Virus record (IMG/VR): IMGVR_UViG_3300046519_000239 | Span: 1 to 35,123 of that record | Length of the DNA: 35,123 nucleotides | Reading direction: 5' to 3' (one strand) | Source: a virus | Part shown: piece by piece, positions 1 to 35,123 of the stretch | How the letters are laid out: each line of letters opens with the position of its first letter | How positions within the stretch are numbered: the first letter of the stretch is position 1 | Translations under genes and position numbers: made by a program | The notes under the pieces: generated by a model | Seen by the model: the letters and a program-made list of their open reading frames with translations, nothing else | Databases searched by the model: none | What the model was told of the DNA's origin: nothing

Positions 1-144
1 GTCCCAGCGGTGTTCTTTGTCGTCGTAAAGGATGCGCAGATAGCTCAGGACGGCGGCCAGAGCGGCGGCTAGGCCATGATCGCGAAGTGAAGCGGCGAGC
101 ATGACCCAGAAAGTCGGGTCTTTTTCCGGGGGCATGTTCGGCAT
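1..144 (-). CDS. Phage holin-like protein (C-terminus outside window)
   Basis: Reading leftwards from the ATG at 144 gives 48 residues beginning MPNMPPEKDPTFW, followed by a hydrophobic Ala/Leu stretch (AAALAAVLSYLRILY) and a basic/acidic end. The N-terminal PEKDPTxW motif and a short membrane segment are typical of small phage holins of Pseudomonas and Burkholderia phages, which permeabilise the inner membrane for the endolysin. A second ATG lies at 135. The gene runs off the left edge. It is separated from the endolysin and spanin genes at 17-18 kb and lies just after a leftward terminator, as expected for a gene that opens an antiterminated late operon. Family assignment rests on pattern recall only. 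Confidence 0.6.
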   Translation of the reverse strand, partial: MPNMPPEKDPTFWVMLAASLRDHGLAAALAAVLSYLRILYDDKEHRWD

Positions 145-181
145 CTCGGCTGTTCTCCCGACAAACGGGGAATTCGGACAT

Positions 182-213
182 AAAAAAACCCCCGACCTGT
201 GAGGGCCGGGGGC
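182..213 (-). terminator. Leftward rho-independent terminator
   Basis: On the minus strand a GC-rich stem (189-197 with 204-212, one mismatch) is followed by seven T. It lies after the 370-837 gene and before the holin, so it would end the integrase transcript unless an antiterminator is present. Confidence 0.8.
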
Positions 214-369
214 AAAAGGGAGGATGTTCAGAGGGTCTCTGCGTTCGCAAAAACACCACAATGGACAAAAGATTAGGGGAAAAGCTCAACGGTGTAAACA
301 CGCAACCTGTAAAAAACAGTAATTATGTTTGAACCGCTCGCCTGTCAACTTTTCTTTTTTTCTCCCTCC

Positions 370-837
370 CTACAGCGCCAGGGCGATTTCAGAACGAGCC
401 AGCAGGCACAGCGCTTCACTCCCCCATGTGCCGCCGCAGCCCCGTGGGAGCGGCTTCTGGCAGTTCTTGCAGATCCGGCCATCGAGCTTTTCACGCTCAT
501 TGCGCAACCGCATTACATCGTTGCGGATCAGCGTCTTGATGTACTCGGTTGTTGTATAGGGGATTCCCTGAGAGCCCCGGCCAGCGCGGCCTTCGTCCAG
601 TTCGGCCCGCTCTGCGGTACTGAATTGCAGCCTGATTTCACCAACCCCGGCCGCTTTTTCGCGTTCGCGCTGCTCGCGCTTGCGGCGCGCCTCCGGCGTC
701 AGGTCGCTTTCGCCCTCGCCGTGACGTGTCACAGGCCAATCTTTTTCGGCGCTCCATTCGATAATTGGCCCCTCGAAACGATCGGTGGCGATATCAAGGC
801 CACCCACTAACACCGCTTTTTCGGTCGTTTCGCTCAT
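370..837 (-). CDS. Small phage protein, RHH-like centre and Cys-rich tail
   Basis: 155 residues; the ATG at 837 follows an AGAGGA ribosome site. Residues about 68-110 (EIRLQFSTAERAELDEG ... YTTTEYIKTLIRND) have the strand-helix-helix look of a ribbon-helix-helix DNA-binding fold. The C-terminus has a CxxC (CKNC) and two further Cys, a possible zinc knuckle. The middle is rich in Arg/Glu. It is the last gene before the leftward terminator and probably shares a transcript with the integrase (39-bp gap), so it could be an excisionase or a regulator, but that is inference. The gene contains a variant of the dispersed palindrome at 721-732. I do not recognise a named family. Confidence 0.65.
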   Translation of the reverse strand: MSETTEKAVLVGGLDIATDRFEGPIIEWSAEKDWPVTRHGEGESDLTPEARRKREQREREKAAGVGEIRLQFSTAERAELDEGRAGRGSQGIPYTTTEYIKTLIRNDVMRLRNEREKLDGRICKNCQKPLPRGCGGTWGSEALCLLARSEIALAL

Positions 838-876
838 AAAAAAATCCTCTTGTATGATTAATTTGGGTTTAGGGCT

Positions 877-2148
877 CTAGGCCAGCCAGCCTGCGGGGTC
901 CACGGCGATGGGCTTTTGCGCCTGTCTTGGCGCTGTCTTGTCGTGCAACGCGTTAAAGCCCTGCGCATCGAGCCATGCATGCCACTTGTTCAAGGCGTTG
1001 CGCTTGAGGACTTCCCCGCGTGATTGGAAGTAGGTGGCCTCCAGATCCGTCAGGGAATGGTTGAGCAACAGCTTGGCAACCAGTCCGTCCACGTCCAGCT
1101 CGCCCCAAGAGGTCCGGGCCAGTTTGCGCAGGTCATGACTGGACCACTCACCGGCGCCGAAGCGGGTAAAGATGGCGAAGGCTTGGCTACGCGACATCGA
1201 GCGACCGGCATGCGTACTGGACGGGAACAGGTACGCACCCGCATACCCCCTCGCTTTCTGGTCGTCCCGGTATCGCTGCAGAAAGGCCACATCCTGCGGC
1301 GTCAGTGGCAACAGGTGGTCGCGTTTGGATTTGGTTTCTGAAGCCGGAATGAACCACTCCCCTGCGCCCAGATGGACGTTCTTCCATTTAGCCAGGCGCG
1401 TTTCGGTGATACGGGTTGCATGGGTCAGCATCAACAGCATCAGGGCCACGGCGGCAGGATCGGTTGCAAAGGCGTCGGCCCAGTCGGCCAGCAGATCCAC
1501 CACCGCGACATGACGCAGGCGCGCACCCTTGGGCCGGATCTTCGCTTTGGTGAAGTTGCCAAAGGACACCCCACCCATCGGGTTGACAGTGATCTTGCCC
1601 AGCGTCAGGGCCGTGGCGAATACCACTTTCAGCACATCGAGCACTGACTTGATGTAAGAGAGGCTGTATTCGGCCTGCATGTGCTGGATCAGGTGACGGT
1701 CGAGGGTGTCGCGGTTGAGCTTGTTCAGATGCAGCGCGCCCAGGGCAGGCAGCAACTGACACTTGATCGCTGACACCGAGGATGCCCGGCGCGACTTCGA
1801 CAGGCTGTTATCGGTCTTCAGGCGCTCGGTGTACCAGGCCAGCACCTGCCCCACGGTTTCCCAGCCATCCACGGTCGCCATGGCCTTGGGATCAGTCATC
1901 ATGCGAGCCAGCACAGCGGGCAGACTGTCGACCATGACCTTGGCGGGTACATCGGGCCAGTTCGCCGCTTTCCTCCAGCGTTGTTTGCCTTCGGAAAAGG
2001 TCACCACATGCCAGCTGCCACGGGCACGGCCAGCACGGTAACGCAGGCGTAACGGGTGTCGCGGGTCGTTCAGTTCGAACACGTCAGCGTCGGCCGCGTG
2101 CTTCTTGATCGCGGCGTCAGAGAGCGGAATTCGCAGGGTCTTTTTCAT
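877..2148 (-). CDS. int: Tyrosine recombinase / phage integrase
   Basis: About 423 residues from the ATG at 2148; an in-frame TTG at 2163 is possible, but neither start has a clear ribosome site. The C-terminal half shows the tyrosine recombinase signature: Arg in HATRITETR, Lys in SKRDHLLPL, HDLRK (His-x-x-Arg), LLNHSL (His) and the nucleophile in ATYFQ. The N-terminal part (VGQVLAWYTERL ... LSYIKSVLDVLK) is a SAM-like core-binding region preceded by an arm-binding-type domain. It would catalyse site-specific integration and excision, or, in a plasmid prophage, dimer resolution. It lies between the Q-like gene and the holin, so an attP close to int would not coincide with the window ends. 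A perfect copy of the GTTACGCGTAAC palindrome lies about 70 bp upstream. Confidence 0.93.
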   Translation of the reverse strand: MKKTLRIPLSDAAIKKHAADADVFELNDPRHPLRLRYRAGRARGSWHVVTFSEGKQRWRKAANWPDVPAKVMVDSLPAVLARMMTDPKAMATVDGWETVGQVLAWYTERLKTDNSLSKSRRASSVSAIKCQLLPALGALHLNKLNRDTLDRHLIQHMQAEYSLSYIKSVLDVLKVVFATALTLGKITVNPMGGVSFGNFTKAKIRPKGARLRHVAVVDLLADWADAFATDPAAVALMLLMLTHATRITETRLAKWKNVHLGAGEWFIPASETKSKRDHLLPLTPQDVAFLQRYRDDQKARGYAGAYLFPSSTHAGRSMSRSQAFAIFTRFGAGEWSSHDLRKLARTSWGELDVDGLVAKLLLNHSLTDLEATYFQSRGEVLKRNALNKWHAWLDAQGFNALHDKTAPRQAQKPIAVDPAGWLA

Positions 2149-2216
2149 ATTGCAGGCACTCAAAGGCGCCCGGAGGATTCCCCCGAGGGCCTTTCGGCAG
2201 ATGGCTTGGGTTTCGT

Positions 2217-2228
2217 GTTACGCGTAAC
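2217..2228. repeat. Dispersed palindrome GTTACGCGTAAC, copy 1
   Basis: Perfect 12-bp palindrome between the 2232-2465 gene and int, followed at once by a half copy (GGGTTACGC) that supplies the stop codon of the upstream gene. Confidence 0.85.
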
Positions 2229-2231
2229 GGG

Positions 2232-2465
2232 TTACGCAAGCTTTCCGGTGAAGCGCTCGCGCCACGTCAGGCGGCGCGGCAGGTGCTCGGTGTCGTCCAG
2301 CTCCACCAGGCAAAAGTCTTCTGCATAAAAGCCATCATTGCGGCGACGCAGAATCCCAGCGGCCTCATCGAGCGCCTGGGCGCCGTTCGACGCCTTCAGA
2401 TCCTCCACGGAAAACCCGCGCGAGGTCACATGCCATTTGTGGAAGACCGCAACAAATCGGCTCAT
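2232..2465 (-). CDS. Hypothetical phage protein, 77 aa
   Basis: Starts MSRFVAVFHKWHVTSRGF; the ATG at 2465 has an AGGAG site 9 bases upstream. The protein mixes acidic and basic residues, with no membrane segment or Cys cluster. It lies between array A and int on the minus strand and probably belongs to the same leftward transcript. Its stop codon is part of a half palindrome of the dispersed GTTACGCGTAAC family. No function recognised. Confidence 0.7.
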   Translation of the reverse strand: MSRFVAVFHKWHVTSRGFSVEDLKASNGAQALDEAAGILRRRNDGFYAEDFCLVELDDTEHLPRRLTWRERFTGKLA

Positions 2466-2565
2466 CGACTGTTCTCCTGCTGACTTTCTTCAGGCAAAGC
2501 GAGCCCGAGGGCACAGCCTTGCCACTGGTTAAGGATAGGAGGTGGATTGCGGGGGTATGTGCTAT

Positions 2566-2597
2566 TTCGCGAATTAGCTATTTAGCCTATTTGCGAG
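2566..2597. repeat. 8-bp phased repeat array A (4 units)
   Basis: Units TTCGCGAA, TTAGCTAT, TTAGCCTA and TTTGCGAG follow each other with exact 8-bp spacing. The array overlaps the end of the 2582-2866 gene, about 100 bp upstream of the 2465 start. It is one of six such arrays (consensus TTMGCTAA), the probable binding sites of the RHH protein at 7810-8103. Confidence 0.8.
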
Positions 2598-2866
2598 GAT
2601 ACAACACCTGCTCGCCACCACTCTGCGGCCAGAGCGGTCAGGGGCTTGGCGAACAGCAGGCAATGAACGCCCGAGGCCTGCCAGCCTCCGGCGTAGTGGA
2701 AGTTAGTCAGATCGCCCCCCGGAAACATGCGCTCCAGATGTTCGGCGGGCAGCGCCGAGGGCAGATCACCTCGCGCCGTCTCGACATGAACGGCGAAGCC
2801 CAGTGCAGCCGCAACCTGATGCACGTTGAAACCCTTGAAGCCGGAAAACAGCGGATGAATGCTCAT
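2582..2866 (-). CDS. Hypothetical phage protein, 94 aa
   Basis: Begins MSIHPLFSGFKGFNVHQVAA; the ATG at 2866 overlaps the stop of the Q-like gene upstream (ATGA-type coupling) and has a G-rich Shine-Dalgarno. It includes an Ala-rich helix and several Trp/His residues but no motif I can name. Translational coupling to the Q-like gene suggests co-expression. The last codons run into repeat array A. Confidence 0.65.
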   Translation of the reverse strand: MSIHPLFSGFKGFNVHQVAAALGFAVHVETARGDLPSALPAEHLERMFPGGDLTNFHYAGGWQASGVHCLLFAKPLTALAAEWWRAGVVSSQIG

Positions 2867-3282
2867 GCAACCCCCAAATGCTCTGCAATGACGTTACGCG
2901 CCTCGCTCAGACGGCGCTTATAGGTAGCCCAACTGATGCCCAGGGCTTCCGCCTTCTCAAACTGGCCGATCCCGCGAGGGTCATAGGCACGGATGCGACG
3001 GCGGACAGCGACGCTCCACCAGCCTGCGTCGTACTCCAGACGCAGCACATCGGCGCGCAAAGGGTCGTCGGCAAACATCGCCATAACCTTGGCCTCTATG
3101 CCGCCTTCCAGACTGTCTGCGGGCTCACTGGGGCCGCCGGAGCCGCCAAAGAAGATTTCGCCCTTGTTGTCGATCAGCTTGGCGAGCATCGAGCGCCCAG
3201 CGGACGCCTGACAGCCTTCGAAGTGCCAGCGCGCCCACAGCTCAAGACTGCCGTCCAACTGCCGCTTACTGCGCCGCGCCAT
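2863..3282 (-). CDS. Q-like late antiterminator / sigma-like HTH protein
   Basis: 139 residues; strong AGGAGGAAGG ribosome site before the ATG at 3282. The N-terminus has the LELWARWHFEG pattern seen in Pseudomonas-phage antitermination Q-type proteins. The C-terminus (ADVLRLEYDAGWWSVAVRR ... ALGISWATYKRRLSEARNVI) resembles a sigma-region-4-like helix-turn-helix. Proteins of this type modify RNA polymerase so that it reads through terminators into late genes. It lies upstream of int, a strong terminator and the holin, where a late-gene activator is expected. The late operon also contains several internal hairpins that such a factor would need to pass. Family call is by resemblance only. Confidence 0.6.
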   Translation of the reverse strand: MARRSKRQLDGSLELWARWHFEGCQASAGRSMLAKLIDNKGEIFFGGSGGPSEPADSLEGGIEAKVMAMFADDPLRADVLRLEYDAGWWSVAVRRRIRAYDPRGIGQFEKAEALGISWATYKRRLSEARNVIAEHLGVA

Positions 3283-3290
3283 CCTTCCTC

Positions 3291-3488
3291 CTAACCGCCC
3301 GCTTCACGCGTCAACCTGTAGCCGTTTTTTCGATCCTGTTTGCAGGCGGGAAACTTCATGCCCTTGCCACAAACCGAGAGCCCGAAGCCTTGAACCGAAT
3401 GCACGCACACCGAACAGCCCTTTTCCCGCAGCTGTTGGGCCTCAATGATTCGGGCGGGGTCGCCGTACAGGTATGCAGGCAAAGCCAT
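3291..3488 (-). CDS. Small Cys-containing phage protein, 65 aa
   Basis: The likely start is the ATG at 3488, which overlaps the stop of the upstream gene (TAATG). The protein MALPAYLYGDPARIIEAQQL continues into CSVC, VCGKG and PACKQD, giving four Cys that could bind a metal. Small proteins with this N-terminus and Cys layout recur in the early regions of Pseudomonas phages and have no known role. The longer open frame back to 3665 overlaps the upstream gene and looks out of frame. Confidence 0.7.
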   Translation of the reverse strand: MALPAYLYGDPARIIEAQQLREKGCSVCVHSVQGFGLSVCGKGMKFPACKQDRKNGYRLTREAGG

Positions 3489-3946
3489 TAGCGGGCCCCA
3501 TGGCGCTGGGTGCGACCGACCGTCAGCAGGTATTCGGACAGCGCCTCGACCGGCTCGCGGACATGGGCAAAACTGCCATCTGTTGCGGTCACGATAGGGT
3601 CGCCGCGCTGGATCGCGACACGCGAGCAAGGGCGGCTGTAGACGTGCCAGATAGCGCCCTGACACTCGCGCACTACCGCCGCTTCTTCAGCGGTTACACA
3701 GTGAGCCACGATGTAGCCACGGCCCTGCATGCGCGGGTTCTCAAGGCCCTTGAGCGATTCGCTCAACAGGTGCGCCCGAGCGGCGGCCTGTCGACCGGCC
3801 AGCTGCCTATCACGCTTTACCCCGCTGCCGGGCTTGAGTTCAGCCTGGGCGCACAGGGTAAGGCGGCCTTTGCCAGCCACTACCAGCCGTTCGGCGATTT
3901 CGGAGCGTTCGGCGGTCGTCCCGCCTGACAGTGCGATCAGGTACAC
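3488..3946 (-). CDS. Degenerate P-loop protein, NMP-kinase-like
   Basis: 152 residues beginning MYLIALSGGTTAERSEIAERL, which looks like the start of a deoxynucleoside monophosphate kinase fold, but the P-loop lacks the usual GK[ST]. A later block, IVAHCVTAEEAAVVRECQG, followed by an IWHVYSR strand, resembles the strand-helix that precedes the lid in phage dNMP kinases. If the fold is right, ATP hydrolysis is doubtful. It is coupled to the next gene by TAATG and lies in the early leftward operon. It could equally be a phage protein of unrelated function. Confidence 0.5.
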   Translation of the reverse strand: MYLIALSGGTTAERSEIAERLVVAGKGRLTLCAQAELKPGSGVKRDRQLAGRQAAARAHLLSESLKGLENPRMQGRGYIVAHCVTAEEAAVVRECQGAIWHVYSRPCSRVAIQRGDPIVTATDGSFAHVREPVEALSEYLLTVGRTQRHGAR

Positions 3947-3966
3947 AGCATTCCCCTTGCTGCGCG

Positions 3967-4569
3967 CTAAGCCAGCGCGCTAAGTTTTTCGAGGCGCAAG
4001 GCCTTCAGGTAGTCGTGCAAGATCGCCGGTTGTGGCGCCTCGCGACGTTCAATGGCGCGCTCTATGGCTTCCTCCACCTCATCCAGCGTCACGTTGGTGA
4101 TGCACCAGCGCTTAAACAGCTTGTGGGTGTACGGGTCGTTTGCCAGGTACGGCGGGCAGTCCAGCTCGGATCTGAAGTAGTCGACCCACTGCTTGTGCGT
4201 TGAAAACAAGGTGCGGCCCGCGACCTGCGTAATGGGCGCATCTGACGTGTCGGGCTCAGCCAGAAGCGAGGCCAGCTCGCCGACCAGCGTCACCCGTAAG
4301 CGGCCGTCTTCGGTGCTGCGATCCAGGGCGCGCGCCTGCTCGCAATAGGTCAGAAACTCAGTCGCGGCCTCGGTGTTGCACTGCAAGGCGGCCATGAAGT
4401 CACCCCAGGCAACGAGCATCGACGGCCCCTTGCGGCCTGGCTCTGCGCGAGCGGACATCAGCTCGACCAACTTCACCAAGCGGCCGATGCCAACGACGCC
4501 AAAACGCTGCTCCAGCTTCTTGGCAATCACCCACCCGGACAGGCCGATTAGCGGCACGTAACCACGCAT
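3967..4569 (-). CDS. Phage early protein, possible replication-organiser type
   Basis: About 200 residues; the ATG at 4569 is preferred because GAGG lies 6 bases before it (a GTG two codons earlier is also open). The N-terminus MRGYVPLIGLSGWVIAKKLEQRFG ... GRLVKLVELMSARA resembles the winged-helix N-terminal domain of phage replisome-organiser-like proteins. A second conserved-looking block (HKQWVDYFRSELDCPPYLANDPYTHKLFKRW) follows, then a helical C-terminus. It is in the early leftward operon next to the Zn-ribbon and Cro-like genes, where O/DnaT-type genes are often found. DNA replication is an inference; the plasmid-type rep at 15.7 kb is the better initiator candidate. Confidence 0.55.
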   Translation of the reverse strand: MRGYVPLIGLSGWVIAKKLEQRFGVVGIGRLVKLVELMSARAEPGRKGPSMLVAWGDFMAALQCNTEAATEFLTYCEQARALDRSTEDGRLRVTLVGELASLLAEPDTSDAPITQVAGRTLFSTHKQWVDYFRSELDCPPYLANDPYTHKLFKRWCITNVTLDEVEEAIERAIERREAPQPAILHDYLKALRLEKLSALA

Positions 4570-4577
4570 ACACAACC

Positions 4578-4856
4578 TCAGAAAGGCAGACCGGAAACGC
4601 CCGGCAGATCAGGGAAAACCCGAGGCCCTGCGCAATCGCCGCCGTGCAGTCGATGCGGGTATCGGTAAGCGTCACAACCGCACACATTCCGCCGCCAAGG
4701 CTTGCTGTCGGCCCACTGATCAAGCCGCGCAGGACGCGAGCAGACCGGGCAGGCAGTGCTGCCCGGAACCCCCTTGAAGCGCTTGCCGCACGCCTTGTTC
4801 GGGCAGCGGCAATGACGCGGAGAACCGGGCAACGCCCTAGAGTTTGAACTTCGCAC
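4578..4856 (-). CDS. Zinc-ribbon phage protein, 92 aa
   Basis: Starts at a GTG (4856) with an AGAGGA site, overlapping the end of the Cro-like gene by 20 bp. Residues about 18-41 contain CPNKACGKRF and CPVC, a classic CxxxxC...CxxC ribbon, followed by a second Cys/His cluster (CGCDAYRYPHRLHGGDC). Small zinc-ribbon proteins of this plan are common in Pseudomonas phage early operons; none has a firm function. Nucleic-acid binding is a reasonable guess. Confidence 0.65.
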   Translation of the reverse strand: MRSSNSRALPGSPRHCRCPNKACGKRFKGVPGSTACPVCSRPARLDQWADSKPWRRNVCGCDAYRYPHRLHGGDCAGPRVFPDLPGVSGLPF

Positions 4857-5073
4857 GACCTTCCTCTAACGCCCGCCAGAACGGGTTATAGATGCCGTTG
4901 AAGTCCACCCGGCCGCCTGACTTTTTGCAGATGTTCAGCGCGGCGCGAAAGGAGGGTGCATTTTCGAAGCGGCGCCAGGAGTCCACCGTTCTGCGCTTCT
5001 CGCCCAACAACTCCGCCGCCGCTTTCGAGGCCGAGGTAGTCGAGAGGCTGTCAATCCAGGCGTTGAGTTCCAC
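4837..5073 (-). CDS. Cro-like HTH regulator
   Basis: The frame is open from 5133, but the GTG at 5073 (GGA 8 bases before) gives a compact 78-residue protein starting MELNAWIDSLSTTSASKAAAELLG. The segment SASKAAAELLGEKRRTVDSWRRFEN is a convincing helix-turn-helix with its recognition helix at RRTVDSWRR. It is the first gene leftward, divergent from the CI-like repressor, and the operator-like AGTGTTATTTACACT lies between them. That is the position and size of Cro or a CII-type regulator. It would control the early leftward operon and repressor synthesis. Confidence 0.65.
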   Translation of the reverse strand: MELNAWIDSLSTTSASKAAAELLGEKRRTVDSWRRFENAPSFRAALNICKKSGGRVDFNGIYNPFWRALEEGRAKFKL

Positions 5074-5142
5074 AGCAATTCCGTTTCGAACAGTTATGCT
5101 GTTTATATTGGACACGACGCAACGGAAACACAAGATTTTTTT

Positions 5143-5168
5143 AGTGTTATTTACACTTTGAATGTATA
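5143..5168. promoter_or_regulatory. CI/Cro operator in divergent promoter region
   Basis: AGTGTTATTTACACT (5143-5157) is an inverted repeat (AGTGT/ACACT). It overlaps a second, weaker dyad, TTACACTTTGAATGTATA (5151-5168). A better match to the same half-site, TTACACTT, occurs at 6144-6160. The AT-rich stretch also provides TATATT as a possible -10 for the rightward repressor gene. Confidence 0.6.
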
Positions 5169-5201
5169 TTCGAGAATGGAAAGGAACTCATAGAGACGCC
5201 A

Positions 5202-5861
5202 ATGTTTGACATACGCACCAAAATTTCGACGCGCCTGAAGGCCTGTCGTCACCAAAAAGACTGGACCTTTGCCGAGTCCGCTAACCGCCTGGGCGTTATT
5301 CTTGGCAAGCCGGTCATTACTTCGCGCTATGGCAACTGGGAGCTGGGGATAAACATTCCGCCGCTGGAAATGTTTATTGGCTTGGGCAAGCTGTTTGGCA
5401 AGCCTCCCGCCTGGTTGTCCGGCCTGACCGACGACGACGGCGAAGCCCCGGAAACCCAAAACTATGCGGTCCCTCCCCTTTCGACCGTTCCGAGCGATTC
5501 CGGAACCATCGACCTGGGCGAGGACGCGCTGGCCTTTCACAGTAACTTTCTGGAGCGCAATGGCCTGCGCCGGGAAAACATTCTGCTGGTCGAAGCACCC
5601 GACGAAGCCATGACCGGAATCATCAATCAAGGCGACTTGGCGCTGATCGACCTCACAGAGACTCGCGTTACGCGTAACGATATTTTTGCCATCATGGTCA
5701 AAGGGCGGCTCTGGCTGCGCTGGATTCGCCAGGAAATTGATGGTGACTACGCCATTCAAGCCGAGAAGCGCGACCGTTATCCCGACCAACCCCTGACCGC
5801 TGAAAAACTCGCCCAGCTGCACATCCTCGGTCGCGTCCGACTCATCACCCACCTGCGCTAA
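5202..5861 (+). CDS. CI-like repressor, XRE HTH plus S24-like domain without catalytic residues
   Basis: 219 residues. Residues 1-75 form a Cro/CI-type HTH (TFAESANRLGVILGKPVITSRYGNWELG). Residues about 120-219 have the S24 peptidase fold pattern, but the Ser of the usual GDSM motif is replaced (APDEAM, Ser to Ala) and the catalytic Lys position reads LWLRWI (Arg). RecA-stimulated self-cleavage as in lambda CI is therefore unlikely. It is divergent from the Cro-like gene and flanked by TTACACTT-type operators. The S24 part carries a perfect GTTACGCGTAAC site, read as VTRN. A terminator follows. It should maintain lysogeny; induction may need an antirepressor or another signal. Confidence 0.9.
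   Translation: MFDIRTKISTRLKACRHQKDWTFAESANRLGVILGKPVITSRYGNWELGINIPPLEMFIGLGKLFGKPPAWLSGLTDDDGEAPETQNYAVPPLSTVPSDSGTIDLGEDALAFHSNFLERNGLRRENILLVEAPDEAMTGIINQGDLALIDLTETRVTRNDIFAIMVKGRLWLRWIRQEIDGDYAIQAEKRDRYPDQPLTAEKLAQLHILGRVRLITHLR
5667..5678. repeat. Dispersed palindrome GTTACGCGTAAC, copy 2 (inside repressor gene)
   Basis: Perfect copy within the coding sequence of the CI-like gene, translated as Val-Thr-Arg-Asn. Confidence 0.85.
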
Positions 5862-5866
5862 GCAAA

Positions 5867-5887
5867 AAGCCCCTTCACGGGGCTTTG
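5867..5887 (+). terminator. Terminator after the repressor gene
   Basis: AGCCCC TTCA CGGGGCT hairpin directly after the repressor stop codon, with a weak T tract (TTTGCTAT). Confidence 0.65.
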
Positions 5888-5990
5888 CTATGTCTTCTAT
5901 TTACATTTAAACTGTGCAAATCAGTATTAATGTAAAAGTTCAATTTGTTTGCTATTTTGTGCTTATAGGCATGCGTGACGGAGGGTCATT

Positions 5991-6164
5991 GTGCCGTTCG
6001 GCCCTTATACTAATTGCCTTTTGCCATCATCGGTCGCTGTCTTTATAGTGGCAACCCTTCGATGCGTTTGGATCCCTTCGCACAACCGCTCCACCCCAAA
6101 AGACACGGAATTGCACCATGACGGTGCATTGTTACCCCATATTTTACACTTAAAGTGTAATTAA
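5991..6164 (+). CDS. Possible small protein, 57 aa
   Basis: A GTG start at 5991 is preceded by GGAGG at an ideal 6-base spacing. The frame gives MPFGPYTNCLLPSSVAVFIV and ends just after the operator at 6144-6160. The first half is hydrophobic; the second is polar with His. The excellent ribosome site is the main evidence. I know no homologue, and codon use is not decisive. It could be a leader peptide for the downstream genes. Confidence 0.35.
   Translation: MPFGPYTNCLLPSSVAVFIVATLRCVWIPSHNRSTPKDTELHHDGALLPHILHLKCN
6144..6160. promoter_or_regulatory. Repressor operator, perfect 17-bp dyad
   Basis: TTACACTT-A-AAGTGTAA is a perfect inverted repeat 27 bp upstream of the ATG at 6187. Its half-site matches the operator between the Cro-like and CI-like genes, so this rightward operon is probably under the same repressor. 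Confidence 0.7.
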
Positions 6165-6186
6165 CAGTTTGCAAGGTAGTAAATTG

Positions 6187-6471
6187 ATGATGATGCCAGG
6201 ACTTCTTTCAACCTCCCTCTCCCTCGACACCACCCTTGCCCTGGGCAGCGGCCTTGTGTTGTTCAGCGAAGACGTTCAGCGCGTGCTGTGCATGCGGATG
6301 AATCGCAAGGCTGCTCAAGCGGCGGGCATCGAGGCGCTTGCGCAACGTGCCATCGATACTGGCGACCATGACTCGCTGGAGGATATCGCCGCTTTAGCCG
6401 GGGAGCTGGCCGAAGAACTGCACAACCTGGCCTCCATGGCAGGTCAGCTCGCAGCCGCCAAGAACGCCTAA
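6187..6471 (+). CDS. Hypothetical protein, 94 aa, under CI-type operator
   Basis: Three ATG codons in a row (6187, 6190, 6193); AAGG at 6173-6176 favours the first. In-frame TTG codons upstream are less likely. The protein MMMPGLLSTSLSLDTTLALG has a Leu-rich start, then EDVQRVLCMRMNRKAAQAAG and an Ala/Glu-rich helical C-terminus (EDIAALAGELAEELHNLA). It is followed after 29 bp by the LuxR-type HTH gene, so the two probably form an operon. I recall similar small proteins near Pseudomonas plasmid and island maintenance genes but know no function. Confidence 0.65.
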   Translation: MMMPGLLSTSLSLDTTLALGSGLVLFSEDVQRVLCMRMNRKAAQAAGIEALAQRAIDTGDHDSLEDIAALAGELAEELHNLASMAGQLAAAKNA

Positions 6472-6500
6472 TAAAAACCACGGGGACAAGGACTCTAACG

Positions 6501-6983
6501 ATGTACGCTGAAACGGAGATTCAAGGCGAGGATGTGATTGGGCGGCCTGGACAGGCGCTGTCGTTCGCGGAACTGCGCGTACTGGTCGGCCTTGCCGATG
6601 GCGAAACCCCCAACGCTATTGGCGAGGCGCTAGGAGTCGACAAGTTCGGCATCCGCAATCTTGAAAGCAGCATCAAAGCCAAGCTGGGCGCCAAGACCCA
6701 CCCCCATATGATCGCGCGCGGCTTCACCCTCGGTGTGTTGATGCCTCGCGCACTGTGCCTTTTGCTCTCTCTGCTGTGCGCAACAGAGCACGAAGACGAC
6801 AGCAACCGCAACAACACCCGGCGTAGCAGCCGTACCGCTCCAGCCTCCCGCTTGACCCGCGCAAGCACCGGCCGTTCAGCCAGCGGCACACGCGGGGATC
6901 ATGACTCAGCCCTTCTGGCGCAATACTTTCAGCTGCCTGCCGCCGTGGCTGGCCTTTATTTCGCTAATTCGCTAAACAGCTAA
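6501..6983 (+). CDS. LuxR-type HTH protein upstream of parA
   Basis: 160 residues with an ACAAGGAC ribosome site. Residues about 20-70 (LSFAELRVLVGLADGETPNAIGEALGVDKFGIRNLESSIKAKLGAKT) are a LuxR/GerE helix-turn-helix. A short hydrophobic segment follows (MPRALCLLLSLLCA), and then a basic Ser/Thr/Arg-rich low-complexity tail. Its last codons lie in repeat array B and its stop is 14 bp before the parA -35 box. It may regulate partition or maintenance genes. Proteins with a similar HTH plus Arg-rich tail occur on Pseudomonas mobile elements. Confidence 0.7.
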   Translation: MYAETEIQGEDVIGRPGQALSFAELRVLVGLADGETPNAIGEALGVDKFGIRNLESSIKAKLGAKTHPHMIARGFTLGVLMPRALCLLLSLLCATEHEDDSNRNNTRRSSRTAPASRLTRASTGRSASGTRGDHDSALLAQYFQLPAAVAGLYFANSLNS

Positions 6984-6999
6984 TTCTCGAATTCGCTTG
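6960..6999. repeat. 8-bp phased repeat array B (5 units)
   Basis: TTCGCTAA, TTCGCTAA, ACAGCTAA, TTCTCGAA and TTCGCTTG follow in exact 8-bp register. The last unit overlaps the -35 of the parA promoter. The array also covers the 3' end of the LuxR-type gene. Confidence 0.85.
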
Positions 7000-7024
7000 C
7001 GCGTTATTTTGCCGGGGCTATACT
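6997..7024 (+). promoter_or_regulatory. parA promoter
   Basis: TTGCGC (6997-7002), a 16-bp spacer and TATACT (7019-7024). Array B covers the -35 side and array C the initially transcribed region, so binding at either would repress it. Confidence 0.65.
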
Positions 7025-7034
7025 TTGCTCGACC

Positions 7035-7058
7035 TTAGCTAATTAGCTAATTCGATAA
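7035..7058. repeat. 8-bp phased repeat array C (3 units)
   Basis: TTAGCTAA, TTAGCTAA and TTCGATAA at 8-bp spacing, between the -10 box and the ribosome site of parA. Confidence 0.85.
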
Positions 7059-7072
7059 AGGAAACCCCGCAA

Positions 7073-7732
7073 ATGCAACTCGCCTCACTTCCTCTCGCAA
7101 TCGGCTGCATTTCCCAGAAAGGCGGCGCATGGAAATCCACCCTCTGCCGCGCTTTAGGCACCACCTTTGTGGTCGCTGGCTGGGCCGTCAAAATCGTTGA
7201 CCTCGATATCAAGCAGGCCACCTGCACGTATTGGCAGCAACGCCGCCTTGCTGCTGGCATCGAGCCCGCCGTTCCCGTGCAGCAATATGGCAACGTGGCC
7301 ACCGCACTGAGCCGCGCCGGTGACGCGGATCTTCTGATTTTTGACGGCCCGGCCAATGCGACCGAGGAAACCGTGAAAATCGCTAAAGCCTGCAATCTGC
7401 TGATCCTGCCCACCGGGCTGACCCTTGACGATCTACAACCCCAAGTCGCCCTTGCAAACAGTCTGGTGGACAAGCACGGCATCCCGGTTGAGCGAATTGT
7501 GTTCGCGCTGTGCAAGGCCAGCAAGCGCGCGGCGCCCGTTGAGGCGGCCCGCGAGTACCTGGGCAAGACACGCTTTGCGATTCTCGACGGCGCCATTGAA
7601 CAAGCCGACTCCTACGCGGCGGCCATGAACGAAGGCAAGTCCATCACCGAGACCCCTTTCAAGGGACCCAAGGTCAAGGCGGCAAAGGTCATCCAGTCCG
7701 CCGTTAACCACTTCGAGCGACTGACAGCGTAG
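7073..7732 (+). CDS. parA: ParA-family partition ATPase
   Basis: 219 residues; the ATG at 7073 has an AAAGGA site. The deviant Walker A is at residues 17-25 (QKGGAWKST), with an A'-like VDLDIKQA block and a Walker-B-like LLIFDGPAN. The small size without an N-terminal HTH fits the Ib class (ParF, delta of pSM19035), which pairs with ribbon-helix-helix ParB proteins. It should bind ATP and nucleoid DNA and position plasmid copies at division. The RHH partner follows after 77 bp, and the 8-bp repeat arrays flank parA on both sides. Its presence beside phage structural genes is the main evidence that this prophage is kept as a plasmid. Confidence 0.92.
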   Translation: MQLASLPLAIGCISQKGGAWKSTLCRALGTTFVVAGWAVKIVDLDIKQATCTYWQQRRLAAGIEPAVPVQQYGNVATALSRAGDADLLIFDGPANATEETVKIAKACNLLILPTGLTLDDLQPQVALANSLVDKHGIPVERIVFALCKASKRAAPVEAAREYLGKTRFAILDGAIEQADSYAAAMNEGKSITETPFKGPKVKAAKVIQSAVNHFERLTA

Positions 7733-7733
7733 G

Positions 7734-7765
7734 TTAGCTAAATAGCGAAATAGCTAATTAGCAAT
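7734..7765. repeat. 8-bp phased repeat array D (4 units) with RHH-gene promoter
   Basis: TTAGCTAA, ATAGCGAA, ATAGCTAA and TTAGCAAT at 8-bp spacing, starting two bases after the parA stop. An extended -10 (TGATAGTAT, 7771-7779) follows six bases later, so the array occupies the -35 region of the RHH gene. Confidence 0.85.
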
Positions 7766-7809
7766 GCAGCTGATAGTATCGAATGATCGCGCACACAGGA
7801 CCGATTCCC

Positions 7810-8103
7810 ATGACCAGCAAGAGCACTCCGCAAGATTCCGCAGCCGTCACCGTGGGCAAGCCACCAGCGCGCCGCAAAGGCCTGGGCGAGCCGCCACAGA
7901 CAGCCGCAGACACGGCATCCGTAGGCAATAACACCAGCGTGCCGGCCGACGATAAGTTGGTTGATTTGGGCTTCAAGGTGCCGCAGGCATACCGCCGCAA
8001 CTTTCGTACGTTCTGCGCAAGCAATGATCTGTCGCAGGTCGACGCACTGCGCGAGGCGATGGCGGACTACATGGCTAAGAAAGGCTGGGAACCCAGCAAC
8101 TGA
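7810..8103 (+). CDS. Ribbon-helix-helix partition protein (ParB/ParG/omega type)
   Basis: 97 residues from the ATG at 7810 (AGGA 9 bases before); the ATG at 7783 has no ribosome site. The first 50 residues are a flexible, basic, Ala/Thr-rich arm. Residues about 54-92 (LVDLGFKVPQAYRRNFRTF ... DLSQVDALREAMADYMAKKG) give a short strand and two helices, the RHH pattern. This is the plan of ParG: a disordered N-terminal arm that stimulates the ATPase and an RHH dimer that binds short repeats. It should bind the TTMGCTAA arrays as centromere and operator. Binding specificity is inferred from gene position only. Confidence 0.75.
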   Translation: MTSKSTPQDSAAVTVGKPPARRKGLGEPPQTAADTASVGNNTSVPADDKLVDLGFKVPQAYRRNFRTFCASNDLSQVDALREAMADYMAKKGWEPSN

Positions 8104-8112
8104 GAGAGGATT

Positions 8113-8144
8113 GAGCGCCAAGGTCTTCGACCTCCTTGGCGCTC
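8113..8144. other. Perfect 11-bp stem-loop after the RHH gene
   Basis: GAGCGCCAAGG (8113-8123) pairs perfectly with 8134-8144; the loop is 10 bases. No T tract follows, so it is either a weak terminator or an mRNA-stabilising or processing structure before the 48-residue gene. Confidence 0.65.
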
Positions 8145-8178
8145 ATAACACACCGAAACCCCGCAAAAGGTAAACGAC

Positions 8179-8325
8179 ATGCTAGGACTCAATTATAACG
8201 ATGTTTGGTGCGCTCCGCTTGTGCAATTGCGCTACATGGCCCCGCACGTCCTGCGCGACTTCCTGGCGACCTGCTCGCCGCGTGTACGCACGACACTCGC
8301 TACGCGCTACCTGCCTCAAGACTGA
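8179..8325 (+). CDS. Small protein, 48 aa
   Basis: ATG at 8179 with AAAAGG 9 bases before. The protein starts MLGLNYNDVWCAPLVQLRYM and ends in TRYLPQD, just before a strong rightward terminator. The ribosome site, position in the partition operon and following terminator support expression. Trp, Tyr, Arg and Cys make up much of the sequence. No function recognised; a copy-control or stability role would fit the location but is not shown. Confidence 0.5.
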   Translation: MLGLNYNDVWCAPLVQLRYMAPHVLRDFLATCSPRVRTTLATRYLPQD

Positions 8326-8340
8326 TCCAAGGAAACGAAA

Positions 8341-8364
8341 AGCCCCGCACAGGCGGGGCTTTTT
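8341..8364 (+). terminator. Terminator of the rightward partition operon
   Basis: AGCCCCGC/GCGGGGCT stem with ACAG loop, followed by five T. Confidence 0.9.
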
Positions 8365-8371
8365 CATGGGC

Positions 8372-8404
8372 AAAAAAAAACGCCCCGGACCGAAGCCCGA
8401 GGCG
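8372..8404 (-). terminator. Leftward terminator
   Basis: On the minus strand a CG-rich stem (8381-8388 with 8397-8404, one mismatch) is followed by nine T. It lies 12 bp after the stop of the 33-residue reading frame at 8416-8517. Confidence 0.8.
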
Positions 8405-8415
8405 CTGACGCTTTG

Positions 8416-8517
8416 TTACAGCAGGTCGTCAATGCTGTCCAGCAGACGCTCCAAAGCACTCAGTGCTTTGAAGGCAGTCCACAAGATGCTCAGCGTACGA
8501 AGAGTTTTAGTCCACAT
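8416..8517 (-). CDS. 33-aa peptide gene
   Basis: Minus-strand ATG at 8517 preceded by GAGGGCCAAGG; the peptide begins MWTKTLRTLSILWTAFKALS and ends RLLDSIDDLL before a TAA and a strong terminator. It would form an amphipathic helix with a basic N-terminus and acidic C-terminus. A ribosome site plus a dedicated terminator make it more than a chance frame. A membrane-active toxin-like or regulatory peptide is possible; I know no homologue for certain. Confidence 0.5.
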   Translation of the reverse strand: MWTKTLRTLSILWTAFKALSALERLLDSIDDLL

Positions 8518-8584
8518 ACCTTGGCCCTCATGTCAGCGGCCAACCTCCAGCACTCTTACCGGAACACGAATGCCTTCAGAAACT

Positions 8585-8603
8585 TGCGACGGTCTCTATT
8601 GAG
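8585..8603 (+). repeat. 19-bp direct repeat, left copy
   Basis: TGCGACGGTCTCTATTGAG, identical to 8922-8940; the copies are 337 bp apart. The segment between them has no clear gene. Confidence 0.85.
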
Positions 8604-8616
8604 GCAGCCAGGCTAG

Positions 8617-8668
8617 GGGCCTTCTGAGCAAGTCCGGCACGGCTTCCTAGGGCCGTGTCAGAAGGTCC
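8617..8668. other. Long bulged stem-loop
   Basis: Outer stem 8617-8627 with 8658-8668 (11 bp, one G-T pair) and inner stem 8638-8643 with 8652-8657 (6 bp). Structure of this size suggests a functional RNA or a protein/replication site; the strand of action is unknown. Confidence 0.6.
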
Positions 8669-8888
8669 GAAATCTTTACGCTCCTGGCGACCTGTCGTAG
8701 GGGACAGACGAGGCGAGCGGGACCAATATTCGCTTAACCCTACGGGCGTGTAAAGACAGCGCGTGACCGACAACGAGTTTTGGAAAGGGTTACAGCCACC
8801 CGCTGGGGTCAAAATATTTTCACTTTACCGATGAACGGTCTAGTTAACCGGCGCGGTTTGTGGTTGCGTTTACTTGCAATCAGTTGCA

Positions 8889-8918
8889 CTGACATAACCA
8901 TTGCGCCTAAACTATTAT
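8889..8918 (+). promoter_or_regulatory. Promoter for the candidate small RNA
   Basis: CTGACA (8889-8894), 18-bp spacer, TATTAT (8913-8918): each box is one base from the sigma-70 consensus. Confidence 0.5.
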
Positions 8919-8921
8919 CAC

Positions 8922-8940
8922 TGCGACGGTCTCTATTGAG
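8922..8940 (+). repeat. 19-bp direct repeat, right copy
   Basis: Same sequence as 8585-8603; here it forms the 5' hairpin of the candidate small RNA (GTCTC-TATT-GAGAC). Confidence 0.85.
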
Positions 8941-9002
8941 ACGGCGAATCGACTCCTAATCGGTTTGCCAAAAAAAACCGCCTACTCAAGGCGGTTTTTT
9001 TT
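8925..9002 (+). ncRNA. Candidate small RNA, about 78 nt
   Basis: The predicted start is about 7 bases after the TATTAT box. The transcript would have a GUCUC/GAGAC hairpin, a second small stem (CGA/UCG) whose 7-base loop is CUCCUAA, and a terminator hairpin with eight U. The loop contains CUCCU, an anti-Shine-Dalgarno sequence, so base-pairing with ribosome sites is possible. No protein could be encoded. Expression is predicted, not shown. Confidence 0.5.
8970..9002. terminator. Bidirectional terminator
   Basis: ACCGCC/GGCGGT stem flanked by eight A on the left and eight T on the right. It can end the small RNA rightward and the leftward small-gene operon, whose last stop codon lies in the stem. 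Confidence 0.9.
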
Positions 9003-9281
9003 CGGCTTCAATTTGTGCGCGTGACCCGTCACGACCTCCTGACTCAGCTCGGTCTTCCACTTGCGCACGCCCAGTTTCCACAACTGGCTCGCCAGCGTGT
9101 CCAGCCGTGCCCAGGTTCGCGGATTCTTTTCCCGCGAGCGGATCGGCATCCAGTTGGTTGCGCCGGTGTAGCGCACGCTCAGCATGAACTGACCGTCTTC
9201 GTGCTGGGTGATCAGAAAGTCACTGACGCCACGACCCTCGATCAGCGCCTTGAGCAGCTTTTCATCAATCGCCTCACGCAT
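8982..9281 (-). CDS. Hypothetical protein, 99 aa (resembles plasmid partition-associated small proteins)
   Basis: Begins MREAIDEKLLKALIEGRG. The middle part (DFLITQHEDGQFMLSVRY ... PRTWARLDTLASQLWKLGVRKW) has the layout I associate with small ParC-like partition-associated proteins of broad-host plasmids: a short helix, a beta meander and a RxxxRLDTLA-type helix. The resemblance is moderate and from memory. It is the last gene of the leftward operon, overlaps the gene upstream by 8 bp and ends inside the bidirectional terminator. A variant palindrome, GTGACCCGTCAC, lies at 9021-9032. Confidence 0.6.
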   Translation of the reverse strand: MREAIDEKLLKALIEGRGVSDFLITQHEDGQFMLSVRYTGATNWMPIRSREKNPRTWARLDTLASQLWKLGVRKWKTELSQEVVTGHAHKLKPKKNRLE

Positions 9282-9552
9282 CGTCCGGCATCCGCACCGC
9301 GTCGCCGAACTCGTTGTGCGTCCTGAAAATCAGCGTGCCAGGCTTGGCGTAGCTGACCTCGCCGCCGATCATATCGCCACTGGGCAGGGACACGCGCACA
9401 TGCGTGGTGTCCGTGCGGTCGCTGCTGTCGTTCTCGAACAGCAGCGCATACGCCCAGATGGTGCGCTGCTCGAACAGCACCGGTACGCCGGTCAGCTGCG
9501 TGCGGCGCTCCCCGGCAAACAGCTCGACATCGAGCACGCCGCGCAGACTCAT
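9274..9552 (-). CDS. Hypothetical phage protein, about 92 aa
   Basis: The ATG at 9552 has GAGGGG 9 bases upstream; an ATG at 9567 is possible. The protein MSLRGVLDVELFAGERRTQL is predicted mostly beta (LLFENDSSDRTDTTHVRVSL, GEVSYAKPGTLIFRTH). It overlaps the next gene by 8 bp, so translation is coupled. A variant palindrome (GTTACGCATAAC, 9576-9587) lies in its leader. No function recognised. Confidence 0.65.
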   Translation of the reverse strand: MSLRGVLDVELFAGERRTQLTGVPVLFEQRTIWAYALLFENDSSDRTDTTHVRVSLPSGDMIGGEVSYAKPGTLIFRTHNEFGDAVRMPDDA

Positions 9553-9595
9553 GGCATTTCCCCTCATCTCAATTCGTTACGCATAACGCGGCATC

Positions 9596-9832
9596 TTACC
9601 CGGGGCCGTGCATGCGCTCATAGGCGGCTCGCGAATCGTCGGCGGCCAGCTGGGCCAGTTCCGGGGCCAGCGCGTGCAGCACCTCCCAGGCGTGGGCAAT
9701 CGCCTTGTGCGACTGGCGGAAATACTGGATCGCCACCAGCCGCTCCAGCGCGGCGCGCAAGCGTTCGTCGGTCAGCTCAGGCACCTCGGCGCGCGGCACG
9801 TATTCCACACCGTCAATCAGTACACAGGCCAT
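9596..9832 (-). CDS. Hypothetical protein, 78 aa
   Basis: The ATG at 9832 overlaps the stop of the upstream gene (TGATG). The sequence starts MACVLIDGVEYVPRAEVPEL, a short beta-hairpin-like start followed by a long helical part (DERLRAALERLVAIQYF ... AWEVLHALAPELAQLAADD). The VPRAEVP element suggests a small DNA-binding or adaptor protein, but I cannot name a family. Part of the tightly overlapping leftward cluster. Confidence 0.6.
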   Translation of the reverse strand: MACVLIDGVEYVPRAEVPELTDERLRAALERLVAIQYFRQSHKAIAHAWEVLHALAPELAQLAADDSRAAYERMHGPG

Positions 9833-10011
9833 CAGCCGCGCCGCTCCAGCTCGATGTCACTCATGCCGCGTGGTCGCGGGGTGATCTTGAACTGTTCGGT
9901 GCCGTGGCCGGTCGCGGCCAGCCCTTCGAGCACCGGCGCGACGTAGCGGCGCTTTAGACTGACCGTCTCGCCGCGCTCCAGCATCGCCCGAATCTCCACA
10001 ATCGTCGCCAT
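9832..10011 (-). CDS. Small hypothetical protein, 59 aa
   Basis: ATG at 10011 with a GAGGT site; the frame is closed on both sides by TGATG overlaps with its neighbours, which is strong evidence for a real gene. The protein MATIVEIRAMLERGETVSLK continues with a basic RRYVAPVLEGLAATGHG block. Its composition suggests a small nucleic-acid-binding or inhibitor-type protein; no family recognised. Confidence 0.7.
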   Translation of the reverse strand: MATIVEIRAMLERGETVSLKRRYVAPVLEGLAATGHGTEQFKITPRPRGMSDIELERRG

Positions 10012-10286
10012 CAGCGGTGACCTCGATCAGACCGGGCACCGAAGTGGGTGGCCCGGCCGCGCTCATCGCCCGGACGCATGCGCCCGCCGTGCTCGCCCGC
10101 CAGAAAGGCCGCGCTGCGCTTGAGCCCCAGCACCTTGGCTCGCGCCTGAATCGCCGTCGCCGGGCGGCTCAGGACCGCCATCAGCTGGCCCATCGGCACC
10201 TCGGCATAACTGGCACGCAAGTACGCTTCCTGGGGGCAGGTCCAGAACTGCTTGGGCGTGACCGCTCTTTTTTGCGCCTGGCTCAT
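10011..10286 (-). CDS. Myb/SANT-like small HTH protein, 91 aa
   Basis: The ATG at 10286 has a GGAGGTGGC site and overlaps the upstream stop (ATGA). Residues about 15-60 (WTCPQEAYLRASYAEVPMGQLMAVLSRPATAIQARAKVLGL) resemble the Myb/SANT or GcrA-type helix-turn-helix used by many phage regulators: a tryptophan start, three helices and an AIQARAxxLGL recognition helix. A basic tail follows. It may regulate this accessory cluster. Confidence 0.6.
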   Translation of the reverse strand: MSQAQKRAVTPKQFWTCPQEAYLRASYAEVPMGQLMAVLSRPATAIQARAKVLGLKRSAAFLAGEHGGRMRPGDERGRATHFGARSDRGHR

Positions 10287-10636
10287 GCCACCTCCGGCAG
10301 GTAGGCCGCCACCAGCGGCAGGCAGATCCGCACGGCGCCCAGCCGGTGCAGCGTGGTCGGGGCATTGATGACGCTTTGCAGAAAGTGCAGCCAGCTTTCT
10401 AACAGTCGATCCTCGGCCGCAAAATCGGCCTCAAGATCTGCTTTAAACGCGGCGTACTTGTCGGTGGCCCGGCGAAACAGCGAGGTCTGTTCGCAGGCCG
10501 TCGCAATCTCCCGAATCAATGGCGCCTGAACGCACAGCCCCTCGATCAGCTGCGCATCGGTGTCGGTGTTGTCCAGTCGGTCCAGCAGGGTATTGACCAT
10601 GCCGTCGATATCCACGGCGCATGCAGTTTCGCTCAC
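10283..10636 (-). CDS. Hypothetical helical protein, 117 aa
   Basis: The GTG at 10636 is preferred because AGGAG lies 8 bases upstream; the frame stays open back to 10720 but would overlap the previous gene. The protein starts MSETACAVDIDGMVNTLLDR and is almost entirely helical and acidic, with a hydrophobic C-terminus (GAVRICLPLVAAYLPEVA). No motif recognised. It is coupled by ATGA to the HTH gene downstream. Confidence 0.65.
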   Translation of the reverse strand: MSETACAVDIDGMVNTLLDRLDNTDTDAQLIEGLCVQAPLIREIATACEQTSLFRRATDKYAAFKADLEADFAAEDRLLESWLHFLQSVINAPTTLHRLGAVRICLPLVAAYLPEVA

Positions 10637-10674
10637 GCTTGGCACTCCTTTGATGGAAGGGAATCCGTTACGCG

Positions 10675-11004
10675 TTACGCCGTCAGCGGCAACAGGTCGT
10701 AATTGCAACGGTAGGCCCACGACTCGTCCCAGTAATTGCCCTCGCTGTCGTTGCCTTTGTCGTCCAGCACGTCCGGGCGCGGCTGAACATCGATCTTCTG
10801 ACAGGTGTGGGTCACTTCACCGGCGACGATCTGTTCAACCGTGTCATCCCAGCCATCGTCCAGGTACGCCTGAATGATGTTGTCCTTGGCTTCGTCGCGC
10901 GCCTCAGGACTCTGCCAATAACTGAAGCCGTTGCCTTCCGGGTCATAGATAAAAAAGCGGAACTGGGCGGATGGGGTGTCGCTGCTTTCCAGGGCAATGC
11001 TCAT
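10675..11004 (-). CDS. Hypothetical acidic protein, 109 aa
   Basis: ATG at 11004 with AAGGA. The sequence MSIALESSDTPSAQFRFFIY is followed by YDPEGNGFSYWQSPEARDEAKDN and YLDDGWDDTVEQIVAG; it is strongly acidic and Trp/Tyr-rich, a composition seen in DNA-mimic or phage counter-defence proteins as well as ordinary phage proteins. Similar proteins are common in phages and plasmids of Pseudomonas. The TAA stop belongs to a variant palindrome (10667-10678). It is the first gene after an internal terminator and a dyad (GGTTACC...GGTAAC, about 11068-11093). Confidence 0.65.
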   Translation of the reverse strand: MSIALESSDTPSAQFRFFIYDPEGNGFSYWQSPEARDEAKDNIIQAYLDDGWDDTVEQIVAGEVTHTCQKIDVQPRPDVLDDKGNDSEGNYWDESWAYRCNYDLLPLTA

Positions 11005-11109
11005 GGGCTCGTTTCCTTTTGCGAGTGAGGGGTGGGAGTGCGCGAAAACAGGTTTCCTGTAATTCGGTTACCAGTTTACCGTAAGTCGGTAACGGCCTGC
11101 CAATAAAAA

Positions 11110-11140
11110 GGCCCCCGGCTTACTGGAAAAGCCGGGGGCC
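11110..11140. terminator. Bidirectional terminator inside the leftward cluster
   Basis: Perfect 12-bp stem GGCCCCCGGCTT/AAGCCGGGGGCC with short T runs on both sides. Confidence 0.85.
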
Positions 11141-11158
11141 TATTTAACAGATCACCCG

Positions 11159-11419
11159 TTATGCGTAACGCCGATTATCCGGCGGGCGGCGACGGGGCGG
11201 CGTGCTGTACAGATAGATTGCCGAATTGATTTCGCGGGCGCGCTGCATCTTCACCACGTCCGCACCGGTGCAGCTGTAACGACGCCAGTGGCTGCGCGCC
11301 TCGCACCAGTTGACCAGCAGCAAGGGAAACTCCAAACGCTGGGCCGCGCCCATCACACCAGACAGAAAGGTATCCCAGTCACAACAGCGACGGTCGATCC
11401 AGGGTTGTTTGCGAGGCAT
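11159..11419 (-). CDS. Hypothetical basic protein, 86 aa
   Basis: ATG at 11419 with AAAGGA 9 bases before. The sequence MPRKQPWIDRRCCDWDTFLS is followed by FPLLLVNWCEARSHWRRYSC and a Pro/Arg-rich C-terminus. It is rich in Trp, Cys and Arg. Variant palindromes lie at both ends: GTTATGCGTAAC at 11440-11451 in the leader and at 11158-11169 over the stop codon. No function recognised. Confidence 0.6.
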   Translation of the reverse strand: MPRKQPWIDRRCCDWDTFLSGVMGAAQRLEFPLLLVNWCEARSHWRRYSCTGADVVKMQRAREINSAIYLYSTPPRRRPPDNRRYA

Positions 11420-11456
11420 GCGGGGGTTCCTTTGTGTTGGTTATGCGTAACGCGGG

Positions 11457-11693
11457 TTACTCGCTTTGGGCGGCGACCTTGAGCGCCCGGCTCAGCACCT
11501 GGCGGCGACCACTGCCGCGCTGGGCCTTTTGCGCTTTGTCCGTCACGCGGTGGATGGCCTCCAAGGCGGCGGCCATTTCCGGGCTGATCACGTTGGCCGA
11601 TTCCAGCAGCACCCCCAGCAGCCCACGGGCGTGGCTCAGTCCTTCCAGATCGGCGGCACTGACATAGATCGCGGCGCCCTTTTCGGTCGACAT
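11457..11693 (-). CDS. Hypothetical helical protein, 78 aa
   Basis: ATG at 11693 with a GAAAGGAAC site. The sequence begins MSTEKGAAIYVSAADLEGLS and is helical, with a basic Arg/Gln-rich C-terminus (DKAQKAQRGSGRRQVLSRALK) that could contact nucleic acid. The stop codon is part of a half palindrome (GGGTTAC). One of a run of four similar-sized genes, each with its own ribosome site. Confidence 0.6.
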   Translation of the reverse strand: MSTEKGAAIYVSAADLEGLSHARGLLGVLLESANVISPEMAAALEAIHRVTDKAQKAQRGSGRRQVLSRALKVAAQSE

Positions 11694-11711
11694 AAAACGG
11701 GTTCCTTTCTG

Positions 11712-11954
11712 TTAAGCCTGTTCAGCGGCCTTGAATTCGCGCACCCGATCTTCTGCGGCCTTTTGCGCCTGCTCGTACAGGTCGTCGCGCTCGTCCTCGG
11801 TGATGATGTTCGCATCCGCCAGCGCCTCGGCATAGGCCCGCGCATGCTCCTCACGGCGGTCAATGTAACGACGCTCGGCCTTGCCGATCTTGTTGATCTT
11901 GATGCGCAGGATATTGAGCAGCGCATTTTTCTGAGCCAGGTGGGTATCAGTCAT
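11712..11954 (-). CDS. Hypothetical charged helical protein, 80 aa
   Basis: ATG at 11954 with a GAAAGGA-type site. The sequence starts MTDTHLAQKNALLNILRIKI and is then almost wholly charged helix (RRYIDRREEHARAYAEALADA, EQAQKAAEDRVREFKAAEQ), probably a coiled coil. No family recognised. It sits in the same leftward unit as its neighbours. Confidence 0.6.
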   Translation of the reverse strand: MTDTHLAQKNALLNILRIKINKIGKAERRYIDRREEHARAYAEALADANIITEDERDDLYEQAQKAAEDRVREFKAAEQA

Positions 11955-11966
11955 GTCCGGTTCCTT

Positions 11967-12197
11967 TCAGTCATCGTTCTGGGCGTGGGAAAACTCAAGC
12001 TGCAACACGGGGTAAGCCTTGAACACCGAGGCCACCACCACTTCCTCATCGGCGCCGGTCGCAAGGCCTGCGCGCAGGGTCTGATCCAGCCAGCGCAGCA
12101 ACACGTCACGCTCCACCTTGCACGGGCCGTACTGCTGCTCCAGCGCCTGCGCCAGCGACTGGAGAAACGCGTGGGCCTGGGCTTCGTCGTCGGTCAT
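11967..12197 (-). CDS. Hypothetical protein, 76 aa
   Basis: ATG at 12197 with an AGGAGTTCC site. The sequence MTDDEAQAHAFLQSLAQALE is helical, with an acidic end and an aromatic patch (VFKAYPVLQLEFSHAQ). No motif recognised. Lies between the UmuD'-like gene and the charged helical gene with short spacers. Confidence 0.6.
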   Translation of the reverse strand: MTDDEAQAHAFLQSLAQALEQQYGPCKVERDVLLRWLDQTLRAGLATGADEEVVVASVFKAYPVLQLEFSHAQNDD

Positions 12198-12218
12198 GGT
12201 GGAACTCCTGTGTGTTTG

Positions 12219-12566
12219 TTATCGGCGGTCATGGTCGCGCAGGCTGTGACGCACCACACCCCAGACCTCGAACGTGTCGGTTTCCAGAATGTAGCGCGGC
12301 GGGTACTGCGGGTTTTCCGAACGCAACACCGGGTCGCGCCCGGCAAAGTCCAGACGCTTGCACATTGGCTCGCCGTTGATCACGGCAATGACGATGTTGC
12401 CGCGCACCGGGTCGCGGGAGCGGTCGACCACCAGCAGGTCACCAGTGAAGATCCCGGCGCCCTGCATGCTGTCGCCCTCGACCTTGACCAGATAGGTGCC
12501 CGGCGCGCGGATGCTCAGCAGGGCATCGAGCGACAGCGCTTCGGCGCCCGGCACATCCTCAAGCAT
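12219..12566 (-). CDS. UmuD'/HumD-like S24 protein
   Basis: 115 residues. The sequence is a bare S24 domain: KVEGDSMQGAGIFTGDLLVVDRS with the catalytic Ser at residue 33, and EPMCKRL with Lys at 70. The Ser-Lys spacing (37) equals that of UmuD (60 to 97), and there is no N-terminal HTH and almost no cleavable arm. That is the plan of processed UmuD' and of HumD of the phage-plasmid P1, which work with UmuC in DNA polymerase V. No umuC is in the window, so it may supply UmuD' function to the host polymerase or modulate other S24 proteins. It overlaps the upstream gene by 8 bp. Confidence 0.85.
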   Translation of the reverse strand: MLEDVPGAEALSLDALLSIRAPGTYLVKVEGDSMQGAGIFTGDLLVVDRSRDPVRGNIVIAVINGEPMCKRLDFAGRDPVLRSENPQYPPRYILETDTFEVWGVVRHSLRDHDRR

Positions 12567-12804
12567 CGTCCAGCCCTCGCGTGATGCGTTCCTCGACTGC
12601 CCACGCGTAGGCCGCGTCCGCCAGCTCCAGCAGCTCGCGCAGATCCTCGGCGTCGATCACCTCCAGACGCCGCGCTTCGTGGGCCAGATCGATCAGGCGC
12701 CGGTGATAGGCGTCCGGCTCCAGCACCAGGGCGTTCTCGTCGTCGGCCAGTTTCTGCCAGTCGGCCAGCGCGCGCTCGCGCTCGGTAAGGGTTTCGGTAG
12801 GCAT
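12559..12804 (-). CDS. Hypothetical acidic helical protein, 81 aa
   Basis: ATG at 12804 with AAAGGAG 5 bases upstream. The sequence begins MPTETLTERERALADWQKLA and is helical and rich in Glu/Arg (DLAHEARRLEVIDAEDLREL). It is the first gene of the leftward accessory operon: repeat array E reaches to within three bases of its ribosome site, so the whole operon may be controlled by the RHH protein. No function recognised. Confidence 0.65.
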   Translation of the reverse strand: MPTETLTERERALADWQKLADDENALVLEPDAYHRRLIDLAHEARRLEVIDAEDLRELLELADAAYAWAVEERITRGLDDA

Positions 12805-12814
12805 GGTTACTCCT

Positions 12815-12846
12815 TTAGCTAATTAGCGTATTCGCTAATGCGCGAA
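12815..12846. repeat. 8-bp phased repeat array E (4 units)
   Basis: TTAGCTAA, TTAGCGTA, TTCGCTAA and TGCGCGAA at 8-bp spacing, filling the gap between the hicB stop and the ribosome site of the 12804 gene. Confidence 0.85.
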
Positions 12847-13269
12847 CTAAGCAGCCTGAACCGTCAGTGTCAGGTGAAGGCCCAGCACCGCCAGTGCCCG
12901 CTCCACCTGCTCGATCTTCGAGCTGTGCAGGAAGTCCACCAGACGATCCACCACCTGCCGCGAACAGGCCAGCCGGTGCGCGAGGTCGACACGGCTCACA
13001 CCCTCATCGAGCATGGCATTCCACAGCATGATTTTCGCCACGGTCAACGCAGGCAGGCGCAGCACCTGGCTACGCTCGTTCGGCGCCGAGGCGGCCGGAA
13101 TCTTGCGGCGCTGCTCGACGTACAACGACAGCGCCGATTCCATGCCGTCCAGGGCTTCGGCCAAAGCCTCGTCCAGGGTGTCGCCCGAGGCGTTCATTTC
13201 CGGGATGTCGCGGCACGACAGCCAGACGCCGGTGGATTCTTCGTGCAGTTCTAGCGGGTACTGATACAT
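12847..13269 (-). CDS. hicB: HicB antitoxin with C-terminal HTH
   Basis: 140 residues from the ATG at 13269 (AGGTGA 7 bases before); the frame is open further upstream but overlaps hicA. The N-terminus MYQYPLELHEESTGVWLSCR and DIPEMNASGDTLDEALAEALDGM are the HicB RNase-H-like fold. Residues about 90-125 (LDEGVSRVDLAHRLACSRQVVDRLVD) form an XRE-type HTH for autoregulation. It neutralises HicA. The order is toxin first, and the promoter-proximal tandem palindromes at 13520-13555 are the probable operator. Confidence 0.9.
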   Translation of the reverse strand: MYQYPLELHEESTGVWLSCRDIPEMNASGDTLDEALAEALDGMESALSLYVEQRRKIPAASAPNERSQVLRLPALTVAKIMLWNAMLDEGVSRVDLAHRLACSRQVVDRLVDFLHSSKIEQVERALAVLGLHLTLTVQAA

Positions 13270-13300
13270 GGCTTCACCTGTCAGGGGGTACAGCCAAGCC

Positions 13301-13483
13301 TCAATCCTTGAGGCCCAGCTGTTTGATCGTCTTCTTGCGCAACCCTTCGTGCATTTCCTTGCTGCCGTGGTCCGCAAAGATGGTCGATTTGCCATTCAAG
13401 TACACCTTGAAGTGACTGCCCTTGGCCGGTTTGAATTCCGCGCCTTGGGCCAACAACCACCGCCGAAACTCGCTGCACTTCAT
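13301..13483 (-). CDS. hicA: HicA mRNA-interferase toxin
   Basis: 60 residues from the ATG at 13483 with an AAGGGA site. The sequence MKCSEFRRWLLAQGAEFKPA then GSHFKVYLNGKSTIFADHGSKEMHEGL is the dsRBD-like HicA fold, including the conserved GSH motif whose His is catalytic. It cleaves mRNA when not bound by HicB. A 31-bp gap separates it from hicB. On a phage-plasmid it could serve stability or defence; which is not shown. Confidence 0.9.
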   Translation of the reverse strand: MKCSEFRRWLLAQGAEFKPAKGSHFKVYLNGKSTIFADHGSKEMHEGLRKKTIKQLGLKD

Positions 13484-13519
13484 TGCTGATGTCCCTTGCC
13501 GTTTCGGTGACGCCATTAT

Positions 13520-13555
13520 GCAACACTTGTGTTGCCTTCGCAACACTTGTGTTGC
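13520..13555. promoter_or_regulatory. HicB operator, two tandem palindromes
   Basis: Two identical 16-bp sites, GCAACACTTGTGTTGC, at 13520-13535 and 13540-13555 (arms GCAACAC/GTGTTGC around TT). Their centres are 20 bp apart, two helical turns. They lie 37 bp upstream of hicA. Confidence 0.85.
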
Positions 13556-13556
13556 A

Positions 13557-14789
13557 TTAAAGATCCTCGTTACCCGTAACGCCCAGCTCACCCGGTTGCG
13601 GCCGGTAGTCGGTCGACAGCCCGGCTGTGCGCAGACGCTGTTCCCACAAGGCAATGGCGCCGTGCGCCTTGTTGCGCTCGCTTTCGAGCAAGGCGTTTTC
13701 ACGTTTCAAGGCGGTCAACTCGCGCTGCATGGCATTGAGCCGGTCGATCATGCCCGCGCTGCGTTCGTATTCGTCGTTGTACGCCTTCCAGCCGCGCTTG
13801 CGCTCGCTTTCACGGTGCTTTTCCGTCACCAGCACCGCCGGATCTTCGCCCAGCTGGTCGAACGACTGCGCGCCCTTGAACCACGGCGCGCCACGAAAAA
13901 TCGGCTCCAGCCATTCGCGGACACACGCTGTCCCTTGGTGGTCCAGATCCTTGCGTACGGTCCAATACACATCTACGGCGCACCACAGATACGCCACGGC
14001 ATCATCCGGCAGCTGCACCGTTCTTAAGCCCTGTTGCGCGGCCTGCTTTTTCTGCTCGGTCTGACGCCTGCGAAACTCGCGCTGTCTTTCCGCATTACTC
14101 TTGGCCTTAGGCTTGTCGGATTCGGGCGCATCGCCAAACATCGCCAGCTGCCCGTCCGGCAGGATGCCCGCCAGGGCACCGGCCAGCCATTTAGGGTGTG
14201 GCTCGGGGCTGGTGAACACAAAGGCATCGGCCTTGATAGCCTTGGGCTTGCCCTCGCCCTCGATCAGCTCGATCACCGCCCGGCGCACGGCCTGATCAAA
14301 GGTTTCACCCAGGTGCGAAGTTGCGGTAACCCCGTGATGGCGGTAGCCCGTCTCACTCAGAAAAGGCTTGTCCAGGTCCACGGCGTTCAGGTCGATTGAG
14401 TGATGGTTGCCCAGCCCCTCCCTGACTTTCACGCGAATGCGCATGCCGTCGACCTCCAGCAGAAACTCGCCCATCTGGCCCCAGCGCGGCACCTGCCCCG
14501 GAGTGGCCGCTACCGCTCGTGCCAAGACGTGACCCGCGCTGTTTTCGTCGGCCATGCTGCCAAACAGGGTGTTGCCATTGAGCACGTAAACCAGCGCCTC
14601 ATAGCCGTCATGGGTCGCGTCCAGCTCCGCAACATCCCCCGCCAAAACCGCGTCGTGATGACGCTCAACCAGGGCCCGCGCCCGTGCCGGAAACTCGGCC
14701 GGGTCCACGCCTTCCAGTTGCGACACCAGCGCCTGAAACGCTGGGCTTTCTTCTCGCGGAACGTACTTATATGGGGGTTTGCGGGCCAT
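13557..14789 (-). CDS. 410-aa plasmid/phage-associated protein of unknown function
   Basis: ATG at 14789 with TGGAG 9 bases before. Residues about 65-160 (YEALVYVLNGNTLFG, MADENSAGHVLARAVAA, WGQMGEFLLEVDGMRIRV, SETGYRHHGV) form a block that I associate with uncharacterised proteins on Pseudomonas plasmids and islands, some next to antirestriction genes. The middle is Arg/Gln-rich (KSNAERQREFRRRQTEQKKQAAQQ), and the C-terminal third is a coiled coil (MIDRLNAMQRELTALKRENALL). Its promoter (TTGCGC-16-TAGAAT, 14853-14826) lies inside array F, so it is probably controlled by the RHH protein. A counter-defence role is speculation. Confidence 0.7.
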   Translation of the reverse strand: MARKPPYKYVPREESPAFQALVSQLEGVDPAEFPARARALVERHHDAVLAGDVAELDATHDGYEALVYVLNGNTLFGSMADENSAGHVLARAVAATPGQVPRWGQMGEFLLEVDGMRIRVKVREGLGNHHSIDLNAVDLDKPFLSETGYRHHGVTATSHLGETFDQAVRRAVIELIEGEGKPKAIKADAFVFTSPEPHPKWLAGALAGILPDGQLAMFGDAPESDKPKAKSNAERQREFRRRQTEQKKQAAQQGLRTVQLPDDAVAYLWCAVDVYWTVRKDLDHQGTACVREWLEPIFRGAPWFKGAQSFDQLGEDPAVLVTEKHRESERKRGWKAYNDEYERSAGMIDRLNAMQRELTALKRENALLESERNKAHGAIALWEQRLRTAGLSTDYRPQPGELGVTGNEDL

Positions 14790-14825
14790 TTCAGCGACTC
14801 CAAGAACGCCAGATTCAATACGAAC

Positions 14826-14853
14826 ATTCTATCTGTTTAGCTAATTCGCGCAA
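14826..14853 (-). promoter_or_regulatory. Promoter of the 410-aa gene
   Basis: On the minus strand TTGCGC (14853-14848), a 16-bp spacer and TAGAAT (14831-14826). It has the same -35 and spacer length as the parA promoter, and array F covers it. Confidence 0.6.
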
Positions 14854-14876
14854 TAGCTAATTCGCTAATTCGCTTA
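14837..14876. repeat. 8-bp phased repeat array F (5 units)
   Basis: TTAGCTAA, TTCGCGCA, ATAGCTAA, TTCGCTAA and TTCGCTTA at exact 8-bp spacing. A palindrome variant, GTGACGCGTCAC (14886-14897), lies 10 bp to the right. Confidence 0.85.
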
Positions 14877-14912
14877 AATGCGTAGGTGACGCGTCACAAC
14901 GTCTCGGATTGC

Positions 14913-15116
14913 ATGTCCGACCACCCGCGCGCAGCCATCGAGCCACGGTGCCGGATCTGCGGAAAACCCCCAAACCTCAAGGAAACGCCCAGGGCCCGCA
15001 AGCGGCTCGACAAGAGCTGTCCGCACACATCGCATCAGGAGGAAAAGAAAACGCCTGAAAGGGCGCCACGGGCGGCAAGGGATGGATGCAGACAGGAAGG
15101 CGACCCCTTCCGCTGA
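14913..15116 (+). CDS. Possible small Cys/His protein, 67 aa
   Basis: ATG at 14913 with a weak GGA site. The frame starts MSDHPRAAIEPRCRICGKPP and has CRIC plus CPHTSH, which could chelate zinc, and then a charged tail. It is the only rightward frame in this gap with a protein-like start and starts just after array F. The second half has the base composition of the surrounding non-coding DNA. Doubtful. Confidence 0.35.
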   Translation: MSDHPRAAIEPRCRICGKPPNLKETPRARKRLDKSCPHTSHQEEKKTPERAPRAARDGCRQEGDPFR

Positions 15117-15418
15117 TCACTGGAGCGTAGCGACCTACCTGCCAACGGCGGCGCGTGAAGGAGCGAAGGGCCGTCGCGCGGTATTTCGGGAGTGCTCGGT
15201 GGTATCGGCCCACAGCGACTGGAAGGCGCCTCACTGAAGGAACGGCGGCGGCAATGTTTAACCAGACTGCCCCGCGCCTTGGCGCGAAGTGGGCAGGCCA
15301 TTTTGCGGTTGCGAAGCGACCGCGTAGATAAACTGCTCTCGGCTTGCCGAGGCGTTAATAGGCTAGCCGCAGGCTGGCCCAAGATCTTTAGAAGGAAAGT
15401 AGGAAAAGAACATTGCCG

Positions 15419-15466
15419 ACTTAATTCACCTTCTCACCTACTTAATAGGCGGCTCTACCACTTAAT
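15419..15466 (+). repeat. Three phased ACTTAAT repeats
   Basis: ACTTAAT at 15419, 15440 and 15460, each preceded by a C two bases upstream; spacings of 21 and 20 bp put them on the same face of the helix. Possible iterons or unwinding element. Confidence 0.6.
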
Positions 15467-15498
15467 TTTCCAGCCGCGCGGCTCGATGCCTGGCGGCC

Positions 15499-15507
15499 TG
15501 TGAATAA
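15499..15507 (-). promoter_or_regulatory. DnaA box
   Basis: TGTGAATAA is the complement of TTATTCACA, an exact match to the TTATNCACA consensus, 33 bp from the last ACTTAAT repeat. Confidence 0.55.
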
Positions 15508-15599
15508 GTGTCGAGCGGCGGTCTGATTGAGGCGTGTCAGGCGTGATTTTGAGGCGGATGGAAGGCGTTGCAGGGGGGAAGTAAGGGGCTAGGTATGAC

Positions 15600-15638
15600 A
15601 AAGCCTCGGCGCGACCACGGCGGGTCGCCCGAGGCTTT
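15600..15638. terminator. Long stem-loop after rep
   Basis: AAGCCTCGG ... CCGAGGCTT encloses GCGACC/GGTCGC, a nearly continuous stem, 40 bp after the rep stop codon. Terminator for rep or an origin structure. Confidence 0.65.
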
Positions 15639-15677
15639 CGGGGGAGAGGTTTGCTATCGGGGAAGGGATGCGCCGGG

Positions 15678-16778
15678 TTAGGCGTCGAATCGTCGTCGTC
15701 GCCATTCGGCGCCCGACAGCCCGCCGTATTTGGTGAACAGGTCCACGTTCTCTTTGCCGACCAGCTTGCGGCCCAGCTGGGCCTCGATCTTCAGCTTGAA
15801 CGCTTTGACATAGGCGTCATAGTCGCCCTTGAGGCTTTCCGTGCTGTTGTCCGGCTCGACGGTGGCCGGGAACTGGTTCTTGCGTACTGTCTTCGTGCTC
15901 AGCTGCTTGTGGACGCGCTCGCTTTGAATCTCGCGAGCTAGCTGTTCCTCCTCGTCCTTGCTTTGAATGCCGACCAGCGCGGCGCCGCCCAGGAACTCGC
16001 TGACCTTGCGGGTGGCCTTCTTGCGCGCACTTTCCATGGCGGCCTTGGTGTAGCCACCCAGCAGGCGGAGAAACTTCTGACTGACCGTCTTGATGGCCGG
16101 TCGGCCGCGCATGCCTTCCTCGGTGATTTCGTACTGCTCAAACACGTCGATCACGCCAGCGGTCTTGAGCTTGTGGATACCGCGCCAGAAGCGCGAGCAC
16201 GCCACATGCTCGATCTGCTCGGGGTCGTTCGGGTTGGCCTCGGGTCGCGTGAGACCGCTACGGCGGGCCAGCTCGTTAAATGACAGATTCTTGAACTCGC
16301 CACGGATCGTGTAGTGGCCCACACGCAACGATTTCAGATCCAGCGCAGCAAAGATTGCGCACAGAATCAGAATCTCCGCCTCGCGGGTTTCGCTGCGGTT
16401 TTGACGTGGCGAACCATCAGTGTTCTTTTTTCCGCTCAGATAGGCCAGCAGGGGCACTGACGCCGGATCTGCGAAATACGCCTGCGCCTTCTCAATCAGC
16501 CGGTCGAGGACGCGGATGCGAAAACCTGTTTTGGTTTGAGGCAACGACAAACGACTAAGCGCCAGAGCGTCTGGGCTATGCCCACAACGGTTACCGGTGC
16601 CCAAATGCTTGCCATCATATTTGTACTTGCGACTCCCCCACATAAATGCGGGGAATTCGCCAGGACCGTTTTCGGCCGCGACGCTCATCCAGCTATCCCT
16701 GTAGTAACGGGCTTGCTTAGAAGGCGATGGGTGGATAAACTTCGGACTTGTGAGGTCGTCTGAAGCTTTTTTGTTCAC
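15678..16778 (-). CDS. Plasmid-type replication initiator (RepA-like)
   Basis: 366 residues from a GTG at 16778 with a poor ribosome site. The central region (SETREAEILILCAIFAALDLKSLRVG, FKNLSFNELARRSGL, SRFWRGIHKLKTAGVIDVFEQYEI) has the winged-helix pattern of IncFII/RepA-type plasmid initiators: a helix ending in a xxRVG turn, an LAxxxGL HTH and a RAxxxLxxxGLI-like wing helix. The C-terminus is basic and helical. It should open a nearby origin, probably the gene-free 15.1-15.6 kb region. It stands directly downstream of the lysis genes on the same strand, so late transcription could raise its dose. An antisense RNA is predicted across the start. The exact plasmid family needs a profile search. 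Confidence 0.7.
   Translation of the reverse strand: MNKKASDDLTSPKFIHPSPSKQARYYRDSWMSVAAENGPGEFPAFMWGSRKYKYDGKHLGTGNRCGHSPDALALSRLSLPQTKTGFRIRVLDRLIEKAQAYFADPASVPLLAYLSGKKNTDGSPRQNRSETREAEILILCAIFAALDLKSLRVGHYTIRGEFKNLSFNELARRSGLTRPEANPNDPEQIEHVACSRFWRGIHKLKTAGVIDVFEQYEITEEGMRGRPAIKTVSQKFLRLLGGYTKAAMESARKKATRKVSEFLGGAALVGIQSKDEEEQLAREIQSERVHKQLSTKTVRKNQFPATVEPDNSTESLKGDYDAYVKAFKLKIEAQLGRKLVGKENVDLFTKYGGLSGAEWRRRRFDA
16713..16741 (+). promoter_or_regulatory. Antisense promoter inside the 5' end of rep
   Basis: TTGCTT (16713-16718), 17-bp spacer, TAAACT (16736-16741), pointing against rep. Confidence 0.55.
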
Positions 16779-16824
16779 CGATCACCGAGAACCCTAGGCC
16801 TGCCAGCCTGGGGTTTTCTTTTTT
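16748..16824 (+). ncRNA. Predicted antisense RNA controlling rep
   Basis: The promoter at 16713-16741 and a rightward terminator at 16790-16824 bracket a transcript of about 75 nt, complementary to the rep start codon (16776-16778), its ribosome site and first codons. The terminator has a 10-bp stem (AACCCTAGGC with GCCTGGGGTT, one G-T pair) followed by a broken run of T. This is the arrangement of countertranscript copy-number control in RepA plasmids, but here the RNA covers the start codon itself. Confidence 0.6.
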
Positions 16825-17072
16825 CTAAACCCTTGTTTTTTCTAGATTCTTTTTTTCGGCCTCATGGCCGCGTGCCAAAAGAATATCAAAGCCGCTTCGG
16901 CTTGAACATCAAAACTGTTTAAATTTTTTCTCCAGCCGTCGCCAAGCCCGGGGCACAGCCCCTGCCAACGCCGCAAAAATACCCTGCGGACAGCTGATAA
17001 AGCTGCCCGATAGTAGCCGCCTGATCGCACGCGAGCAAAGTTTTCATTCGCATGACGGCCCGACGGCCGGTA
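16825..17072 (-). other. rep leader, non-coding and highly structured
   Basis: About 250 bp between the spanin genes and the antisense terminator. On the rep-sense strand it holds the stems CAGCT/AGCTG (about 16991-17006), GGGGC/GCCCC (16950-16962), AGCCG/CGGCT (about 16890-16904) and CGGCC/GGCCG (about 16858-16871). A 62-codon open frame (16842-17030) could be a leader peptide but lacks an ATG and a good ribosome site. Structure suggests post-transcriptional control of rep. Confidence 0.5.
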
Positions 17073-17636
17073 TCAAGGCCCAGCCTTGCCGCCGCTAGCC
17101 TCCCACACCTCTCGCACCCAGCCCTGACACGCAGCCAACGCAGTCAATCCTTCGTCGCCGTCGCCGGTGATGGCGACAATTCGTTGAGCATGCGCTGGGT
17201 CAAGTTCGGCGCGCGTTCCTGCATGAACCACGCCGCCGGAGCCGGGAGCGGCTTGCAGCCCACCACCTCCGGACTGGGCGCCGGTTGCGGCAAGGAGGAC
17301 TGACAGCCGCAGCTCAGAAGTAGCAAGGCGACTGGTAAGGACTTTCTGATTTTGCTGAACACCGCTTAACTCCTTGAAATGGGTTTCATCGTTGGCCTTC
17401 AAACGGCCCTCCAGCGCCTGACGCTTGCCTTCGGCATCAGTGAGCCAGGCCAGCACGTCTTGGGCGCGCAACGCGGCGTCACGCGCCACCGCTGCCGACT
17501 GCGCGGACAACTGCGCCTCATATCGCCATGCCTGAACCGTCCACGCTCCAGCGGCGCCGAGGCCCGCTATCAGCAGCAGGAACAGGCCGACAGCCAAGGC
17601 GCGGTATTGCGCCGGAATCAGATCGAGGACGGACAT
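17073..17636 (-). CDS. Rz: Rz-like inner-membrane spanin
   Basis: 187 residues starting MSVLDLIPAQYRALAVGLFL. One N-terminal membrane segment (about residues 14-36) with little cytoplasmic tail is followed by a periplasmic coiled coil (ARDAALRAQDVLAWLTDAEGKRQALEGRLKAN). This is the i-spanin plan (Rz/DUF2514-like). With the lipoprotein Rz1 it fuses inner and outer membranes at the last step of lysis. It overlaps the endolysin stop by 19 bp, and Rz1 is nested inside it in another frame. Confidence 0.85.
   Translation of the reverse strand: MSVLDLIPAQYRALAVGLFLLLIAGLGAAGAWTVQAWRYEAQLSAQSAAVARDAALRAQDVLAWLTDAEGKRQALEGRLKANDETHFKELSGVQQNQKVLTSRLATSELRLSVLLAATGAQSGGGGLQAAPGSGGVVHAGTRAELDPAHAQRIVAITGDGDEGLTALAACQGWVREVWEASGGKAGP
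17144..17362 (-). CDS. Rz1: Rz1-like outer-membrane lipoprotein spanin, nested in Rz
   Basis: 72 residues, wholly inside Rz in a different frame. MFSKIRKSLPVALLLLSCGC is a lipoprotein signal peptide with the lipobox LLSC (Cys 18). The mature part is short and proline-rich (SLPQPAPSPE, PLPAPAAW), as in o-spanins. Nested Rz1 is a well-known arrangement in lambda-like and P2-like phages. Confidence 0.85.
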   Translation of the reverse strand: MFSKIRKSLPVALLLLSCGCQSSLPQPAPSPEVVGCKPLPAPAAWFMQERAPNLTQRMLNELSPSPATATKD

Positions 17637-18277
17637 AACACCCCCTTGGCGGTCTTCCAGAGGTCGCGGCGCTCCTGCGCGCCATTGCCGCCGCCGTTGA
17701 TCACGCGGCTGATACGGTCGAACAGGCCCGCGTCGGCCAGCTCGTTAAGGCCTCGATCCCACCAGAACCAGGCCGCCGAATATGCGGCGTATTCGGGCTG
17801 CTCCAGCAGCTCGGGGTGTTCCAGCAACGGCAGGCCCATGGCAACCCCGGCAATCCGGTAGTTATCGCGAAAGGTGATGCCGATCAGGCCACGGGCTCGG
17901 AACCGCCAGCCGTCTCCGGACGCTTCATCGCCGTTACCGTAACGGCCACCATAAGCACGGTTAGCGAGCTTTTCCGGCTTGCAGACATAGCCCTTGGCGA
18001 ATTCGATTTCCGCCGGATCAACGACGCCGTTGTGATTGAGGTCAAAGCCATACTTGAACAGCCTGGCTACGCGCTCCGGATCTTTGTAATACAGATCCTC
18101 GGTCGATTTGCGCAGCTGGCCGGACTCATGCCCGACCTGCGCCAGAAAGGCCGCTTGCCGCTCCGGCGTGTTGATGCTGTAGCGCGCCATTGCACGGTTA
18201 AGGGCAGGAACAAAAACGCCCGCAACAGGGCGGGCGTTCGGCAGGATTGCCAGCAGTTGCGATTCGGTAATGGGCAT
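17618..18277 (-). CDS. GH19-type endolysin with an EF-hand-like insert
   Basis: 219 residues. The start MPITESQLLAILPNARPVAG and the FLAQVGHESGQLRKSTEDLYY block, with catalytic Glu in HESG, are typical of phage GH19 (chitinase/lysozyme-like) endolysins. RFRARGLIGITFRDNYRIAG and WFWWDRGLNELAD are also family blocks. It cleaves the glycan strands of peptidoglycan. Residues 79-90 (DLNHNGVVDPAE) fit the EF-hand calcium loop D-x-N-x-N-G-x-V-x-x-x-E, an insert seen in some phage lysins. There is no signal peptide, so it depends on the holin for export. A variant palindrome, GTTACCGTAAC, lies at 17933-17943. Confidence 0.9.
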   Translation of the reverse strand: MPITESQLLAILPNARPVAGVFVPALNRAMARYSINTPERQAAFLAQVGHESGQLRKSTEDLYYKDPERVARLFKYGFDLNHNGVVDPAEIEFAKGYVCKPEKLANRAYGGRYGNGDEASGDGWRFRARGLIGITFRDNYRIAGVAMGLPLLEHPELLEQPEYAAYSAAWFWWDRGLNELADAGLFDRISRVINGGGNGAQERRDLWKTAKGVLCPSSI

Positions 18278-18313
18278 CGATCGGTGTCCGGAATATGAAT
18301 GTGCAGAAACACA

Positions 18314-18336
18314 AAGGCCCCGAATAACGGGGCCTT
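18314..18336 (-). terminator. Intergenic hairpin before the endolysin gene
   Basis: AAGGCCCCG/CGGGGCCTT stem between gene D and the endolysin; the T tract on the minus strand is interrupted (TTTGTGTTT), so it is probably an attenuator. Confidence 0.65.
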
Positions 18337-18371
18337 GATGGGTGATCGGCGGTCGGAACGGACAGCCGCGG

Positions 18372-19415
18372 TTAAAGCTGAACTACCTTGACTTCCTGTT
18401 TCGGTTTCTTCTTTTTGCCTTTGGCGGTGGCCTTGCCTTTCTTGCCGCCGTTGCATTCCACGGTTGTCGACCAGCCCGCCTGCGTAAACACCTGCTCGGT
18501 CATGTCCACCAGGTACTCGCCATCGAGCCCGGGCTTGAACCCGGATGCGTTAATCATTCGCTCGGCGAACAGGTCGGTGCGCCCGGGCATTTCCAGCCGC
18601 ACGCCTGCGGTCGAGCGATTGAACGCAGCGAGCCTGGCCTTGGCGGCCTGCTCGGCGGCTGTCTTATTCGGGTGGATATGCCGGTCGGTATGCACCGGCG
18701 GCAGGCCGTCCGGAGCGTCCTCGTTATCCAGGGTGACGACCGTCAGCTTTCCGGTCTTCTTGTCCTGATGCTTGGTCGACACGGCCTTGTGCGTGCTGTG
18801 ATCGCCGAGGCGGAACTGTTTACGAGTGACATCCCTTGGCGTGATCGTGACCACCCCCAGCGCCTTGCCGGACGCGCTCAAGCCTTCCTGACGCGGCTTG
18901 ACCAGCAACTTGCCGTCCGCGAGTTTCGCCGTGCAGTCGTATTTCTTAGCCAGGCGCGTAATGAAGTTGTAATCCGACTCGTTGAGCTGGTCGGCCCGGG
19001 GCACTTTCGTCGCCACGTCACACACCGGCTTCCAGCCGTTGCGCTGCGCAATGTCGCTGACAATGCGCGACAGCGGCACGTCTTCCCAACTGCCGCTGCG
19101 CGTGGTCTTGCCACTGCCGCGAAAGTCACTCGCCTTGCCCCGGATCACCAGCGCATCCGGAGGGCCGCCCCACTCGATTTCATCCACGGTGTACAAGCCG
19201 ATGCGGGTCAGTTTCTCCCCGGCGTACCCCAGAAAAATCTCCACGTTTGCGCCCCGGGTTGGCAGTGCAACCGCATTGTCGCGATCATCAATGCGCAACT
19301 CGAATTCGTCGGAGTCCATGCCCGGCTTGTCGGTCGTGCGCAGCAGCAACAGCCGGTCATTGATCAGCGCGGTGATGTCCTTGCTGTCGGCAATGATGCG
19401 AAATACAGGCGTCAT
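18372..19415 (-). CDS. D: P2 gpD-like tail/baseplate hub protein
   Basis: 347 residues from the ATG at 19415 (MTPVFRIIADSKDITALIND); the frame extends to 19517 through the terminator hairpin and is not used there. FELRIDDRDNAVALPTRGANVEIFLGY, LSRIVSDIAQRNGW and LNESDYNFITRLAKKYD are gpD/phage late control protein features. gpD forms the hub that connects tail tube and spike. The C-terminus has a Lys-rich tail (GGKKGKATAKGKKKKPKQE). It follows X, as in P2-like order. Confidence 0.9.
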   Translation of the reverse strand: MTPVFRIIADSKDITALINDRLLLLRTTDKPGMDSDEFELRIDDRDNAVALPTRGANVEIFLGYAGEKLTRIGLYTVDEIEWGGPPDALVIRGKASDFRGSGKTTRSGSWEDVPLSRIVSDIAQRNGWKPVCDVATKVPRADQLNESDYNFITRLAKKYDCTAKLADGKLLVKPRQEGLSASGKALGVVTITPRDVTRKQFRLGDHSTHKAVSTKHQDKKTGKLTVVTLDNEDAPDGLPPVHTDRHIHPNKTAAEQAAKARLAAFNRSTAGVRLEMPGRTDLFAERMINASGFKPGLDGEYLVDMTEQVFTQAGWSTTVECNGGKKGKATAKGKKKKPKQEVKVVQL

Positions 19416-19433
19416 GTCAGGTATCCAGAAACG

Positions 19434-19457
19434 AAAAACCCCGCTCAAGGCGGGGCT
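19434..19457 (-). terminator. Hairpin before gene D
   Basis: CCCCGC/GCGGGG stem followed by T5 on the minus strand. It shares the flank AGAAACGAAAAACCCCGC with the hairpin at 33251-33275. Confidence 0.75.
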
Positions 19458-19473
19458 AGGTGGAAGGGCTTGT

Positions 19474-19485
19474 GTTACGCGTAAC
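19474..19485. repeat. Dispersed palindrome GTTACGCGTAAC, copy 3
   Basis: Perfect copy between X and D, 17 bp beyond the hairpin. Confidence 0.85.
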
Positions 19486-19491
19486 GGATGA

Positions 19492-19698
19492 TCAATCCCA
19501 GAGCATGACCGCCTCATCTGTTGCGGCGGCCAGCTCGGGCAGTCTGATCAGCACACCGGAGCGGTAAGGCTGCACCTCATCGGCGAGCCCCTGATTGGCA
19601 TCAAGCACGGCCTCGACGGTGCCGTTCAGATGGCCGTAAAAGTTGAAACAGAGGGTGTCCAACAGATCCCCGTCAGACGTTCTGCAGATCGTCGCCAT
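19492..19698 (-). CDS. X: P2 gpX-like tail protein (LysM-type)
   Basis: 68 residues from the ATG at 19698 (MATICRTSDGDLLDTLCFNF). The pattern GDLLDTLCFNFYGHLNGTVEAVLDANQGLAD ... YRSGVLIRLPEL is the small LysM-like tail protein X of P2-type phages. It overlaps the end of U by 26 bp, indicating coupled translation. Confidence 0.9.
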   Translation of the reverse strand: MATICRTSDGDLLDTLCFNFYGHLNGTVEAVLDANQGLADEVQPYRSGVLIRLPELAAATDEAVMLWD

Positions 19699-20518
19699 AA
19701 CGCACAAACTCCAAAGTAAAACCCTGCTTGCGCGGAATACCGCCTTGCATCAAAAAGCCCTGTTCCTCGCTGACTTTCTTCAGGCACCAGTTCCCCAGCA
19801 CCTCGCCATAACCCGTGGTCAGGGCCAGCGGCACCAGCTGGGCGCCAATGCTGCGCAGGGTGTTGAGCTGCTTGATGCCACCTTTGAAGCCCGGAAACAC
19901 CGTGCCCTTGAGCGTTATGGTGTCCTCCCCCATACCGACCGCCTGTTGCGCCGGTCGACGCGTCAGACGCTCCTGAGACGCCCAGCGGAATTCACTGGAA
20001 CGACTCAGCTCGTCAAACGCCGCCGTGTCGAGGTTGAAATAGAACGGTTCAGATCCGGTGGTCAGCGGCTGCATGATCATCAGGTGTGCGAACGGCTTCA
20101 CCGCTTCGATTGCCGGGGTCTTGTTCTGGGCAAAAGAGGCGGTTGGCACAATGTTCGCCAGTGACGGGCTGATGTTGCCTGCCACCTTGTTGATGGCCGT
20201 ACTGGCCCGGGCGGCCTGTTCCTTGAGCACGCCCACCCGCTCATCGATCCCGGACACCGCCCGCGAGGCGCGGTTATAGGTCTCCACGACTGCGCCGACC
20301 TTCGCCTGTGCAGCATTGACCCCACGCATCACCCGCTGAAGCTTGGCGCCGACCGCAGGGCCAATGATCGGCAACCCTTCCAGCTCGGAGGCCGCGCCGC
20401 TGATTTCGCTGATGGCACCGTTGACCGGCCCCAGCATGCCGTCCAGGCTGCGCCGCCCCGTTTCCCCGGCCGAGGCGAGGTATTTCAACCCCGCCTGCAT
20501 TTGTTCCATGTAGGGCAT
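19673..20518 (-). CDS. U: P2 gpU-like tail protein with N-terminal extension
   Basis: 281 residues from the ATG at 20518 with a GGGAGGGG site. The C-terminal part (HLMIMQPLTTGSEPFYFNLD ... RWASQERLTRRPAQQAVG ... ITLKGTVFPGFKGGIKQL, CLKKVSEEQGFLMQGGIPRKQGFTLEF) is gpU, the tail terminator-type protein. The first 120 residues are an added Ala/Gly-rich segment, so the protein is longer than P2 gpU (about 160 residues). The stop overlaps X. Confidence 0.88.
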   Translation of the reverse strand: MPYMEQMQAGLKYLASAGETGRRSLDGMLGPVNGAISEISGAASELEGLPIIGPAVGAKLQRVMRGVNAAQAKVGAVVETYNRASRAVSGIDERVGVLKEQAARASTAINKVAGNISPSLANIVPTASFAQNKTPAIEAVKPFAHLMIMQPLTTGSEPFYFNLDTAAFDELSRSSEFRWASQERLTRRPAQQAVGMGEDTITLKGTVFPGFKGGIKQLNTLRSIGAQLVPLALTTGYGEVLGNWCLKKVSEEQGFLMQGGIPRKQGFTLEFVRYGDDLQNV

Positions 20519-20529
20519 GACCCCTCCCG

Positions 20530-23406
20530 TTAAACGTGCGGTTCGTCGTACAGCTTGGAGCGCTCCAGCTGGGCACTGATGTCGCGCTGTTGCTGTTGAA
20601 GGTAAGGCTGTAGCTCTTGGGCCCACTGGCGAGGGTCTTTAACATCCCCCTGCACCGTGATGGTCAGCGGCGCGTGAATCTCCACCTTCTGCTCTACCTT
20701 GGCCTGCATGGGCTTGGCCGGTGGCTCTGCTTTCGGCGCCAAGGGCGCGGCGCTCGGTGCTGCCGGTTTCGGGGTCAGCGCTTTGGCGACATCCCCCAAG
20801 GCCGGGCCGCTCGATGCCGCCACTTCGTTACGCGTAACGAGCGGTTGTGCCGGCGGAATTCGAGGCGCCATCATCAACAGCGGACCCAGCGGCGGCCGGG
20901 TGGGTTGACCCGGCAGCGGAACCACCGGCGGCGCCGATGCCAGCACTGGCCGATCAGTCTCAAGGATCGATCTTGGACGTTCCACCGGCGCGACCGGATC
21001 GTTACGCGTAACGAGTGACCGACCTTCGCGCTTGGCCTCCAGCTCGGCTTTCATGCGGTCCAGACTTGGAACCTCGGGGCCCACACGCTCGCCCGCAGGC
21101 GGCGCCGCCTGGGCCACCTGCACCTCGGGTTCATCGGGTCCGCCAAACAGGGCTTTACCGACCGTACCACCCAGCGCGGCACCGCCCTGACTTCCCAGCC
21201 AGGCGCCAATCATGCCGCCAATGGCTGTGCCAATGATCGGCACTATCGAGCCGATGGCCGCACCCGCCGCCGCACCTGCCAGCGTGCCCGCAGCGGAACC
21301 CGCCGCCGTGCCGTAGCCTTCGGCCTTTTCATCCCGGGTTTGCGCCGTTTCGTACACTTCCTTTGCGTTCACGGCCGCGTCAAACAGAGCCCCCGCCAGA
21401 TTGCCTTTGCCCTCCACGCGCCCAGCATGGGCGGCGCTCACCGTCCTGCCCGGCGTTGGAGCCAGCGAAGCCACGGGGGCCAGCGGTGCCAGTGAAGTGA
21501 TCGGCGCCCTGGGGGTGACTGTCGCCCCGGGCGTGCTGGTCGGCGGCCGCCAGTCGCTCAGGCGCCTTGGCGCTTCCGGCGTTGAACTACCGGCATACAC
21601 ACGCATGCGCGGTTTGGGCGAAGCCGCAGGCGGCGACGTAACGACCGGCGCCACGTCGACCGGACCCCGGCGCCACCAGCGCTTGCGTGGATTCTTCTTG
21701 CCCTCGGCACCGGCCGCAGAGCCCACACCAGCACCACCCACACCCGCGCCGCCCAGTGCCGCCATGTTGGTGACGATCACTTTTTGCGGGGTGTTGGGGT
21801 CGCCCATCAGGGTGCCGCGCCCGACGTTCATCAGGCCACGGGCAATTTTCGCCGAGTTGATAAGCCCTTTCAGAGCCAGCCAGCCAGCGATGGCCGCGCC
21901 TACACCGCCCACGACCTGAAGCGAACTGTCAGAGAGACCGCCCAAGCTGCGGGCAACGCTGGTCAGCCCCGAGGCCACGGCGTCGGTGGCCGGTGCAATT
22001 GCGTCACCCACCGAGCGCAGGCCGTCATCCATGCTTTGCCCGACTTCTTTCCACATCTGCGCCGAGGCGCTGCGGCGCTCAGCCAGGTTCTTGTCCAGAA
22101 TCCCCGAAGCCTCGCGGGAATCCTTTTTCAGCGTCTCGTACAGCTCCTTGTTCTGCATGAAAGCGGTCAGCGCGGCTTTCACCTGCATGTCCGCAAACAG
22201 ATCACCGGTGCGCAGCGCCTGTTCCAGCGAGTTCATCATGGCCTTGGCTTTCGCCGGGTCGGCCTCCTTGCTGATCTTGGCCGTGGCCTCGGCCATCTGC
22301 TTGGCCTTCTCCGGGTCGACCTTCTCAATGTATTTCTGAGCCAGCGCAAAACTGGATTCGACCGTGGACATGCCTTTTTGCAGGCCGGTTTCCATCGACT
22401 TCTGATAGTCGATCCCGGCCTTTTTGTACGCGGTTACAGTGTCGTTTGAGCCGATCTTTTCGACCCAGTTTTTGAAGTTGTTGGCCGCCTCGTCCGCGCT
22501 GCCCGCTGTTTTCATCTGCACTTGCAGGATCGCGCCCAGCTGGCTGACGGAATCCATGCCGGTGATGCCCAGCTTGCCCATGCTCGCCAGCAGTTCAGGG
22601 AACCATCGCGCCATGTCGCTGGCTTCGAAGCTGCCCGCCTGCCCCTGATAGGCGATGGCCTCAAGCGCCTGTTGCATCACCTTGGGGTCGCTGATCTTGG
22701 CGTTCTGGCCCAGGGCGTTGATCATCTTCGCCGTGTCCGCGCCGTCTGCACCCTGCCCGACCACAAACTTGGCGGCCGTGGGTGCGTAGCTGATGGCGTC
22801 TTTCAACTCCATACCGGCGCCCACCAGGGCGTTTACCACCTCGGCCACATCGTTTCGGGCCATGCCCGTATCACGCGATGTCTGGATGATGGTTTTCGAC
22901 ATCTGCGCTTCTTGCGGGGTGTTTGCCACGCCAGCCTTGATCGCGATGTCACGAATAATTGCACCGTAATCGGCGCTGATTTTGGTCGGGATTGCCGCCA
23001 TGGCCGTGGCGGCCACCGTCGCACCGACTGTGCTTTTGAGCCCTGCCCGTCCCTGCTCGATCTGCTGTCGACCCTTGGCCTTCAGCTCGGCAGCGCGTGC
23101 CGTGCGGCCCATGGCCTCATAGGCCTTGCCCAGCCTGCTGACCTCAACCCCCTGCGCCTTGAGCGCCGAGAGATTGGCGTTAAGCCGGGAAAGCAACATG
23201 GACGCACCCACCGACCCGGTATCGTGCGCCCGCTTCCATTCATCCCGAAGTTTGATGGTCTCGCCGATGGTGCTTTGCAGGATGCGCGCTTTCGCGCCCT
23301 TGTCGTCGAGGGCCTTAATCTTGCTCTCAACTTCCTTGAAGGCCTTGCCGACCGTGGCACTTACGGCACCACCAATCACGAGGCCGAGTTTCAAGCTTTC
23401 CGCCAT
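20530..23406 (-). CDS. T: Tail tape measure protein
   Basis: About 958 residues from the ATG at 23406 (MAESLKLGLVIGGAVSATVG). The N-terminal third has the phage tail tape measure TP901-type core (SRDTGMARNDVAEVVNALVGAGMELKDA, GADTAKMINALGQNAK, FKNWVEKIGS). The middle has Gly/Ala membrane-like stretches (AAGSAAGTLAGAAAGAAIG). The C-terminal 200 residues are Pro-rich and unstructured, and they hold two perfect GTTACGCGTAAC sites. It sets tail length and is thought to help DNA pass the membrane. Length fits a tail of moderate size. Confidence 0.92.
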   Translation of the reverse strand: MAESLKLGLVIGGAVSATVGKAFKEVESKIKALDDKGAKARILQSTIGETIKLRDEWKRAHDTGSVGASMLLSRLNANLSALKAQGVEVSRLGKAYEAMGRTARAAELKAKGRQQIEQGRAGLKSTVGATVAATAMAAIPTKISADYGAIIRDIAIKAGVANTPQEAQMSKTIIQTSRDTGMARNDVAEVVNALVGAGMELKDAISYAPTAAKFVVGQGADGADTAKMINALGQNAKISDPKVMQQALEAIAYQGQAGSFEASDMARWFPELLASMGKLGITGMDSVSQLGAILQVQMKTAGSADEAANNFKNWVEKIGSNDTVTAYKKAGIDYQKSMETGLQKGMSTVESSFALAQKYIEKVDPEKAKQMAEATAKISKEADPAKAKAMMNSLEQALRTGDLFADMQVKAALTAFMQNKELYETLKKDSREASGILDKNLAERRSASAQMWKEVGQSMDDGLRSVGDAIAPATDAVASGLTSVARSLGGLSDSSLQVVGGVGAAIAGWLALKGLINSAKIARGLMNVGRGTLMGDPNTPQKVIVTNMAALGGAGVGGAGVGSAAGAEGKKNPRKRWWRRGPVDVAPVVTSPPAASPKPRMRVYAGSSTPEAPRRLSDWRPPTSTPGATVTPRAPITSLAPLAPVASLAPTPGRTVSAAHAGRVEGKGNLAGALFDAAVNAKEVYETAQTRDEKAEGYGTAAGSAAGTLAGAAAGAAIGSIVPIIGTAIGGMIGAWLGSQGGAALGGTVGKALFGGPDEPEVQVAQAAPPAGERVGPEVPSLDRMKAELEAKREGRSLVTRNDPVAPVERPRSILETDRPVLASAPPVVPLPGQPTRPPLGPLLMMAPRIPPAQPLVTRNEVAASSGPALGDVAKALTPKPAAPSAAPLAPKAEPPAKPMQAKVEQKVEIHAPLTITVQGDVKDPRQWAQELQPYLQQQQRDISAQLERSKLYDEPHV
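20827..20838. repeat. Dispersed palindrome GTTACGCGTAAC, copy 4 (in tape measure gene)
   Basis: Perfect copy, translated as VTRN in a Pro-rich linker. Confidence 0.85.
21001..21012. repeat. Dispersed palindrome GTTACGCGTAAC, copy 5 (in tape measure gene)
   Basis: Perfect copy 174 bp from copy 4, again translated as VTRN; 174 bp keeps the reading frame. Confidence 0.85.
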
Positions 23407-23433
23407 ACCGCCACCCACCCGAAAAAAAGGGGC

Positions 23434-23535
23434 TCAGTCCGTGAGCCACCAAAGCATTTCATTGAACGGCATCGCCAGTATCTCGGCAGCGGAAAACCCG
23501 GTTTCCGCTGCCAAGCGTTTGGCCGCCAGTTTCAT
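23434..23535 (-). CDS. P2 gpE'-like small tail protein
   Basis: 33 residues: MKLAAKRLAAETGFSAAEIL followed by AMPFNEMLWWLTD. The helix and the PFNEMLWW motif match the GpE family, a tail assembly chaperone tail often made as a frameshifted extension of E in P2 phages. Here it has its own ATG 10 bases after the E stop. Its frame is +1 (or -2) relative to E and is open back across the E stop. A short stem (GGCTC/GAGCC) plus seven T overlaps its end. Confidence 0.75.
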   Translation of the reverse strand: MKLAAKRLAAETGFSAAEILAMPFNEMLWWLTD

Positions 23536-23545
23536 GGTCTGCGGG

Positions 23546-23857
23546 TTACAGTTCGTCCTCGCTGACCAGACGAAAATAGCCTTCCTGCAAACGGCGGTAA
23601 TCGCGCTCTTTCAGCGCCTCGATGTCGTTTACATGCGCCTCGGTCAGGGTGGCGAACAGGTTCAGTTCGTGCTTTTCGTTGTCGCCCCCGGCCAGATCCT
23701 TGGCGGTGCGGTTGTCCTTGATGCTCGGCGCGCGCATCGACAGCTTGTCGACGGTGATACCGTTGACCGTTGACTTGTACTTGAGGGTGATGCTCATCCC
23801 CTGCTCGGTCTCTTTGAGCCAGCTCGGGAGCTGTTTTGCATCTGCTGCTTGCGTCAT
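23546..23857 (-). CDS. E: Tail assembly chaperone (P2 gpE-like)
   Basis: 103 residues; MTQAADAKQLPSWLKETEQG, then LKYKSTVNGITVDKLSMRAPSIKDNRTA and a helical part ending ERDYRRLQEGYF. The strand-rich middle with RxPxxKD(N/R)xxA is the usual pattern of P2-type gpE. It lies between tube and tape measure, the standard chaperone position; the protein assists tape-measure/tube assembly and is absent from virions. Confidence 0.85.
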   Translation of the reverse strand: MTQAADAKQLPSWLKETEQGMSITLKYKSTVNGITVDKLSMRAPSIKDNRTAKDLAGGDNEKHELNLFATLTEAHVNDIEALKERDYRRLQEGYFRLVSEDEL

Positions 23858-23866
23858 GTTCTTTCC

Positions 23867-24370
23867 TTACAGGCCCAGGGCGGTGCGTTCAGCTGCCAGT
23901 TGATCCACGCCGTCAATGACGCGGACGTTGTTCACCATGTCGATTTCGTGAATCACGCGGCCGTCGATTTCCAACTTGTAATAAACCAGCGACATGTTGT
24001 GTTTCATCTCGGCCTTGTCGCCCGGCTTCCAGTCGCCCGGGTCGATCTCCTTGATACCGCCACGCATGGTGACAACCACCGCCGAGACAGCGCCTTTCAG
24101 GCCCTTGAAAGCACCACGAAACACCGCGTTTGCCGCCGTGCGATCCGCCAGGCCGAAAAACTTCAGCGACTCGCGGCGAATGCCGTTTGTGACAAACCCG
24201 GATTCCAGTTTTTCCAGACCCATGTCCATTTCGATTTCGCCCGCCATGCCGCCGCCTCGATAGGCCTCGGTCTTGACGGTCAGCTTGGGCAGGGTCAGCG
24301 AAGGTACGTCGCCGGTGAAGCTCACACCGTCCAGGAACAGGTTGGTGTTAGAGAGGACTTGAGGAATCAT
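23867..24370 (-). CDS. FII: Major tail tube protein (P2 FII)
   Basis: 167 residues, starting MIPQVLSNTNLFLDGVSFTG. The blocks VPSLTLPKLTVKTEAYRGGGM, GEIEMDMGLEKLESGF and YYKLEIDGRVIHEIDMVNNV are characteristic of the contractile tail tube family. It polymerises inside the sheath. The gap to the sheath gene is 11 bp. Confidence 0.95.
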   Translation of the reverse strand: MIPQVLSNTNLFLDGVSFTGDVPSLTLPKLTVKTEAYRGGGMAGEIEMDMGLEKLESGFVTNGIRRESLKFFGLADRTAANAVFRGAFKGLKGAVSAVVVTMRGGIKEIDPGDWKPGDKAEMKHNMSLVYYKLEIDGRVIHEIDMVNNVRVIDGVDQLAAERTALGL

Positions 24371-24381
24371 TCAGACGCTCC

Positions 24382-25554
24382 TTACGCGGCTTCGAGGACT
24401 TCGGTAATCCATTGATCGGTCACTTCCACGCGGAAGTTCGGGTTTTCAGCAGGCGGGACATCGGTAAAGCGAATGTTCCAATAAACCTTGCCCTGCGAGA
24501 GCTGGCTGGCCGTGTTCAACTCGGTGTCCGCGTAGACCTCAAAGTTGATGATCGCGCCTTGGTTCTTCAGGTCGCGCATGAACGATTGCAGGCCGTCCGT
24601 AACATCCTTGACATAGGTCTTGGTGATCGAGCGGTCAACGGCCCATTTGTGGCCCGCCAGAATCGCGTCCATGACGATATCCATGGTCCGCACACGGGTA
24701 ACGAACGACCATTTCGCATCGCTGGACATGGTGCGGTTACCCCAGAGGCGGTAACCGTCATCGCGAATGATGGTGGTGATATTCGCGTTATTGAGCAGGT
24801 TGGCCCGGCAGGTTTCGTCACCGTCCAGGAATTCAACCGGGCGCGTGGTGCCGGTGATGCCGACCATTTCCTTGTTGGACGGCGAGGCCCAGAAACCGTA
24901 CTCGCTGTCGGTGTAGGCAAACATGCCCGCCGCCCATGCCGACGCCGGAGCATCCACGGTCGCGCTCGCCCCGGTGTCCCAGAACTGCACACCCGGATCG
25001 ACCATGAACACGCGCTTGCTGCCGAAGTTATCGGCGTAGTCCATGGCCGCCTCGTCCGTGGTGCCGGGACCGTCGATGATCGCGATGGCGCGCAGCTTGC
25101 CCGCCAGCGCATCCAGCGCCGTCGCCACCGCTAGTGTGGCGGTGTGCTTGGGCGCGATCAGAAGACGCGGCTGGGCGTTGAACTTGCTCTTGCCGTCCAG
25201 CAGGCCTTGCAGGCCGGTACGTTTGCCGTCAGCCAGGACGCCGCCGATGATGGCCGAGGTCTGGGCCGCCGCTTCGCTGACCGTGGCAACGCCACAACCG
25301 ACGATCACGGCCTTGGCGCGCACAAAGATCGCCTGACAGGCCTTGGTGATCGCCGAATCAGCGCCCCATGCGGCAATCGCTTCGCGCTCACTGGTGATCA
25401 GCTTCAGCTCGTTTGCCGATGCCAGCGGCGTGCTGTTCGCGCCCGGGCCCGGGGTGAAGGTGTCACACAGCCCGATGATCGAGGAAGACGGCAGGGAAAT
25501 GGTGCGCGCACCGTTGTCGACGTTCGTTACGGTAACGCCGTGATAGAAACTCAT
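24382..25554 (-). CDS. FI: Tail sheath protein (P2 FI)
   Basis: 390 residues beginning MSFYHGVTVTNVDNGARTIS. SSSIIGLCDTFTPG, TVSEAAAQTSAIIGG, AMDYADNFGSKRVFMVDPGVQF and NATHFIDDGYRLWG-like (here TIIRDDGYRLWGNRTMSSD) blocks are the phage tail sheath fold. It contracts to drive the tube into the host. Its start carries an 11-bp palindrome variant, GTTACGGTAAC (25526-25536). Confidence 0.96.
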   Translation of the reverse strand: MSFYHGVTVTNVDNGARTISLPSSSIIGLCDTFTPGPGANSTPLASANELKLITSEREAIAAWGADSAITKACQAIFVRAKAVIVGCGVATVSEAAAQTSAIIGGVLADGKRTGLQGLLDGKSKFNAQPRLLIAPKHTATLAVATALDALAGKLRAIAIIDGPGTTDEAAMDYADNFGSKRVFMVDPGVQFWDTGASATVDAPASAWAAGMFAYTDSEYGFWASPSNKEMVGITGTTRPVEFLDGDETCRANLLNNANITTIIRDDGYRLWGNRTMSSDAKWSFVTRVRTMDIVMDAILAGHKWAVDRSITKTYVKDVTDGLQSFMRDLKNQGAIINFEVYADTELNTASQLSQGKVYWNIRFTDVPPAENPNFRVEVTDQWITEVLEAA

Positions 25555-25574
25555 AGAGCCAATCTCCAGATGTG

Positions 25575-25598
25575 AAAAAGCCCCGCATGGCGAGGCTT
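25575..25598 (-). terminator. Hairpin before the sheath gene
   Basis: Stem around 25580-25586/25590-25596 followed by T5 on the minus strand, 20 bp upstream of the sheath ATG; one mismatch. Probably an attenuator between fibre and sheath modules. Confidence 0.6.
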
Positions 25599-25622
25599 GG
25601 GAAAAACAGGACAGGAACGAAA

Positions 25623-25645
25623 ACGCCCCGGGTTACGGGGCGTTC
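25623..25645 (-). terminator. Second hairpin between fibre chaperone and sheath
   Basis: Perfect AACGCCCC/GGGGCGTT stem with a short T run; it forms a tandem pair with the hairpin at 25575-25598. Confidence 0.7.
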
Positions 25646-25673
25646 AGTGGGAAATGCAGGGCACGGACAAAGC

Positions 25674-26249
25674 CTACTTGCTCGGCCAGCTAGCGGCCTG
25701 CACCTGCTCGACGATCACAGCCTGGCTAATGCGCACCTCCAGCGCCGCCTTCTTGGCCAACGCGGCATTGCGCGCACTCAGCGAGTCATTGCCGACCGCC
25801 TGCACTTGAGTTGCCGTGTGCATTCGGTACGTGCCAGAACCCGAAGAATCGACACACCACACCGGCGTTTCCCAGCCCTCGGCCGGAGCCGACAGCGAGG
25901 ACAGCACCGCCGCCATCAGGTTGGATTGATCGGTGGCCTGTGACGGGTATGTATGTGAAGCACCCAGGGCGCTGCTGCTAAAACCACCGACAATCTCGGC
26001 CGCACATGCGGTGCTGATTTCCGCCAGCTTGGCCGCCTTGACCTGATCAAGGGTCACAGGAGAATCAAGCGGCGAGGCGGACAACACCAAGCGGTCGGTC
26101 ACCCAACGGGGTTCATTGGCATTGGCCTCCCACTCGTCCGGGGTCAGCGTTACCAGCAGCTCCGCGTCAGGCAGGACGCAATCAAACGCGGACGTGTCGA
26201 ACCAGCCAATCACCTTTCGGGTGATGGGGTCAAAGTAAGCGTATTGCAT
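25674..26249 (-). CDS. Tail fibre assembly/attachment protein (DUF4376-like)
   Basis: 191 residues, MQYAYFDPITRKVIGWFDTS at the start (tail-fibre-chaperone type beta domain). From residue about 75, AKLAEISTACAAEIVGGFSSSALGASHTYPSQATDQSNL is the DUF4376 pattern (helix then YP-S-x-x-x-DQxNL). It is placed directly after the fibre gene (3-bp gap), so it most likely helps fold or cap that fibre. Confidence 0.85.
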   Translation of the reverse strand: MQYAYFDPITRKVIGWFDTSAFDCVLPDAELLVTLTPDEWEANANEPRWVTDRLVLSASPLDSPVTLDQVKAAKLAEISTACAAEIVGGFSSSALGASHTYPSQATDQSNLMAAVLSSLSAPAEGWETPVWCVDSSGSGTYRMHTATQVQAVGNDSLSARNAALAKKAALEVRISQAVIVEQVQAASWPSK

Positions 26250-26252
26250 GAA

Positions 26253-35122: not shown

Positions 35123-35123
35123 G

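Follow-up and report, generated by a model that had tools for sequence, protein, structure and literature searches.

Genomic setting of the replication region

The sequence under analysis (hereafter 'the window') is the whole 35,123-nucleotide stretch of the IMG/VR virus record IMGVR_UViG_3300046519_000239. It encodes capsid, sheath, tape measure and baseplate proteins together with an integrase and a ParA protein, and appears to represent a temperate phage living as a plasmid. Its complete relatives include circular phages or phage-containing plasmids, i.e., PARCL1pr, pHN2, pPL-38ph and pPAC1.3b. The ParA partition ATPase (positions 7073–7732, plus strand) was recognized through matches to NCBIfam NF041546 (2.5e-24, under the cut-off of that model) and to PHROG 164, ParA-like partition protein (5.8e-20); it is followed by a small ribbon-helix-helix protein, and the two (7073–8103), set apart from most of the window by their plus-strand location, likely form a partition pair. 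The minus strand carries a HicB-like and HicA toxin-antitoxin pair at 12847–13702 (Pfam HicA 2.9e-9; HicB-like 3.3e-5, under its cut-off), while two S24 peptidase-like proteins (5202–5861 and 12219–12566) represent a repressor-like gene and a UmuD/LexA-like fragment. Short direct repeats, TAGCTAATTCGC, are located at 14830–14873, just upstream of the gene at 13557–14789, and could be iteron-like or operator sites.

The rep gene (15678–16688, minus strand) specifies a replication initiator of 336 amino acids, starting at ATG 16688–16686 behind the ribosome-binding site AGGGA (16696–16700, minus strand) discerned in the sequence; a G-rich site likewise precedes the ATG in most relatives. The rep product has no Pfam or NCBIfam match and falls within PHROG 20951 (unknown function). 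Fold searches with a model of Rep (pLDDT 76) returned nothing significant in the PDB, the best viral match being an unnamed protein (E 1.9e-14). An hhalign comparison to the RepA protein of pP27494_2, the type member after which the RepA-Pa family is named (PMC5304414), returned a probability of 100 (E 6.6e-61, 31% over 267 columns) and spanned most of Rep, and by this comparison the window initiator is a distant, divergent relative of the RepA-Pa family.

Conservation of a predicted antisense promoter and terminator

The plus strand carries, facing the 5' part of rep, a candidate antisense promoter composed of a -35 box TTGCTT (16713–16718), a spacer of 17 nt (16719–16735) and a -10 box TAAACT (16736–16741), exactly where an earlier note on this DNA had placed it. 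The hairpin with T tract which that note saw 49 bp beyond the promoter was also found by an independent pattern scan as an intrinsic terminator of 13 pairs, seven of them G-C (16787–16824, plus strand), with the stem at 16787–16818, the hexaloop CTGCCA at 16800–16805 and the T run at 16819–16824. Promoter and terminator would delimit an antisense (countertranscript) RNA of ~77 nt (16748–16824, plus strand), whose predicted 5' end is uncertain by a few nucleotides (16746–16750) and whose fold, at -29.6 kcal/mol (z = -3.8), was equalled in stability by none of 200 shuffles.

Taken from the window sequence alone, this promoter is no better than chance and would not be credible: its boxes agree with the promoter consensus at three and four of six positions (7/12 overall), a promoter scan of the window rejected the boxes at 16713–16741, and by chance the window should contain some four copies of the pattern in a loose form. 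Its significance derives from its conservation among relatives. Rep relatives were gathered from phages, plasmids, viral contigs and bacterial genomes; for the bacterial genome contigs, a first protein scan returned no loci, and loci were recovered with an alignment query. The strict pattern CTTGC-N19-TANACT produced 43 matches in the 1.2 million strand-bases searched, i.e., a single match in the window, at the antisense promoter site, and one apiece in 42 loci. In 41 of these 42 the match is rep-linked, with the promoter opposite the rep leader; the sole exception, L055, had been collected via a related DNA pattern.

Nearly all close relatives possess, opposite the rep leader, TTGC(T/A)T, TTGCCC or TTGCCT, a spacer of exactly 17 nt and TAAACT, TACACT or TAGACT, followed ~50 nt downstream of the -10 box by a terminator hairpin with a T tract. 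CTTGC is invariant in the 30 aligned relatives, as are TA.ACT and the 17-nt spacer in all aligned relatives, and the promoter columns are invariant in 30–31 aligned leaders despite diverged surroundings. The invariant columns of the 31 aligned leaders (30 sequences in the antisense-strand alignment) are mainly the promoter boxes, the A/T tract and the hairpin. Furthermore, the terminator hairpin covaries: 97% of cells are paired, five of nine pairs show changes on both sides, and none of 500 shuffles scored as high.

A covariance model (R1), built from the aligned antisense elements of the relatives, detects the predicted RNA in relatives, among them the Aeromonas salmonicida plasmid pAsa6, which was outside the training set and has the element upstream of rep (E 6e-7). 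In pAsa6 (L065, 1202–1324) the leader between the element and rep is longer. R1 matches were found in three of 299 Pseudomonas genomes, one being the source of L011; the two others scored E ~1e-13, and the one that was checked (L073) has a RepJ-like initiator downstream. The element is absent from the distant reps L013, L014, L015, L067 and L069. The antisense element has no Rfam match above threshold; a match to rnk_pseudo at 16722–16824 lies far under it (28.9 bits versus a gathering score of 55) and was read as a shared terminator shape. Diversifying selection on the loop was rejected, as changes in the loop are not enriched over those in the rest of the leader (rates of 0.115 versus 0.122), and selection for incompatibility thus gains no support there, although between L005 and L035 two of the three differing sites are located in the loop.

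The conserved promoter and the covarying terminator hairpin therefore make it very likely that the predicted ~77-nt antisense RNA opposite the rep leader is real. The proposal of a countertranscript with a promoter and terminator of its own, advanced in the earlier note, is thereby supported, for a replicon whose family employs control of this type.

Structure of the rep leader

On the minus strand, the leader comprises, in order, a likely rep promoter with the extended -10 element TGATATTCT (16888–16880) and three stem-loops, S2, S3 and S4. The promoter motif, TGnTAnnnT, is present at the equivalent place in 23 of 32 leaders. S2, with its six-base loop (16800–16805), is the complement of the antisense terminator and would be the target of the RNA. 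In the rep mRNA, S3 (16737–16768, minus strand) pairs AAGCTTC with GAAGTTT, and the 3' arm of this hairpin overlaps the antisense -10 box, while S4 (16697–16724, minus strand), whose 5' arm corresponds to the antisense -35 strand, would hide the rep ribosome site. The fold of the leader has a z-score of -3.9. For S3, all 32 leaders give a better pairing with their own arms than after arm swapping, and for S4 the own arms beat the swapped mean in 29 of 32, with none of 2000 permutations as good; S2 is favoured likewise, although such own-versus-swapped tests are inflated by the relatedness of the sequences. In the window itself S4 is weak, at just -5.0 kcal/mol.

Two further pairings were considered and rejected. 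The switch helix P1, in which leader ACAAGGGTTTAGAA pairs with CTTCTAAGC in competition with S4, is attractive in single folds, but swapped partners pair equally well (1938 of 2000 permutations as good). For a pseudoknot between loop and ribosome site, pairing of the loop with its own downstream sequence yields -6.7 kcal/mol versus -7.4 kcal/mol for swapped partners.

The overlap of promoter boxes and hairpin arms raises the question of whether the conserved blocks simply reflect mRNA structure, with no antisense RNA at all. The -10 strand doubles as the 3' arm of S3, the -35 strand as the 5' arm of S4, and in both helices the own arms outscore swapped ones. This reading is nonetheless improbable: conservation peaks in TTGC and TA.ACT, exactly 17 nt apart, and not in the arms that pair with them; the A tract that provides the terminator T tract is also conserved; and reference plasmids (see below) switch the -10 box to CATAAT, yet retain TTGC and the 17-nt spacer.

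Assuming that the antisense RNA is made, it could, like its counterparts in pT181 and pIP501, attenuate transcription of the rep mRNA instead of acting on translation. The long, structured leader with its alternative pairings would suit such a mode of action, but from the rep promoter to the ATG the pattern scan detected no rep-strand intrinsic terminator, and a conserved hairpin lies over the ribosome site instead, so that attenuation appears unlikely. The predicted unpaired value of the ribosome site in the window falls from 0.29 to 0.09 once the antisense region is taken up; among the relatives, the site is predicted to be less open with the antisense region occupied in several and unchanged in others.

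Start codon of rep and target of the antisense RNA

The earlier note had the RNA pair with a GTG start and the ribosome site of rep. The homologs make it almost certain that rep does not begin at this GTG (16776–16778), which is only the first possible start of the open rep frame. The closest relative, L016, whose Rep is ~60% identical, has GTA and an in-frame TAA at the corresponding position, and in L003 and L005 a TAG immediately precedes the rep ATG. In every close homolog the alignment begins at the counterpart of ATG 16688, which lies behind AGGGA 16700–16696. A leader peptide starting from the nearby GGTGATC was also rejected, as neither its start nor its frame is conserved (GAG in L003, L006, L011, L036 and L038). 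Direct blocking of initiation by an antisense RNA covering GTG 16778 and a ribosome site is consequently very improbable, even though the rep frame is open from that GTG and the codon lies downstream of AGGG in the window.

The 5' end of the antisense RNA (~16746–16750) lies ~60 nt upstream of ATG 16688, and the RNA is therefore predicted to pair with the upstream leader, which is the classical arrangement. The general statement that countertranscripts usually target the upstream leader thus holds here, while the supposed departure from it, a start-codon target, disappears.

Relation to REx-C control modules

In REx-C modules, a short leader forms three stem-loops, of which the third contains the promoter of a putative antisense RNA and the first is its terminator (Bardaji et al. 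2017, PMC5304414). The modules have been exchanged among four unrelated initiator families, i.e., those of the RepJ, RepA-PFP, RepA-RA2 and RepA-Pa replicons of Pseudomonas plasmids, and are responsible for incompatibility; the 2017 survey found no relatives outside Pseudomonas (PMC5304414). The window leader shares this architecture: S2, S3 and S4 precede rep, the antisense promoter lies in the last stem-loop region, the first stem-loop corresponds to the antisense terminator, and A tracts are present on both flanks. Compensatory stem changes are common to both sets of leaders, as is a rep gene that starts directly past the last stem-loop where a leader peptide is missing.

Six plasmids with REx-C-type leaders were compared, four of them named in PMC5304414 and two, pAU10 and pPA027, added in the present analysis. 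At the corresponding antisense site, all six (pA506, pAU10, Drgb7, pP27494_2, pPA027 and pRA2) have TTGC(A/G)(A/C)-17-CATA(A/C)T, followed by a hairpin between A and T tracts. Blastn found no match between the window module region and the reference REx-C modules, and the covariance model matched these weakly, over the full length in pRA2 (E 2e-4) and over the hairpin alone in the others.

The linkage to initiators is equally shared. As in the REx-C modules, one type of module is found before non-homologous rep genes, here encoding initiators of the RepA-Pa and RepJ kinds: the Pseudomonas aeruginosa phage-plasmid pPAC1.3b (L064, 2512–3624) carries a window-type control leader, yet the initiator behind it is RepJ-like and shows no relationship to the Rep of the window, a combination which indicates control-module exchange. 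Direct sequence similarity is weak, but given the agreement in architecture, A tracts and initiator families, and the chimeric make-up of pPAC1.3b, there is a strong case by architecture and linkage for assigning the window leader to the REx-C type. The window module differs in its -10 box, TAAACT instead of CATAAT, in its presence in phage-plasmids, and in the spread of its relatives, which extends to Delftia, Halomonas, Salinicola, Kushneria and Aeromonas.

Comparison to other antisense-controlled replicons

RNAI (Inc RNA) of the IncI-alpha, IncB and IncL-M plasmids is a ~70-nt antisense RNA directed against a leader hairpin of repZ or repA; it has a single terminator hairpin and a loop that is small and GC-rich, and the window RNA resembles it in size, in its one terminator hairpin and in its small loop. 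Furthermore, the leader-loop motif UUGGCG occurs in L006, L007 and L011. In contrast, the IncI-alpha and IncB pseudoknot between leader loop and ribosome site was not found for window-type leaders, the leader peptide gene coupled to rep in IncFII and IncI plasmids has no counterpart with a conserved start or frame, and the initiator of IncI-alpha, IncB and IncL-M plasmids is unrelated to the window's Rep. The IncFII CopA/CopT system likewise employs an antisense RNA against the rep leader which ends in a hairpin complementary to its target, but CopA has two main hairpins, compared to one in the window RNA, and is accompanied by a tap-like leader peptide that is lacking here, and by a different initiator. 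RNAI of ColE2 is directed against the rep 5' untranslated region, and rep starts without a leader peptide, as in the window; the window initiator, which lacks any Pfam match, is not of the ColE2/RepA-PFP primase kind.

A model for copy-number control and its implications

Positions 16690–16890 are thus, with high probability, the copy-number control leader of a phage-plasmid, akin to REx-C modules, in which an antisense RNA would limit rep by pairing with the leader. The conserved promoter, terminator and structure, the rep start and the initiator homology are established here, and around them we infer transcription, duplex formation, inhibition and incompatibility as follows. The rep mRNA would be initiated from the minus-strand promoter near 16880 and carry a structured leader of ~185 nt before ATG 16688, while a constitutive plus-strand promoter (16713–16741) would give rise to the ~77-nt antisense RNA, terminated by the hairpin with its T tract (16787–16824). 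Since this RNA would be transcribed from the leader's own DNA, it would be fully complementary to S2 and to part of S3. Pairing would most likely begin by contact of the two hexaloops and then spread to a full duplex, which may reduce translation of rep in that S4, the hairpin over the ribosome site, stays closed. This final step, closure of S4 over the ribosome site, is put forward as a proposal because relatives differ in whether antisense binding is predicted to go together with a closed site. The concentration of the antisense RNA would track plasmid copy number, and replication would therefore be kept in check; replicons with an identical loop should be incompatible.

An antisense RNA in REx-C control modules had already been proposed (PMC5304414); what is new is REx-C-type control in phage-plasmids and in relatives outside Pseudomonas, by which the host range of the module is extended past that genus. 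What began as a weak promoter guess has become a well-supported RNA element, the rep start of the window has been corrected, and a group of phage-plasmids is tied to a known exchangeable control module, which offers a direct way to sort phage-plasmids by predicted compatibility. It is tentatively suggested that the antisense hexaloop sets compatibility groups among phage-plasmids, such that a resident might block an incoming relative beside, or instead of, repressor immunity, and that the module may have been transferred as a whole from one initiator to another, unrelated one, between ordinary plasmids and phage-plasmids, and across several bacterial families.
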